NCBI GenBank assembly: GCA_020852815.1
Contig: JADZAN010000016.1
Location: 62,001-126,000 of the forward strand
Direction of reading: 5' to 3'
Source: Gemmatimonadaceae bacterium
Lineage (GTDB): Bacteria > Gemmatimonadota > Gemmatimonadetes > Gemmatimonadales > Gemmatimonadaceae
DNA length: 64,000 nucleotides
Shown one piece after another: positions 1 through 64,000 of the stretch. Under the pieces are notes generated by a model, which was not told where the DNA came from, did no database searches, and saw only the letters and a list, made by a program, of their open reading frames with translations. The first letter of the stretch is position 1, and every line of letters starts with the position of its first letter. Both the position numbers and the translations under genes were made by a program.

Positions 1-519
1 ACGCTCTTCTTCGACTTCCTCCCCGTGGACCTGGGGACGATTCGAGGCTTCAAGACGCGCTTCCACCTGTACACGGTGCCCGGACAGGTGTACTACAACG
101 CGTCACGGAAGCTCATCCTCAAGGGCGTGGATGGCATCGTCTTCGTCGCCGATTCGCAGCTGGATCGCATGGAGGCGAACCAGGAGTCGATGCAGAACCT
201 GTACGACAACATGGTCGAGTACGGCTATGACCTCACGCGGATGCCGTTTGTCATCCAGTACAACAAGCGTGATCTTCCCAATGCGGCGCCGCTGTCGGAA
301 CTTCAGGCGGCGCTCAATCCCGGGTGGGAAGTGACGGAGCCTGCGCGCCAGCGCATCACGCCGGATGCGTGGCACGCCGGGGAGAACCTGGTGGAGCAGT
401 TGCCGACTGGCGAATGGGTGGAGCGCGCCCCTTATTTCGAGGCGGTGGCCGTGACGGGAGACGGTGTGTTCGATACGTTGAAGGCGATCTCGAAGCTCGT
501 CCTGAAAGCGTTGTCGTAG
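1..519 (+). CDS. mglA: MglA-type Ras-like GTPase, 5' end cut off
   Basis: This is the 3' part of a small cytoplasmic GTPase of the MglA family, which sets cell polarity and drives gliding or type IV pilus placement together with its activator MglB. The reading frame is open from base 1, so the P-loop (G1) lies outside the window. The segment TLFFDFLP and the switch segment LYTVPGQV, where the usual DxxG is replaced by VPGQ, are typical of MglA, and NKRD is the G4 guanine-binding motif. The visible 172 residues match the family's length once the missing N-terminus of about 20-30 residues is allowed for. It ends 63 bases before pgsA. The family call is strong; whether the cell actually glides cannot be told from this gene. 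Confidence 0.93.
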
Positions 520-582
520 CGCGTCCCGCTCGCCAGCGGAATCGTCCGCGGCTTCCCCGCGGAATCACCCGCGTCCCACGCC

Positions 583-1320
583 GTGCTGAATCTTCCGAAC
601 GCGATCACTGCTGCCCGCATCGCCTCCACGCCGCTGATCGCCGCCCTGGTCGTCAACGCCGGGTGGCAGTTGCGGCTGACGGCGTGGGTCCTGTTCGTCG
701 CGGCGGCGGTCACCGACTACGTCGACGGCAAGCTGGCGCGCGACCGGAACCTCGTCACCAACCTCGGCAAGCTGCTCGACCCGCTCGCCGACAAGCTGCT
801 CCTCCTGGCGACGCTGGTCCCGATGTACTGGCTCTGCCGCGACACGGCGCTCTGGGCGTCGCTCCCCCAGCCCGACGCCTGGGCCGCTGGCCAGACGGTG
901 GGCCCGGTGCTCGCGGGGGCGCGCGTGACCTATCCCTTCGTGACGCCGCTGGGGCTGGTGGGGCTCCCCTTCTGGATCATCGCCGTCGTCCTGGGGCGCG
1001 AGCTGTTCATGACGATCTTTCGCCAGTTGGCGGCGCAGCGCGGTGTCGTCATCTCGGCCATCGGCCCCGCCAAGTGGAAGACCGGCTTCCAATCGGTCTG
1101 GGTCGGCGCGGCCTTCTTCTGGTTCTGGACCTCGTCGGCCGCTGTCGAGCGCGGGTGGACGGGGAGCGCGTGGAACACCTTCGCGATGGTCAACGGGATT
1201 GTCGGCGTGGTCTCGATGATTGGCGCGGTGCTCCTCACGCTCTACTCCCTGTACCTGTACCTCCAGCGCTACGGCGGCGTCCTCGTGCGCCCCGGCAACC
1301 ACCAGCAGCCCGCGCGCTGA
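583..1320 (+). CDS. pgsA: CDP-diacylglycerol--glycerol-3-phosphate 3-phosphatidyltransferase
   Basis: PgsA makes phosphatidylglycerol phosphate from CDP-diacylglycerol and glycerol 3-phosphate in the inner membrane, the first committed step to phosphatidylglycerol. The 245-residue protein starts at GTG with MLNLPNAIT, the usual PgsA opening. It carries the full CDP-alcohol phosphotransferase signature D-x2-DG-x2-AR-x8-G-x3-D-x3-D from D45 to D70, with all four metal-binding aspartates present. Several hydrophobic membrane spans follow. A longer-than-usual loop (residues about 88-125, Trp- and Ala-rich) sits between the catalytic segment and the next span. The substrate could in principle be another alcohol, but the N-terminus and neighbours favour PgsA. 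Confidence 0.9.
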   Translation: MLNLPNAITAARIASTPLIAALVVNAGWQLRLTAWVLFVAAAVTDYVDGKLARDRNLVTNLGKLLDPLADKLLLLATLVPMYWLCRDTALWASLPQPDAWAAGQTVGPVLAGARVTYPFVTPLGLVGLPFWIIAVVLGRELFMTIFRQLAAQRGVVISAIGPAKWKTGFQSVWVGAAFFWFWTSSAAVERGWTGSAWNTFAMVNGIVGVVSMIGAVLLTLYSLYLYLQRYGGVLVRPGNHQQPAR

Positions 1321-1452
1321 TCCCCGCGCCCGCGCCTACACGCCCGAACGCGGAGATGGACGGGAGGTGGTTCAGCCCCCAGCCGGTACCCTCTCCTTTC
1401 GCCCCCCAATCCTTCGCTGGGGCAAGCATTCTCCCGTCCCCCGTCCGCCCCA
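1321..1452 (+). repeat. Intergenic hairpin-like segment plus 7-bp satellite before cinA
   Basis: The gap between pgsA and cinA contains a segment near 1408-1424 with the core TTCGCTGGGGCA followed directly by CTCCCGTCCCCCGTCCGCC at 1431-1449. The same core-plus-CGTC-satellite arrangement is found reversed near 15350-15404, and the same satellite with more units lies at 9502-9534. It ends only a few bases before the cinA start, so it may also form part of the cinA leader. No convincing promoter was seen. Confidence 0.55.
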
Positions 1453-2709
1453 GTGCATCTCGAGATTGTCACGATCGGCGACGAGCTCCTGCTCGGCCTC
1501 ACCATCGACACCAACGCGGCGTGGCTGGCGCGCGAACTTGCGGCTGACGGCGTCAGCATCGTGCAGCGCGCCTCGGTGGGCGACGATGCCCGCATGATTG
1601 CCGCCGCAGTGCGCGATGCGCTCGACCGCTCGGGTGCGGTGATCACCACGGGAGGGCTCGGCCCAACCGCCGACGACATGACCAAGCCGGCCATCGCCGA
1701 ACTGTTCGGGAGAGCGATGGTCTTTGATGAGGAGCGTTGGGAGGCGCTCAGGCAGCTGTGGCGCGACCGCGGCCGCCCCGGTGAACTCCCCGACTCCAAC
1801 CGGCAGCAGGTGATGATTCCCGAAGGCGCGCGCGTCCTCACCAATCGTCACGGAACGGCGCCAGCGATCTTTCTCGAGGACGAGCGCGGGCGCTGGGTGG
1901 CGATGCTCCCCGGCGTCCCGCGCGAGATGCGGGGGATCTTCGCCGAGGAGCTGCGCCCCATCATCCGCGAGCGGCTCGGCGCGGCGCTCTCCGTGGTGCG
2001 CACGCGCACGGTGCGCACCACCGGCGTGGCCGAGTCGCAGCTCCCCACCATGCTGGGCGACGCGGTGCGCGGCGTAAATGGAATGTCGCTCGCGTACCTG
2101 CCGGGGGCGGACGGGGTGGACTTGCGGCTGACGGTGCGTGGGGCCGCCCCCGACGAGGCCGATGCACGCCTTGCCGCCGGGAGCGCCCTCCTGGCCGAGC
2201 GCGTGGGGAAGTACGTCTACGCCGACCAGGGCTCGGTCGACCTGGCAGAGGTGGTGCTGGCGCTCTGTCGCGCCCGGGATTTGCGGCTGGCGGTGGCCGA
2301 GAGCTGTACCGGCGGGCTCCTCGGGGAGCGGCTGACGGCGATTGCCGGATCGAGCGACGTCTTCGTGGGCGGAGTGATCGCCTACGACAACGCGGTAAAG
2401 CGCACGGCACTCGGCGTGTCCGACGAAGTGCTGGCGCGTGTGGGGGCGGTGAGCGAGGAGGTGGCCCGGGCCATGGCGTCTGGCGTGCGCGAGCGGATTG
2501 GCGCTGATATCGGCGTCGGCATCACGGGGGTGGCGGGGCCGGGCGGTGGGAGCGCCGACAAGCCGGTCGGCACCGTGTGGATTGCGGTCGATGTGCGCGG
2601 TGAGGTGCGCACCTTCGGCGGAAAGCTCATCGGCGACCGGAGCGAGGTACGCTACCGCGCGACGCAGGTGGCGCTCGACCTCATTCGCCGGCAGCTCTCG
2701 TCCGGCTAG
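1453..2709 (+). CDS. cinA: CinA: nicotinamide-nucleotide amidohydrolase / damage-inducible protein
   Basis: CinA is a cytoplasmic two-domain enzyme of pyridine nucleotide salvage: the C-terminal PncC domain deamidates nicotinamide mononucleotide to nicotinate mononucleotide, and the N-terminal COG1058 domain resembles MoeA/MogA and has ADP-ribose pyrophosphatase activity in studied homologues. The 418-residue protein starts at GTG with MHLEIVTIGDELL, a hallmark of the N-domain, which also shows TTGGLGPTADD. The PncC domain has VAESCTGG, VGGVIAYDN and GITGVAGPGGG in the last 170 residues. Length is normal for full CinA. In some bacteria cinA lies with recA; here it sits between pgsA and grpE. 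Confidence 0.95.
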   Translation: MHLEIVTIGDELLLGLTIDTNAAWLARELAADGVSIVQRASVGDDARMIAAAVRDALDRSGAVITTGGLGPTADDMTKPAIAELFGRAMVFDEERWEALRQLWRDRGRPGELPDSNRQQVMIPEGARVLTNRHGTAPAIFLEDERGRWVAMLPGVPREMRGIFAEELRPIIRERLGAALSVVRTRTVRTTGVAESQLPTMLGDAVRGVNGMSLAYLPGADGVDLRLTVRGAAPDEADARLAAGSALLAERVGKYVYADQGSVDLAEVVLALCRARDLRLAVAESCTGGLLGERLTAIAGSSDVFVGGVIAYDNAVKRTALGVSDEVLARVGAVSEEVARAMASGVRERIGADIGVGITGVAGPGGGSADKPVGTVWIAVDVRGEVRTFGGKLIGDRSEVRYRATQVALDLIRRQLSSG

Positions 2710-2923
2710 CGCCGCGTGGGAGGGGCGCGAACTGCCGATCTGGCGCGCGGGAACGGGCACGGGCGTTGCCCCAGCCGTGGGTGTCGGTCGAGATTTCGAA
2801 CGCAGGCGTTGGCGGGTCGTCGCTCCGAGGCTGCGGTTCCCCTCGCGGGGGGGCAAGTGGCGAGGTGAGTGCGGTCGGCAGGCGTGAAACCCCTTGGGCC
2901 AGAACCGAGTAGGCGTGAGCCAT

Positions 2924-3484
2924 ATGAGCGATTCCCAGAGCCAGGAACAGGGCACTCCGCAGGAGCCGGAGACACCGGCGAGCGAGCACGCGGTGCAGAA
3001 CGCCGCGGGCGACACCGCGACGCTGGCGTCGCACGAGGAACTGCATCGCGCCATCGAGGAGCAGCGCGACAAGTACCTCCGCCTGGCGGCCGAGTACGAC
3101 AACTTCCGCAAGCGCGCGGTGCGCGAGCGGCAGGAAGGCGGGTGGCGCGCGCAGGGCGACTTGGTGTCGGGGCTCATCGACGTGATCGATGACGTGATGC
3201 GATTCGCGCACGTCGATCCGGACAAGACCGACACCCGCACCGTGGTCGACGGCGTGGCGATGGTGGAGAAGAAGCTGTTCAAGTCGCTGGCGGGACATGG
3301 CCTGGAGGTGGTGAACCCGGTCGACCACAAGTTCGACCCGGCCGTGCACGAGGCGATCAGCACGGTGGCCGCCGCCACGCCCGAGGAGGACGACCTGGTG
3401 GCGCAGGTCTTCCAGCTGGGCTTCGTGTTCCGGGGGCAGCTGCTGCGTCCGGCGCGCGTGGTCGTGAAGCAGTGGAACGGTTGA
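2924..3484 (+). CDS. grpE: GrpE nucleotide exchange factor of DnaK
   Basis: GrpE releases ADP from DnaK during the chaperone cycle in the cytoplasm. The 186-residue protein has an acidic, disordered N-terminus, a long helix (about residues 40-75) with KYLRLAAEYDNFRKR, and a C-terminal beta domain with HEAIS and LRPARVVV, all standard GrpE features. An upstream in-frame TTG at 2894 exists, but ATG at 2924 gives a normal N-terminus. The gene is followed after 17 bases by dnaJ; no dnaK or hrcA lies alongside. The 17-base gap contains the word CGTTAGG. Confidence 0.95.
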   Translation: MSDSQSQEQGTPQEPETPASEHAVQNAAGDTATLASHEELHRAIEEQRDKYLRLAAEYDNFRKRAVRERQEGGWRAQGDLVSGLIDVIDDVMRFAHVDPDKTDTRTVVDGVAMVEKKLFKSLAGHGLEVVNPVDHKFDPAVHEAISTVAAATPEEDDLVAQVFQLGFVFRGQLLRPARVVVKQWNG

Positions 3485-3501
3485 TCCGCCGTTAGGCACG
3501 C

Positions 3502-4668
3502 ATGGCACCCACCAAGGACTACTACGCCGTGCTCGGTGTTTCCTCGACCGCCGCAGCCGAGGAGATCAAGAAGCAGTACCGCCGCCTGGCCAAGAAGTAC
3601 CACCCGGACGCGAACCCTAACGATCCGAAGGCGTCGGACCGCTTCAAGGAGATCTCCGAGGCGTACCAGGTGGTGGGCGACGCCGAGAAGCGCAAGCAGT
3701 ACGACGAGATGCGCCGGCTTGGCGCGTTTGGGGGCTTTCCGCCGCCGGGGAGCCGCCAGCGTCCGGGCGCGCGTCCGGGCGCCGGAAGCCCTGGGCAGAC
3801 GGGGCAGGGGGGGGGCGGGGCGCCGGGGGGTGGCGACTTCCGCTTTCAGGACTTCGATGTCGGCGGCCTGGGGGGACTGGGCGACCTCTTCGGCTCGATC
3901 TTCGGCGGACAGCAGGGGGGCGCTCGCGGGAGAGCGCGCGCGCAGGAGCAGGGGCAATCGGTCGAGACGACGCTGGAGGTCCCGTTCCGCACGGCGGCGA
4001 GCGGCGGCAAGGTCCCGATCGAGCTCGAAGTGAACGAGGAGTGCCCCACGTGCGGCGGGAACGGTGCCGCGCCAGGCGCGACGATCCGGACGTGCCCGGA
4101 GTGCAGCGGTCGCGGAACGATCTCGTTCGGACAGGGCGGCTTCGCGGTGAACCGGCCGTGCCCGATGTGCATGGGGCGTGGCCAGGTGCCGAGCGAGCGC
4201 TGCGCCGAGTGCAATGGCGCGGGCGAGGTGCGAACGCGCAAGAAGGTTCTGATCACCGTGCCGCCGGGCGCCGACACCGGGACCAAGATCCGGCTCAAGG
4301 GGCAGGGCGGTCGCGGGGCGAACGGCGGTCCCGCGGGCGACCTCGTCATCACGCTCCAGGTGCAATCCGACCGTTTCTACAAGCGCGAAGGGCTGGACCT
4401 GCTGGCGACCGTGCCGCTCAACATCGCCCAGGCCACGTTAGGCACGAAGATCTCCGTGCGCACGCTGGACGGAAAGAAGGTCACGATCCGCATTCCCGCG
4501 GGGACGCCGAGCGGGAAGCGCTTCCGTATCCGGTCACAGGGGATCGAGAAGGACGCTCAGGTGGGGGACCTGATCGTGGAGACGAGCATCATTGTCCCGG
4601 ACAAGCTGTCGGAGGAGCAGGAGCGGTTGTTGCGCGAGTTTGCGGAGGCGGGGGGGTTGAAGTTCTAG
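3502..4668 (+). CDS. dnaJ: DnaJ co-chaperone (Hsp40, type I)
   Basis: DnaJ delivers unfolded proteins to DnaK and stimulates its ATPase. The 388-residue protein contains a J domain with the essential HPD at residues 34-36, a long Gly/Phe/Pro-rich linker (about residues 77-150), a zinc domain with four CxxCxGxG repeats (CPTCGGNG from residue 181, then [24 protein letters not shown]), and the C-terminal substrate-binding domains. The third repeat has Met where Gly or Lys is more usual. It forms a likely operon with grpE and ends at a strong intrinsic terminator. One rare TTA codon (4438) lies in the CGTTAGG word. Confidence 0.97.
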
Positions 4669-4699
4669 GGACGGGAAACGGGAGACGGGAGACGGGAGT

Positions 4700-4728
4700 G
4701 CCGACGCGCGGGGCGCGTCGGCGTTTTC
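4700..4728 (+). terminator. Rho-independent terminator after dnaJ
   Basis: A perfect 10-bp stem, GCCGACGCGC with GCGCGTCGGC, encloses a GGG loop and is followed by GTTTTC. It lies 32 bases after the dnaJ stop codon and closes the grpE-dnaJ transcript. Between the stop and the hairpin are three near-copies of the word GACGGGA. Confidence 0.85.
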
Positions 4729-4763
4729 ATTGGGGGCGGAGTGATACGACTAGCTGCGGAGAG

Positions 4764-5861
4764 ATGATGAGTCGATTCCGACGCTTGGCGGGGAGGGGGG
4801 CGGGCGGGGCATTGCTGCTGGCGGGTGGCGTGTTGCTGCTGGCGGCGTGGGAATGGGGGGTGGTGGGGGCGGGGGAGGCCGGTGCTGGGGAGAACTCGCA
4901 GCGAGGAGGGCGGCCGCTCGTCATCGCGCATCGCGGAGCGAGCGGGTATCGGCCGGAGCACACGCTCGCGGCGTATGCGCTCGCCATCGACATGGGGGCC
5001 GATTATGTCGAGCCGGATGTCGTGATGACGCGGGACCACGTCCTTGTCGCCCGACACGAGAACGAGATCGGCGGGACGACCGACGTGGCCGCGAAGTTCC
5101 CCGGGCGCAAGCGCACGAAGACGATCGATGGGGCGACGGTGACGGGGTGGTTCACCGAGGACTTCACCCTGGCCGAACTGAAGACGCTGCGCGCGCGCGA
5201 GCGCTTGCCGCAGCGCTCACACGCGTGGGACGGCCGCTTCGAGGTTCCCACGCTCGACGAGCTCCTCTCCCTCGTGCGACAGCGCGAGCGCGACGTTCGG
5301 CGGACCATCGGCGTTTACCCTGAGACGAAGCACCCCACGTACTTCCGCTCGATCGGGCTGCCGCTGGAGGACTCGCTCCTCGCGGTGCTCGGCCGGCATG
5401 GCTATCGCGGGAAGGGAGACGCGGTCTTCATCCAGTCGTTCGAGGTTGGCAACCTCAAGGCGCTGCGGGGGCGCACCGCGATCCGGCTGGTGCAGCTCAT
5501 CAACCTCGACGGCATCCCGCCCGATGTTGCAGCTGCCGGCGGCACGCTCGGCTACGCCGGCATGCTCGCCGCCGCCGGGTTGCGCGACGTCGCGCGGTAC
5601 GCCGATGCGATCGGGGCGCACAAGTGGCTGGTCCTCCCGCGCGAAGCCGCGGGCGACACGTCGCGCGCGACGCCGCTCGTGCGTGACGCGCATGCGGCGG
5701 GATTGCAGGTGCACGTGTGGACCATGCGGTCGGACACGCGTGACCTGGCGCCGGGCTTTCGTGGTGACGCCGCCGCCGAGTGGCGGGCGTTTGCGGCGGT
5801 TGGGGTGGATGCGATTTTTGGGGACTTTCCGGATGTAGGGGTGGGGGCGTTGCGGCGGTGA
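4764..5861 (+). CDS. Secreted glycerophosphodiester phosphodiesterase
   Basis: The product belongs to the GDPD/GlpQ family that hydrolyses glycerophosphodiesters from phospholipid turnover to glycerol 3-phosphate and an alcohol. The 365-residue protein starts at ATG 4764 after GGAGAG; a basic N-terminus and a hydrophobic stretch (about residues 12-30) form a signal peptide or membrane anchor, so it should work in the periplasm. The catalytic start IAHRGASGYRPEHT (His56) and the acidic pair in YVEPDVV are present; YPETKH and the C-terminal HVWTMRSD match GlpQ-type periplasmic enzymes. It follows the dnaJ terminator, so it is probably a separate transcription unit. Substrate range is not determinable here. 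Confidence 0.92.
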   Translation: MMSRFRRLAGRGAGGALLLAGGVLLLAAWEWGVVGAGEAGAGENSQRGGRPLVIAHRGASGYRPEHTLAAYALAIDMGADYVEPDVVMTRDHVLVARHENEIGGTTDVAAKFPGRKRTKTIDGATVTGWFTEDFTLAELKTLRARERLPQRSHAWDGRFEVPTLDELLSLVRQRERDVRRTIGVYPETKHPTYFRSIGLPLEDSLLAVLGRHGYRGKGDAVFIQSFEVGNLKALRGRTAIRLVQLINLDGIPPDVAAAGGTLGYAGMLAAAGLRDVARYADAIGAHKWLVLPREAAGDTSRATPLVRDAHAAGLQVHVWTMRSDTRDLAPGFRGDAAAEWRAFAAVGVDAIFGDFPDVGVGALRR

Positions 5862-6019
5862 AGCGAGGTGTGTGATGGTTGCGGCTGAATAGGCGTTTTC
5901 TACGGTGGATGGACCGGCGCAACGAGCGTTTACCACGGCGTAGCTGTGTCGAAAGTCAAGCGGTGGTGGCCACGCTGGGCCGCCGCCGCTGCTGCGTCTT
6001 GAGCATCGCGTTGAGGATC
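5862..6019. other. Gene-free flank before the repeat array
   Basis: No coding sequence with plausible features was recognised between the phosphodiesterase gene and the tandem array. Its last bases, up to 6020, merge into the first repeat copy. Confidence 0.5.
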
Positions 6020-6787
6020 GAGGCGCGTCGCGGCACTCCTTCGTTTGCCTCCGTGTCTCCTCCGTGTCTCCTCCGTGTCGCGCTTTTCGTGTCGCAGTCA
6101 CTGGCGCCCGAGGCGGCCGCTTGCGGGTGTTTCGAGGACAAATGGATCCCAGCTTTCTCTGGGAAGGGAGGCGTGGGGGGTTGGGTTCGGCACGGCGCGC
6201 GGCGCTTGTGGTTAGGCGGGGTGCGGGGAAAAGAGCAGAAGCTCGACACGGAGGTCCACGGAGGTCCACGGAGGTCTCACGGAGGTCTCACGGAGGTCTC
6301 ACGGAGGTCTCACGGAGGTTGGAGGCGCGTCGCAGCACTCCTTCGTTTGCCTCCGTGTCTCCTCCGTGCGCCTCCGTGTCGTGCTTTTCGTGTCGCAGTC
6401 ACTGACGCCCGAGGCAGCCGATCGCGGGTGTGTCGAGGACAAATGGACCCCAGCTTTCGCTGGGAAGGGGGGCGTGGGGGGTTGGGTTCGGCACGACGCG
6501 CGGCGCTTGTGGTTAGGCGTGCCGGGCTGGGTTCGGCACGACGCGCGGCGCTTGTGGTTAGGCGGGGTGCGGGCAAAAGAGCAGAAGCGCGACACGGAGG
6601 TCCACGGAGGTGTCACGGAGGTCTCACGGAGGTTGGAGGCGCGTCGCAGCACTCCTTCGTTTGCCTCCGTGTCTCCTCCGTGTCGAGCTTTTCGTGTCGC
6701 CGTCACTGGCGCCCGAGGCAGCCGATCGCGGGTACGTCGAGGACAAATGGATCCCAGCTTTCGCTGGGAAGGTGGGCGTGGGGGGGA
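6020..6787. repeat. Tandem array, about 2.5 copies of a ~300-bp hairpin-rich unit
   Basis: Three copies begin with AGGCGCGTCG at about 6021, 6323 and 6637, giving periods of 302 and 314 bases; the third is cut near 6787. Each unit starts with CCTCCGTGTCTCCTCCGTG-type sequence, contains a CCCAGC-TTTC-GCTGGG hairpin (about 6148, 6448 and 6753; the first copy has one changed base), and the first two end in blocks of CACGGAGGT repeats that are complementary to the start, so a copy can fold on itself. The second copy has an internal duplication of about 40 bases (6503-6563). Open frames across it are low-complexity and shift with the repeat, so no gene is called. It resembles non-coding intergenic repeat families rather than an insertion sequence; no transposase is present. 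Confidence 0.85.
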
Positions 6788-7066
6788 AGTGCACGGGGAT
6801 GGGTCCACCCCAAATCGGGGTGGCGCGGTGACGACTGTCAGGCACAGGATGCAAGGTCCTTGTGCGGGCGGCAGCGAGCGCGATAAGCGACCGCGAGATT
6901 CTCAGCGTTAGGTCGGATGGCGCGGGGTCGTGAACGGCGAATCGATGCGGCTGACTCGAGTCGGATGAACCCGCAGAAGGACGTCGGCCCCGCCCTCGTC
7001 ACCAGCGATGCCCCCCAGCCCACCCTCCCCCGCACACGCACAGCACCCCAACCACCACCCCACAAC
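6788..7066. other. Intergenic region between repeat array and mnmA terminator
   Basis: About 280 bases with no convincing gene. One CGTTAGG word lies at 6906. The last part (about 7000-7066) is strongly C- and A-biased on this strand. No promoter for either flank could be picked out with confidence. Confidence 0.4.
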
Positions 7067-7097
7067 AAAAAGGCCCGGCATCCACCGACGCCGAGCC
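7067..7097 (-). terminator. Rho-independent terminator of the iscS-mnmA unit
   Basis: On the minus strand an 11-bp stem (GGCTCGGCGTC with GATGCCGGGCC, using two G-T pairs) has a 4-base loop and is followed by TTTTTG. It lies 31 bases after the mnmA stop codon. Confidence 0.85.
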
Positions 7098-7128
7098 CCT
7101 CGCCCTCCCGCCCCCCCCAACCGCGCGA

Positions 7129-8232
7129 CTACGCCGCCCGCACAGGCAGCCCCCCCCGCGCCCCCGCCGCGCGCTCGATGAACCCACCCCCTAACACTCG
7201 GCAGCCGTCGTACAGCACCAGCGACTGCCCCGGCGTGATCGCCGACACCGGCTCGTCCAGTGCCAGCTCCACCTCGTCGCCATCGAGGCGGATGATCTCG
7301 CCGGCGGCCGCCGGCGCACGATGACGCACTTGCACCTGCAGGCGTGCCCCCACCGCCGGACGGTCGACGAGCCAGTTCACCTCGCGCGCCACCACGCCGC
7401 GCCCCAGCAAGGCCTCACGCGGACCAATCACCACCGCCCGCTCCCCCGGGTGGATGGCAATCACGAACATCGGCTCGGCGAAGCCGCCCGGCACACCGCG
7501 CCGCTGCCCGATGGTGTAGCGCGCGTAGCCGTCATGCTCCCCCACCACGCGCCCGTCGGCCAGGCGGATGGGGCCGCGCGCCAGCGCCGGCGCGTCGTCG
7601 CCCAGCCGCTGGCGGATGATGCGCGTGTGATCGCCGTCGGGCACGAAGCAGATGTCCTGCGACTCGACCTTGTCGGCGACCAGGAGGCCTAACGAGCGGG
7701 CGACCTCACGCGTCTCCGACTTGGTCTGGTGCCCCACCGGGAGCAGCATGCGCCGCACGACGGCGCGATCGATCCCCCACAGGAAGTAGGTCTGGTCCTT
7801 CGACAGGTCCACGCCACGGTGCAACGCGCCATCGACCACGCGCGCATAGTGCCCGGTGGCGATCCACTCGGCGTCGATGGCGTCGGCCTTGCGCAACAGG
7901 TCGCGGAACTTGGTGAAGGTGTTGCACCGCACGCAGGGAATCGGCGTGCGGCCGGCCGCGTACTCCTGCACGAAGTTGTCGACCACGTCGTGCCCGAAGG
8001 CGCTCTCGAGGTTGAGGACGTAGTGCGGCACCCCCAACGATTCGCAGACGCGACGGGCATCGTTCACCGAGTCCAGCGAACAGCACGGGCGGTCCGGGAG
8101 GTCGTCGCCGTGGCAGAAGAGCTTCATCGTCGCCCCCACCACGTCGTAGCCCTGCGCGCGCAGCAGCGCCGCGGCGACCGAGGAATCGACGCCGCCCGAC
8201 ATCGCGACGAGTACCCGCCCGCGCGCCGTCAT
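7129..8232 (-). CDS. mnmA: tRNA 2-thiouridine(34) synthase MnmA
   Basis: MnmA adenylates and then thiolates uridine 34 of the tRNAs for Lys, Glu and Gln, taking sulfur from a cysteine desulfurase relay. The 367-residue protein has the PP-loop SGGVDSS (residues 12-18), the catalytic cysteine C103 in PCVRCNTFTKF, and the second cysteine C195 in SQDICFV. It starts at ATG 8232 only 2 bases after the stop of the cysteine desulfurase gene, so sulfur donor and acceptor are made together. It ends before a good terminator. A TTA codon in SLGLL (7690-7692) lies in the CGTTAGG word. Confidence 0.97.
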   Translation of the reverse strand: MTARGRVLVAMSGGVDSSVAAALLRAQGYDVVGATMKLFCHGDDLPDRPCCSLDSVNDARRVCESLGVPHYVLNLESAFGHDVVDNFVQEYAAGRTPIPCVRCNTFTKFRDLLRKADAIDAEWIATGHYARVVDGALHRGVDLSKDQTYFLWGIDRAVVRRMLLPVGHQTKSETREVARSLGLLVADKVESQDICFVPDGDHTRIIRQRLGDDAPALARGPIRLADGRVVGEHDGYARYTIGQRRGVPGGFAEPMFVIAIHPGERAVVIGPREALLGRGVVAREVNWLVDRPAVGARLQVQVRHRAPAAAGEIIRLDGDEVELALDEPVSAITPGQSLVLYDGCRVLGGGFIERAAGARGGLPVRAA

Positions 8233-8234
8233 CG

Positions 8235-9395
8235 TCAGGCGACCTGCCCGCTCAACCGTCGGGCCTTGTCGACCAGGGCCGGGAAGAGCTCGGCCACGCG
8301 CGCGATGCCCTCGTCGGTGGTGAGGGCGCCAAGCGACATGCGCACCGCCGCCGCGCCAACGCGCGGCTCGACGCCTAACGCCGACAGGACGTGCGACGGC
8401 GTCACGCTCCCGCTCTGGCACGCCGACCCCGCCGAACACGCCACGCCTTGCAGGTCGAGCGCCATGAGCAGCGACTCGCTGTCGGTCCCTGGCACGGACA
8501 GGTTGAGGATGTGCGGCGCGCGCGGTGCCCCCTGCCCATGCACCAGCGCGTCCGGGATGCGCGCGAGGAGCGCCGCCTCGAGTCGATCGCGCAGCGCCTC
8601 CAGCTTCGCCCACGATGCCTCGCGCTCCTCGACCGCCAACTCGGCCGCGCGCGCCAGTCCGACCGCCATCGCCACGTTCTCCGTCCCCGGCCGGCGACCG
8701 CGATCCTGCGTACCGCCGAACATCAGGGGAACCAGCGGCGTGCCGCGCCGGATGAACATCGCCCCGATCCCCTTCGGCGCGCCGATCTTGTGCCCGGAAA
8801 TGGTGAGCGAGTCGAACGGCAGCGTGCGCGCGTCGATCGCCACCTTCCCGAACGCCTGCACCGCGTCGGTGTGGAAGAGCGCCCCCACCGCCTTGGCGCG
8901 CTCGACCAGCGGCGCCATGTCCTGCACCACACCGATCTCGTTGTTCACCCACATCACACTCGTTAGGGCCACGGAGTCGTCCATCGCCGCGTCGTACGCC
9001 TCGCGCCGCACCAGCCCTGCGCCGTCGACCTCGACCATCCGCTCCTCGCCCCCCTGGTGCGCGACCTCATGCACCGCGGCAAGGACGGCCTTGTGCTCGA
9101 TGGTGGTGGAGACGACCGCCGGGCGCGTGGCCCGCAGCGCGCGCCAACTGCCGAGCACCGCCAGGTTGTCCCCCTCCGTCCCGCCGGAGGTGAAGCAGAT
9201 CTCGTCAGCGTTGGCGCCAAGCGTGCGCGCCACGCGCTCCCGCGCCTCGTCGAGCGCCGTCCGGGCCTCCCGTCCCCACTTGTGCATGCTGGAAGGATTG
9301 CCGAAGCGCGGCCCGAAGAAGGGAAGCATCGCCTCGAGCACTTCCTGGCGAACAGGAGTGGTGGCGGCGTGATCGAGATAGACAGGAATGCGCAT
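8235..9395 (-). CDS. Cysteine desulfurase, IscS/NifS family
   Basis: This PLP enzyme converts cysteine to alanine and passes the sulfur as a persulfide to partners such as MnmA or Fe-S scaffolds. The 386-residue protein opens with VYLDHAATTPV, has the PLP lysine K203 in SGHKIGAPKG, the His/Asp cofactor contacts, and the catalytic cysteine C326 in CSAGSACQSG on the mobile loop. It belongs to the class I (NifS/IscS) type. No iscU or iscA is adjacent, so the direct partner here is probably MnmA, 2 bases downstream. The exact subgroup (IscS against NifS-like) is not certain, so no symbol is given. Confidence 0.95.
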   Translation of the reverse strand: MRIPVYLDHAATTPVRQEVLEAMLPFFGPRFGNPSSMHKWGREARTALDEARERVARTLGANADEICFTSGGTEGDNLAVLGSWRALRATRPAVVSTTIEHKAVLAAVHEVAHQGGEERMVEVDGAGLVRREAYDAAMDDSVALTSVMWVNNEIGVVQDMAPLVERAKAVGALFHTDAVQAFGKVAIDARTLPFDSLTISGHKIGAPKGIGAMFIRRGTPLVPLMFGGTQDRGRRPGTENVAMAVGLARAAELAVEEREASWAKLEALRDRLEAALLARIPDALVHGQGAPRAPHILNLSVPGTDSESLLMALDLQGVACSAGSACQSGSVTPSHVLSALGVEPRVGAAAVRMSLGALTTDEGIARVAELFPALVDKARRLSGQVA

Positions 9396-9501
9396 GGTGG
9401 AAGCAAAATACCGCTATGGAATCGGCGGCAGAACCCCAATGGCTCTCGTGAGAATGCGCACTTCTGCAGCCCCAAGCGACGTGCCGAGAGCCGCGCGGCC
9501 A

Positions 9502-9534
9502 CTCCCGTCCCCCGTCCCCCGTCCCCCGTCCGCC
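9502..9534. repeat. 7-bp satellite (CCCCGTC), three to four units
   Basis: A short tandem satellite, CTCCCGTC followed by units of CCCCGTC and ending CGCC, lies directly after the stop codon of the ABC-2 permease gene, in the 141-base gap before the cysteine desulfurase gene. A one-unit version with the same ends is found at 1431-1449. Confidence 0.7.
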
Positions 9535-9536
9535 GT

Positions 9537-10274
9537 TCAGTCGAGCGCCAGCTTCCCCCGCCTGAATCGCTGCACCGCCGCCACGTCCAGCACCACCGCG
9601 AGTGCGCCGATGACCGCGGCAATGCGGAAGGCGAGCGCTTCCACCCCCAGCGTGCCCACGGTGGCCAGGACCTTCACCTGGAAGTCGGCGGTGGTGAGTT
9701 GGGCAAAGAGGACGGGCGCCATCATGAGGAGGAGGATGATGATGCCGAACGTTTGCTGTGCCTGACGCACCGTTGCCGCGCGGAGCGAGACAAAGACGCC
9801 GATACCGGCGATGAAGAACGAGCCGGCGGCTATGAGCGAGAAGACGGCGGCAATGCGCGACAGCGGCATGGTGAGGAGGTGCCCCTCGAAGTGGCGCACA
9901 TTCACCACGATCCAGCCGATGGCGAGGTTGATCGTCGCGAAGGTGAAGCCGTACAGGACGGCCGCCAGGATCTTCCCCATCACGATGGCGGCATCGGGGA
10001 GCCGCGAGGCGAGGAGCGTTTCCAGCGTGTGGCGTTCGCGCTCGCCGGCGATCGAGTCGGCGATGAGCGTCGAGGTCATGCTGGTGGTGAGGAGCGGCCA
10101 GTAGAAGAACATGAGGGGCGAGGTGAGCCACGACGCTCCCAGCTGCAACGGCGAGATGACGCCCAGGAAGAGGATGACGACCAGGACCGACCACCCGCCG
10201 CGCTTGAAGCGCAGGAGCTGGTCGAGGATCTCCAACCATTCCTTGCGGGCCACCGTAAGCACGTCGTGGATCAT
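9537..10274 (-). CDS. ABC-2 type exporter permease
   Basis: A 245-residue inner-membrane protein with about six hydrophobic spans that forms the channel for the ATPase encoded just upstream. The segment [20 protein letters not shown] is the typical signature of ABC-2 permeases of the NatB/CcmB-like group. The start ATG at 10274 overlaps the stop of the ATPase gene (ATGA), so both are translationally coupled. The last residues [11 protein letters not shown] form a cytoplasmic tail. The exported substrate is unknown. Confidence 0.88.
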
Positions 10275-11248
10275 CGCCGCCCCTCCGGGCGCACGGTGCC
10301 GTTCCCCTCGCCGGCCGGGGCGTCGCTGGTGACCAGCTCGAGGAAGACGTCCTCGAACGACGCGCGGTCGGGGCGCACTTCCTCGATGCGCACGCCGCGC
10401 GTGACGAGCCAGGCCACGATCGTTGGGACGTCGCCGCCAGGCGCAATACGCACGGCGAGCCCGTCGCCGCGGCGCTCCACGCCAGCCACCGCGGCGCTCG
10501 CCGCCAGCGCGTCGACCATCGCGTCGTCGAGCCCGCTCCCCGCGACGTGCACGACCGCCGCCCCGTGTGCAGCCCGCAGCGCGTGCGGCGCCCCGAAATC
10601 GAGCAGTCGCCCCTTCCGGATCACGCCGACCAGCGCACACAACCGTTCCGCTTCCGCCAGGTTGTGCGTGGTGAGGAAGATCGTGACCCCTTCCTGCTGC
10701 GCGAGCTTCACGAGGTCGTCACGGAGCGACGCCGACGCCACGGGGTCGAGCCCGGCGGTTGGCTCGTCGAGGAAGACCAGCGGCGGACGATGCAGGACGG
10801 CGCGCGCGATGGCCAGCTTCTGCTTCATCCCGCGACTCCACCCCCCAACGGGCTCGTCACGACGGTCCCAGAGCCCAAACTGCGACAGCAGCTCGCGGAT
10901 GCGCCCCTGGCGCTCGCGCCTCGGCATGCGCCACGCCCTGGCGTAGAAGTCGACGTTCTGCAACGCCGACAGGCGTTCGTACACGCCGTTGTGCTCGAGC
11001 AGCGCCCCCGCCTGCGCACGCACCTCGCCGCCGTGCGTGCGCGGATCCAGCCCGAACACCTCGGTGCTCCCCTCGGTGGGATCGAGAAGCCCCAGGAGGA
11101 CGCGAATGACGGTGGTCTTCCCCGCGCCGTTAGGCCCCAGGAAGCCGAAGACCACACCACGCGGGACCTCGAAGGTGAGGCGGTCGAGCGCGCGAACCTT
11201 GGGAAAGTCGCGCACGAGCGCCGAGACGCGAATGGCGGGAGGCGTCAT
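10271..11248 (-). CDS. ABC-2 type exporter ATP-binding protein
   Basis: This 325-residue ATPase powers the neighbouring permease. Walker A is GPNGAGKT, the signature motif is degenerate (WSRGMKQK instead of LSGGQ, common in the drug/Na+ export group), Walker B is [13 protein letters not shown], and the switch histidine lies in [12 protein letters not shown]-terminal extension of about 100 residues after the core ATPase is usual for this CcmA/NatA-like group. It overlaps kynB upstream and the permease downstream, both by ATGA, giving a tightly coupled three-gene unit. Confidence 0.92.
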
Positions 11249-11925
11249 GCCGTCCGGGTCGCCGGAAGCGCACGCAGCGCCGCGCGCACCGGCGCGGCGT
11301 CCAACCCGTCGATGCGGAGCGGGAGGGCGACCAGCTCGTACTCCCCCGGCGCCACACCCGACAGGTCGAGATTCTCGAGCACCCAGGCCCCGCCGGCAAA
11401 GAGGCGGTGGTGCACGTCGAGCGAGCTGCTCTCGCGCTCATCGACCGACGGACAGTCGACGCCAAGGAGGCGGAGCCCGCGCTGCAGGAGCAGGTCGACG
11501 CACCGCGTGGCCAGCGCGGGCCAGCGCTCCGGGAAGGCGCCAGCCGCGATGCAACGCCCGGTTTGCAGGAGGAGGCGTTGCACGCGCTCGCCGTCCGCCA
11601 GCCCCAACTGCGCAACGTCGAGCGGGCCGTCGGACAATGTGACATCCACCACACGGCAGCGCCCCACAAAGGCTTCGAGCGGGAGCTGGTGCGAGGCTGG
11701 CCAGCCATCCTGCACGTGCAACGGCGCGTCGGCGTGCGTCCCCACGTGCGGGCTCCCCGAGATGCACGACAGGTTCACGCTCGACCCGCCGGCACGGCGA
11801 GCCGTCCAGCGGCAGTCGTACGGCGTGTCGCCCGGCCACTCGGGCGTCCCCGGGCGCAGGAGGATGCTGATGTCGTGGAGCGCCCGGTCGTTAGGTGGGG
11901 CGTCCGGGACGGCGGGGATCTTCAT
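11245..11925 (-). CDS. kynB: Kynurenine formamidase (arylformamidase, cyclase family)
   Basis: KynB hydrolyses N-formylkynurenine to kynurenine in tryptophan breakdown. The 226-residue protein carries the metal-binding signature SPHVGTHADAPLH and the KynB-type blocks WPGDTPY, LLGVDCPSVDE, and YELVALPLRIDGLDAAPVR, which together separate KynB from other metal-dependent cyclases. No tryptophan dioxygenase or kynureninase gene is in the window. Instead the gene is coupled by ATGA to an ABC-2 exporter, which hints that the exporter or the formamidase may handle a related aromatic amine, though this is only inference. It starts 80 bases after the deacetylase gene. Confidence 0.85.
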   Translation of the reverse strand: MKIPAVPDAPPNDRALHDISILLRPGTPEWPGDTPYDCRWTARRAGGSSVNLSCISGSPHVGTHADAPLHVQDGWPASHQLPLEAFVGRCRVVDVTLSDGPLDVAQLGLADGERVQRLLLQTGRCIAAGAFPERWPALATRCVDLLLQRGLRLLGVDCPSVDERESSSLDVHHRLFAGGAWVLENLDLSGVAPGEYELVALPLRIDGLDAAPVRAALRALPATRTA

Positions 11926-12005
11926 GGGGTGGGGAAGTCGGCGAGGAGTCTGGTGGCGCGGTGACGGCCGGGACGCGCCGCGCCCTGTCGGCGACGGCGC
12001 CGCGC

Positions 12006-12728
12006 TCAGAACGTCGAGACGTCGAGCGTCGTGAGGTCGTCGACGCGCATGGTCTCGGTCGTGTAGAACGGTTCGCCGTATCGCGTGCGAATGAGCGAGC
12101 CGTAATGCGCCGCCTGGTGCCGCACGATCTCGTACAGCGGCTCGCCGTTGGGGTACACCTCACCTGCCTGCACCGCGTCGTCGAACTGCGAGCCATAGCA
12201 GCGGATGGCGGCCAGCTTGTCGTCGAACGTCTCGGTGATGTCGACCACGAACGTCGGCTTGAGGTAGTCCTCGCGGTAGGTGATGCAGTGCACGACCTTG
12301 TGCGGGCGGAACGGGGCGAGGTCGTCCTCGAGCTTGCGCAGCCCGGCAACGAAGGTCGCGTCGCGGATCAGTTCAGCCGCAACGCGATGGTCGGGGTGGC
12401 GGCCAAAGGGGGCGGGGGCCGGCGCGATGACGATGCGTGGTTGCAACTGGCGGAGGGCACGCGCCACGAGGCGCCGTGTCTCCGGCGTGTTCGTGATCCC
12501 CGAATCGGGGAGCGCGAGCTGCTCGCGCGTGGCGACGCCGAGGATCGCGTTGGCCTCGGCCGCTTCCGCGGCGCGCAGCGCGGGCGTCCCCCGCGACCCC
12601 ATCTCACCGGCCGTGAGGTCGAGGATACCCGTGCGCCGCCCCGCGCGCGCCGCCTTGATCAGCGTCCCGCCGCAGGTGAGTTCCGCGTCGTCGGGATGAG
12701 CGACGATCGCCAGGAGGTCGAGTGGCAT
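12006..12728 (-). CDS. bshB1: BshB1-type deacetylase (bacillithiol biosynthesis / PIG-L family)
   Basis: This zinc enzyme of the PIG-L/LmbE family most resembles BshB1, which removes acetate from GlcNAc-malate on the way to bacillithiol, the low-molecular-weight thiol of several phyla. The 240-residue protein has AHPDDAELTCGG (zinc His and Asp), DLTAGEMGSRGT and FGRHPDHR, the three BshB1 motif blocks, and normal length. bshA and bshC are not in the window, so the pathway cannot be confirmed here. The start ATG 12728 is preceded by a 113-base gap with several inverted repeats. Confidence 0.85.
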   Translation of the reverse strand: MPLDLLAIVAHPDDAELTCGGTLIKAARAGRRTGILDLTAGEMGSRGTPALRAAEAAEANAILGVATREQLALPDSGITNTPETRRLVARALRQLQPRIVIAPAPAPFGRHPDHRVAAELIRDATFVAGLRKLEDDLAPFRPHKVVHCITYREDYLKPTFVVDITETFDDKLAAIRCYGSQFDDAVQAGEVYPNGEPLYEIVRHQAAHYGSLIRTRYGEPFYTTETMRVDDLTTLDVSTF

Positions 12729-12841
12729 GCGGGACAATTTACCCGCCGGTGAAGCCACTCGTGAGTCGTGCACGAGGGGAGCCTCCCCGGCGGGCGACTC
12801 ATGTCCTGGCGCTCGCTGGGGAAAGCGGCTCGCCGTCGCGT

Positions 12842-14086
12842 TCACTCGTAGCGCAGCGCTTCGACCGGGTCGAGCCTCGCCGCGCGCCGGGCGGGGATGA
12901 GGCCAAAGACGAGGCCAATGCCGATCGAGACGAGGACGGCGATCACGGTGATCCCGATCGGCGTGGGGGCGGCCGCGCCCACCATCATCGCCGCCACCCG
13001 CCCGACCACCAGGCCAAAGACGATTCCGATCAGCCCCCCGATTCCGGTGAGCGTCGCCGCCTCGAAGAGGAACTGGAGCATGATGTCGCGGCGCGTGGCG
13101 CCTAACGCCTTGCGCACGCCGATCTCGCGCGTGCGCGACGTGACGGAGACCATCATGATCGCCATCACCCCGATCCCCCCCACCAGGAGCCCAACCGAGG
13201 ACAGCGATACCATCACGAGGAAGAAGGCGCCGGTGAGTCGATTGAAGATCTGGAGGATCTGGTCCTGCGTGACGAAGTCGAAGTTGTTCTTGTCGGCCGG
13301 TCGCAGTCGCCGCATCTCGCGCAGGGCGACCATCACCGCCTCCTGCACCGCCGGCACCGAGACCGTCTCGCGCCCCTTCACCGCGATGAAGACGGCGTTC
13401 GACTTGTCCAGCGCGTACTGCTGGTCGGCCATGCGGAACGGGATGATGGCCGAGACCGAGACGCCCGGCGGCTGGAAGATGTTGTCCGCCGGGACGTAGA
13501 GCCCGATCACCTCGGCGGGACGCCCGCCCACGCGGATCACGTTCCCCAGCGGATTGCGCCGCCCGAACATGTCGCGCGCCAGGTCCTCCGGAATCACCGC
13601 CACGTTCGCTCCCGACGCCATCTCCTGCCGCGAGAACCAGCGCCCCAGCACCAGCTCCCCGCCAATGACGTCGGTGAAGTGGTCGTCGGCGCCGTAGATG
13701 CGGTTGGGTTGCGTGCGCACGTCGCCGAACTCGAGGCGCCCCTGCACGATGCCCCACATGCCGGCGTACTGCACCTCGGGAAGCTGGGCAATGCGATCCG
13801 CTTCCCGTAGTTGGAGGTCGGGACGAATCCGGATCCAGGCGGGGATCGCGTCCGGGTTCACCGGCATCTCGTTGTATGCCTTGAACACGTAGAAGATGCG
13901 TGGCCCGGCCTTCTCGATCGTCGAGACGATCTGCCCCTGGATGCCGTTGACGATCGTCGCCATCGACATCACCGAGCTCACGCCGATCACCACGCCGAGG
14001 ATCGTGAGCCCGGCGCGAAGCTTGGCGGCTCGCATCGCCTCGAGGGCGATGACCACATTCTCTTGCAGCTGGTCGAGGATGCGCAT
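12842..14086 (-). CDS. MacB/FtsX-type ABC permease, type A, second copy
   Basis: A 414-residue inner-membrane permease: one N-terminal transmembrane helix, a periplasmic MacB-type core domain (about residues 45-270), then three C-terminal helices and the tail ARLDPVEALRYE. The N-terminus, with VIALEAMRAAKLRAGLTILGV, is close to that of the permease at 15505-16776, and both end in VEALRYE; I call this subgroup A. It is the last gene of the tolC-led export operon and starts 4 bases after the stop of the upstream permease. MacB-like systems push peptides, lipids or antibiotics through TolC by a mechanical cycle. The substrate is unknown. Confidence 0.88.
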   Translation of the reverse strand: MRILDQLQENVVIALEAMRAAKLRAGLTILGVVIGVSSVMSMATIVNGIQGQIVSTIEKAGPRIFYVFKAYNEMPVNPDAIPAWIRIRPDLQLREADRIAQLPEVQYAGMWGIVQGRLEFGDVRTQPNRIYGADDHFTDVIGGELVLGRWFSRQEMASGANVAVIPEDLARDMFGRRNPLGNVIRVGGRPAEVIGLYVPADNIFQPPGVSVSAIIPFRMADQQYALDKSNAVFIAVKGRETVSVPAVQEAVMVALREMRRLRPADKNNFDFVTQDQILQIFNRLTGAFFLVMVSLSSVGLLVGGIGVMAIMMVSVTSRTREIGVRKALGATRRDIMLQFLFEAATLTGIGGLIGIVFGLVVGRVAAMMVGAAAPTPIGITVIAVLVSIGIGLVFGLIPARRAARLDPVEALRYE

Positions 14087-14090
14087 TCGG

Positions 14091-15332
14091 CTACTCGGCG
14101 CGCAGCGCGGCAATCGGGTCCAGGCGCGCCGCGCGGCGCGCCGGATAGACGCCGAACAGGATTCCCACCCCCGTCCCCAGCGCCAGCGACAGCACCACCG
14201 ACCACGCCGTCACGCGCGCCGGCAGCGGAGACGCCGCCGCAATGAGCGCCGCGAACGCCGCTCCCGACCCCACGCCGATCACCCCGCCAAATGTCGCAAG
14301 GACGATCGCCTCCCACAGGAACTGCCGCTCGATGTCGCGTGCGCGCGCCCCAACCGCCTTGCGTATCCCGATCTCATGTGTCCGTTCGCTCACCGCCATC
14401 AGCATGATGTTCATGATGACGATCCCCCCCACCACGATCCCGATCGACACCATCGCTGGGATAATCGCGAAGAGGAGACGCGTCAGCGTCTTCCAGAAGG
14501 CAACGAGCGCGTCTGACGTCTCGATCGAGAAGTCGTTCTCGTCGCTTGGGCGCAGGCCGCGCGCCACGCGCATCGCCTCTTCGGCGCGCGCCATGGCCGG
14601 TGCGACCTCGTCCGCCTTCTCCATCTTGACGCTGACCACCGTCGTGGTGCGACGCCCGTACAGCATCTCGAAGCGCGTGGTCGGCATGAGGACGTAGGTG
14701 TCGAACGACTGTCCCAGCACGCGCCCCTTGCCGGCGTTGACGCCGACAATCTCGAACTGCTCACCCATCACGCGGACCGTGCGCCCCACCGCGCTCACCC
14801 CCGGAAAGAGCGCCTCCGCCACGTCGTGCCCCACGACGATCACCGCGCGGCGCTGCGCCACGTCGAGGTCGGAGAGCGAGCGCCCCGCCTCGACGCGGTA
14901 GTCCTGCACCAGTTGGAACTGCTCGGTCACGCCAAACAGGATGACGTCGGCAATGCGCTGGTTGCGCCAGACGAGGTCGGCGCGCGGCGTTGGCCACCCC
15001 GACTGGAACGAGACGGCCTGCGCCTCGGGAATCGCCGCCTTGACCGCATCGGCGTCGCGCGGTGTGATCTTGGGGCGCCGGTTGATGCGCGAGATCTCGT
15101 CGTCGCTGATGCGACCGACGTTGATGGGTGTGCGGCGCACCTGGAAAGTGTTCGCCCCGATCATCGCGTCGGCGATGTTCTCCTTCACGAAGGCATTCAT
15201 CCCCTGGATGATCGCCGTGACTGCCACGAGGAAGGCAACGGAGACGATGATGCCGAGCAGCGTGAAGAACGATCGCAGCTTGTTGGCGCGGATCTGTGCG
15301 AGCGCCATCGCGAGCACGTCGGCGAACAGCAT
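14091..15332 (-). CDS. MacB/FtsX-type ABC permease, type B, second copy
   Basis: A 413-residue permease with the same four-helix, periplasmic-domain layout. Its N-terminus (MALAQIRANKLRSFFTLLGI) and tail (ARLDPIAALRAE) match the permease at 16773-18011 and differ from the A type; I call this subgroup B. The chosen start ATG 15332 gives the same N-terminal pattern as its paralogue; longer frames upstream only read through satellite repeats. It is separated from the upstream permease by a 172-base gap holding hairpins and a GACGAGA satellite, the only large gap inside the operon. Confidence 0.87.
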   Translation of the reverse strand: MLFADVLAMALAQIRANKLRSFFTLLGIIVSVAFLVAVTAIIQGMNAFVKENIADAMIGANTFQVRRTPINVGRISDDEISRINRRPKITPRDADAVKAAIPEAQAVSFQSGWPTPRADLVWRNQRIADVILFGVTEQFQLVQDYRVEAGRSLSDLDVAQRRAVIVVGHDVAEALFPGVSAVGRTVRVMGEQFEIVGVNAGKGRVLGQSFDTYVLMPTTRFEMLYGRRTTTVVSVKMEKADEVAPAMARAEEAMRVARGLRPSDENDFSIETSDALVAFWKTLTRLLFAIIPAMVSIGIVVGGIVIMNIMLMAVSERTHEIGIRKAVGARARDIERQFLWEAIVLATFGGVIGVGSGAAFAALIAAASPLPARVTAWSVVLSLALGTGVGILFGVYPARRAARLDPIAALRAE

Positions 15333-15349
15333 CCCGGATCTTGCGAGAA

Positions 15350-15433
15350 GACGAGAGGACGAGAGGACGAGAAGACGAGAAGCATGCCCCAGCGAAGGCT
15401 GGGGACGAGGAGCTGCCCCGGCGAAGGCTGGGG
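15350..15433. repeat. GACGAGA satellite plus two CCCCAGC/GCTGGGG hairpins
   Basis: The gap between two permease genes holds five units of a GACGAGA/GACGAGG satellite (about 15350-15382) followed by CCCCAGCGAAGGCTGGGG (15387-15404) and CCCCGGCGAAGGCTGGGG (15416-15433), each able to form a short stem with a GAAG-type loop. Read on the minus strand, hairpin then CTCGTC satellite repeats the arrangement seen near 1408-1449. They may weaken or attenuate transcription into the second permease pair. Confidence 0.7.
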
Positions 15434-15504
15434 ACAGGGGGGGTCTCTGGTGAATCAATTGGGGGGAGATGCTTCGCCGCAAGCGGGGCTCACCCGGGGG
15501 CTGC

Positions 15505-16776
15505 CTACTCGTAGCGCAGCGCTTCGACCGGATCGAGGTTCGCGGCGCGCGCCGCCGGTGCCATCCCGAACAGGATACCGGTGAAGGCGCTGGCCACCAG
15601 CGAGGCGACGATGGCAGGGAGGGGGACGGTGGCGGGAATCGAGGTCCATGACCGGATCCCGATGGCCAGCAGCCCGCCGGCGATGAGACCCACGCCGGCG
15701 CCGATGCTGGTGAGCGTCGCACCCTCCACGAGGAACTGCCACAGGATCGTGCGCCGTGTGGCGCCGAGCGCCTTGCGCACCCCGATTTCTCGCGTGCGCT
15801 CGGTGACGGAGATCATCATGATCGCCACCACGCCAACGCCGCCCACCAGCAGCCCCACGGCCGAGAGGACGAGCATGACCAGGAAGAGCGCGCCGAAGAT
15901 CTTGTTGAAGGTATCGGCGATCTTGTCCTGACCCACGAGGAAGAAGTTGTTCTGTTGCGACGGACGCAGCCCGCGCATGGCGCGCATCGTCGCCGTGACC
16001 TCGTCCATCGCTTCGCCGCGCGTGAAACCGGCGCGCGGCTTCACGTTCACCATCATCCCGCGCATCCACACGTTGAGGCGGCGGCGCGCCGTTTCGGCGG
16101 GGGTGATGATCTTGGGCGTCTCGGGACCGCGCCCGTCCAGCGACTTGAGGAAGCCGGCGCGCGTCTGGTAGATGCCAATGACGGAGAACTGCTGTCCGTC
16201 GACCATGACCTGCTTGCCGATGGGGTCCGACTGGCCGAACAGCTTCTTGGCGAGCGTGTCGTTGAGGATCGCGACGGGGGCCGCGTTGGATGCTTCCTTC
16301 TCGGTGTAGTTGCGCCCCGGATAGATGTCGCCGCCGTCTGTCGTGAGCCACTCGGCGCCGTACGCCTCGAGGTTCACCGACTCGAACGACGTGTCCATGT
16401 AGCGAATGGAGGCGTTGCCGAAGAGCCATGGCGACGCGGCACCAACCGAGGGGAGCGCGTTGATGGCGCGCCATTCCTCCATGGTGATGGACGGATAGCG
16501 CCACTCGGGACAGTTCTCCTCCGTTCCGTCGCAGGCGTTGATCCCGACGTCGTTGCGGCGCACCATGAAGGCGTCGCCGCCAAAGGCGTCGAGGTCCGAC
16601 TGGAACGAGAGCGTGACGCCGTGGATGGTCGCCGCCATGGCGACGACGACGAAGACGCCGACGGCGACGCCAAGGATGGTGAGCGCGGCGCGCACCTTGT
16701 TGGCGCGAATGGCGTCCAGCGCGATGGCGACGCCTTCCAGCGTGGCCTGCAGCGAGGCGGCAAACGACGACTTCAT
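15505..16776 (-). CDS. MacB/FtsX-type ABC permease, type A, first copy
   Basis: A 423-residue permease of subgroup A: N-terminus with VAIALDAIRANKVRAALTILGV, a periplasmic domain with a pair of cysteines (near residues 81 and 88, in NACDGTEENCPEW) that could form a disulfide, and a C-terminal three-helix block ending VEALRYE. The ERTREIGVRKALGATRR coupling segment that contacts the ATPase is complete. The start ATG 16776 overlaps the stop of the upstream type B permease (ATGA), so A and B are made together, as expected for a heterodimer, but pairing is inference. Confidence 0.88.
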   Translation of the reverse strand: MKSSFAASLQATLEGVAIALDAIRANKVRAALTILGVAVGVFVVVAMAATIHGVTLSFQSDLDAFGGDAFMVRRNDVGINACDGTEENCPEWRYPSITMEEWRAINALPSVGAASPWLFGNASIRYMDTSFESVNLEAYGAEWLTTDGGDIYPGRNYTEKEASNAAPVAILNDTLAKKLFGQSDPIGKQVMVDGQQFSVIGIYQTRAGFLKSLDGRGPETPKIITPAETARRRLNVWMRGMMVNVKPRAGFTRGEAMDEVTATMRAMRGLRPSQQNNFFLVGQDKIADTFNKIFGALFLVMLVLSAVGLLVGGVGVVAIMMISVTERTREIGVRKALGATRRTILWQFLVEGATLTSIGAGVGLIAGGLLAIGIRSWTSIPATVPLPAIVASLVASAFTGILFGMAPAARAANLDPVEALRYE

Positions 16777-18011
16777 TCCTGGCGCAGGGCAGCGATGGGG
16801 TCGAGCCGCGCGGCGCGGCTGGCGGGGTAGATCCCCGCGACGATCCCGACGCCGGCGCCGAGGACGACGGCGGCGGGGATGGACCAGTAGGCGACGCCGG
16901 CGGGGAGCGGCGACACGGCGGCGATGAGCTTGGCGATGGCGATGCCTAACGCGATCCCGATGGCTGCGCCCAGCACGCTCAACGACGCCGCTTCCACCAG
17001 GAACTGCCGCATGATGTCGCGCCGCCGGGCGCCTAACGCCTTGCGGATCCCGATCTCGCGCGTGCGCTCGGCCACCGCCACCAGCATGATGTTCATGATC
17101 ACCAGCGCGCCGACGATGAGCCCAATGGCGGGCAGCGCGGTACCGAAGGCAATCAGCTTCCCCTTGAGCTCATTGAAGAACTGCATCGCCGTGGCCGACG
17201 ACTCGACGGTGAAGTTGTCCTTCTGCCCCGGCCCCAGGTGGCGAATGCCGCGCATCAGGGCGCGCACTTCCTCCATGGCCTCGTTGAGGATGACCGGGTT
17301 GGGCGACTGCACCACGAAGGCGCGCACGTCGCCGCGCGGATTGGTGACGCGCGCCAGCGACGAGGTGTACGGGGCAATCGCGAGGCGATCGAGCGAGAAG
17401 CCGAACACCGATCCCTGCGGCTCGATGACGCCGATCACCTGAAAGCTCGTCCCGCCCATGCGCAGTTCGCGCCCGAGCGGGTCGAGGCCGGGGAAGAAGT
17501 GCGTCGCCGCCTCCGAGCCGATCACGACCACCTTGCTCCCCAGCGTCACTTCCTGCGCCGTGAAGGCGCGGCCGGAGGAGAGCTTGTACTTCTTCAGCGT
17601 GAAGTACGTCTCCTCGGCGGTGACCGTTTGCACCTGCTTGGGGCGCGCGAACGGCGACGACGCGTAGGCAAACGTCATGTTCTCGATCGACGAGAGCATG
17701 CTGGCGGGAAGGACGGCGCGCACCTCGTCCACTTCGGACTTGTAGAGGCGCGGCCGGCGCTGCATCTCGCGCCACTCCGCCTCGGAGTGATCGCCAAACT
17801 CGCCGCCGGCGCGCCGCAGCGTGAACGTGTTCACTCCAAGCAGCGCGCCGGCAAAGTCCTCCTGCACATAGCGGCTCATCCCCTCCACGATGCTGACGAC
17901 GGCGATGAGGAACATGACGCCGATCATCACCCCGAGCAGGGTGAAGAAGCTCTTCAGCTTCTGGACGCGAATCTGGGCAAAGGCGAGCCGGACTGCCTCG
18001 AGAAACGGCAC
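16773..18011 (-). CDS. MacB/FtsX-type ABC permease, type B, first copy
   Basis: A 412-residue permease of subgroup B. I chose GTG 18011 because it gives the N-terminus VPFLEAVRLAFAQIRVQK, which lines up with the other type B permease, and avoids overlap with the ATPase gene that ends at 18034; an earlier ATG at 18086 would lie inside that gene. The periplasmic domain and the segment ERTREIGIRKALGARRRD are intact, ending ARLDPIAALRQE. Spacing from the ATPase stop is 22 bases. Two CGTTAGG words fall in its C-terminal part and carry TTA codons. Confidence 0.88.
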   Translation of the reverse strand: MPFLEAVRLAFAQIRVQKLKSFFTLLGVMIGVMFLIAVVSIVEGMSRYVQEDFAGALLGVNTFTLRRAGGEFGDHSEAEWREMQRRPRLYKSEVDEVRAVLPASMLSSIENMTFAYASSPFARPKQVQTVTAEETYFTLKKYKLSSGRAFTAQEVTLGSKVVVIGSEAATHFFPGLDPLGRELRMGGTSFQVIGVIEPQGSVFGFSLDRLAIAPYTSSLARVTNPRGDVRAFVVQSPNPVILNEAMEEVRALMRGIRHLGPGQKDNFTVESSATAMQFFNELKGKLIAFGTALPAIGLIVGALVIMNIMLVAVAERTREIGIRKALGARRRDIMRQFLVEAASLSVLGAAIGIALGIAIAKLIAAVSPLPAGVAYWSIPAAVVLGAGVGIVAGIYPASRAARLDPIAALRQE

Positions 18012-18033
18012 GAGAGGGCGGGGACGGCCGGGT

Positions 18034-18858
18034 CTACTGGATGCCCATCGACTGCTTGAACGCCGAGCGACGATCGTCGCTGGCAATCACGCCGTCGCGC
18101 AGCACCACCACGCGACGCGCATGCGCCGCGATGTCCGGCTCGTGCGTGACCATGATGACGGTCTGCCCCGAGTCGGCGAGGCTTTCGAAGACGCGCATGA
18201 TCTCCTCCGACGTGGCCGAGTCGAGGTTACCGGTCGGTTCGTCGGCCAGGAGGATGGACGGGTTGTTGACCAGGGCGCGCGCAATGGCGACGCGCTGGCG
18301 CTGGCCGCCGGAGAGTTCGTTGGGGCGGTGGTGCATGCGCGTCTCGAGTTGCACCTGCTCCAGCGCCTTCTTCGCCCGCCGCTTGCGCTCGTCGGACGAG
18401 ATGCCGGCGTAGACGAGCGGCAACTCGACGTTGTGCAGCGCCGTGGCGCGCGGGAGGAGGTTGAACGTCTGGAAGACGAAGCCGATCTCCTTGTTGCGCA
18501 CGCGGGCCAGCTCGTCGTCGCTCATCTTCGAGACCATCATCCCGTTGAGCCAGTACTCGCCGGCGGTGGGAGTGTCGAGGCAACCGATGAGGTTCATCAG
18601 CGTCGACTTGCCCGAACCCGACGGGCCCATGATGGCCACGTACTCGTTGCGCCGGATCGCGAGGTCGACGCCGCGGAGGGCGCGGACCACCTCGCCCCCC
18701 ATGTCGTACTCGCGCTTGAGCCCGCGCGTCACGATGACCCAGTCCTTGCCCGGCGTCTCGCCGGGCGACATGACGACCGCCTGCCGTTCCGCCGTCGAGC
18801 TGAGAGGGTGCTCGCCCGTGGTGCTCAGTCGCCCGTCGCCGCCGTGGATGTCGCTCAC
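18034..18858 (-). CDS. MacB/LolD-type ABC ATPase of the export operon
   Basis: A 274-residue cytoplasmic ATPase of the MacB/LolD/FtsE branch: Walker [11 protein letters not shown]-loop VFQTFNLLP, signature [15 protein letters not shown], Walker [13 protein letters not shown] and switch VTHEPD. About 40 extra residues precede the core domain. Start is GTG 18858, overlapping the adaptor gene stop by GTGA. It is the only ATPase in an operon with four permeases, so it probably serves both permease pairs. Confidence 0.93.
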
Positions 18859-20138
18859 GTCTTCGCTCCCGTCTCGGTCTTCTTGTCCTTGTCGGGCTTG
18901 GGCTCCTTGACCAAGGCCCCATCCTTCAACTCGCGAATGGCCTGGTAGGTGCCACCCACGATCTTCTCGCCGTCCTTCACGCCGGTGACGACCTCGAAGT
19001 ACTTGTCGCCGGCAATCCCGACCTTAACGGGGCGGAAGGTGACTTTGTTGTCGGTCCCGACGATGAACACGCCCTCGGCGTCCTTCTTCCCCACTTCCTT
19101 CTTCTTCGCCTGTCCGGGGGCGCCCGCGGTGTCGGCGCTCAGCTCCTCGTTCTCGCGCACCGTGAGGGCGATGATCGGGATGGTGAGGACCTGTGTCCGC
19201 GTATCAGTCACGATCTTGGCGGTGGCCGAGAAGTCCGGGCGCGTCTCGGCGGGCGGGTTCACCAGGCGGATCTTCACCTCGTAGTCGATTGCCTGCTCCG
19301 TGCTGCTGGAGGCGGCGGCGGTCGCCTTGACCGAGCTGTTGGAGATCTCGACCACCTTGCCGACGAAGGTCGTGTCGGGGAAGGCGTCGATCTGGATGAC
19401 GGCGGAGTCGCCGAGCGAGATGCGCGCGACGTCGGTCTCGTCGACCTTCACCTTCGTCTCGAAGACCGAGAGGTCGGCGATGGTGAGGAGCGTGGCCGCA
19501 TCCTTGTTGAACGTTCCCGGGACGGCGGTCTCGCCCTGCTCGACGGCGAGCCGGGTGATCTTCCCCGTCATCGGGGCGAGGATCGTGGTGCGCGCCAGGT
19601 TGCTGCGCGCCTCGCGGAGCGACGCGGCCGACTGGTCGGCGTTCTGGTTGGCCGACTCCAGGAGCGCGGTGTTCACTTCCACCGCCGTCTTGAGCTGCTC
19701 CAGCGACTCGTCGGAGATGAGCGCCGCGTTGGTCTTCTTGATCTCCATCGAGCGGTCGTAATTGCGCTCGGCCTGGAGGAGGTTGGCCTTGGCCTGTGCG
19801 GCCGAAGCCTTGGCCGACGCCACCGCGGCCTCGGCGCGCTGCACCGCGGCCTGGTATTGCGCCGGGTCGATCTCGAGGAGGAACTGCCCCTTCTTCACGA
19901 CCTCGCCTTCCTTGACCGCCAGGCGCACGATGCGTCCGGAGATGTCGGCGGCGACGTCGACCTTGGTCACCGGTTGCACCTGGCCGCTAGCGGTCACCGA
20001 GGCCACGAGGTCGCGCTTCTGCACGGTTTCCATGCGGACTTCGGTCGCCTTGTCGCCGCTCCTGGCCTTGGCGGCAAGCGCACCGCCCACGGCCGCGACG
20101 ACCACGATCCCCAGTCCCCACTTCATGCCTTTGCTCAT
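18855..20138 (-). CDS. Periplasmic adaptor (membrane fusion) protein, MacA/HlyD family
   Basis: This 427-residue protein links the inner-membrane permeases to the TolC channel. It has an N-terminal membrane anchor (about residues 7-23), a lipoyl-like half ([21 protein letters not shown]), a long alpha-helical hairpin rich in Ala, Glu and Gln (about residues 95-185), the second lipoyl half ([16 protein letters not shown]), and a beta-barrel/membrane-proximal region. A lysine-rich insert near residues 335-355 and a Lys/Asp-rich tail are unusual but compatible. It starts 15 bases after tolC with an AGGA-type site upstream. Confidence 0.92.
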
Positions 20139-20153
20139 TGCACTCGTCCTCGG

Positions 20154-21635
20154 TTAGCGAAGCGCCCGGCCCACCGCGGACTCGAGCGCGGCGAAAGCCT
20201 TGTGATAGTCGTAGATCGCATTGATGCGATCGGTCTCGGCGCGCTCGTAGTCACTGCGCGCCTGGGTCACGTCCACGAAGGTGTTGGCTCCCACGCGAAA
20301 GCGCTCCTGCGCCAGCGCCAGCGCCTCGCGCGCGGCCACGGTGTTCTGTTCCTGCAGGCGGACGGTCTGGTACGCGGTGACCAGGTTGCGATGCGCCGAA
20401 GTCACGTCGGCGGTGAGCTTGAGCTCCTGGTCGCGCACGCGGTAACGCGCGTCGTTGCGGCTGGCGGCCGCTTCCTGGATCCGCTGCTCGCGCGTGAAGC
20501 CGTCGAAGATTGGCAGCGAGAGCTGCGCCGAGAGCTGCAACGGCGAGCGCGTCATCTTGAACGGGAACTGCGCGTTCGCGTCGCGCATGGCCGCGGCCAT
20601 CGCGTCGGTAAAGACGATCGCGCCGCATTGCTGGAGAATGCTCGGCAGCCCGGCGCCGCGGCGCAGCGAATCCTGCGAAAGGCAGGACTTCTGCTGGGCG
20701 AGGGCGCTGGCCCGCGAGTCGTTGATGCTCCCGTCGATGTTGCGCAGTTGCTGCGAGAAACCGCTCACGCCCGAGCTGAGCGCGAGCGACGGGAAGTACG
20801 CCGAGCGCGCGCTCGACACCTGGATGTCACTCGCCCGCTCGCGCGAGCGCAGCGCCTGCAGCGCCGGGTTCCCGCTGCGCGCCTGCCCCAGCAGCGCCTG
20901 CAGCTCGAGCTTGGGCTCCTCGACCGTGAACTGCGAGGTGAGCGTCACCCCCGCCGGCTGCTCCACGCCGATCTGCTGGAACAACCGGAGCTTCTCCACC
21001 TCCACCGCATTGCGCTCGCGCAGCACCGCCACCTGCTGCTGCCCCACCTGCACCTCGGCGCGCCGCACGTCGAGCGAAGTGGCCGCCCCCACCTGCTGCC
21101 GCGCGCGGGCCAGCTCCAGCTGCGCCTGCGTGGACCGAAGCAGCGTGTCCTGGAACGCCGCGCGCGCCTGCGCCTGCAGCACGCTCAGGTACTGCGTCAT
21201 CACGTTGCTGCGCAGCGTCGCCTCGGCGCTCGACATCTCCGACTCCGCCGCCGACAGGTTGGCGGCTTGCTGCTTGCGCGCCAACCACGTGGCCGCGCTG
21301 ATCGCCAGGTCGACCCCGATGTCGGCGCTCGAGGAGAGGACGTCCGAGGTGGAACCGAAGGCCTGACCGGCGAAGAACTGCTGGCGCCCTTCGCGGTAGC
21401 TCGAGCCGAACGACGTACGCACCGACGGAAGGAGCTGCCCCCTGGCCGCTCGCAGCGCCGCGGCTGCGCGCTGCCGGTTGGAACCCGTCTGCAGGTAGGT
21501 GGGGTTGTTGCGGACTGCCAGACGGATCGCTTCGTCGAGCGTAAGCACAGGACCGCTCGCCTGAGGCGCCTGGGCCACCGCCTGGGACAGGGGCGCCGCG
21601 CCAAGGAAGAGCAGGGTGCAGATCAATCGTCGCAT
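20154..21635 (-). CDS. TolC family outer-membrane efflux protein
   Basis: A 493-residue outer-membrane channel subunit. It starts with a signal peptide (cleavage probably after AVAQA, near residue 22), followed by LTLDEAIRLAVRNNP, the TolC family opening, and two long coiled-coil repeats typical of the trimeric alpha-barrel. A loop containing three cysteines (near residues 313-340) is an oddity. First gene of the export operon with the adaptor, ATPase and four permeases in the same direction. Confidence 0.92.
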   Translation of the reverse strand: MRRLICTLLFLGAAPLSQAVAQAPQASGPVLTLDEAIRLAVRNNPTYLQTGSNRQRAAAALRAARGQLLPSVRTSFGSSYREGRQQFFAGQAFGSTSDVLSSSADIGVDLAISAATWLARKQQAANLSAAESEMSSAEATLRSNVMTQYLSVLQAQARAAFQDTLLRSTQAQLELARARQQVGAATSLDVRRAEVQVGQQQVAVLRERNAVEVEKLRLFQQIGVEQPAGVTLTSQFTVEEPKLELQALLGQARSGNPALQALRSRERASDIQVSSARSAYFPSLALSSGVSGFSQQLRNIDGSINDSRASALAQQKSCLSQDSLRRGAGLPSILQQCGAIVFTDAMAAAMRDANAQFPFKMTRSPLQLSAQLSLPIFDGFTREQRIQEAAASRNDARYRVRDQELKLTADVTSAHRNLVTAYQTVRLQEQNTVAAREALALAQERFRVGANTFVDVTQARSDYERAETDRINAIYDYHKAFAALESAVGRALR

Positions 21636-21706
21636 GGAATGCCGGAGCGAAGGGGTGGTGAAGTCTGCTGCCTGTACGGCGCAGGAAAATGCAGGGTTTC
21701 AACGAC

Positions 21707-21731
21707 AACGCTCCGCGCGACGCGGAGCGTT
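21707..21731. terminator. Perfect 11-bp hairpin between secreted protein gene and tolC
   Basis: AACGCTCCGCG and CGCGGAGCGTT form a perfect stem around a CGA loop. It lies 75 bases after the end of the upstream minus-strand gene and about 70 bases before the tolC start. There is no T-run, so it may be a terminator of the upstream gene or an operator/attenuator of the tolC operon. Confidence 0.55.
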
Positions 21732-21805
21732 GGGTTGGACATCGGCCAGGCGCCCGATCGTTGACGTGGTGCCGCCGGCGTCGTGCCGCGCCCGGTCGCG
21801 ATCGG

Positions 21806-22558
21806 CTACGGCGCGGGCGGGTCGTCGCGCAGGGCGACGAGGTTGCGCGACGGGATCGCGACCTTGAGCACGCGCCCCTTGGCGTCGACCCAGAGTTCGC
21901 GCGCGTCGCCGCTTGGCTCGGTCAGCGTGATGTGGCGCGCGTCGACGTCCTTGGTCCCGATCGTCACCCGGTCGGAGCCCGCGTTCGAGATCTTGAGCAC
22001 GAGTTGCACGTTGCGGCGCGGGACGACGATGGCCACGCTGGTCGCGTTGCTCCGGCGCGCCACGAAGAAGTACTGGTGGAAGACGTCGTCGTCGAGAATC
22101 AGGGCGCCGTCGGTGACGATGTACTCCTTGGCCGACTCGCCGCGCGCGTTGTTGATGCGCGCACTCACCCGCCCGCGCGTGATTTTCCCGCTCCAGCGTT
22201 CCGAGCCGGCGGTGCTCCCCCGGCTCTCCACCTGATAGTCGGATGGGGCACCCAGCGAGTCGGAGTGCAGGGCGGGGGTCAACCGCCGGTCGCCGAAGAC
22301 GACCGTGGCGCGCGCCACGTACTCGAGCGCTCCGCTTGCCCCGGGTGTCCCCTCGATCCGGAAGTCCTCACGCCCCGTGCGCATGTTCCCCACGGTGATC
22401 GTGAAGCTCCCCTGGTCGATGATCTGGGCGCTCTGCGCGGACGAGTTCGACGGAGCAAGGAGCGCCGCCGACGCAACGAGGAGCGCCGCCGGGGTGAACG
22501 GAACGGCGCCGGCCGGCACGAGACGCAGGGCGCGAAGCCCGAAGTGTCGAATGATCAT
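21806..22558 (-). CDS. Secreted protein of unknown function
   Basis: I do not recognise the family. The 250-residue protein starts at ATG 22558 with a long basic-hydrophobic signal peptide (cleavage near NSSAQSAQ, about residues 40-43). The mature part is beta-rich with no cysteine or clear active-site motif; repeated phrases such as GSFTITVGN, LILDDDVFHQYFFVARR and GRVLKVAIPSRNLVALRD suggest a periplasmic beta-sheet protein. The last block resembles the end of secreted proteins that bind or carry lipid-like groups, but this is weak. It is encoded between creatininase and the tolC operon with its own possible terminator. Confidence 0.75.
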   Translation of the reverse strand: MIIRHFGLRALRLVPAGAVPFTPAALLVASAALLAPSNSSAQSAQIIDQGSFTITVGNMRTGREDFRIEGTPGASGALEYVARATVVFGDRRLTPALHSDSLGAPSDYQVESRGSTAGSERWSGKITRGRVSARINNARGESAKEYIVTDGALILDDDVFHQYFFVARRSNATSVAIVVPRRNVQLVLKISNAGSDRVTIGTKDVDARHITLTEPSGDARELWVDAKGRVLKVAIPSRNLVALRDDPPAP

Positions 22559-22618
22559 GGCAGTAAGATAGTACCCCGTCCCTGCAGACCCGTTCATCCC
22601 ATTCGGTCGTCACCCGCT

Positions 22619-23365
22619 TCAGTCGTCGGCGCTCGGCGGGGCGAGGAGGATCCGGTCGCGGATGCGGGAGTAGATGCGGGCGTAGATCGCCTTTCCGGTC
22701 TCGGCGCTTGCCAGCGATGGGCGCCCGATGGAGCCGGCGCTCCCCCGCGGGACCCTGAGTGACTGGCGCCGGTATCGCCCAAGCGCCTCAGGGGTGATCA
22801 TATAGTCCTGCGCCAATTCCATCTTCACCAGCGCGGGGGCCAGGTACAGCAGGAGCGAGGTATCGACCTCGTCGCCGTGCAACGGCCCCACCCCGCTCAC
22901 CGTCAGGTCGGAGAGATTGATCGCGAGGATGTCGACCACCCGCACCCGCGCCCCCTTGGTGATGACCGTCGACAGCGCTTCCTGATGTCCCTCGTGCCCG
23001 TGGGCGGTCAGGAAGACGAACTCGCGAACGCCCCCGGCCTCCCAGGCGTCGGTGAGGTCGTTGAGCGCGCGCAGGAGTGTCTTGCGCCGGAGCGTGGCGT
23101 TGCCGGGTACGACGCGCTCATGATCGGAGTTGACCCCGTACTCGACCGTTGGCGCGCGCAGCAGTCGCAACTCCGCCGAGAGATCGTCGGCGAGCCGGTC
23201 GACGATGATCGTATCGACCCCCATCGGCAGGTGAGGACCGTGCTGCTCGCATGTCCCGACCGGGATCAGGAGACGGGGATCACGCCCGAGCACCTCCGCC
23301 ACTTCGTCCGGGCGGAGTTCCTTGAGGCGAAGCGGATGGGAATACCCTGTTGGATCGGGGAGCAT
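22619..23365 (-). CDS. Creatininase-family amidohydrolase
   Basis: Members of this metal-dependent family hydrolyse small cyclic or formyl amides (creatinine, FAPy in riboflavin biosynthesis, mycofactocin precursor). The 248-residue protein has the metal site PVGTCEQHGPHLPMGVDT, NSDHERVVPGNATL, FLTAHGHEGH and GDEVDTSL, so the core looks complete. The true substrate is not deducible. Its start ATG (23365-23363) shares two bases with the ATG of the divergent sensor kinase gene, so there is no space for separate promoters between the coding regions. Confidence 0.88.
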   Translation of the reverse strand: MLPDPTGYSHPLRLKELRPDEVAEVLGRDPRLLIPVGTCEQHGPHLPMGVDTIIVDRLADDLSAELRLLRAPTVEYGVNSDHERVVPGNATLRRKTLLRALNDLTDAWEAGGVREFVFLTAHGHEGHQEALSTVITKGARVRVVDILAINLSDLTVSGVGPLHGDEVDTSLLLYLAPALVKMELAQDYMITPEALGRYRRQSLRVPRGSAGSIGRPSLASAETGKAIYARIYSRIRDRILLAPPSADD

Positions 23366-26300
23366 GTCGTCGGCATCGGGTGAACGCGCCTCGAGCGCGT
23401 CCGCGGCACTCCGGGATCGCGTGACGAACCTGGCGTGGCTGGCGAGCACGGCGGGCGCCATCGCGCTCGGCGGGTGGTGGCTGCGCTCGTGGGGCGAACC
23501 TTATCTCATCGCCACGTCGGGAGCCATCGCCGTCTCCCTGTTCCTGGTCGTGGTGGCGCGCGGCGGGCGCCGACTCCCCATGGTGACGGCGGTTGCGGCG
23601 CTGGCCTGGTTCGCGGCCCAGGGGTGGCTCGCTCGCCGCGACTTCCACCGGCTCGACACCGATTGGGCGGGATACGAGGGCGAGCGGGCCGAGCGCGCGG
23701 AGGCCGCTTTTGGCTCGGCGGTCGCGACCGACCTCGAGACGTTGGCGGCGGCGGCGGCGCGCGCGCTGGACATTCCGTCCGATGTGTCGGCGCGCTTTGG
23801 CCGTCTCGAGGACGAGCTGCCGTCGCGCGCGTTGGGGGAGACGTCGGCGGTGGTGTTCGAGGGTGAGCTCGAACTCGCCTGGATGGGGCCCGTGCGCATC
23901 GCGGTCGATTCGCTCACCGCCCCCACCGGCGTGGCGTGGAGCGAGTTCTACACGGTCGCCTATGCCACGGCATCGCGCGGCGCGCGACGCGCCGTGATGA
24001 TGCGCGTCCTGGCCGCGGCGCCGCCGGCTGACCGCCTGGCGCCGAGCATGGCCGGGATCCTGTCGGTGCGCGAGGAAGTGGGCGCGCTGACGTTGTTGCG
24101 CGCGTCGGGGGAGGGCTTTCACCAGGTGGCGGCCGGCGCGCTCTCCTCGCTCTGGGTCAAGGCCGAGCTGCTGGGGGTGGGACCGGCCCGCCTGCGCGTG
24201 GAGGAGCGCACGCGGTTGCAGGGGGCAATGGCGATCGCCGTGGCGCTGCTGGCCCTCCTGGCGGTGGCGTGGCGGCGTCCCGCGCCGGCGTGGCGCCGCT
24301 TCGCCACGTTAGGCGTGGCACTCGCCCTGGTGTGGCGGCTCCCGCTGTCGTCGCTCTCGAACAGCATTCCCGCCTTCGATCCATCGTTCTTCTACTCGGC
24401 CAGCGGCGGGGCATTTACCGCCAGCGTGGGGGCATTGGCGCTGGCGGGGGCCATCGCCGTCCTCGCGGTCTTCGCCGTACGGCGGCTGCGGGGCGGGAGA
24501 TTGTCGCGCTGGCTCGCGCCGCTGGTGGTGATGGCAATCGCCTCGTTAGGTCCCTTCCTCCTGCGGGACCTGGCGCGCGGGATCACCCCGCCGTCGCGCG
24601 GGATTCCCGTGACGCTCTGGGTGGCATGGGAGGTGGCGCTCTTCCTCGTCGCCACGGCATTGCTGCTGGCGATGGTCCGCGCCGGGCGACTCGTCCTCGG
24701 CGCCACGCGTGGCGTCTCGCCCGTCGTTGCCCCGGCGCTGGCCGCGGCGGCGGCGGTCGCGGCCCCCGTCTTGTGGAGCGCCCCCGGGCGGTGGCCCGGA
24801 TGGTATCCCGCGGTGTGGATCGTGTCGCTGGCCGCGCTGGCACTGGCACGGCGCACGCGCGGCTACTTCCTCTACGCCTCGTTTGTCGCCGCCTGCGGCG
24901 CCGCCACCCTCGTGTGGGGCTCGGTGTCACGCGAACGCGTGCGGCTGGCGGAGCGCGACATGCGCGGGTTGACCGTGGCCGACTCGGAAACGGAGCGACT
25001 GCTCATGCGGCTCGCCCAGTCGCTGCAGCAGACGCCACCGCCGCGCACGCGCGTCGACCTCCTGCGCCTCTACATCGCCTCGGACCTCGCGGCCTCCGGC
25101 AATCCGATGGAGCTGGCCACGTGGCGCGCCGGATTGGAGCTCCCCGATGCCGAGCTTGTGGTGGCGGACTTCGAGCGGCGTGCGGAGGGGGAGCGCGACG
25201 CCGTCGCCGAGGCGGCTTCCAGCGGCCGCGCCGTCGTTCGCGGCATGTCGTCGGGGCAGGGCGTGCAGCTGGTGCTGGCGGCCCCGGTGGACTCCGAGCA
25301 TGTGGTCACGGTCGTCGTCTCGCCGCGCACGCGCCTCATTGCCGACGATCCCTTCGCCTCGCTGCTCGGCCTCGATGCCCCCAACATCGTCGAACCGCCG
25401 TATCGCCTGGCGGTGGCCTCGCTCGCCATCGATGCGCAACTGGACGAGTCGCCGCAGTGGGTGCGGCTGGGCGATGAGTTGCACGGGGACTGGCGCGTGG
25501 GCGGGGCGCGCGGCTTCGTGCGCGCCCACGTGGAGGTGGAACTGCGATCGCTCGATGCGCTGGTGCAGCGCGGCGCACTCCTCGTGCTGGTCGACCTGCT
25601 GGTCGTGATTGCCCTGTGGACGCTGGCCGCTGCGGCTGACGGCGCCCTGTGGCGGTGGGCGCGCATTCGGCTGCGTCGGTGGCATGCGTCGTATCGCACG
25701 CGCCTGACGGCCGCGGTCTTCGTGGCCTTCATCCTCCCGGCCGCGGCCTTTGCCATCTGGACATACCGTCGGCTGCAAGACGAGGATCAGCTCTCGCGCG
25801 AGCTCCTGGTGCGCGAGACGCTGCGCGCCGTGGCCGCCACCAGCGACCTGGGGCGGTTGTCGCAGGAGGGTGACCGGCTCGACACGCCGCTCTTCCTGTA
25901 CAACGGCGGCCGCCTCACGAGGTCGAGCGACGAGCTGTACGACGCGCTGGTGCCGCTGGGGCGCTACCTGGACCCGGTGGCGGCGCAGGGCGTGGCGTTA
26001 GGCGACGAGGTGGCGGCCAGCCGCCGCATCACCGTGGGCGGGATCACCACGCTCGTGGGGTATCGCGTGCTGATGGATACGCGCGCCGAGCGGATCATCC
26101 TCGCCGCGCCGGCGCGGCGGAGCGAGCAGACGCTCGAGCGACAGCACAGCGATCTTGGCGTCCTCGTCGCCTTTGCCACGGCCTTGGGGGCGCTGGCCGC
26201 GCTCTGGCTCAGCGGGGTGGTGGCCCGCGGCTTCGCCGCGCCCATCGGGGCGTTGCGTGACGCCGCGATCGACGTGGCGGAGGGGCGCGTCGCGCTCCCC

Positions 26301-27401
26301 TCGCTCGGCTCGCGCCCGCCGTACGAGTTCCGCCCCGTGTACGACGCGTTCCGGCAGATGGTGACTGACCTCGGGGCGTCGCGCGCGGCGCTGGAGGCCG
26401 CGCAGCGGCGCACCGAGGCGGTGCTGCGCAACGTGGCGTCGGGCGTCATTGCCTGCGACGTGGAGGGGCGGGTGACGCTCGCCAACGCGCAGGCCGACCG
26501 TATCCTCGGGCGTGCGGTAGCGCAGGGCGAGTCGCTGGCCTCGCTCGGCATCGCCACGCTCGACGTGCAGCTGACGGCGTTCGCGCGCGACCCCTCGCGG
26601 AGCGACGACGCCGGCTTCTCGCTCGGGCACCGCGGGCGCGACCTTCGGGTGCGCCTCACGAGGCTTGCGGCTGGCGGCGGCGGTGTGGTCATCACCCTCG
26701 ACGACGTGACCGACCTGGCCCGCGCCCAGCGTGTCTTTGCCTGGGGCGAGATGGCGCGCCAGGTGGCGCACGAGATCAAGAACCCGCTCACCCCCATCCG
26801 GCTCGGCGTGCAGCACCTGCGCCGGGCACGCGCCGACCAGCGCGCCGACTTCGATGCCATTCTCGAACGGAATGTCTCGCGCATCCTGGCCGAGATCGAC
26901 CGGCTGGATGAGATTGCCCGGGCCTTCTCGAAGTTCGGCACCGCCCCGCTCGAGCGCGATCGCGGCGTCCCCACCGATGTCGCCGCCGTGCTGCGCGACG
27001 TGGTGGCGCTCGAACGGATGGGCGACTCCGGCGTCGACTGGGTCCTCGATGACGCAGACGACGTGGCGTGGGGCCTCTCGCACGGCGACGAACTGCGCGA
27101 AGTGATCCTCAACCTTCTCGAGAACGCGCGACATGCCAACGCGACGCGAGTCGTCTCGCGTATCGTGCGCGGGGCGAGCGCCGTGGTCCTCGAGGTGGCG
27201 GACGACGGCGACGGCATTGCACCCGACGCACTCCCGCGCGTCTTCGAGCCGCACTTCTCCACGCGCACCAGCGGGAGTGGGCTCGGGTTGGCCATCTCCA
27301 AGCGGTTGGTCGACGCCTGGGGGGGCTCGTTGCACATCGGGCCCGGTGAAACGCGCGGGACAATCGTTCGCGTGACGCTGGCTCCGGCGCCCTCGCCGTA
27401 A
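23364..27401 (+). CDS. Giant NtrY-like membrane sensor histidine kinase
   Basis: A 1345-residue sensor kinase. The N-terminal 800 residues hold about a dozen hydrophobic spans and two large soluble loops (about residues 90-290 and 535-735). A further extracytoplasmic segment (about 815-925) precedes a last helix and a HAMP domain (about 950-1000), then a PAS domain (from about 1015), a HisKA domain with the phosphorylated His1136 in QVAHEIKNPLTPIRLG (NtrY/NtrB style), and an ATPase domain with LNLLENARH near 1248 and DDGDGIAP near 1281. I chose ATG 23364; GTG 23421 is an alternative. No response regulator is adjacent; a kinase gene follows after 12 bases. Three TTA codons all lie in CGTTAGG. 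Confidence 0.9.
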   Translation: MSSASGERASSASAALRDRVTNLAWLASTAGAIALGGWWLRSWGEPYLIATSGAIAVSLFLVVVARGGRRLPMVTAVAALAWFAAQGWLARRDFHRLDTDWAGYEGERAERAEAAFGSAVATDLETLAAAAARALDIPSDVSARFGRLEDELPSRALGETSAVVFEGELELAWMGPVRIAVDSLTAPTGVAWSEFYTVAYATASRGARRAVMMRVLAAAPPADRLAPSMAGILSVREEVGALTLLRASGEGFHQVAAGALSSLWVKAELLGVGPARLRVEERTRLQGAMAIAVALLALLAVAWRRPAPAWRRFATLGVALALVWRLPLSSLSNSIPAFDPSFFYSASGGAFTASVGALALAGAIAVLAVFAVRRLRGGRLSRWLAPLVVMAIASLGPFLLRDLARGITPPSRGIPVTLWVAWEVALFLVATALLLAMVRAGRLVLGATRGVSPVVAPALAAAAAVAAPVLWSAPGRWPGWYPAVWIVSLAALALARRTRGYFLYASFVAACGAATLVWGSVSRERVRLAERDMRGLTVADSETERLLMRLAQSLQQTPPPRTRVDLLRLYIASDLAASGNPMELATWRAGLELPDAELVVADFERRAEGERDAVAEAASSGRAVVRGMSSGQGVQLVLAAPVDSEHVVTVVVSPRTRLIADDPFASLLGLDAPNIVEPPYRLAVASLAIDAQLDESPQWVRLGDELHGDWRVGGARGFVRAHVEVELRSLDALVQRGALLVLVDLLVVIALWTLAAAADGALWRWARIRLRRWHASYRTRLTAAVFVAFILPAAAFAIWTYRRLQDEDQLSRELLVRETLRAVAATSDLGRLSQEGDRLDTPLFLYNGGRLTRSSDELYDALVPLGRYLDPVAAQGVALGDEVAASRRITVGGITTLVGYRVLMDTRAERIILAAPARRSEQTLERQHSDLGVLVAFATALGALAALWLSGVVARGFAAPIGALRDAAIDVAEGRVALPSLGSRPPYEFRPVYDAFRQMVTDLGASRAALEAAQRRTEAVLRNVASGVIACDVEGRVTLANAQADRILGRAVAQGESLASLGIATLDVQLTAFARDPSRSDDAGFSLGHRGRDLRVRLTRLAAGGGGVVITLDDVTDLARAQRVFAWGEMARQVAHEIKNPLTPIRLGVQHLRRARADQRADFDAILERNVSRILAEIDRLDEIARAFSKFGTAPLERDRGVPTDVAAVLRDVVALERMGDSGVDWVLDDADDVAWGLSHGDELREVILNLLENARHANATRVVSRIVRGASAVVLEVADDGDGIAPDALPRVFEPHFSTRTSGSGLGLAISKRLVDAWGGSLHIGPGETRGTIVRVTLAPAPSP

Positions 27402-27413
27402 CAGCTTTCTCCC

Positions 27414-29168
<1,755 letters not shown>

Positions 29169-29204
29169 TGTACCGGGGCACCACCGCCTGACGCGACGCC
29201 GCAT

Positions 29205-29231
29205 GCCTGCCCCCCCGCACGGGGCGCAGGC
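29205..29231. terminator. Hairpin between convergent kinase and AIM24 genes
   Basis: GCCTGC-C-CCCC and GGGG-C-GCAGGC form a GC-rich stem with a short CGCAC-type loop, between two converging genes that end at 29168 and 29247. No T-run on either strand, so it is a candidate bidirectional terminator only. Confidence 0.5.
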
Positions 29232-29246
29232 ACGCCGTCGCGCGCG

Positions 29247-30038
29247 TCAGCGATCCCCGTCGAGCACCGAGCCCAGCACGCCCAGGACCGAACCTTCCTC
29301 CCGCCTCCCGCCGCCGGCGCGAGGTGCCGCCGCAATGATGCGGTCGGCCAGTCGCGAGAAGGGGAGCGTCTGCAGCACGACGCGACCGGGCCCCGTCAGC
29401 TGCATGAAGAAGAGTCCCTCGCCGCCAAACAGCGCCGTCTTGATCCCGGGGACCATCTGGATGTCGTACTGCACCGTGGGCTGCATCGCCACCAGGCAGC
29501 CCGTGTCGACGCGAAGCCGCTCGCCCGCCGCCAGGTCGAGCTCGAGCAGCGTCCCCGAAGCGTGCAGGAAGACGAGCCCGTCGCCAACGAGCTTCTGCAG
29601 GATGAACCCCTCGCCGCCAAAGAAGCCGGCGCCGATGCGACGCGTGAAGGCGATGGAGACGTCGACGCCGCGCGCCCCGCACAGGAACGAGTCCTTCTGC
29701 GCAATCAGCGTCCCGCCCCACGACCTGAGGTCGACGGGTTGGATCTTGCCGGGATACGGCGCCGCGAATGCCACGTCGCGCCGGACCGTTGCCGCGTTGG
29801 TGAACCAGGTGACGAAGAACGAGTCGCCGGAGAGGACGCGCTTGCCGGCTTGCATCAGTTTGTCGAAGAGCCCGCCGCCGCGTCCCGTCTGGTCGAGCGA
29901 CGTGGCCATCGTGATGCCGTCCTGCATGTACATCATCGCCCCCGCCTCGGCCACCACGGCCTCGCCCGGGTCGAGCGTGATCACCACGCCCTGCAGGTCG
30001 TCGCCAATCAATCGGTAGTCGATCTCGTCTGCTCGCAT
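29247..30038 (-). CDS. AIM24 / TIGR00266 family protein
   Basis: A 263-residue protein of the AIM24 family, whose bacterial members are soluble beta-helical proteins of unclear function (the yeast relative shapes mitochondrial inner membranes). The family blocks are all present: PGEAVVAEAGAMMYM, FAAPYPGKIQP, FFGGEGFILQKLVGDG, RVDTGCLVA and FGGEGLFFMQLTGPGRV. Start ATG 30038 gives the canonical opening (IGDDLQGV close to the start). Last residues are Gly/Arg/Val-rich. Divergent from the lipoprotein gene with a 202-base gap. Confidence 0.92.
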   Translation of the reverse strand: MRADEIDYRLIGDDLQGVVITLDPGEAVVAEAGAMMYMQDGITMATSLDQTGRGGGLFDKLMQAGKRVLSGDSFFVTWFTNAATVRRDVAFAAPYPGKIQPVDLRSWGGTLIAQKDSFLCGARGVDVSIAFTRRIGAGFFGGEGFILQKLVGDGLVFLHASGTLLELDLAAGERLRVDTGCLVAMQPTVQYDIQMVPGIKTALFGGEGLFFMQLTGPGRVVLQTLPFSRLADRIIAAAPRAGGGRREEGSVLGVLGSVLDGDR

Positions 30039-30240
30039 GTTGGCCGTGACGTGTGTGTGGCGGACGCGGTCGCCGGGCCCCGAGCCGCGGCGATGCACGA
30101 ACGCGTGCGGCGGTGGCCGCCGCGGTCGCTGTTTCGGGAAGAGAACGACCGCCTCGCGCGAACGGTAGGGGCGCCGGCGCGTGGGGACGCGCGCGAGCGA
30201 GTGCGTGCGGCACCCCGTCGGCCGCACTAGCTTGGTGGTC
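30039..30240. other. Divergent intergenic region, AIM24 / lipoprotein
   Basis: About 200 bases that must contain both promoters. It is GC-rich with CG-run stretches, and I could not pick out reliable -10/-35 elements or operators. Confidence 0.4.
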
Positions 30241-30804
30241 ATGCCTACCTCGCCCCGCCCCTTGGTCACTGCTGGTGCCGCGCGCGCCGCCGCAGTCGCG
30301 TTGTGCCTCGTCACGCTGTTCGGCGCCGGGTGCTCGTCAGACGATACGAAGACGGGGGAGGGGGCATCGCCTCAGGCGAGCGCCGGCGCACCGGCGGCGA
30401 CTTCCGCCGCCGCCAACGGAAAGCCGGCGTGCCCCATGGAGGGCGACTGGACGCCATGCGCCGTCGAGGATCGCCTCACGCACTCGGGGGTCGTCTTCAC
30501 GAAGAAGCCGGAGAGCGTGACGCTCCCGTTCTTCTCGGTGCCCGGCACCAGCTATGAGATCGGCAACCCCGAGCACGAGGCGCTGATCTTCCTCTATCCG
30601 TCGGCGCAGGCGCGCGAGCGCGACACGGCGGCGCTCGATAGCGCCAGCGCCTCGCCCAAGGGGACGCGTCACGCGTGGCGCACGCCGCCCACGCTCGTCA
30701 CCTCGAACAACATGGCGGCGGTGATCCTCAGCCTCAACGACCGGACGGTCGAGCGCCTGGCCCTCGCCCTGGGGGCGGGACTTCCGCAGCCGGCGAAGCG
30801 TTAG
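30241..30804 (+). CDS. Predicted lipoprotein of unknown function
   Basis: The 187-residue product has a type II signal peptide with the lipobox LFGAGC (Cys31), so it should be lipid-anchored in the envelope. After a Ser/Ala/Gly-rich linker comes a small domain of about 130 residues containing CPMEGDWTPCAVEDRL (two cysteines that may pair) and no recognised catalytic motif. Start ATG 30241 was chosen over an earlier in-frame start because it leaves a normal signal peptide. The last 71 bases overlap the end of dinB on the other strand, and its TAG stop lies in a CGTTAGG word inside a hairpin loop. Confidence 0.8.
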   Translation: MPTSPRPLVTAGAARAAAVALCLVTLFGAGCSSDDTKTGEGASPQASAGAPAATSAAANGKPACPMEGDWTPCAVEDRLTHSGVVFTKKPESVTLPFFSVPGTSYEIGNPEHEALIFLYPSAQARERDTAALDSASASPKGTRHAWRTPPTLVTSNNMAAVILSLNDRTVERLALALGAGLPQPAKR

Positions 30805-32182
30805 GCGCCGGCGGTCGGGGCGCGTCACGCGGCGCGTCACGCGGCGCATCGCGCGGCACGTCACGGGAGACCTCGCGCGGCGCGCCGCGGGCACTGCGCG
30901 CTCCGAGCGTCGCCAGGCGACCGGGGACGATGGCGTCGGCGCCGTAACGCGAGCGCAACGTGTCCACCGCGCTGGCCAGGGCGCGGTCCCTCGCGGTCTC
31001 CAGCGTCGCCACGGCGGGGGCGTCCCCAAAGAGCGAAAGCTGGCCCTCGCCCTCCGCGCCGTCCGCGTCGTCGCCAAGCCCGGAGAGTCCCACCCCCAGC
31101 AGGCGCGCCGGCGTTCGTCGTGCACCCCGCAGCTTGTGCAACAGCTCTCGCGCCACCTCGAGGATCACGCGGTCGGCGACCACCGGCGACTCGAGCGTCC
31201 GGCTCGCACGGCGGATGCGGAAGTCGGCGTCCTTGACCTTCACGCTGATCGTGCGTGTCGACAGCTCCCTCGCCCGCAGGTCCGACGCCACCTTCGTCAC
31301 CAGGCGCACCAACTCCACGCCCAGCACCGAGTCGTCGTTCACGTCATCGTGAAACGTGTCCTCGTGGCTGACGCTCTTTGGTCGTTCGCGCGCCACCACC
31401 TCGACGCTCCCGATCCCCCTGGCGCGCTCGTGCAGCCACCGGCCGGCGCGCTCACCCAGCATGCGCTCCAGGGCGGGAATCCCGGCGGCGAGGACATCCG
31501 GTACCGAACGCAGCCCCAGCGCCTCGAGGCGGTCGCGCAGCCGCGGCCCCACCCCGGGAATGTCGCCGAGCGGCACCTGCTGCATGAAGTCCCCCTCCGC
31601 CCCCGGCGCGACGACGAAGACGCCCGTCCCCGCACTTCCCGGTTTGGGCTTCCCGAACTCGACGGCGAGCTTGGCGATGAGCTTGTTGGTCCCGCCACCT
31701 AACGAGACGGTGAGTCCGGTGGCGGCGCGCACGGCGTCGCGGATCCGGTGGGCCACCTCGCCAAGCGGCGCCTCGCGGTACAGCGCCTCGGTGCCGGAGA
31801 GGTCCAGGTACCACTCGTCGATGCTGGCCGCCTGCACCACGGGAGCGAAGCGATGCAGCACCGCGGAGATCTCGCGGCTCTTGCGCCCGCACGCGCCGCG
31901 CGGCACGGGGACGCACATCGCCTGCGGGCACAACCGCACCGCGCGCGCCATGGGCATCGCCGACCGCACGCCGAACCGACGCGCCTCGTACGACGCCGAG
32001 CACACCACGCCGCGCGAACCCGGGGCCCCCCCGACGATCAGCAGCTTCGCCTTGCCGGCGCCGTCGGGATCCACCATGCGCGCGACCGCGACAAAGAAGG
32101 CGTCGGCATCCACGAGGAGGATGCGGCGCGGTCGCGCGTCGGTCGGCGCGGCGTGCGTGGACAGTCCGGAGGCGGAACGCAT
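30734..32182 (-). CDS. dinB: DNA polymerase IV (Y-family translesion polymerase)
   Basis: DinB copies past damaged bases at low fidelity. The 482-residue protein shows the palm residues in VDADAFFVAV (residues near 25-34) and SIDEWYLDL, the helix-hairpin-helix IPGVGPRLRDRLEALG, the little-finger domain, and QLSLFGD, a beta-clamp-binding-like motif near residue 385. Start ATG 32182 is preferred to an upstream TTG. The final 40-50 residues are a repetitive, proline- and charge-rich tail (RDAPRDAPRDAP) encoded by a 12-bp tandem repeat, and the stop lies within the convergent lipoprotein gene. Confidence 0.93.
   Translation of the reverse strand: MRSASGLSTHAAPTDARPRRILLVDADAFFVAVARMVDPDGAGKAKLLIVGGAPGSRGVVCSASYEARRFGVRSAMPMARAVRLCPQAMCVPVPRGACGRKSREISAVLHRFAPVVQAASIDEWYLDLSGTEALYREAPLGEVAHRIRDAVRAATGLTVSLGGGTNKLIAKLAVEFGKPKPGSAGTGVFVVAPGAEGDFMQQVPLGDIPGVGPRLRDRLEALGLRSVPDVLAAGIPALERMLGERAGRWLHERARGIGSVEVVARERPKSVSHEDTFHDDVNDDSVLGVELVRLVTKVASDLRARELSTRTISVKVKDADFRIRRASRTLESPVVADRVILEVARELLHKLRGARRTPARLLGVGLSGLGDDADGAEGEGQLSLFGDAPAVATLETARDRALASAVDTLRSRYGADAIVPGRLATLGARSARGAPREVSRDVPRDAPRDAPRDAPRPPAPNASPAAEVPPPGRGPGARPSGR
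30806..30885. repeat. 12-bp tandem repeat in the dinB tail
   Basis: Units of CGCGGCGCGTCA and close variants repeat about five times, encoding the RDAP/RDVP tail of DinB on the minus strand. They lie just outside the stop codon of the convergent lipoprotein gene. Confidence 0.65.
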
Positions 32183-32290
32183 GGTGACGTCGTGCAAGAT
32201 ACCAAGCGCCGCCCTCCACCGGAGGAAGGGCGGCGCTCCCGGCGAGTATCGGCGTGTCCCGCGCGCCGGCGCGAGGCTCGCCCGACCGCG

Positions 32291-33946
32291 TTAGGCGTCC
32301 GCCGCCGAGCTGGCGGCCGGCGAGGCATCGGCCCCGGCGTAGCGGTCGCGGTACTGCTCGCGCAGCACCACCTTCTGCACCTTCCCCGTCCCCGTCTTGG
32401 GCAGCGAGTCGACAAAGGCGATCTCGTCCGGCACCCACCACGACGCGAAGCGCTCGGCGAGCCACGCCTTGAGCGCCTGCTGCTCCACCGCCATTCCGGG
32501 CTTGCGGACCACGAGCGCAAAGGGGCGCTCCGACCAGCGCGGATGCGGGAGCCCGACCACCGCGGCCTCGAACACCTCGGCGTGCCCCATCAACGCCCCC
32601 TCGAGCGCCACCGAACTCACCCACTCGCCTCCCGACTTGATCACGTCCTTCGAACGATCGGTGATCGTTATGCAGCCGTCGGGCGAGAGCGTGACGATGT
32701 CGCCGGTGCGGAACCAGCCGTCGTCGGTGAACTGCGTGATGGGATCTTCGGGCTTGTAGTAGGCGCGGGCCACCCAGGGGCCGCGCACCTCGAGCTCGCC
32801 CATGGTCCTCCCGTCCCAGGGAATGAGCCCGTCCTCGCTCCGCGCGCGAATCTCGAAGCCCGGAACGGGAAAGCCGGCTTTCGCCAGTTGGCGAAAGCGC
32901 TCGTGCTCGGGGATGCCCTCTTGCCTGCTGTATACCTTGGAGATCGAGCCGATGGGGGCGGTCTCGGTCATTCCCCACCCCTGCTGTACAAAGATGCCGT
33001 GCCGCTGCCGGAAGCCGCGGATCATCGCCTCGGGGGGCGCCGCGCCCCCCACCAGCGTCATGCGCAGCGATGACAGGTCGTACTTTCCCGCGTGCGCATC
33101 CAGCAGCTGCAAGATCCCCAGCCAGATCGTGGGGACGCCGGCGCTCATCGTCACGCGCTCCGACGCCATCAGCTCAACCAGCGACTGCGGATCGAGATGC
33201 GGCCCCGGATGCACCTGCGCAGCACCCATGAAGGCGCAGGTGTACGGGAAGCCCCACGCGTTCACGTGGAACATCGGGACCACCGGCATCATGATGTCGC
33301 GCTCCGTGATCGCCGCACCGTCGGAGGCCATCGACATGAAGGAGTGCAGCACGATCGAGCGGTGCGAGTACAGCACCCCCTTGGGGCGCCCCGTCGTTCC
33401 CGACGTGTAGCACATGGCGCAGGCAAGTCGCTCATCCATGTCGTCGAACGGGAACGGTTCGCTGGAGGCCGCGGCAATGAACGCCTCGTAGTCGTGCGCG
33501 CCGGCCGCGACGTCGCCTCCATCGGACATCACGATCACGTGCTTCACCTTCACCTGCGGCGCCACCTTCTCCCATAGCGGCCACAACACCTGGTCGACGA
33601 GGACGACCTGATCCTCGGCGTGGTTCACGATGTAGGCGAGGTCGCTGGGATGCAGCCGCAGGTTGAGCGTGTGCATCACGAACCCCGCGGATGGAATCGC
33701 GAAGTACGCCTCGAGGTGCCGTTGGTGATTCCACGCCAGCGTTGCCACCCGGTCACCGGGGGCAAGGCCGAGCCCCTGCAGCGCGCGCGCGAGACGACCG
33801 GCGCGCGCGATCACCTCGCCATAGGTCGCACGCGTGATGCGCTTGTCGGGGCGACGCGAGATGACCGTCTTGTCGGGGAAGAGATCGCGGGCGCGTCGAA
33901 TCATCATCGGGATCGACAGCGGCACTTCCTGCATCATGCCGAGCAT
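32291..33946 (-). CDS. Long/medium-chain acyl-CoA synthetase (AMP-binding)
   Basis: This adenylate-forming enzyme activates a carboxylic acid, most likely a fatty acid, to its CoA thioester. The 551-residue protein has the P-loop YTSGTTGRPKGV, the A5 region QGWGMTET, A7 GWFRTGDI, A8 DRSKDVIKSGGEW and the catalytic lysine block LPKTGTGKVQKV. FHVNAWGFPYT is typical of the fatty-acyl group. Start ATG 33946 was chosen; a GTG 9 bases earlier is possible. Its stop codon TAA lies within a CGTTAGG/CCTAACG word. No beta-oxidation genes are nearby. Confidence 0.92.
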   Translation of the reverse strand: MLGMMQEVPLSIPMMIRRARDLFPDKTVISRRPDKRITRATYGEVIARAGRLARALQGLGLAPGDRVATLAWNHQRHLEAYFAIPSAGFVMHTLNLRLHPSDLAYIVNHAEDQVVLVDQVLWPLWEKVAPQVKVKHVIVMSDGGDVAAGAHDYEAFIAAASSEPFPFDDMDERLACAMCYTSGTTGRPKGVLYSHRSIVLHSFMSMASDGAAITERDIMMPVVPMFHVNAWGFPYTCAFMGAAQVHPGPHLDPQSLVELMASERVTMSAGVPTIWLGILQLLDAHAGKYDLSSLRMTLVGGAAPPEAMIRGFRQRHGIFVQQGWGMTETAPIGSISKVYSRQEGIPEHERFRQLAKAGFPVPGFEIRARSEDGLIPWDGRTMGELEVRGPWVARAYYKPEDPITQFTDDGWFRTGDIVTLSPDGCITITDRSKDVIKSGGEWVSSVALEGALMGHAEVFEAAVVGLPHPRWSERPFALVVRKPGMAVEQQALKAWLAERFASWWVPDEIAFVDSLPKTGTGKVQKVVLREQYRDRYAGADASPAASSAADA

Positions 33947-34080
33947 GCGTAGCACTCCGGGCAGGCGATGGAGACGGGCGAGGGGGGATGCGCCGGCGAG
34001 CCATGGGACTCACGGGGCGCCAGAAAGTGCCACCCCCCACCACCTTGCACAACCCACCACTGCGGGCGCGTGTTCCTCTG

Positions 34081-34120
34081 CGCACGACAGGGCGCCACCG
34101 CGCACGACAGGGCGCCACCG
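34081..34120. repeat. Perfect 20-bp tandem duplication
   Basis: CGCACGACAGGGCGCCACCG is repeated exactly twice, in the 236-base gap between the divergent acyl-CoA synthetase and TolB-like genes. It lies about 60-100 bases before the TolB-like start and could hold regulator sites or be a chance slippage product. The rest of the gap shows nothing recognisable. Confidence 0.75.
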
Positions 34121-34182
34121 CGCGACCGCCCATCACTCCGCGCGCTGGCTCGTGGCCACGCGCGGCGCTAACCTGTACGCTG

Positions 34183-35163
34183 ATGCCTTCCCTCACCACC
34201 CCCCGCATGTCGCACGCTGCGCTTCTGCATCGCTCGCTCCCGCCTGGCGGTGGGCGCACGCCTTCGCTGCTGCGAACCGTGCACGTCGTGATAGCCACGT
34301 CGCTTGCGTGGCTCGCGACGCCCGCCGGCGCGCAAGGCGATCCCGACATCTTCCTCGCGTCGTTAGGGGGTGGACGCGCTCGCGTCACCGTCGGCACACC
34401 CCGCAACGTCACGGCGCGTCCCGGCTACGACAATCAGCCCAGCTTCTCGCGCGATGGCAGCGCGCTCTTCTACACGTCCACCCGCGACGACGCCCAAGCG
34501 GACATCTACCGCATCACCCTCGCCACCGGCGCCATCACGCGCGTGACGCACACCGCGCCGGAGAGCGAGTACTCCGCCGCCGAAGTGCCTGGCGGCGGCG
34601 CCATCTCCGTGATCCGCGTCGAGCGCGACTCGGCGCAGCGGCTCTGGCGCGTGCCACTCAGCCGCGACGGTGGCCGGGAGAGCCCCTACCTCCCCGCGCT
34701 CAAGCCCGTCGGCTACCACGCGTGGGCCGACGACACGCACCTCGTGATGTTCGTTCTCGGCACCCCGTCCAACCTGGTGGTGGGCGATCTCCAGACCGGT
34801 CGCGCCGACACCGTCATGGTGAACGTGGGGCGATCGCTCCATCGCATTCCCGGGACCAACCACGTCTCGTACGTGAGCAAGGCGTACGAGGAAAACTGGT
34901 ACGTCATGGATCTGGACGTTGCGACGCGCGCGTCGCGCCCCATCGCCCGGCTCCCCAAGGGGACGGAAGACTACGCATGGCTTCCGGACGGGCGGCTCGT
35001 CGCCGGGAGCGGGAGCAAGCTCTTCGTCGCCGATCCCCGGGGGACGGTGGCGTGGGAGGAGGTGGCCGATCTCGCCGGGGCAGGACTCTCGTCGATCAGC
35101 CGCCTCGCCGTGTCGCCGGCCGGCGACCGGATCGCGATCGTGGCGATTCCCGTCGCGAAGTAG
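34183..35163 (+). CDS. Secreted TolB-like beta-propeller protein
   Basis: A 326-residue exported protein. ATG 34183 (or ATG 34207) gives a signal peptide ending near PAGAQG. The rest is built from WD40-like/PD40 repeats: RPGYDNQPSFSRDGSALFYTS is the typical first blade, with further blades ending in variants such as DYAWLPDGRLVAG and LAVSPAGDRIAIV, so a propeller of about six blades is likely. Similar proteins act as periplasmic sensors or peptidase-like accessory domains; no peptidase domain follows here. Specific function unknown. Confidence 0.82.
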   Translation: MPSLTTPRMSHAALLHRSLPPGGGRTPSLLRTVHVVIATSLAWLATPAGAQGDPDIFLASLGGGRARVTVGTPRNVTARPGYDNQPSFSRDGSALFYTSTRDDAQADIYRITLATGAITRVTHTAPESEYSAAEVPGGGAISVIRVERDSAQRLWRVPLSRDGGRESPYLPALKPVGYHAWADDTHLVMFVLGTPSNLVVGDLQTGRADTVMVNVGRSLHRIPGTNHVSYVSKAYEENWYVMDLDVATRASRPIARLPKGTEDYAWLPDGRLVAGSGSKLFVADPRGTVAWEEVADLAGAGLSSISRLAVSPAGDRIAIVAIPVAK

Positions 35164-35166
35164 CGG

Positions 35167-35715
35167 CTACTCCCAGTTCGCCAACTTGCGAAAGCAGGAC
35201 TTGGGAATGACCTGCACGCCGCGCGCCTGGAGCGCGTCGTAGCGGGCGAGCTTCTCCGGATAGCGCGCAATGGCGCAGCGCTCGTAGCCGAGCGATTGGA
35301 AGAAGCCGTCGGCCAGCGTGACCGCGAAGAACTCGTCGATCGCGCGCCGGCGCGCCATTGCCTCGACGCCGCGCACCGCCATGCTCCCCAGCCCTTGTCC
35401 CTGCGCATCGGGAGCGACGACCACCGAGCTCACCTCCCCTAACGACGGGGAGTATTCGAGCAACGCCGCGCAGGCGCGCACGCGACCGTGGCGGTCGGTA
35501 ACGACTACATAGTCGTCGACCGCGGCGGCGATCTCCTCGGCGCTGCGCGGAAGGAGGAGCCCCGATTCGGCGTGATGCGCCACGAGCTCGTGGATCTCGG
35601 CGGCGTCCGAGAGCACGGCTCCGCGCACCACGTGCGTCGCGCTGAGATGCGGGCGCGACGGTCGGGTGGTGGGAGCCGCGGACGGTAAGCGGCGGCGAGA
35701 CGCGATCTTATGCAT
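35167..35715 (-). CDS. GNAT N-acetyltransferase, ArgA-like (N-acetylglutamate synthase type)
   Basis: A 182-residue acetyltransferase whose best match by motif is the short, kinase-free N-acetylglutamate synthase class: LLPRSAEEIAAAVDDYVV, VVVAPDAQGQGLGSMAV (acetyl-CoA loop), and EKLARYDALQARGVQVIPKSCF, close to the end of such enzymes. It would start arginine biosynthesis by acetylating glutamate. Start ATG 35715 is proposed; ATG 35736 is also possible. An 8-bp palindrome overlaps the start region, suggestive of repression (for example by an arginine regulator). Its 3' end is 3 bases from the convergent propeller gene. Confidence 0.78.
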   Translation of the reverse strand: MHKIASRRRLPSAAPTTRPSRPHLSATHVVRGAVLSDAAEIHELVAHHAESGLLLPRSAEEIAAAVDDYVVVTDRHGRVRACAALLEYSPSLGEVSSVVVAPDAQGQGLGSMAVRGVEAMARRRAIDEFFAVTLADGFFQSLGYERCAIARYPEKLARYDALQARGVQVIPKSCFRKLANWE

Positions 35716-35728
35716 GGTGAATGCATAA
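35708..35728. promoter_or_regulatory. AT-rich palindrome over the start of the acetyltransferase gene
   Basis: TTATGCAT-GGTGA-ATGCATAA, an 8-bp perfect inverted repeat with a 5-base spacer, is the most AT-rich spot in the neighbourhood and covers the proposed ATG. TGCAT-N5-ATGCA resembles the general shape of ArgR boxes (two inverted half-sites), though known boxes usually have a 4-base spacer. An operator is the likely role; the regulator is unknown. Confidence 0.55.
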
Positions 35729-35767
35729 ATACCCATGCCCCGCCGCGCAAGTTCCGCCAATGAGCCG

Positions 35768-36763
35768 TCATCGGGCCGGGACTTCGAGTATCAGCTTCCC
35801 CGTCGTGTCGTTGGACTCCAGCCGCCGGTGCGCATCGGCCACCAGCGCGAACGAATAGACCGTGTCGATGACCGGGCGCAGCTCGCCGCGCTCGACGCGC
35901 GGGATGATCTCGCTGGTGAAGACGTCGGCTACCGCGATGCGTTCGGCGAGCGACCGCGAGCGCATCGTCGTTCCTTGCAGCCGAAGGCGCTTGAAGAGCA
36001 CCTGGCGACCGTCGAAGCGCGCGTCCGCCCCGCCCATCGCCCCCACCAGGATCACCCTCCCCTTGAAGGCCGCGGCGTCGACGCTGGGTGCGACGTAGCC
36101 GCCCCCCACGAGGTCCAGCACCACGTCGGCGCCGTTCCCGCCACTCCACGCCCGCACCGCATCGACCAGTGGTGCGGGGGAGTCGGGAAGGGCGATGCCG
36201 TCCTCCATGCCTAACGAGCTGGCGATGGCGAGCTTGTCCGCGCTTCGCGTGGTGCCGAACGCGCGCGCGCCCCACGCCTTCGCTACCTGCACGGCGGCCA
36301 GTCCCACGCCGCTGGCCACGGCGTGCACGAGGACGAAGTCGCCGGCGCGCATGGCGCCCTGCGTGACCATGGCATCGTATGCGGTGAGGAACGCCTCGGG
36401 GATGGCCGCCGCCTCGTGCCACGGAAGTGCATCGGGGATTCGCGCGATGGTGCGTTCGTGCACCACGACGTACTCGGCGTGTGCGCCGCCACCGACGAGT
36501 CCGAAGACGCGGTCGCCGCTGCGCCAGCGCGAGACGTCGCTCCCCGTGGCGGCGATCTCCCCGGCGAACTCGAGCCCGGGAATGTCCGCCGGAACTCCGG
36601 AGGGAGCGGCATATCGACCGACGCGCTGCGCGAGGTCGGCACGGTTGAGCGCGGATGCATGCACGCGCACGAGGACGTCGTGCGCCGCGGGCGTCGGCGT
36701 GGGGACCTCGCGAAGCTCGAGCACGTCGGAAGGGCCGGGGCGCGTGATGACGGCTGCCAGCAT
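35768..36763 (-). CDS. Zinc-independent quinone oxidoreductase (MDR superfamily)
   Basis: An NADPH-dependent reductase of quinones or unsaturated carbonyls, belonging to the medium-chain dehydrogenase family. The 331-residue protein shows the opening blocks LNRADLAQRVGRY and PGLEFAGEI, a Rossmann segment VHAVASGVGLAAVQVAKAWG, and no structural zinc cysteine set, so it belongs to the TP53I3/PIG3-like quinone reductases. ATG 36763 was chosen. Its TTA codon (S-L-G-M) lies in the CGTTAGG word. Confidence 0.9.
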   Translation of the reverse strand: MLAAVITRPGPSDVLELREVPTPTPAAHDVLVRVHASALNRADLAQRVGRYAAPSGVPADIPGLEFAGEIAATGSDVSRWRSGDRVFGLVGGGAHAEYVVVHERTIARIPDALPWHEAAAIPEAFLTAYDAMVTQGAMRAGDFVLVHAVASGVGLAAVQVAKAWGARAFGTTRSADKLAIASSLGMEDGIALPDSPAPLVDAVRAWSGGNGADVVLDLVGGGYVAPSVDAAAFKGRVILVGAMGGADARFDGRQVLFKRLRLQGTTMRSRSLAERIAVADVFTSEIIPRVERGELRPVIDTVYSFALVADAHRRLESNDTTGKLILEVPAR

Positions 36764-37004
36764 GGGGGCGGGGCGGAGGTGCGCGTGCACTATGCGCGGC
36801 GACCGGGCGGCACTCGCCGAGTCGTCGCGCCGCGGAACGGCTGCATCAACCTAGGCCACGCGTGGCAATCGGTCGACCGTTGGTTGCGGGAGAGGGGCGC
36901 GGCGTCGTGCCTTGGGTTTCGCGGAACGCCCGAGGCGAAACCCGGCGGGGCGTGCCGCCGTACGAATGAGCACACCGGCTCCATCGTCACACGAGGAATC
37001 GCCC
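36764..37004. other. Divergent intergenic region with a 9-bp inverted repeat
   Basis: The 241 bases between the divergent quinone reductase and small membrane protein genes hold one clear structure: GGGTTTCGC (36914-36922) and GCGAAACCC (36935-36943), perfect arms 12 bases apart. It might be an operator or a stem for attenuation. A GAGGA ribosome-binding sequence precedes ATG 37005. Nothing else was recognised. Confidence 0.5.
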
Positions 37005-37286
37005 ATGTTCGGACTGCTCGGACTTGCCGCCAGCATCGCGGCCGCCCTGATCGGGTACACCCAGGCGCGCGCCTTCGTGCGCGACCGCCTGCGCTACGTC
37101 GATGCCGCACAATCCGGTTTCGCGCCGATCCTCGCCGGGTTGGGCGCCTGCATGATCGCCAGTCCCATCGTCGCGCTGCTTCCCATCGTTGGGGCGGGAA
37201 CGGCGCTCGGCTTCGGCATCAGCGTCGGGCTGGGCGTGGCGAACGGCCAGCGGGACATCCGGCGCGCGCTGCCGCCGGGCATCTGA
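37005..37286 (+). CDS. Small hydrophobic membrane protein
   Basis: A 93-residue protein of unknown family, starting with MFGLLGLAASIAAALIGYT after a GAGGA site; an upstream ATG at 36966 is possible. Two or three hydrophobic, glycine-rich stretches (about residues 2-18, 42-62 and 65-83) suggest an integral membrane protein. The central segment ARAFVRDRLRYVDAAQ is basic and probably cytoplasmic. Related small proteins are common as single genes near transporters, but I cannot assign a role. Confidence 0.65.
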   Translation: MFGLLGLAASIAAALIGYTQARAFVRDRLRYVDAAQSGFAPILAGLGACMIASPIVALLPIVGAGTALGFGISVGLGVANGQRDIRRALPPGI

Positions 37287-37329
37287 CTCGCGTCCCCACG
37301 CGGCGCAGGCGACTCGCCCTCGCGCCGTT

Positions 37330-37365
37330 CCAGCGGCCGGCTGCCTAACGGTGGCCGGCCGCTGG
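37330..37365. terminator. 12-bp hairpin enclosing the SulP stop codon
   Basis: CCAGCGGCCGGC (37330-37341) pairs perfectly with GCCGGCCGCTGG (37354-37365). The 12-base loop contains CCTAACG, and with it the stop codon of the sulfate permease gene on the minus strand. It can act for both converging genes. No T-run follows on the plus strand. Confidence 0.65.
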
Positions 37366-39057
37366 CGTTCCGGCGGGCGGCGTGGGGGTGCGCGCACTGA
37401 GGTAGTGCCGCGCGCGATCGAGCGCATCGTCCAGCGTCATGTAGATCGACTCGTCGCCCAGCTCCTCGCGCAGCACCGAACGCTCCAGCGTGGCCAGCGG
37501 CTGCGTGTGGATCTCGGCAATCAGGACCAGCGTGCGATCCTGACGGCTGCGATGCACCACGTCGCGCAACGCGCGCAGCCCGGTGGCATCGAGGAGCGAG
37601 ACGTTGCGCATGCGGATGATCAACACCTTCGGCTTCCGCCCCACCTGGTTGATCGTGTCCTTGAACGTCTCCGCCGCGCCGAAGAAGAAGGCGCCGTTGA
37701 TCTCGTAGATATCGACGCCCGGCGGGATGTCGTAGGTGCTGACGGAATTGGGATCGAGCTCCTCGTCGAGCGCGGCCTCGCGCCGCAACTCGCGCGTGAC
37801 CGCGTTCACGTTCGTCACCTCTGCCATGCGGTGCATGAAGAGGAACGACGCCAGCACCATCCCCACCTCGATGGCGACCGTCAGGTCGACGACGACGGTG
37901 AGGACGAACGACGTCACGAGCACCGCCACGTCGGCCTTGGGGCCGCGCAGCTCGTCGAGGAAGGTGCGCCACTCGCTCATGTGGTACGCCACCACCACGA
38001 GGATTGCCGCCAGCGTCGCCATCGGGATGAGCGCCGCCAGCTTCCCGAAGAAGAGCGTGATGAGGAGGAGGACGACGGCGTGCGTGATGCCGGCGACCGG
38101 TGTGCGAGCGCCGCTCTTGACGTTGGTCGCCGTGCGCGCGATGGCTCCCGTGGCCGGTATCCCGCCAAAGATGGGTGAGGCGATGTTGGCCACGCCCTGC
38201 GCCACCAGCTCCATGTTGGAGCGATGCCGCGACCCGATCATCCCGTCAGCGACAACGGCCGACAGCAGCGACTCGATGGCGCCGAGGAGGGCGATGGTGA
38301 AGGCCGGCGACACCAGGCGTTGCACGTCGGCAAACGAGAGGTGCGGCACCACGGGGCGGGGGAGCGACGCCTGCAGCTCGCCAAAGCGCGACCCCACCGT
38401 CTCCACCGGCAGGTGCAAGAAGTGCACGGCGGCCGTCGTCACGATCAGCGCCACGAACGGCGACGGGATCCTGGGAAAGAACCTGGGCCAGACCACGACG
38501 ATCAGCAGCGCGATCGATGCCACCGCCACCGCCGCGGGTGTGATGGTCGCGAAGTTCTCCGCGTACGCCTGGAGCTTCGCCACGAAGTCGGCCGGGACGT
38601 TCCCCATCCTGAGGCCGAGGAAGTCCTTCACCTGACCGGTGAAGATGATGACGGCAATCCCGCTGGTGAAACCGGTGATGAGCGGTTGGGGAATGAACTT
38701 GATGATCGTCCCGAGCCGCGCGAATCCCATGGCCAACAGCATCACGCCGGCCATCACCGTGGCGACGGTGAGCCCTTCCAGTCCGTATTTCTGGACTATG
38801 CCATAGACAATGACGACGAATGCCCCGGTGGGGCCGCCGATCTGGACGCGAGATCCGCCAAGCGCCGAGATGATGAAGCCGGCGACGATCGCGGTGTAGA
38901 GCCCGCGTTCCGGGGTGACGCCGCTGGCGATGGCGAAGGCGATGGCCAGCGGAAGGGCGACGATTCCGACAATCGTCCCGGCCGTGAGGTCGGCGGCGAA
39001 CTGGCGGCGATCGTAATCCTTGAGCGTGGTGACGAGCTTGGGGACGAACACTGACAT
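37345..39057 (-). CDS. SulP family anion transporter with STAS domain
   Basis: A 570-residue inner-membrane permease of the SulP/SLC26 family (sulfate, bicarbonate or related anions). It has a large hydrophobic core of about 12-14 spans with GGPTGAFVV, PAPL-type segments such as QPLITGFTSGIA, and GGIPATGAIARTATNVKSG, the conserved anion-site region, then a C-terminal STAS domain (about residues 445-550) with VLIIRMRNVSLLDATGLRAL. It ends with a Pro/Thr-rich tail. Lone gene, no sulfate assimilation genes nearby. The substrate is not deducible. Confidence 0.93.
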   Translation of the reverse strand: MSVFVPKLVTTLKDYDRRQFAADLTAGTIVGIVALPLAIAFAIASGVTPERGLYTAIVAGFIISALGGSRVQIGGPTGAFVVIVYGIVQKYGLEGLTVATVMAGVMLLAMGFARLGTIIKFIPQPLITGFTSGIAVIIFTGQVKDFLGLRMGNVPADFVAKLQAYAENFATITPAAVAVASIALLIVVVWPRFFPRIPSPFVALIVTTAAVHFLHLPVETVGSRFGELQASLPRPVVPHLSFADVQRLVSPAFTIALLGAIESLLSAVVADGMIGSRHRSNMELVAQGVANIASPIFGGIPATGAIARTATNVKSGARTPVAGITHAVVLLLITLFFGKLAALIPMATLAAILVVVAYHMSEWRTFLDELRGPKADVAVLVTSFVLTVVVDLTVAIEVGMVLASFLFMHRMAEVTNVNAVTRELRREAALDEELDPNSVSTYDIPPGVDIYEINGAFFFGAAETFKDTINQVGRKPKVLIIRMRNVSLLDATGLRALRDVVHRSRQDRTLVLIAEIHTQPLATLERSVLREELGDESIYMTLDDALDRARHYLSARTPTPPAGTPAAGHR

Positions 39058-39256
39058 GTTGGAGCGAGCGAGGAGCGTCTCTCACGACGGGCCGTGTGGA
39101 TGATGCATCGGCGCACCGCCAGTTGTCACCCCATCTTCGGTCGTCCGCGAACGCCGCACATGCGTCTGACACGCGCTTCGCCCTCCGGCGCTCGCGGCGC
39201 CACGGCGCTCCCGTAGATTCAGCGCACCCTGTCCCTCCCTTCATCCCCATCGCGGC

Positions 39257-39793
39257 ATGCATCCGAGACTCGCCGAACTGATCGAATACGCCGACAGCAC
39301 GCGCGACGCCCTGTTGGCACAAGTGGCCGCCTTTCCCGCCGAGCGTGCTCACGAGGCGGGGGCCAACGGAGGGTGGAGCCTGTCGCAGCAACTGGCGCAC
39401 CTGCACCTGGTGGAGCAGTCGTCGGTGCGTGCGATGTTCCGCGCCCTCAAGGACGCCAGGAAGGCTGGCCTGGGCGCCGAGACGGAGACCTCCTCGTTGC
39501 GCGGCATCCTCGACGCGACGGGGCTCGCCAGCGGCACGCGGCGGCTGGAGGCCCCGGACTTCGTCACTCCCACCGACACCCCCGGTATCGAGACGGCGCT
39601 GGCCCGGCTGCGCGAGTCGCGGGAAGGGTTGCATGCGTGGGCCCGCGAGGGCGACGGCTACGCGCTCGCGACGGTGACCTTTCCGCATCCCCGCCTTGGA
39701 GTGCTCAACCTGTATGAGTGGGTCGAGATGATCTCCGGGCACGAGCGGCGACACATGCTCCAGATCGAACGGCTGCGCGCGGGCGGTGCGTGA
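39257..39793 (+). CDS. DinB-fold (DUF664-like) protein
   Basis: A 178-residue protein of the DinB/YfiT four-helix-bundle superfamily, members of which bind a metal and often act as thiol transferases (for example bacillithiol-dependent). It has the pattern of three histidines: QLAHLHLVEQ near residue 46-51, and GHERRHMLQIERL near residue 160-170. This fits the presence of a BshB1-like gene in the window, but a link is inference. Separate from the DNA polymerase IV called DinB. Confidence 0.82.
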   Translation: MHPRLAELIEYADSTRDALLAQVAAFPAERAHEAGANGGWSLSQQLAHLHLVEQSSVRAMFRALKDARKAGLGAETETSSLRGILDATGLASGTRRLEAPDFVTPTDTPGIETALARLRESREGLHAWAREGDGYALATVTFPHPRLGVLNLYEWVEMISGHERRHMLQIERLRAGGA

Positions 39794-39808
39794 GCACGAT
39801 CTGGGCTA

Positions 39809-39846
39809 CGTGCGCACCGGCGTGCACGGTGTGCACGGCGCGCACG
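39809..39846. terminator. Nested hairpin between convergent genes
   Basis: CGTGCAC-GGT-GTGCACG (39821-39837) is nested inside CGTGCGC / GCGCACG arms (39809-39815 and 39840-39846), in the 84-base gap between genes ending at 39793 and 39878. Candidate bidirectional terminator without T-run. Confidence 0.5.
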
Positions 39847-39877
39847 GCGGCAGGGCGCGTAGTTGCGGCTGGCGGCG

Positions 39878-42649
<2,772 letters not shown>

Positions 42650-42778
42650 CGATACTGACGCGCGTCGGCGCGCACCGTCAGGCTGCGCGAGCGCCGACGT
42701 GCCTTGCGTCTGCCGACTTGCGCGTCACGACGTTCGAGGCGCGCCTACCGAGTCGCGCATTCCCGCGTGCGCGACTCG

Positions 42779-43165
42779 TCAGGCAGCGTCGGGGGGAGTG
42801 GATGCGGAGGTGGGTGGGACGGGGCCGGTCGCATCACCACCGCGTGACCACATCCAGCGCAGCACCCAATAGACGAGGATGAGCGGGATGGAAATCTTGA
42901 GCGCCGCCACGCCGATCGAGACGATCCACAGCGTGAGCGTCACGAGCACGCCACCCACGAGCGTCACGAGCAGGAACGGGAGCCCGATCAACGCGAGGAC
43001 GAACAGCAGCGGAATCGCCAGCAGCGCGAGCATCAACAGGAAGGGGAGTCCCAGCGCCTTGAGCAGGACCGCCAGGGGGAGGAGCCATCCCAGGCTCCCG
43101 AAGGCCTTGAGGACGAGCTTCAGGATGGCCCACTTGGCGAGCAACGACTTGAGCAGGACCCACAT
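42779..43165 (-). CDS. Membrane protein of unknown function
   Basis: A 128-residue protein, unrecognised. It has long hydrophobic stretches (about residues 1-30, 32-75 and 76-100) rich in Leu, Ala and Val, and a short Pro/Ser/Thr-rich tail. Start ATG 43165 fits the first span. It is 129 bases from the sensor kinase gene downstream and divergent from the MsbA-like transporter; no association can be shown. Confidence 0.7.
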   Translation of the reverse strand: MWVLLKSLLAKWAILKLVLKAFGSLGWLLPLAVLLKALGLPFLLMLALLAIPLLFVLALIGLPFLLVTLVGGVLVTLTLWIVSIGVAALKISIPLILVYWVLRWMWSRGGDATGPVPPTSASTPPDAA

Positions 43166-43354
43166 GGGACATTTCCCCGGCGCGAAGGACTGACGCCCCT
43201 ACGGCGCGCTGTCGGGGGAGTTTCGGCCGGCGCCGGCGGCGGGGGCGACGCTAAGAATCCGATCAGATGGCCCCGCCCTCAGGGGTCCCTCGATCGACCG
43301 AGCGCATCGTGCCGTCCCGAAGGCTACCTTGAAAGCCGACTTTCGCCTCACCCC

Positions 43355-45253
43355 ATGGCCGACACGACTTCTGCCGCTCGCTCCACGGCGCCCGCCCGGC
43401 GTGCGCCTCCCTCGCCAAGCAAGCCGAAAGTGAACACCGCCCGCGCGTGGGCCGAAACGCGCGCGCTCATGTGGACGCACCGGCGTTCGCTGGCCATCGG
43501 CTTCATGCTGATGATCGTCAACCGGCTGTCAGGGTTGGTGCTGCCGGCGAGTTCGAAGTACCTGATCGACAACGTCCTGTCGCAGAATCGGATCGACCTC
43601 CTCCTCCCGTTGGCGCTGGCGAGCGGCGGGGCGACGATCGTGCAGGCCATCACGTCGTTCGCCCTCTCGCAGGTGGTGAGCATCGCCGCGCAGCGCGCCA
43701 TCACCGACATGCGGGTCGACGTGCAGCGCCACATCCTCCGCCTCCCGGTCTCGTACTTCGATTCGACCAAGACGGGCGTCCTGATCTCGCGCATCATGAC
43801 CGATGCCGAAGGGATCCGGAACCTCGTGGGGACGGGCATCGTGCAGCTGGTGGGGGGGCTGCTGACGGCGGTGTTGGCGCTGGGGGTCCTGTTCTACACG
43901 AGCTGGAAGCTCACCTCGATCACGCTGGTGGTGCTGGCGGCCTTTGGCGTGATGATGGCGATCGCCTTCAAGCGACTGCGTCCCATCTTTCGCGAACGCA
44001 GCGTGATCAACGCCGAGGTCACCGGTCGCCTGACGGAGACCGTGGGCGGGGTACGCATCGTGAAGGTGTACACGGCCGAAGATCGCGAGGAGAAGGTCTT
44101 CGCGACGGGGGCCGAGCGCCTGTTCGAGAACGTGCGCTCGACGATCACCGGGACGAGCGCGGTGGGGGCGGCGACGACGGCGATCGTCGGCGTCATCGGC
44201 GTGCTGCTGACGATCATGGGCGGGCGCGCGATCATCGGCGGCGAGATGACGTTAGGCGATTTTGTCCGCTACATCTTCTTCATCGGGCTGGTGGCGGCGC
44301 CGCTCGTGTCGATCGCATCGATCGGGACGCAGATCTCGGAGGCGTTCGCGGGGCTCGACCGCATACGCGAGATCCGCGACATGGCGACCGAGGACGCGCT
44401 CGATGCCACCAAGACGCCGGTCCCCGACGTCAACGGCGCGATCGAGTTCGAGCACGTCGACTTCGAGTACGTGGACGGGGTGCCGGTGCTGCGCGACATC
44501 TCCTTTACCGCGCCGGCCGGCTCCACGACGGCACTGGTGGGATCGAGCGGGGCGGGGAAGAGCACGCTCATCGGCCTCGTGATGGCGTTCAACCGCGCCA
44601 AGGCGGGGCGGATCATCGTCGACGGGAACGACCTGGACACGCTCAAGCTGCACGAGTACCGGCGGCACCTGGGCGTGGTGATGCAGGACAACTTCCTGTT
44701 CGACGGGACGATTCGCGACAACATCGCCTATGCGCGTCCTGATGCCACCGACGAGGAGGTGCGTCGCGTGGCGCGCATCGCGCACGTGGACGAGTTCGTG
44801 GAATCGTGGGAGCAGAAGTACGAGACGATCGTGGGGGAGCGTGGGGTGAAGCTCTCCGGCGGCCAGCGGCAGCGCGTGGCGATAGCGCGCGCAATCCTCG
44901 CCGATCCGCGCATTCTCATCCTCGACGAGGCCACGTCGTCGCTCGATAGCGAGAGCGAGGCGATGATTCGTGACGGGCTGCAGCGTCTGCGGAGTGGCCG
45001 CACGACGTTCGTCATCGCGCACCGCCTGTCAACGATCGAGAGCGCCGACCAGATCCTCGTGATCGAGGACGGGCGCATCATCGAGCGCGGGACGCATGCC
45101 GAACTGATGGCGATGGCGGGGCGCTACAAGGAGCTGCACGACCGGCAGTACGGGATCGAGGTCGATCGCTTCATCAATCCCGGCGAGGACTTCACGCCGG
45201 AACCCGACGCGGCGGGCGACGCGCCGTCGTCCGCGTCGCGCGGCGGGCGCTAG
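43355..45253 (+). CDS. MsbA-like ABC exporter, permease-ATPase fusion
   Basis: A 632-residue half-transporter that works as a homodimer to export lipids, lipopeptides or drugs. It has a membrane domain (about residues 45-320, six spans, with coupling helices such as PVSYFDSTKTGVLISR and AEVTGRLTETVGGVRIVK) and an ATPase domain (about 365-600): Walker A GSSGAGKST (396), Q-loop VMQDNFLFDGTIRDN, signature LSGGQRQR, Walker B ILILDEATSSLD and H-loop IAHRLSTIE. A basic Ala/Pro/Ser-rich 30-residue N-terminus is extra. MsbA function is the best guess; lipid A genes are not nearby. Confidence 0.92.
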   Translation: MADTTSAARSTAPARRAPPSPSKPKVNTARAWAETRALMWTHRRSLAIGFMLMIVNRLSGLVLPASSKYLIDNVLSQNRIDLLLPLALASGGATIVQAITSFALSQVVSIAAQRAITDMRVDVQRHILRLPVSYFDSTKTGVLISRIMTDAEGIRNLVGTGIVQLVGGLLTAVLALGVLFYTSWKLTSITLVVLAAFGVMMAIAFKRLRPIFRERSVINAEVTGRLTETVGGVRIVKVYTAEDREEKVFATGAERLFENVRSTITGTSAVGAATTAIVGVIGVLLTIMGGRAIIGGEMTLGDFVRYIFFIGLVAAPLVSIASIGTQISEAFAGLDRIREIRDMATEDALDATKTPVPDVNGAIEFEHVDFEYVDGVPVLRDISFTAPAGSTTALVGSSGAGKSTLIGLVMAFNRAKAGRIIVDGNDLDTLKLHEYRRHLGVVMQDNFLFDGTIRDNIAYARPDATDEEVRRVARIAHVDEFVESWEQKYETIVGERGVKLSGGQRQRVAIARAILADPRILILDEATSSLDSESEAMIRDGLQRLRSGRTTFVIAHRLSTIESADQILVIEDGRIIERGTHAELMAMAGRYKELHDRQYGIEVDRFINPGEDFTPEPDAAGDAPSSASRGGR

Positions 45254-45270
45254 GCTCGCGAAAGGCGAGC
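45254..45270 (+). terminator. Short stem directly after the ABC exporter stop
   Basis: GCTCGC and GCGAGC form a 6-bp stem with the loop GAAAG, starting at the base after the exporter stop codon. No T-run; weak terminator candidate. Confidence 0.35.
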
Positions 45271-45311
45271 TCTACAGGTAAGTTGTTGTGGCCGGCTCGC
45301 TTGGCGTCGAT

Positions 45312-45376
45312 GGGGTCAGAGTCACCGAACCAAATTCTCGGTGACTCTGACCCCAATTTGGCTGACCCCAATTTGG
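45312..45376. repeat. REP-like palindrome with two 15-bp direct repeats
   Basis: GGGGTCAGAGTCACCGA and TCGGTGACTCTGACCCC form a perfect 17-bp inverted repeat with the loop ACCAAATTC (45312-45354). Adjoining it are two exact copies of CTGACCCCAATTTGG (45347-45361, 45362-45376), partly shared with the right arm. The word TTGGGGTCAG is known from intergenic REP palindromes mobilised by RAYT transposases in many bacteria; no RAYT gene is in the window. It lies in the 3' end of the winged-helix gene, which stops inside the left arm. Confidence 0.85.
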
Positions 45377-45705
45377 GCGAGTGGGTCGCGGTCGTGGACC
45401 ATGCGCACCAGGGCGTCGACGGTGCGGTGCGACTCCATGGGGTGGCGCAGCGCAACGTCGGTGTTGACCTCGTAGTGGTTGCGACGGCCGTCGCGCGACT
45501 TGGAGAGGGCGCCGGCGTTTTCCAGCTCCGATATGATCTTCTGCACCGCCCGCTCGGTGATCCCGACCTGCACGGCGATCTCGCGGAGCCGCACATCATG
45601 GTCGCGGGCGATCGCCAGCAGCACATGTGCGTGGTTCGTGAGAAAGGTCCACTGCGACGACGCGGCGCGGGGGAGCGTGCGGACTTGGGGGGGAGTCGAC
45701 GTCAT
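45322..45705 (-). CDS. Winged helix-turn-helix regulator (MarR/ArsR-like)
   Basis: A 127-residue DNA-binding protein. Its central part (about residues 20-80) has a clear winged helix: LREIAVQVGITERAVQKIISELENAG as helix-turn-helix and SRDGRRNHYEV as wing. ATG 45705 was chosen because upstream in-frame starts only add a Pro-rich stretch. The last about 20 residues (from LAQIGVSQIGV) come from the REP-like repeat that contains the stop codon, so the original C-terminus was probably different. No effector domain is visible. It lies opposite the ABC exporter gene end and could regulate that or a neighbour; not shown. Confidence 0.75.
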   Translation of the reverse strand: MTSTPPQVRTLPRAASSQWTFLTNHAHVLLAIARDHDVRLREIAVQVGITERAVQKIISELENAGALSKSRDGRRNHYEVNTDVALRHPMESHRTVDALVRMVHDRDPLAQIGVSQIGVRVTENLVR

Positions 45706-46023
45706 CGGAGGCGGCGAGATGGGCGTGCCGACCTGCAGCGGATGCGACGCCAGGGGGTCTGTCGCGCCGCACGCTCTTGGTCGTAAGGGCGCGCCTATAT
45801 AGCAGGGTTGATTACCCTCCGCCATGGGACCGCGAGTTCGGTCCTAACGGTCCAAACCGCGGCCGATCGGCTGTGGGGGGCGCCCCGCCACCCGCCCCGC
45901 CACCCACCCCGCAACGCCGGATGACCCACCGCACGGCGCGGTAGCCGCTCACGATCCCAACCGTATCTTCTCCCCGCCCAAACGCCACCCGCTCCCCACC
46001 CCCCCACCCCCCCGCCACCCCAC
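45706..46023. other. Gene-free divergent region before the YcsG-like gene
   Basis: About 318 bases that separate the winged-helix gene from the YcsG-like gene. A short AT-rich patch, CCTATATAGCAGGG near 45795-45808, is the best promoter -10-type candidate for the minus strand. One CCTAACG word lies at 45843. The last 120 bases are a C-rich, nearly purine-free stretch, which is unusual, and may be low-complexity filler or an extended leader. No gene was recognised. Confidence 0.45.
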
Positions 46024-47301
46024 GTGCCCGAAACGCCCCATCCCCCGCCGCCCCGCCCGTCCTCCGCCGACACGCAGTCGTCACTCACCTCCGGTCGGGC
46101 GGCCGGGTACTCCGCCGCGCGCCGCAGCGCGCTGGTAGGCGCGGCGTTCCTCATGGCGACCTCGGCGATCGGGCCGGGCTTCCTCACGCAGACGGCGGTC
46201 TTCACCGCGAAGCTGGGGGCGTCGTTCGGCTTCGTGATCCTGATGAGCGTCTTGCTCGACCTCGGCGCGCAACTCACGACCTGGCGCGTGATCGCCGCCG
46301 CCAACCGCCGAGCGCAGGATGTCGCCAACGCCGTGATGCCGGGGCTGGGAACGCTCCTCGTCATTCTCGTCGCCACGGGAGGGCTCGCCTTCAACATCGG
46401 CAACGTTGCAGGAGCTGGTTTGGGGCTCAACGTGCTGCTCGGCATCCCGACCGCCACCGGCGCGCTGGTGAGTGGCGCGATTGCCGTCGCCCTTTTCCTC
46501 GCCAAGGAGGCGGGGCGGGCGATGGACCGCTTTGCCCAGTGGCTGGGCTTCGTGATGGTCGCGCTCACGATCTACGTCGCCATCGCCTCGGCACCGCCCG
46601 TGGGCGAGGCGATCGCGCGCACCGTTGCGCCCACGCAGCTCGACGTCTTCGCCATCGTCACGCTCGTGGGCGGGACGGTGGGCGGCTACATCACCTTTGC
46701 CGGGGCGCATCGCCTGCTCGACGCGGGGATCGGCGGTCCAGCGGCCATTGGCGAGGTCACGCGATCGGCGGCGCAGGCCATCGGGATCGCCTCGCTCATG
46801 CGCACGCTCCTCTTCCTTGCCGCGTTAGGCGTGGTGAGCGCGGGCGGCGTGCTCGATCCCGCCAACCCGCCGGCGTCGGTGTTCAAGCTGGCCACCGGGA
46901 CGCTGGGCTACCGCCTGTTCGGGATCGTGATGTGGTCGGCGGCGATCACCTCGGTCGTGGGGGCGGCGTATACGTCCGTCTCCTTCCTGCGCTCGGTGAA
47001 TCGCGTGGTCGATCGCCGTCCCGAGGTCGTCATCATCGCCTTCATTGCCGTCTCCACCGTGGCATTCCTCCTCATCGGGCAACCGGTGAGGACACTGGTG
47101 CTGGTGGGGTCGCTCAATGGCCTCATCCTCCCCCTCTCGGTGGGGGCGATGCTCCTGGCGGCGCGCCGGCGCGACATCGTTGGCGAGTACCAGCACCCGG
47201 CGATGCTGACGCTGGCGGGATGGGTGGTGGCGCTGGCGATGGCGGCGATGGGCGCCTACACGCTGGTGCGCGAGCTGCCCAGGCTCTTTGCGACGCCGTA
47301 G
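46024..47301 (+). CDS. YcsG-like NRAMP-superfamily transporter
   Basis: A 425-residue inner-membrane transporter with about 11 spans, closest in style to YcsG, the NRAMP relative encoded near the 5-oxoprolinase genes in Bacillus. FLMATSAIGPGFLTQTAVF in span 1 (residues 43-60) shows GPGF at 49-52 in place of the DPGN that binds metal in real NRAMP proteins, and no MPH/MPN motif is seen in span 6, so metal transport is doubtful. The start GTG 46024 follows a C-rich leader. No pxpABC genes are nearby. The cargo is unknown; an amino acid-like compound is possible. Confidence 0.85.
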   Translation: MPETPHPPPPRPSSADTQSSLTSGRAAGYSAARRSALVGAAFLMATSAIGPGFLTQTAVFTAKLGASFGFVILMSVLLDLGAQLTTWRVIAAANRRAQDVANAVMPGLGTLLVILVATGGLAFNIGNVAGAGLGLNVLLGIPTATGALVSGAIAVALFLAKEAGRAMDRFAQWLGFVMVALTIYVAIASAPPVGEAIARTVAPTQLDVFAIVTLVGGTVGGYITFAGAHRLLDAGIGGPAAIGEVTRSAAQAIGIASLMRTLLFLAALGVVSAGGVLDPANPPASVFKLATGTLGYRLFGIVMWSAAITSVVGAAYTSVSFLRSVNRVVDRRPEVVIIAFIAVSTVAFLLIGQPVRTLVLVGSLNGLILPLSVGAMLLAARRRDIVGEYQHPAMLTLAGWVVALAMAAMGAYTLVRELPRLFATP

Positions 47302-47369
47302 CGGACGGTAACGTCGCGCCGTGGCAATCGTCTTTTGGTCATCGGCTGGCATGCGGCCGATCTCCCGCC

Positions 47370-49454
47370 ATGACGCATCCCCATTCCGGCGCCTCGCCCA
47401 CCCTGGCCGACTCGCTCCCGCCCGAACTACGTGAGTTCGCGCAGGAGCTGGCGGTGGCTGTGCACAAGCGCGGCATCTACCCCGCCGGGCACCCCATGCA
47501 GTCCGGGGCGGTGGAAGGCGTTCTCGATCGCCTCACGGCCCTCCTGACGACCCGGCCGGAGCTGTCGATCGGCGTCGGGCGCTCGCACCTCCTCCTCGAC
47601 GGCATCTCGACCGATCCGCACAACCCGCTGATGTGCGAACTCGCCGAGCGATTGCACGACCACCTCCTGGGAGGAGTGCGGATCATCGCTGGGGTGTCGC
47701 GCGGGGAACTGGACGACTTCGTCGAGCGCCTGGCGTCGCCCACCAGTCGCGGTGGCGAGGCGCTGGGGGCGCCGGGAATCGAGAGCGTGGAGCCGTGGAG
47801 TCACATTCACGTCATCCCCGTCGCATTCAACCAGCTGGCGCTGCTGGACGGCGCGACCGATGGGGAAGGGGGGGAGTCGTTGCCCCCCGGGTCGCGCACG
47901 GACCTGGTGTGGACGGCGCTTGCCCAGGCTGCGCTGTCGGGTGACGGCGGGGGCCGGGGGAGCGAGCTGCGATCGCCCCTCGAACTCGCACAGGCCTTCG
48001 AGGCCCGCGCCGCGGCGCCGGGGGGGCGAGACGCGCTCCTCGAGGCGCTGCGCCACGCGCTGGACGCGATCGAGCAAGGTGGCTCGGCGGCGACGGTTCT
48101 CAAGCAGCGCGTGTCGCAGCTCATCGAGCTGCTCAGCGAGCAGACGGTGGCCATGCTGCTCGACATGGGGGGCGACGCGACCAAGCGGCAGTCGCTCCTG
48201 CATCGCGCCTCGCGCGTGCTTGGCGCGCAGGCGGTGGTCGACCTGGTGCGCGTTGCCGCCAGCCAGGACGGGGCGCCGATCTCGGGCTCCATGCTGCGCC
48301 TCCTGCAGAAGCTGGCGCGGGGCGCTTCCGCGGGGAAAGGCGGTTCTCGGCAGATGGACCATGCGCTGCGGCGCGTGGTGGGGCGGCTCCTGCGCGACTG
48401 GACGCTGGACGATCCCAATCCCGAGACCTACACCTTCGTGCTCACGGATCTGTCGCAGTCCGGCTCCCAGGTGGCGCGCGACAAGCATCGCGATAGCTGC
48501 GAGCCGGAGCGCATGCTCGAGATCAGCCTCGACGCGGGAGTGATCTCGCCCAGTACCGAGGCCGCCCTGGGCCGACTGGTGATGCGCGAGGGAGTCGCCG
48601 CCACGCTCGAACGCCTGTTGCGCTACCCGCCCTCCGCCGCACGCGACGCGCTCGAAGGGCGCCTCCTGAACGAGGCGATGCTGCGCGAGCAGCTCGCCGC
48701 GGATCGCCCCGAGGTCCCGGTACTCTCCCACGCCATCGATCGTCTGGGGCTGCGCGCCATCGACCCGCTGCTGCAGGCGCTGGCGCGGCGCAGCGAGAGC
48801 GATGCGGAGTGGATCCTCGACCTGCTGTCGCGGCTTGGGCCGGAGCTGCTGACGTCGCTGGCGACGGCCTTTCCCACCCTTCCGCCGCGCGCGCTGCGCC
48901 ACCTCGTGACGCTGTTCGATCGCATGGACCGCTGGCCGGACGGGGTCGATCCGGTCGCGCTTGCGCGCCACGCCGACGTGAACGTGCGCCGCGAGACGAT
49001 CCGCTTCCTGCTCAAGCACGACCGGACGCGTGCGCAGGGGGCGCGACTGGGGCTCATCGATGCCGACGAACGCACGCTTCGAATGGCGGTGAGCGCGGTG
49101 ATGCGGCAATGCTCCCCGGAGGCCGCGCGCATTCTGATGCGCCGTTTCGACGAGCCCGAGCTGGCGGGCGAGATGCGGGCGCGCATGGTGCGCGCCATTG
49201 CCAGCGTGCGGAGCAGCGAGACGCTGGAGTGGCTCCTGTCGCAGGTGATGACCACGCGCTGGCTCTCGGGCGGGGTGCGACTGCGCAAGTCGAGCAGCGA
49301 GGTACTGGCGATCATTGGGGCGCTGGCACAGTACCATGGCGACGATGCGCGCGCCAAGCAGGCATTGCAGCTGGCGAAACGGAGTCGCGACGATGCGGTG
49401 CGCCGCGCCGCGCTCACCCGCGCCGATTCCACGGGAATGGGGGCCACCGGATGA
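47370..49454 (+). CDS. HEAT-like repeat protein with shared YxxGHP N-domain
   Basis: A 694-residue soluble protein. The first about 110 residues form a domain (GIYPAGHPMQSGAVEGVL, then LLLDGIS, then FVERL) that resembles the N-terminal domain of the HD-GYP protein encoded next. The rest is largely helical with charged, amphipathic repeats and a C-terminal HEAT-like array (for example ADVNVRRETIRFLLKHD and DDAVRRAALTRAD) with low sequence identity. No catalytic motif was found, so a scaffold role is likely. Its stop overlaps the HD-GYP start by ATGA, so the two are co-translated partners. Confidence 0.8.
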   Translation: MTHPHSGASPTLADSLPPELREFAQELAVAVHKRGIYPAGHPMQSGAVEGVLDRLTALLTTRPELSIGVGRSHLLLDGISTDPHNPLMCELAERLHDHLLGGVRIIAGVSRGELDDFVERLASPTSRGGEALGAPGIESVEPWSHIHVIPVAFNQLALLDGATDGEGGESLPPGSRTDLVWTALAQAALSGDGGGRGSELRSPLELAQAFEARAAAPGGRDALLEALRHALDAIEQGGSAATVLKQRVSQLIELLSEQTVAMLLDMGGDATKRQSLLHRASRVLGAQAVVDLVRVAASQDGAPISGSMLRLLQKLARGASAGKGGSRQMDHALRRVVGRLLRDWTLDDPNPETYTFVLTDLSQSGSQVARDKHRDSCEPERMLEISLDAGVISPSTEAALGRLVMREGVAATLERLLRYPPSAARDALEGRLLNEAMLREQLAADRPEVPVLSHAIDRLGLRAIDPLLQALARRSESDAEWILDLLSRLGPELLTSLATAFPTLPPRALRHLVTLFDRMDRWPDGVDPVALARHADVNVRRETIRFLLKHDRTRAQGARLGLIDADERTLRMAVSAVMRQCSPEAARILMRRFDEPELAGEMRARMVRAIASVRSSETLEWLLSQVMTTRWLSGGVRLRKSSSEVLAIIGALAQYHGDDARAKQALQLAKRSRDDAVRRAALTRADSTGMGATG

Positions 49455-50644
49455 CCGAGGCCACGCTCTACCTCACGTCGCTGGCGCAGGCGCTGGCGAA
49501 GATGTCGCTCTACGCCGAGGGGCACCCGGCGCGCGCCCGCGCCGCCGACGCGTCGTTTGCCCGGCTGCGCACGCTCCAGGACATCGATCCCGCCCCGGTC
49601 TTCTCCTTCCTGGGGCGCGAGGTGATCTACGCCCAGCGCCCGCTCCGCGACCTCGCCGACTGGGACTGGGCACAGCGCTTCTCCAGCGTCGGCGTGCAGC
49701 GCATCGAGTTCGAGACGGCGGTCGACCTCGAGATGTATCGCGTCTTCCTCGAGGAGCTTCTGGGACGCGTGGCTCTCGCGCCCGGGATGCGCGACAAACC
49801 GCTGGCTGCCCTGACGGCGCAACGTACGACGCCCATCCGCTTTGGCGCGGTCGGTGTGCTGGGCGACGGGGGCGACGAGGAGCTGGACGAGGCGATGGAC
49901 GAGGCGCTGCGCCTCGATCTCTCCGAGGAAGCGGACGTCGTGAGCTGGATGCACGACGAGGTCGTGGCCCGGCGCACGTTGCCGCTGGCGGAGGCCGAGG
50001 CGGTGGTGCAGTCGCTGGCCAGCGCCATGCACGGCTCGGCGCGCGCGCTCATCCCGCTGCTCAGCCTCAAGGAGTTCGACCAGTACACCACCACGCACTC
50101 GCTCAACGTCTCGGTGCTGGCAATGGCGCTGGCCGAGCGCGTTGGGCTTTCGTCGCGCGAGGTGCGGAGCTACGGCGTCGCCGGACTTCTGCACGACCTG
50201 GGGAAGGTCAAGATTCCGCCCGAGGTGCTGCGCAAGCCCGGCGCGCTCACCGATGAGGAGTTCGCCCTCATGCGCGCCCACACCGTCGAGGGGGCGCGGC
50301 TGATCCTCGAGGCCGACCGGCATCTCGACCTGAGTGCGGTCGTCGCCTTCGAGCACCACATCATGATCGACGGCGGCGGCTATCCCACGCGTTGCACCCG
50401 ACGGGACTGCCACCACGCGAGCCGCCTGGTACACGTCTGCGATGTCTTCGACGCCCTGCGCACCCACCGTCCGTATCGCGTGGCCTGGGATACCGCGTCG
50501 ATCCTCGCCTACATCGAGCGGCGCGTCGGCTCCGAGTTCGATCCTACCATCGCCGATGCCTTCCTGGGGATGATCCGCGGCTCCGAGTTGCGGCTGGCGA
50601 CCGCGCATTCGATCGACGAGGACGTCGCCGCCGCCATCGACTGA
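49451..50644 (+). CDS. HD-GYP domain phosphodiesterase (likely c-di-GMP)
   Basis: A 397-residue protein with the same N-terminal YAEGHP domain (residues about 10-115) as its neighbour and a C-terminal HD-GYP domain. Metal ligands are all visible: His216 in TTTHSLNVS, HDLGK at 248-252, the His of RAHTVEG, H302-H303 in FEHH, and Asp in CDVFDAL. The HHExxDGxGYP signature reads HHIMIDGGGYP, so Glu is replaced by Ile, but this Glu is not a metal ligand in solved structures. Likely cleaves c-di-GMP to GMP; YajQ, a proposed c-di-GMP receptor, is at 62 kb. Confidence 0.9.
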   Translation: MTEATLYLTSLAQALAKMSLYAEGHPARARAADASFARLRTLQDIDPAPVFSFLGREVIYAQRPLRDLADWDWAQRFSSVGVQRIEFETAVDLEMYRVFLEELLGRVALAPGMRDKPLAALTAQRTTPIRFGAVGVLGDGGDEELDEAMDEALRLDLSEEADVVSWMHDEVVARRTLPLAEAEAVVQSLASAMHGSARALIPLLSLKEFDQYTTTHSLNVSVLAMALAERVGLSSREVRSYGVAGLLHDLGKVKIPPEVLRKPGALTDEEFALMRAHTVEGARLILEADRHLDLSAVVAFEHHIMIDGGGYPTRCTRRDCHHASRLVHVCDVFDALRTHRPYRVAWDTASILAYIERRVGSEFDPTIADAFLGMIRGSELRLATAHSIDEDVAAAID

Positions 50645-50677
50645 CGCCGGTGGGGCGCGGCGCCGCGGCGGCATGCC

Positions 50678-51442
50678 CTACAACCCCATCTGCGCCAGGT
50701 GATAGGGGAGCATCTGGCGCCAGGCCGGCCAGTCGTGCCGCACGTCGTGGCCCCACAGGTCGAGCCAGTGCGGGATCCCCTTGGCGTGCAGCAGCTCGGA
50801 GAGGCGACGCGAGGCGTCCGGCGCCTCGTACGCCCCCTGCCCGGAGACGATCACGATTCGCGCGTCATGCCGCATCCGGTCCAGCGTCGCGCCCTCCATT
50901 CCCGGCAGGTACCACAGCGGGTTGTTGAAGTAGACGTTGTCGTCGCGATAGCCGTGCAGGTAGTTCGGGGCGAGGTCGTAGAAGCCCGACATCGCAATCG
51001 TCCCGCCAAACAGGTCGCTTCGGCGGAAGAAGGCGTTGGCGGCGTGAAAGGCGCCGAACGACGCCCCCGTGGTGAGCGCGCGCGCCCCGCCGTCGCGGCA
51101 GGCATTCCGGATGTAGGGAACGACTTCGTCCTCGATGTACGCCGAGTAGAGCGCCTGGCGCCTCGCCTTCTCGGGAATGGGCGTCTCCTTGTCCATCCAG
51201 GCGAAGGAGTTGATGCTGTCGATCGAGAAGAGCCGGATGCGCCCCGCCAGCAGCGATCGCTCGACCGCCTTCACGAGGAAGAACCGCTCGTTCTCGAGGA
51301 AGTCGGCGGCGGCGGTGGGGAAGAGGAGGATCGGCGTCCCCGCGTGTCCGTAGGAGACGATCGGCATCGACAGCCCGAGGCGCGGGGAGCGCCAGCCATC
51401 GATGACGCGCGGAAGCGATGGATCGACGTACTGGATCGACAT
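50678..51442 (-). CDS. Alpha/beta-hydrolase esterase, COG4947-like
   Basis: A 254-residue serine hydrolase. The nucleophile elbow is TTGASFGAFHA, with an Asp candidate in IVIVSGQGAYEAPD, and the His is probably in the C-terminal WGHDVRHDWPAWRQML. The N-terminus SPRLGLSMPIVSYGHAG and the block ADFLENERFFLV match the uncharacterised esterase group COG4947. Start ATG 51442 chosen. No lid, signal peptide or lipase box is seen, so it is probably cytoplasmic. Gene ends only 33 bases from the converging HD-GYP gene. Confidence 0.85.
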   Translation of the reverse strand: MSIQYVDPSLPRVIDGWRSPRLGLSMPIVSYGHAGTPILLFPTAAADFLENERFFLVKAVERSLLAGRIRLFSIDSINSFAWMDKETPIPEKARRQALYSAYIEDEVVPYIRNACRDGGARALTTGASFGAFHAANAFFRRSDLFGGTIAMSGFYDLAPNYLHGYRDDNVYFNNPLWYLPGMEGATLDRMRHDARIVIVSGQGAYEAPDASRRLSELLHAKGIPHWLDLWGHDVRHDWPAWRQMLPYHLAQMGL

Positions 51443-51639
51443 GACGCCTTGGGACGTGGAAGGATCGGACGATCGGCTGCGCGACCGCGCCGGGACCGCG
51501 TGCACCGGCCGCGATGGGCGCGCGGCGTAAGGTACCGGCGCCTCGCGGGAGGGCAACCGACGCCGGCGCTGCAGTGAATTGAGACGATGTGCAGGAAAAT
51601 GGTACGCCTCCCGGCGCGGTCATGCGCCATCGTAGCGCC

Positions 51640-53271
51640 ATGCTCGCAGCGATTCGTTCCGCCGCCGTCCTCGGTGTCGAGGCATACGATGTCACCGTCG
51701 AAGTGGACGCGGCGCAGGGGCTCCCGCAGTGGACCATCGTCGGCCTCGCGGCCGGCGCGGCGAAGGAGGCGAAGGAGCGCGTTGCCGCGGCGCTCACCAA
51801 CGCCGGCTTCCTCGTGCCGCCGCGTCGCTACACCATCAACCTTGCCCCTGGCGACCAGCGCAAGGACGGCACCGCCTTCGACCTTCCCATCGCGCTAGGC
51901 GTGCTCGTGGCGACCGGTCAGCTCGAGCCGGCGGCCGTGGCCAGCATTGTCGCTTTAGGTGAGCTGGGGCTCGATGGCGCGGTGCGCGGCGTGCGCGGCG
52001 TCGTGCCCATCGCGCTCCACCTCGCACCGGCACGCCGCGCGCCTGCCGGCGGCTCCCCCACACTCATCGTCCCTCCCGCCAACCTGGGCGAAGCGCGCGT
52101 CGTTTCCTCACTTGCCAGCCTTGCGCCGGCGTCGCTCTCGGAGCTGGTCGCCGCGCTGCGGGAGGGCGGGGAAGCGTGGCGCGCCCTTGCCGCGAGGGGT
52201 GCGGCACCTGCCGGCGAGGCGGGCGCCGTGGGCGCCGACACCCAGCTGGGCACCGACGAACGGCTCGACTTGCGCGACGTCGTGGGACAGGAGTCGGCCA
52301 AGCGTGCCCTCGAAATCGCGGCGGCGGGCGGCCATGCCCTCCTCTTCGTCGGCCCTCCCGGCGGAGGCAAGACGATGCTCGCGCGCCGCCTGGCCGGGAT
52401 CCTCCCGCCGCTCAGTGAATCAGAGGCGCTGGAAGTCATGGCCGTGCAGTCGGTCGCCGGACTCCTCCACACGCGCGGCCGAGTGGTCGCCGAACGTCCG
52501 TTCCGCGCCCCCCACCACACCCTCTCCGTCGCCGCGCTCATCGGCGGCGGCTCGCTCCCTCGCCCAGGGGAAGTGAGCCTCGCCCACCACGGCGTCCTCT
52601 TCCTCGATGAACTCCAGGAGATGCCGCGCTCGGTCCTCGACGCGCTGCGACAACCCATGGAAGACGGCCGCGTGCTCATCTCGCGCGCCCAGCAGTCGCT
52701 GGTGTTCCCAGCCAAGTTCGCCCTGGTCGGCGCGATGAATCCCTGCCCCTGCGGGCACGCGATGCACCCCGCACGCTCCTCCAACGACCACACCACCGCT
52801 TCGTCGCTGCGCTGCACCTGCACCACCGCCGACGTGGCGCGACATCGATCACGCGTCTCCGGACCGCTCGCCGATCGCCTCGACATGACCGTGCATGTCC
52901 CCGCGGTCTCCATCGCCACACTCGGCGCGACGAGTGAAGGCGAGGCGTCAGCGGCGGTGCGCTCACGCGTGGTGGCCGCGCGTGCTCGACAGGTGGATCG
53001 CTACCGACGTCTCCGTCGCGTGACGTGCAACGCCCACGTAGCCGGCCGCTGGCTCGATGCCAACACCGCCATCGCCAGCGACGCGCGCGCCCTCCTCGCA
53101 ACGTCGGCCGAACGGCTCTCCCTCTCCGCGCGCGGGTATCACCGCGTACTCAAGGTCGCCCGCACCATCGCCGATCTCGACGAGAGCGATCGCGTCGAGC
53201 GCGCGCATGTCGCAGAGGCGCTCTTTGTCCGCACGCACGACAACCTGCCAGCGCGTGTGGAGGTCGCGTAA
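51640..53271 (+). CDS. comM: ComM/YifB family Mg-chelatase-like AAA+ ATPase
   Basis: The product is a 543-residue AAA+ protein; ComM homologues help branch migration when incoming DNA is integrated in natural transformation. It begins with the Lon-protease-like subdomain (SAAVLGVEAYDVTVEVD, then YTINLAPGDQRKDGTAFDLP), then the ATPase with GPPGGGKTMLARRL, HHTLS, FLDELQEMP and the zinc/cysteine patch NPCPCGHA, and ends in the YifB C-terminal domain with ARGYHRVLKVARTIADLD. ATG 51640 is preferred; ATG 51622 is possible. It lies 9 bases before larE. Confidence 0.93.
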   Translation: MLAAIRSAAVLGVEAYDVTVEVDAAQGLPQWTIVGLAAGAAKEAKERVAAALTNAGFLVPPRRYTINLAPGDQRKDGTAFDLPIALGVLVATGQLEPAAVASIVALGELGLDGAVRGVRGVVPIALHLAPARRAPAGGSPTLIVPPANLGEARVVSSLASLAPASLSELVAALREGGEAWRALAARGAAPAGEAGAVGADTQLGTDERLDLRDVVGQESAKRALEIAAAGGHALLFVGPPGGGKTMLARRLAGILPPLSESEALEVMAVQSVAGLLHTRGRVVAERPFRAPHHTLSVAALIGGGSLPRPGEVSLAHHGVLFLDELQEMPRSVLDALRQPMEDGRVLISRAQQSLVFPAKFALVGAMNPCPCGHAMHPARSSNDHTTASSLRCTCTTADVARHRSRVSGPLADRLDMTVHVPAVSIATLGATSEGEASAAVRSRVVAARARQVDRYRRLRRVTCNAHVAGRWLDANTAIASDARALLATSAERLSLSARGYHRVLKVARTIADLDESDRVERAHVAEALFVRTHDNLPARVEVA

Positions 53272-53280
53272 CTTTGCCCC

Positions 53281-54849
53281 ATGTCCACCCCCCTCCGCGA
53301 GCACGCCAACGAAGAATCGGCGAAGGCCGCGCCCCCCGACGAGCGCGTCGCGCTGGCGCGCGAAGCGTCGCTGGCCCACTGGCTGCGAGCGCATGGCTCC
53401 GTGCTGGTCGGCTTCTCGGGTGGCGTCGATTCGGCGTATCTCGCCTCACTCGCCGTCGAGGTGCTCGGGCGAGAGAAGGTGCTGGCGGTCATCGGACGCA
53501 GCGCGTCGTACCCCGCCGAGCAGTGGGCCACGGCGCGCCGCGTCGCCGACCAGTTCGGCATCCCCGTGCTGGAGGTCGACACCGAAGAGATGAACGACCC
53601 GCGTTATGCGGCCAATCCGGTCAACCGGTGCTACTTCTGCAAAACCGAGTTGTGGGACGTGCTCGTTCCTCTCGCGCGCGAACGCGGGCTCGCCGTCGTG
53701 GTCGATGGCACCAACGCCGACGACCTCGGCGACTATCGCCCGGGGGCCACGGCCGCGCGCGAGCACGGCGTGGCATCGCCCATGGCGCAGCTCGGCCTTA
53801 CGAAGACAGATATTCGCCTGCTCTCGCAGCGGCGAGGCATCCCCACGTGGTCGCAGCCGTCGTCGCCGTGCCTTTCCTCTCGGCTTCCGTACGGCACGTC
53901 GGTCACCCCGGAGCGCCTGGCGAGCATCGAGCGCGCTGAAGCGGCGTTGCGATCGCTCGGCGTTTCCGGCGACCTGCGCGTGCGCTACCACGACGACCTG
54001 GCGCGCGTCGAGCTGTCGGCCAGCGTCCTGCAGTCGTGGCTCGAAGCGTCGCCCGCCGTGCAGCTGGCGGAGGTCGTGCGTGCCGCCGGTTTCGCGCGCG
54101 TGGCGATCGACCTGCGCGGGTTCCGGTCCGGTTCGCTCAACATCCTCGGCGGCGTCGCGCCGAGCGTGGGCGAGGTGAGCGCGCCAGAGTCCGGTGCGAG
54201 GGGGAAGGGTGGGCGTTCGATGACGTCGGCCGGGAGCGGTTGGGAATCGGCGGATGGAGGAGCGCAGGCGCACTCCGCAGAGCACGCCGCGACGCGGTCG
54301 AACGTGCAGTCGAGCGGGCACGCGAGCGTGCAGGCGATTGCGCAGGCGAACGCGCAGGCGAAAGCGCAGGCCAGCGCGCAGGCGAAAGCGCAGGCCAGCG
54401 CGCGGGCGGACACGCACGCGAACGCGCCGGCCGAATCGCGACCAGCGCCGCAGGAGTCGGCCGCGCTGCGACGACTCCAGGCCTCGCTCGACGATATGCA
54501 GCTGGCGGCTCGCGCCGAGGAGCGCGGCGCCCTCGCCATCCTCGTCCCGTGCGCGACCCTCGGCCACGCGCGCACCAGCGTCGATGCTCGCGCCGTATCT
54601 CGCGCCGTATCTCGCGTCGCGACTCCCGCCGAGTCCACCGCCGCAACCTCCGCATCCCCCGCGCCGCCGCCATCACCCCCCTCCCCCCCCCCCGCTCCCC
54701 CCACCGCCCTCACCCTCGACCCCGCTGCGCGCCGAGCCGTGGTGCAGGCGGTGCTGGCCGCCGGCTTCTCACACGTCGCCGTCGAGGTTCCGCTCCCCTC
54801 CTCGCCCCGGTCGGCCAATGCGCCTCTTCGTGGCGGTCACCCTGCCTGA
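53281..54849 (+). CDS. larE: LarE-like sulfur transferase with long low-complexity C-terminus
   Basis: LarE donates sulfur, from its own cysteine, to make the nickel-pincer cofactor of lactate racemase. The core (about residues 25-290) has the PP-loop SGGVDSAYLA (46-55), CYFC (117-120), and SPCLSSRLPYG with the sacrificial cysteine C197. The protein is 522 residues, about 230 longer than usual LarE. The extension includes an Ala/Gln/Lys repeat (about residues 345-385, AQAKAQAS), a Pro-rich run, and a final VVQAVLAAGFSHVAVEV segment that resembles the LarE C-terminal end (VVRAAGFARVAID). No larA, larB or larC is in the window. It overlaps thpR by 32 bases. Confidence 0.85.
   Translation: MSTPLREHANEESAKAAPPDERVALAREASLAHWLRAHGSVLVGFSGGVDSAYLASLAVEVLGREKVLAVIGRSASYPAEQWATARRVADQFGIPVLEVDTEEMNDPRYAANPVNRCYFCKTELWDVLVPLARERGLAVVVDGTNADDLGDYRPGATAAREHGVASPMAQLGLTKTDIRLLSQRRGIPTWSQPSSPCLSSRLPYGTSVTPERLASIERAEAALRSLGVSGDLRVRYHDDLARVELSASVLQSWLEASPAVQLAEVVRAAGFARVAIDLRGFRSGSLNILGGVAPSVGEVSAPESGARGKGGRSMTSAGSGWESADGGAQAHSAEHAATRSNVQSSGHASVQAIAQANAQAKAQASAQAKAQASARADTHANAPAESRPAPQESAALRRLQASLDDMQLAARAEERGALAILVPCATLGHARTSVDARAVSRAVSRVATPAESTAATSASPAPPPSPPSPPPAPPTALTLDPAARRAVVQAVLAAGFSHVAVEVPLPSSPRSANAPLRGGHPA
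54325..54425. repeat. Imperfect tandem repeat encoding AQAKAQAS in larE
   Basis: GCGCAGGCGAA and GCGCAGGCCAGC variants repeat in units of 12 and 24 bases inside the larE extension. A separate pair of GCGCCGTATCTC units lies at about 54590-54615. Confidence 0.65.
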
Positions 54850-55552
54850 CGACGTGCGTGAGTCGATCGCCCGCGCCACGGCTGAGCTGCGCTCCGCGGC
54901 GCCACGGGTGCGCTGGGTCCGCCCCGAGGTGTTGCATCTGACGGTGAAGTTTCTCGGCGAGCGCCCCCACGGCGACGAGCGCCGGATCGGCGACGCGCTC
55001 CGTCCATCGCTCGCCCAGGCGAGTGGCTGCGACGCCACCATCCGCGGCGCGGGGGCATTTCCAAACTTCCGGCGCCCGCGCGTCGTATGGTTGGGCATGC
55101 ACCCGCTCGCGCCGCTCGCCGCCATTGCCCGACACGTCGATGACTCGCTGCTCGCGCTAGGAATCGCGCGCGAATCCCGCCCGTTTCGCGCGCACGTCAC
55201 ACTCGGGCGTGTGGCCCCGCATCTCGCCACGGGCGATATCGAAACACGCGCCGCCCCGCACGCCCAGCACGCCACGCACACCCCGCACGCCCCGCACGCC
55301 CCGCACGCCCCGCACACCACGCACACCCCGCACGCCCAGCACGCCCCGCACGCCCCGCACACCACGCACACCACGCACACCACGCACGCCCCCCTCGCCA
55401 ACCTCGCCACACTCGCCACACTCGCCGAGTTGCAGAACGAATGGTCCTTCCCGGTGCGTGACGTCGCCCTCGTCCAGAGCACGCTCGCCCGCGGCGGTCC
55501 TTCATATCGCGTCCTCGACCGCTTCCCACTCGCGTCCCACGGAGCTTCCTGA
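54818..55552 (+). CDS. thpR: RNA 2',3'-cyclic phosphodiesterase (2H family) with His-rich insert
   Basis: ThpR (formerly LigT) opens 2',3'-cyclic phosphates on RNA ends. The 244-residue protein has both catalytic HxTx motifs: HLTV at H40 and HVTL at H126, and starts MRLFVAVTLPDDV, typical of the family. Between the second motif and the C-terminal strand (EWSFPVRDVALVQSTL) is a 45-residue insert (about residues 148-192) of 15 three-residue units, each starting with His (HAQ, HAT, HTP, HAP, HTT), followed by Leu/Ala/Thr repeats. Typical members are about 180-190 residues. The insert may bind metal; it does not touch the active-site motifs. Starts inside larE by 32 bases. Confidence 0.9.
   Translation: MRLFVAVTLPDDVRESIARATAELRSAAPRVRWVRPEVLHLTVKFLGERPHGDERRIGDALRPSLAQASGCDATIRGAGAFPNFRRPRVVWLGMHPLAPLAAIARHVDDSLLALGIARESRPFRAHVTLGRVAPHLATGDIETRAAPHAQHATHTPHAPHAPHAPHTTHTPHAQHAPHAPHTTHTTHTTHAPLANLATLATLAELQNEWSFPVRDVALVQSTLARGGPSYRVLDRFPLASHGAS
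55259..55393 (+). repeat. 9-bp tandem repeat (15 units) in thpR
   Basis: Fifteen nine-base units built on CACGCCCCG (with variants ending in the codons for AP, TT, TP, AQ and AT) run in frame without a break. Each unit starts with a His codon. Confidence 0.9.
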
Positions 55553-56193
55553 ATGTTCGGATGCCTTCGCACCGTCGGTTGCCTGACGCTCGTCGCCGTG
55601 GTCGGCGTTGGTGGCTGGATCACCCGCGACCGCTGGCTCCCCATCGTCACCGGCGAGCGCCCGGCGGCAGTCGGGGACTTCGATCGCATCTCGGACGATC
55701 GTCGCGAGCGCGCCCGCAACGTCGTCGAGTCGCTCGGCCGAAAGTCGGGCCCGGTCTTCGCCAACCTCACCGCCGCCGAGGCGGCCTCGCTGGTGCTGGT
55801 CGATGCAAGGCGTCGCCTTCCCGCCATGTCGCGCGACGTGGAGGCGAGCGTCCAGGGCGACCGTCTCGTGCTGCGCACCACGCTCGACCCGGCGGAGTTT
55901 CGCGGGATCGACGCACTGGGACCCATCGCCAGTTACCTCGAGTCGCGCCAACGCGTCTCCCTTGCCGGGACCATCGAGGTCGCCGAGCCGGGGCGCGCCC
56001 TGTTCACGGTGCGGGACGTGCGCATCAACGAGATCATCGTCCCTTCGCCGGTGTTGAGCGCCCTCGTGCGCCAGATCGACCGGCGCGATCGCGCCGACGG
56101 CACCCCGCCACGTGCCATCGCTTTCCCGCTTCCGCGCTCGGTGGGCGACGTGCGCGTGGGAAAGGGGCGTGTCACCCTCTACAAGAACGTCCC

Positions 56194-56197
<4 letters not shown>
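55553..56197 (+). CDS. Membrane-anchored protein of unknown function
   Basis: A 214-residue protein with an N-terminal hydrophobic anchor (about residues 5-24) and a soluble, probably periplasmic domain of alternating beta strands (LVLRTTLDPAEF, RVSLAGTIEVAE, GRALFTVRDVRINE). No family is recognised. Its ATG follows the thpR stop directly (TGAATG), and its stop overlaps the next gene by ATGA, so it is translated together with the NtrX-like regulator. A partner or target of that regulator is possible but not shown. Confidence 0.75.
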
Positions 56198-57558
<1,361 letters not shown>

Positions 57559-57559
57559 G

Positions 57560-57598
57560 CGCTCTCGTCCTCTCGTCTTCTCGTCCTCTCGACTTCTC
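57560..57598. repeat. CTCTCGTC/CTTCTCGTC satellite
   Basis: About four units of CTCTCGTC and TTCTCGTC fill the gap between the regulator and the next gene, giving the same satellite that appears on the opposite strand at 15350-15382. It directly precedes the next ATG, so no typical ribosome-binding site is present. Confidence 0.7.
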
Positions 57599-58036
57599 AT
57601 GAGCAACTGGGACGACCAACTCAAGAAGATCGACAAGCAGCTCGAGTCGATCTCCGACGAAGCGCTCCTCCCCTCCAAGTCCGCCGCTACGCCGCAGGCA
57701 CGCGTGGAAGCGGTCGCCAAGCAGTCGGCCACCTCCACGCTGGGCGTGGCGCTGCGCCTGCTGCTGGCGGTCGCGCTGGGGGTGGGCATGGTCTTCTGGC
57801 CATACGAGGCGCGCTGCGGCGTTGGGCTGTTCGGCTACCTCGGCGCCACGGGGATCGTCGCCCTCTCGGGGGTCTGGACCTCGATCTGGACGTGGCGACA
57901 CCGCAGCGCCAAGGGACACATCCTCTCGCTCCTCCTCGTGTTCTGGGGGATGGTCCTGGCCGGGGTGGAAGTCCTCCCCCGAATCGGCTACGCCAAGCCG
58001 ACCCCCGACCACCCCACGGTCTGGATGTGCAACTAG
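57599..58036 (+). CDS. Small membrane protein of unknown function
   Basis: A 145-residue protein with a hydrophilic N-terminus (MSNWDDQLKKIDKQLESISD, a possible short coiled coil) and three hydrophobic spans (about residues 48-66, 74-92 and 103-122). The C-terminus holds Cys143 in TVWMCN. No family recognised. Start ATG 57599 lies at the end of the satellite. Occurs 58 bases before the aldehyde dehydrogenase start. Confidence 0.7.
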   Translation: MSNWDDQLKKIDKQLESISDEALLPSKSAATPQARVEAVAKQSATSTLGVALRLLLAVALGVGMVFWPYEARCGVGLFGYLGATGIVALSGVWTSIWTWRHRSAKGHILSLLLVFWGMVLAGVEVLPRIGYAKPTPDHPTVWMCN

Positions 58037-58094
58037 CAGGGCGCGGCGGCTAGCTTTCCGGCCTTCCCGCAATTTGCCCTCGCTTGCCTCCGCA

Positions 58095-59588
58095 ATGACC
58101 ACCGTCTTCAAGAACTTCATCGCCGGTCAGTGGGTTGCCCCCTCCACCGGTGACTACTTCGAGAATATCAATCCCGCCGATCACGGCGACGTGATTGGCC
58201 GCTTCCCGCGCTCCGGAAACGACGACGTGGAGCGCGCCGTCGCGTCGGCGCAGCGCGGCTTCGAGCTGTGGCGCCGAACGCCGGCCCCCCTGCGCGGCGA
58301 CGTCCTGCGGCGCGTGGGCGACCTGCTCGCCGCCCGCAAGGAGGAACTCGCGAACCTGATGACCCGCGAGATGGGGAAGCCGCTGGCAGAGACGCGCGGC
58401 GACGTGCAGGAAGGGATCGATACCGCCTACTACGCCGCCGTCGAGGGGCGCCGCCTCTTCGGGCACACCGTCCCCAGCGAGCTGCGCAACAAGTGGGCGA
58501 TGTCGTTCCGCCGCCCAATCGGCGTGGCCGGGATCGTGACGCCGTTCAACTTCCCGATGGCCATCCCCACCTGGAAGATGTTCCCGGCCCTGGTCTGCGG
58601 AAACGCCTGCGTCTTCAAGCCGGCGGAGGACGTTCCCCATACGGGAGCGGTCCTCCTGGAGATCATGCTCGAGGCGGGGCTCCCGCCAGAGGTGATCCAG
58701 CTGGTGCACGGCTTCGGCGAAACGGTCGGCGCCGCCATCGTGCGGCACCCCGAGGTCCCGCTGATCTCGTTCACGGGCTCCACCGAGACGGGCTCCAAGG
58801 TCGGCGAGACCTGCGGACGGATGCACAAGCGCCTCTCCCTCGAGATGGGGGGGAAGAACGCCCAGATCGTCCTCGACGACGCGGACCTCGAGCTGGCCCT
58901 CGACGGTGTGCTCTGGGGCGCCTTCGGGACGACCGGTCAGCGCTGCACCGCCACCTCGCGCCTCATTGTCCAGGGCGGGGTGCATGACCGACTGGTGGAC
59001 ATGCTCGTCGAACGGGTAAAGGGGCTCCGGCTGGGCGACGGGCGGCAACCCGGCACCGACGTGGGTCCGCTGATCCACGAGGAGTCGCTGCGAAAGGTCG
59101 AGCGCTACGTGCAGATCGGGCTCGATGAAGGGGCGCAGCTCGTCACCGGCGGGCGGCGCGCCACCGAGGGGGCGCTCGCCAAGGGGTTCTTCTTCCAGCC
59201 CACGATCTTTACCAATGTGCGCTCGGGGTCGCGCCTGGAGCAGGAAGAGATCTTCGGCCCTGTGCTCTCCGTGATCAAGGTCGAGACTCCGGAGGAGGCG
59301 TTCGCCGTCAACAACGACGTGAAGTACGGCCTCTCGTCGTCGCTCTACACGCGGAACGTGGAGCTGGCCTTCCGCGCCATGTCGGAGCTGGACAACGGCA
59401 TCACCTACGTGAACGCTCCCACGATCGGCGCCGAGGCGCACCTCCCGTTCGGCGGCGTGAAGCAGACGGGGAACGGACACCGCGAAGGGGGGTGGGAAGT
59501 GTACGAGTTCTATTCGGAAACGAAGGTCTGTTACGTGGATTACTCTGGTGCGCTGCAACGGGCGCAAATCGACACGTATTCGGGCTGA
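58095..59588 (+). CDS. NAD(P)-dependent aldehyde dehydrogenase
   Basis: A 497-residue enzyme that oxidises an aldehyde to the acid or semialdehyde to dicarboxylate. Landmarks: FNFPMAIPTWK (cofactor), FTGSTETGSKVG, catalytic Glu250 in EMGGKNA, nucleophile Cys284 in GTTGQRCTATSR, and EIFGPVLSVI and NAPTIGAEAHLPFGG near the C-terminus. Sequence style is closest to semialdehyde dehydrogenases of the ALDH superfamily (for example glyceraldehyde-3-P non-phosphorylating or aminoadipic-type), but the substrate cannot be given. Single gene; unrelated neighbours. Confidence 0.92.
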   Translation: MTTVFKNFIAGQWVAPSTGDYFENINPADHGDVIGRFPRSGNDDVERAVASAQRGFELWRRTPAPLRGDVLRRVGDLLAARKEELANLMTREMGKPLAETRGDVQEGIDTAYYAAVEGRRLFGHTVPSELRNKWAMSFRRPIGVAGIVTPFNFPMAIPTWKMFPALVCGNACVFKPAEDVPHTGAVLLEIMLEAGLPPEVIQLVHGFGETVGAAIVRHPEVPLISFTGSTETGSKVGETCGRMHKRLSLEMGGKNAQIVLDDADLELALDGVLWGAFGTTGQRCTATSRLIVQGGVHDRLVDMLVERVKGLRLGDGRQPGTDVGPLIHEESLRKVERYVQIGLDEGAQLVTGGRRATEGALAKGFFFQPTIFTNVRSGSRLEQEEIFGPVLSVIKVETPEEAFAVNNDVKYGLSSSLYTRNVELAFRAMSELDNGITYVNAPTIGAEAHLPFGGVKQTGNGHREGGWEVYEFYSETKVCYVDYSGALQRAQIDTYSG

Positions 59589-59698
59589 GCAGGAACGCGG
59601 TGCGGGTGCGGAAGTCGCTGAGCGATGGCTCCGGCTTCCCCCCGCGGTCCGTGCGGTTGCGGCCTCCATGCGCCGCGGGTTAATTGCCCCGAACTCCG

Positions 59699-60115
59699 AT
59701 GGTGTTGTCCTCCTCTGAACGAGACGACGTGGTCCAGCGCGTGGCGCGCAAGCTCACGCGGGGATCGGTGCGCCCGGAGGTCATCGCCGAGGCGGTGGAT
59801 CGAACGTTAGGCGCGCTAGCCGCGCGCATGGGACACGCGTCGCACCCCTCGCCGGCAACATCGAGTTGGGGCGAGGCGCCGCCCGACGGAGCCTCGGGCG
59901 TCGCGATGGTTGCCGCCGTCGGCGTCCCCGACCTGGCCTCACGCCTGCGCGCAGCGCTCGAGGGCGCGGGGCACTCGGTGGGGGCGATGGCAGCGGCGAC
60001 CGAAGGGCGTCACACCGTTGTCGCGCTGCCGTGGCCCTCGACCGACGCCGCGCAGCTGCGAGCCGTCGCCGAAACGCTCGGCGCGCGTTTCAGCTGGCGA
60101 GGAGACGTGCGATGA
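59699..60115 (+). CDS. Hypothetical protein coupled to lepB
   Basis: A 138-residue protein of unknown family. The N-terminal segment SERDDVVQRVARKLTRG looks like a small helical domain, followed by a long Ala/Gly/Ser/Pro-rich linker and a compact C-terminus (VGVPDLASRLRAALEGAG, then VALPWPSTDAAQLRAVAETL). No signal peptide. ATG 59699 was chosen over TTG 59684. Its stop overlaps the lepB start by ATGA. One TTA codon lies in CGTTAGG. Confidence 0.6.
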   Translation: MVLSSSERDDVVQRVARKLTRGSVRPEVIAEAVDRTLGALAARMGHASHPSPATSSWGEAPPDGASGVAMVAAVGVPDLASRLRAALEGAGHSVGAMAAATEGRHTVVALPWPSTDAAQLRAVAETLGARFSWRGDVR

Positions 60116-60990
60116 TCCAGCGCGCGAGCGTCGGGGCAACGACGCCAACCACGGCAGCGGCTGCACAACCGTCCACATCGATGGGTGCCGGGAACGGCGC
60201 GCTCTCCCCGGCGGCGCGCTCGACCGCCGCCAGCGAGGGGCGCGGCACCATCTCCCAGTGGGAACGTGACGCCGCGCTGGATCGCGTCAACACGTCGCGG
60301 CCGCGCGTCCTGCGCACCTTCTGGGAATGGGCCAAGTCGTTCCAACTCGCCGTCCTCCTCTTCCTGGTGATCCGCGCCTTCGTGGTCGAGGCGTTCAAGA
60401 TCCCAAGCGGGAGCATGGAGGGAACACTGCTCGTTGGTGACTTCCTGCTCGTGAACAAGATGGTGTACGGCGCCGAGGTCCCGTTCACCGGAAAGCGCCT
60501 CCCGGCGGTGCACCTCCCCGAGCGCGGCGACGTGATCGTCTTCCAATGGCCCGTCGACCCGACGAAGAACTTCGTCAAGCGGCTCGTCGGTGTTCCTGGC
60601 GACACGCTGCGCATGGAAGAAGGAGTCCTCTTCCGCAACGGTGTGCGGCTGCAGGAGTCGTACGTGCACCACTCCGACCCCGGGGCCGATCCTGCCGGTG
60701 AAGAGTTCCGCTGGCAGCGCGACTACCTCGTGAAGACCGCCGAGGCATCGATCGGTTATCATCCGTCGCGCAACAACTGGGGCCCGCTCGTGGTCCCGCT
60801 GGAGCACCTCTTCGTCCTCGGCGACAACCGCGACAACTCCCTCGATTCCCGCTACTGGGGATTCGTGCCCGACTCGCTGGTTCGGGGGCAGCCCATGGTG
60901 GTCTATTACAGCTACGTTCCCGATTCGTCGGCCCGCCTGGATTTCCTGACCCGCATTCGGTGGCATCGACTCGGCGACCGCGTGCGCTAG
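60112..60990 (+). CDS. lepB: Signal peptidase I
   Basis: LepB cleaves signal peptides at the outer face of the inner membrane. The 292-residue protein has an Ala/Thr-rich N-terminal tail of about 75 residues, one transmembrane helix (about residues 78-93), catalytic Ser101 in PSGSMEGTLLVGD, catalytic Lys156 in VKRLVGVPGD and the box D/E GDNRDNSLDSRYWG. It resembles the single-span signal peptidases of many Gram-negatives. The catalytic set is complete. Sigma factor gene follows after 96 bases. Confidence 0.95.
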   Translation: MIQRASVGATTPTTAAAAQPSTSMGAGNGALSPAARSTAASEGRGTISQWERDAALDRVNTSRPRVLRTFWEWAKSFQLAVLLFLVIRAFVVEAFKIPSGSMEGTLLVGDFLLVNKMVYGAEVPFTGKRLPAVHLPERGDVIVFQWPVDPTKNFVKRLVGVPGDTLRMEEGVLFRNGVRLQESYVHHSDPGADPAGEEFRWQRDYLVKTAEASIGYHPSRNNWGPLVVPLEHLFVLGDNRDNSLDSRYWGFVPDSLVRGQPMVVYYSYVPDSSARLDFLTRIRWHRLGDRVR

Positions 60991-61086
60991 CTTTTCCCAC
61001 GTCTCCTCCAGCACTTCCCGGTTCTTCCCCCAGACACTCCGGCTGACGCCCTGGCGTCCCCGGACCGCCGTTCACCAGGAGCCCAC

Positions 61087-61950
61087 GTGGCTGCCGGACG
61101 TATCGCATCCAAGAAGTCGTCGTTCGACGAAGGTTCGCTCGACCAGTACCTGCGCGACATCAGCGCGTATCCGCTCATTGCGCGCGAGGAGGAGGTGTTC
61201 CTCGCGCAGCGGATTCGCACCGGTGACCAGGACGCGCTGGACAAGCTGGTGCGCTCCAACCTGCGCTTCGTCGTCTCGGTCGCGAAGAAGTACCAGAACC
61301 AGGGGGTCTCGCTCTCGGACCTCATCAACGAGGGGAATCTCGGCCTCATTCGCGCGGCCCACAAATTCGACGAGACCAAGGGGATCAAGTTCATCTCGTA
61401 CGCGGTGTGGTGGATCCGCCAGGCGATCCTCCAGGCGCTGGCCGAACAGTCGCGCATCGTGCGCGTCCCGCTCAACCGCGCCGGCACGCTGCACCGCATC
61501 GGCAAGCGCGCCAACTCGCTGTTGCAGGAACTGGGGCGCGAGGCGACACACGCCGAGATCGCCGAGGGGATGGACATCACCGAAGAGGAAGTCGCCAAGA
61601 CGATGTCGATCTCGCAGGCGCACCTCTCGCTGGATGCGCCGCTGACGCCGGGCGAGGACAACAAGCTCCTCGACTACCTCCCCGACAACCTCAACCCGAC
61701 GCCCGACGAGCAGACGTTCGAGAAGGCGCTCACCGAGTCCATCGAGGAGGCGCTCTCGTCGCTCAAGGAGCGCGAGGCGAAGATCCTCCGCCTCTACTTC
61801 GGCCTGGACGGCGAGGAGCCGATGACGCTGGAGCAGATCGGCTCGTTGTTAGGCATCACCCGCGAGCGCGTGCGGCAGATCAAGGAGAAGGCACTGTCGC
61901 GGCTGCGGCACGTGTCGCGGGCGCGGGCCCTCGAGTCGTACCTTGGCTGA
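61087..61950 (+). CDS. Compact RpoD-family sigma factor
   Basis: A 287-residue sigma-70 family factor that lacks region 1.1 and the non-conserved region. It has region 1.2 (residues about 15-40, SLDQYLRDISAYPL), region 2 (LVRSNLRFVVSVAKKYQNQG, then WWIRQAILQAL), region 3 (VPLNRAGTLHRIGKRA) and region 4 (LKEREAKILRLYFGLDGE, then RVRQIKEKALSRLR). This size and content match the principal sigma factors of Bacteroidota and relatives or a group 2 factor. GTG start with AGGAG upstream. Whether it is the housekeeping sigma cannot be shown here. Confidence 0.93.
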   Translation: MAAGRIASKKSSFDEGSLDQYLRDISAYPLIAREEEVFLAQRIRTGDQDALDKLVRSNLRFVVSVAKKYQNQGVSLSDLINEGNLGLIRAAHKFDETKGIKFISYAVWWIRQAILQALAEQSRIVRVPLNRAGTLHRIGKRANSLLQELGREATHAEIAEGMDITEEEVAKTMSISQAHLSLDAPLTPGEDNKLLDYLPDNLNPTPDEQTFEKALTESIEEALSSLKEREAKILRLYFGLDGEEPMTLEQIGSLLGITRERVRQIKEKALSRLRHVSRARALESYLG

Positions 61951-62002
61951 AGGACGCACGGGGGAGGCGGGGCGGGGGACGGGCGATGTCCCGGCGACCG
62001 GG

Positions 62003-62419
62003 ATGGAGGGGTTGCGCGATGGCAACGAACACCTCGAGCTCTCGTTTGCTGGTTTCTCCCGCTTGTTTGTCCTCGCGGGGCGCGCGGTCACGCTGCGCTG
62101 CCCGCATTGCGGCAAGGGGCCCGTCCTCGTGAACTGGTTCCGCTTGCGCCCGGCGTGCGGCGCCTGCACTCGGCAGTTGGAGCGCGGCGAGCCGGACTAC
62201 TTCATCGGCGGGATGATGTTCAACCTGATCCTCGCCGAGCTGCTCTTTGCCGGGATCTTCGTCGCCGTCCTGGTGGTCATGTGGCCAACCGTCCCGTGGG
62301 ACGGGATCTCGATCGGTGCGCCGCTCGGGATCGCCATCGCCCCGATCCTCCTCTATCCCATCTCGAAGCTCGTCTGGCTCGCCTTCGACCTGGCGTTCCG
62401 GCCCGAGCGCGAGTCGTGA
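62003..62419 (+). CDS. DUF983 membrane protein
   Basis: A 138-residue membrane protein with an N-terminal zinc-ribbon-like pair CPHCGKG and CGAC, then PDYFIGGMMFNL leading into two to three hydrophobic helices (about residues 68-95 and 98-120), which is the DUF983 layout (related to the N-terminus of cytochrome-related membrane proteins). TTG 61943, overlapping the sigma gene end, is an alternative start; ATG 62003 gives a normal-length N-terminus. Function unknown in this family. Confidence 0.82.
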   Translation: MEGLRDGNEHLELSFAGFSRLFVLAGRAVTLRCPHCGKGPVLVNWFRLRPACGACTRQLERGEPDYFIGGMMFNLILAELLFAGIFVAVLVVMWPTVPWDGISIGAPLGIAIAPILLYPISKLVWLAFDLAFRPERES

Positions 62420-62484
62420 ACGGCACCCCGACCGGGGCCCGCCGGCACGCTCCCTGAACCGGTTGCACCGAACGACGCGTTCCC

Positions 62485-62985
62485 ATGGCCCAGCTCAATT
62501 CGTTCGACGTCACGACCGGCGTCGACCTGCAGGAAGTCGACAACGCCGTGAACCAGGCGGGAAAGGAGATCGCCACGCGCTACGACTTCAAGGGGTCGAA
62601 GGCGGCGATCGACTTCAACCGCACCGACGGGAAGCTCGTCCTCACCGCCGAGGACGACTTCAGGATGCGCGCACTCTTCGACATCCTGCAGAGCAAGCTG
62701 ATCAAGCGCGGCGTCCCGGTGAAGAACCTCGACGTTGGCGACACCAAGGAGGCCGGCGGCGACACGGTGCGCAAGGACATCGGGCTCAAGATGTCGCTCG
62801 ACTCCGAGACGGCGAAGAAGGTCTCCGCCGCCATCAAGGACGCCAAGCTCAAGAAGGTGCAGGCGGCCATCCAGGGTGACCAGGTGCGGGTCAGTTCGCC
62901 GTCGCGCGACGACTTGCAGCTGGCCATCGCCCTCCTGCGCTCCACCGACTTCGGCGTCGAGCTCAAGTTCGGCAACTACCGTTAG
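62485..62985 (+). CDS. yajQ: YajQ family nucleotide-binding protein
   Basis: YajQ proteins (166 residues here) are small cytoplasmic proteins of two tandem ferredoxin-like domains; in Xanthomonas and Pseudomonas they bind c-di-GMP or nucleotides and act as transcriptional co-factors. Signature blocks NSFDVTTGVDLQEVDNAVNQ, YDFKGSKAAIDF and DLQLAIALLRSTDF are conserved. The gene is the downstream neighbour of DUF983; the HD-GYP protein at 49451-50644 supports c-di-GMP signalling in this organism. The TAG stop lies in a CGTTAGG word. Confidence 0.93.
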   Translation: MAQLNSFDVTTGVDLQEVDNAVNQAGKEIATRYDFKGSKAAIDFNRTDGKLVLTAEDDFRMRALFDILQSKLIKRGVPVKNLDVGDTKEAGGDTVRKDIGLKMSLDSETAKKVSAAIKDAKLKKVQAAIQGDQVRVSSPSRDDLQLAIALLRSTDFGVELKFGNYR

Positions 62986-63099
62986 GCGCGCAGGCACGCG
63001 CCGTCGCGTGCCATCGCGCCTGTTCGCTCGCCCAATCGCCCGCTCGCTCGCTCGCCTGCACGCTGGCTCACCGCCCCCCGGCCTCGCCCCGCACGCCCC

Positions 63100-64000
63100 A
63101 TGTCGTCGCCCGTCTCGAGCGCCTTTGCCCCGCGTCGCATCGTCATCGGCGCCAACGCGCACGCGGAGCTCGCCGCCGCGCTCCTCGCCAAGCGCCCCGA
63201 CCTCGAGATCCGCGGCAACCGCTTCACCGACCTCACCCCCGCCGACCTGGCGTGGGGCCAAGCCTATGTCGGCTTCAAGCGCCCGCCGCTCCCAACCATG
63301 GGAAACATCCGCTGGGTGCACTGCACCGGCGCCGGCGTCGACTCGTGGCTCTATCCCGAGGAACTCCCGCGCGACATCCTGCTCACGCGCAGCAGCGAGT
63401 CGTTTGGGCCAATGATCGCCGAGTGGGCCGTGGCGCGTGCGCTCGCCTTCTCGCAACAACTGGTCGACCTGGCGCAGTGCCAGCGCCTGCACCGCTGGGC
63501 GCCGCGCGACCTCACGCTGCTGCGGGGGAGCAAGGCGGTGATCGTCGGGACGGGAGACGTGGGGACGGCATGTGCGCGCGTCTTCCACGCCCTCGGATGC
63601 CGCGTGTATGGCGTCTCGCGTTCTGGCGAAGGTGACGCATCGATCTTTGCCGCCATGGCACAAGTCTCGGCGCTCAAGGACATGGTGGCCATCGCCGACT
63701 GGCTTGTCGTCACGCTCCCGCTCACGTCGTCCACGCGCCGGCTCATCAACCGCGACGTGCTGGCCGCCTGTCGCGGCGCCGTGCTGATCAACGCCGGCCG
63801 CGGCGCCGTCATCGAGGAGTCGGCGCTCACCGAGGCGCTCGACCAGGGATGGCTCAAGGGGGCCGCGCTCGACGTCTTCGAGGTCGAGCCGCTCCCCGTC
63901 GACTCGCCGCTCTGGCAGGACACGCGCGTGATGGTCTCCCCGCACATCTCCGGCCTCACCACGGTGGACGGCGCCGCCGCCGGCTTCCTCGAATGCCTCG
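63100..64000 (+). CDS. D-isomer-specific 2-hydroxyacid dehydrogenase, 3' end cut off
   Basis: The frame opens at ATG 63100 and runs off the window after 300 codons. It has the NAD-binding Rossmann segment VIVGTGDVGTACARVF, the substrate-binding PLTSSTRRLINRDVL, the active-site Arg region INAGRGAVIEE, Glu in FEVEPLPVDSPLW and the catalytic His in SPHISG. The first 100 residues (NIRWVHCTGAGVDSWLYPEELP) match the group of glyoxylate/hydroxypyruvate-type or C-terminal-binding-protein-like reductases. Only the last part is missing. Substrate unknown. Confidence 0.9.
   Translation, partial: MSSPVSSAFAPRRIVIGANAHAELAAALLAKRPDLEIRGNRFTDLTPADLAWGQAYVGFKRPPLPTMGNIRWVHCTGAGVDSWLYPEELPRDILLTRSSESFGPMIAEWAVARALAFSQQLVDLAQCQRLHRWAPRDLTLLRGSKAVIVGTGDVGTACARVFHALGCRVYGVSRSGEGDASIFAAMAQVSALKDMVAIADWLVVTLPLTSSTRRLINRDVLAACRGAVLINAGRGAVIEESALTEALDQGWLKGAALDVFEVEPLPVDSPLWQDTRVMVSPHISGLTTVDGAAAGFLECL

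Follow-up and report, generated by a model that had tools for sequence, protein, structure and literature searches.

A putative modular MacB-type exporter in Gemmatimonadaceae: one ATPase operon and several B-A permease pairs

The window, a 64,000-nucleotide stretch of a Gemmatimonadaceae genome, contains an operon in which one stand-alone ABC ATPase is followed by two pairs of MacB-type permeases. We interpret this locus, with a probability of roughly 0.6, as encoding a VarACDEF/MacB-like (type VII) tripartite exporter in which one TolC-adaptor-ATPase engine would power several B-A heterodimer modules, some of them in trans. At the level of sequence, this reading is supported by the separate, single-copy ATPase, the class-matched permease pairs, their variable number, the dispersal of pairs in the genome and the re-pairing of an ATPase lineage.

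The genes are arranged on the minus strand in the order creatininase-like, DUF6134-like, TolC, adaptor, ATPase, B1, A1, B2, A2 and bshB1 (Table 1), with one ATPase, one adaptor and one TolC, all located before the four permeases. The adaptor and ATPase genes overlap by 4 bp. The preliminary description had correctly placed the permeases in the order B, A, B, A after one ATPase, with starts at 18011, 16776, 15332 and 14086, and had correctly noted the ATGA overlap at the B1/A1 junction and the 4 bp gap between B2 and A2. It did not mention the 172-bp spacer between A1 and B2, which harbors two hairpin repeats; this repeat has 152 matches genome-wide at one mismatch or fewer, versus 0 for the reversed control, and the spacer could uncouple expression of pair 1 from that of pair 2. 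The four permeases are intact, with matches of 115-128 bits to MacB_PCD (cut-off 27) and 66-89 bits to FtsX (cut-off 25.5), and the whole genome contains 55 MacB_PCD and 71 ABC_tran matches. The window ATPase is the only close copy in this genome, the next paralogue being 56% identical, and among solved chains it is nearest to the Streptococcus pneumoniae ATPase 5xu1_A (E 6.5e-83). Other ABC ATPases of the genome might also serve pairs in trans.

Table 1. Features of the exporter locus in the window and the evidence for each.
Feature	Position	Strand	Evidence and remarks
Creatininase/MftE-like amidohydrolase	22619..23461	-	Pfam Creatininase 157 bits; upstream neighbour conserved in relatives
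DUF6134-like exported protein, LolA/RseB/VioE-like half-barrel fold	21806..22597	-	Pfam DUF6134 26.9 bits, just below cut-off 27.9; conserved operon partner
TolC-family outer membrane channel	20154..21635	-	Pfam OEP 179 bits, two stretches; adjoins the adaptor in relatives too
Periplasmic adaptor, MacA/HlyD type	18855..20138	-	RND_mfp 145.7 bits (cut-off 94.9); MacA model 147.7 (cut-off 342)
Stand-alone ABC ATPase	18034..18858	-	ABC_tran 122.8 bits
Permease B1 (pair 1), GTG start	16773..18011	-	MacB_PCD 128, FtsX 88.9 bits; B1/B3 clade
Permease A1 (pair 1)	15505..16776	-	MacB_PCD 114.9, FtsX 66.5 bits; predicted fold matches MacB and 5xu1_M
Spacer, 172 bp, between pair 1 and pair 2	15333..15504	.	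Two hairpin repeats, 15387-15404 and 15416-15433
Permease B2 (pair 2)	14091..15332	-	MacB_PCD 123.1, FtsX 78.1 bits; B2 clade, 119 tips
Permease A2 (pair 2)	12842..14086	-	MacB_PCD 116.5, FtsX 70.2 bits; A2 clade, 123 tips, support 1.0
BshB1 deacetylase, conserved downstream neighbour	12006..12746 (stretch scanned; start approximate)	-	TIGR04001 230.6 bits, cut-off 182.5

The permeases are closest to MacB and 5xu1_M in both fold and sequence. The model of A1 comprises one long helix before the periplasmic domain and three after it, and matches MacB 5gko in Foldseek with an E-value of 1.3e-24. Identity is 39-40% between A1 and A2 and 40% between B1 and B2, and exceeds the 31-34% of the A-B comparisons, so A and B are real classes. 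The opening and end motifs by which the two types had been told apart are borne out, and the classes are backed by a 609-sequence tree in which A and B separate, with 4 mislabelled tips. The A and B halves of this tree are divided alike, into type 2 (A2, 123 tips; B2, 119) and types 1/3 (A, 158; B, 152). Adjacent B and A genes are class-matched in 270 of 270 cases, with 151 pairs of type 1/3, 119 of type 2 and none mixed; 27 consecutive pairs in which neither member belonged to the four clades, and a single A-A neighbour, were excluded from this count. Within type 1/3, finer matching gives 65 B1-A1, 47 B3-A3 and 9 B3-A1 pairs, 11 in which B1 or B3 accompanies an A of ambiguous type and 19 that are ambiguous for both genes; the A tree is weakly supported where types 1 and 3 divide.

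A third pair, B3-A3, is located on contig C24 of the same genome (L001:6573-9071). No adaptor or TolC was found alongside it, and the nearest ABC ATPase domain lies about 27 kb off. B1 and B3 are 52% identical and A1 and A3 50%, versus about 40% between pair 1 and B2/A2, and the closest relative of pair 1 is B3-A3 rather than pair 2. The preliminary description had proposed a tandem duplication of a two-gene pair: the pair is indeed the unit of duplication, as the class matching and the mirrored A and B trees indicate, but pairs 1 and 2 are not closest duplicates, and A1/A2 and B1/B2 are not sisters. A recent tandem duplication is rejected, since B3-A3, not B2-A2, is the pair nearest to B1-A1 and both trees put the split deep. 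When sampling was widened, both trees grouped the single pairs from other orders with types 1/3 (supports 0.976 and 0.979) and placed type 2 as their sister; the split between pairs 1 and 2 lies below these single pairs and is thus ancient. From the trees, the split appears to predate Gemmatimonadales as an order; alternatively, pair 2 was an early acquisition that arrived as a unit. A long-branch effect may act on pair 2, though the A and B trees agree. A search for relatives of A2 among viral contigs found none.

The number of ATPases and that of permeases were compared across the family. An orthologue of the window ATPase (E <= 1e-105; 14 best candidates scored per genome) is present in 155 of 179 family genomes, as one copy each. 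B1/B3-type permeases occur in 165 of the 179, with 1-4 per genome, and B2-type permeases in 134, with two copies in three genomes (G026, G034 and G111). Among the 105 genomes with completeness of 90% or more and contamination of 5% or less, the ATPase is found in 104, and B-type permeases number one in 9 genomes, two in 37, three in 45, four in 13 and five in 1. To count operons, one locus was kept per distinct ATPase sequence (n=119), and 11 loci with less than 1.3 kb past the last permease were dropped. The remaining 108 comprise 3 BABABABA, 40 BABABA, 39 BABA and 12 BA loci, 5 with only a B-labelled permease and 9 of other patterns, three of which have zero permeases called. One ATPase accompanies several distinct pairs in the window, as had been claimed, and also in relatives, and the pair count, which the preliminary description had proposed to check, varies from one to four. 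Against the modular reading, a few operons depart from B-A alternation, and in three the pairs are interrupted by another gene. Our named loci come mostly from Gemmatimonadaceae and other Gemmatimonadales, and the carriers of this arrangement are bacteria that live in soil and water.

In the phylum-wide sample, 362 of 395 genomes encode the ATPase at E <= 1e-90. Outside Gemmatimonadales, six of 20 wider-phylum loci (L272, L275, L277, L278, L282 and L284) show this layout with just one pair each, TolC being uncalled in two of them. A Terriglobia locus (L121) has two tandem pairs behind one ATPase, and its copies group near each other in the tree, so the tandem two-pair layout probably had more than one origin. 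Tandem MacB-type permeases may also occur in Bacteroidota.

Pairs are also encoded away from the ATPase. B2-A2 stands alone, without the operon ATPase in up to 20 kb, at eight loci (L059, L160, L177, L182, L184, L190, L207 and L208). Seven of these eight genomes have the ATPase operon elsewhere with pairs of the other types (L221-L227); in the eighth (G117), which is 79% complete, the ATPase orthologue was not found. Lone B3-A3 pairs occur in G000, G001, G081, G156 and G157, the last of which also has a lone B1-A1. The operon of Bacterium HR33 (L092) contains an adaptor and two pairs without an ATPase, and in genome G189 the sole close ATPase lies next to a lone permease in a different operon (L273).

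That one ATPase actually serves several pairs is what we infer from this distribution. The operon ATPase might instead drive one pair only, the others using other ATPases of the genome or none, which we regard as unlikely. The genome does encode several MacB/LolD-type ATPases, the best of them 56% identical, and loci with a permease and an adaptor but no ATPase exist, both in the window's genome (L002) and in Acidobacteria (for example L118). Against this, pairs lie directly behind the operon ATPase in 94 of the 108 scored loci (BA, BABA, BABABA and BABABABA). The cytosolic coupling loop, which is expected to contact the ATPase, is among the regions most similar between pairs and the periplasmic core is the least similar; the class consensus of the loop is nearly the same in pairs 1 and 3 (identity 0.96-1.0) and similar in pair 2 (0.78-0.81). 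This likeness also argues against use of separate ATPases, yet it is weak evidence because conservation of the loop extends to the whole family: in four further MacB-type permeases of the window's genome, taken as a control, coupling-loop identity reaches 0.52-0.81, which weakens loop identity as proof of a common ATPase.

A change of partner in a sister family appears more telling than the coupling loop. There, a second ATPase is located in an ATPase-adaptor-single permease operon, and this permease is about 33% identical to those of the window. The single permeases of the sister family form one clade with those from other families (0.995), and four of the five second ATPases (L267, L271, L273 and L276) are sister to the operon ATPases of their own family (0.999). 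The fifth (L268) groups elsewhere, and the rooting of the ATPase tree is weak. Judged from these trees, the ATPase was duplicated and came to lie beside another permease, which amounts to a partner swap.

The preferred reading of cognate B-A heterodimers on a common ATPase was weighed against two further possibilities. If the classes mixed, any A would dimerise with any B to give combinatorial permeases. The A-B distance correlations, corrected for ATPase and adaptor in 30 three-pair genomes, are 0.87 for A1-B1, 0.57 for A3-B3 and 0.26 for A2-B2, and 0.12-0.40 for non-cognate combinations in the same genomes; the A2-B2 value is no higher than these, and A2 co-varies with B3 (0.39) as well as with B2. 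Linkage and joint transfer could raise such values. Mixing is improbable given the strong cognate co-variation of pairs 1 and 3 and the absence of any combination of type 2 with type 1/3 among the 270 adjacent genes. Least probable of all is that the four permeases assemble together into a larger complex, for instance as two ABC dimers beneath a single adaptor-channel stack: their common operon, with a conserved order that ends in pair 2, would fit, but operons with pair 2 only (L043, L044 and L142) or with one other pair only (L217 and L218), together with the dispersed pairs, make a fixed stoichiometry among pairs unneeded.

In the mechanism that we propose for the modular exporter, ATPase and permease are separate proteins, and B and A would together make up each permease as a heterodimer. 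The common engine would consist of a single TolC, a single adaptor and an ATPase dimer, on which B-A pairs from the operon or from other parts of the genome, the latter in trans, would dock one at a time through their similar cytosolic coupling loops, to the exclusion of one another. The divergent periplasmic domains of the pairs would meet different substrates.

The DUF6134-like protein may offer a lead on the cargo. Its model (pLDDT 86) matches PA1994/DUF1089 (Z 15.9), DUF1849 (15.2), VioE (10.6), RseB (9.7) and LolA (9.1). Several half-barrel proteins of this group bind lipids or lipoproteins, which suggests an amphiphilic cargo. The exporter cargo is thus perhaps lipid-like or amphiphilic, a lead only, as the fold by itself proves no function.

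The components resemble those of several known systems. The MacB superfamily is already known to include permeases that are heterodimeric and ATPases that are separate proteins (PMC5985334, PMC8277102). VarACDEF of Vibrio cholerae, reported as a macrolide pump, has a separate ATPase and two MacB-like permeases of four helices each, together with an adaptor and an outer membrane channel; compared by published layout rather than by sequence, it has in common with the window system the split tripartite set, but as described there it has one permease pair, whereas the window system has several per ATPase (PMC5595328). The window likewise brings together, in a single cluster, TolC and adaptor genes with a separate ATPase and paired MacB-like permeases, and its permeases have the MacB_PCD core followed by FtsX and the four-helix layout of type VII ABC permeases. 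MacAB-TolC, which gives the best structural and sequence matches, has the same permease fold, adaptor and channel, but in the account cited it is homodimeric with a fused ATPase, whereas that of the window is a separate gene (PMC5985334). The NCBIfam MacB model scores 151-175 bits on our permeases (cut-off 966) and the ADOP duplicated permease model 103-144 bits (cut-off 622.3). LolCDE, as its published descriptions have it, joins a separate ATPase to a permease of MacB fold that is a heterodimer, as proposed here (PMC5985334, PMC8277102). It has neither adaptor nor TolC, whereas the window system has both. Lipoprotein sorting was set aside because the LolCE (33-59 bits, cut-off 362.45) and LolD (234.7, cut-off 307.75) scores are below cut-off and because a Lol-type locus is present elsewhere in the genome, with a LolC/E-like permease of 357.7 bits, just below the cut-off, and a LolD-like ATPase of 277.3, also below.

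A single-copy ATPase with several permease pairs per genome corresponds to the common-ATPase layout of MceG and MsmK. MsmK is reportedly one ATPase for several transporters (PMC4519317), and the Mce1 and Mce4 systems of MceG differ from the window system in being a lipid importer with an unrelated permease type. The likeness lies in one ATPase for several transporters, MceG being reported in the source cited as common to Mce1 and Mce4 (PMC9947336). HP1486-HP1489 of Helicobacter pylori is a tripartite system with two permease proteins, encoded in an operon without an ATPase; it differs from the window system in having one pair and, in the published account, a suspected rather than established ATPase, the orphan HP0853 (PMC9570263). 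Searches of open-licence papers turned up no MacB-type exporter in which one ATPase is accompanied by a varying set of pairs. The components are known, and the modular many-pair layout is, as far as those papers show, new.

Evenly balanced, in our judgment, is the broader proposition of a modular export platform, with an engine kept across most of the phylum and one to five interchangeable heterodimeric MacB-type modules, some encoded far off. If true, this platform would be to export what shared-ATPase systems are to import. The natural one- to four-pair operons and the dispersed-pair genomes offer a ready series for studying ATPase and partner choice in MacB-type permeases. If the ATPase is common to the pairs, deleting one gene would reveal what each module exports, and the substrate range could grow through permease-pair duplication alone.

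The 172-bp spacer between permease genes A1 and B2 carries two copies of a hairpin repeat, CCCCAGC-CTTC-GCTGGGG. This hairpin occurs 152 times genome-wide (≤1 mismatch), as opposed to 0 times for the reversed control, and many of its genomic copies are arranged as close pairs. The repeat is REP-like. In relatives, putative genes of other kinds, recognised by eye, lie between permease pairs, at L053 and L060 between pair 1 and pair 2. The arrays at L053 and L060 consist of permeases only, apart from the two putative genes between the pairs; a different putative gene is interposed at L054. The gene for the DUF6134-like protein adjoins the exporter and is conserved there.

Features of the exporter locus, its relatives and its own genome
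Location	Feature	Remark
Window 15387-15404	Hairpin repeat	First copy
Window 15416-15433	Hairpin repeat	Second copy
Window 21806-22597	DUF6134-like protein	LolA/RseB-like half-barrel in predicted model
L053:4588-8505	Putative substrate-binding lipoprotein and sensor kinase genes	Between pairs; by eye
L060:5138-9081	Putative substrate-binding lipoprotein and sensor kinase genes	Between pairs; by eye
L054:5321-7390	Putative TonB-dependent receptor frame	Between pairs; by eye
L002:5949-10601	TolC, adaptor, one MacB-type permease; no ATPase	Own genome, contig C2

The sister-family ATPase has been duplicated, with the copy set next to a different, single permease (loci L267, L271, L273 and L276, compared with L266 and L270), where it apparently replaced the original ATPase of the single-permease operon. 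At L118 and similar Acidobacteria loci, a B-A pair and an adaptor lack an ATPase gene alongside. Within the window's own genome, the TolC-adaptor-permease locus L002 is possibly a further client of a shared ATPase.
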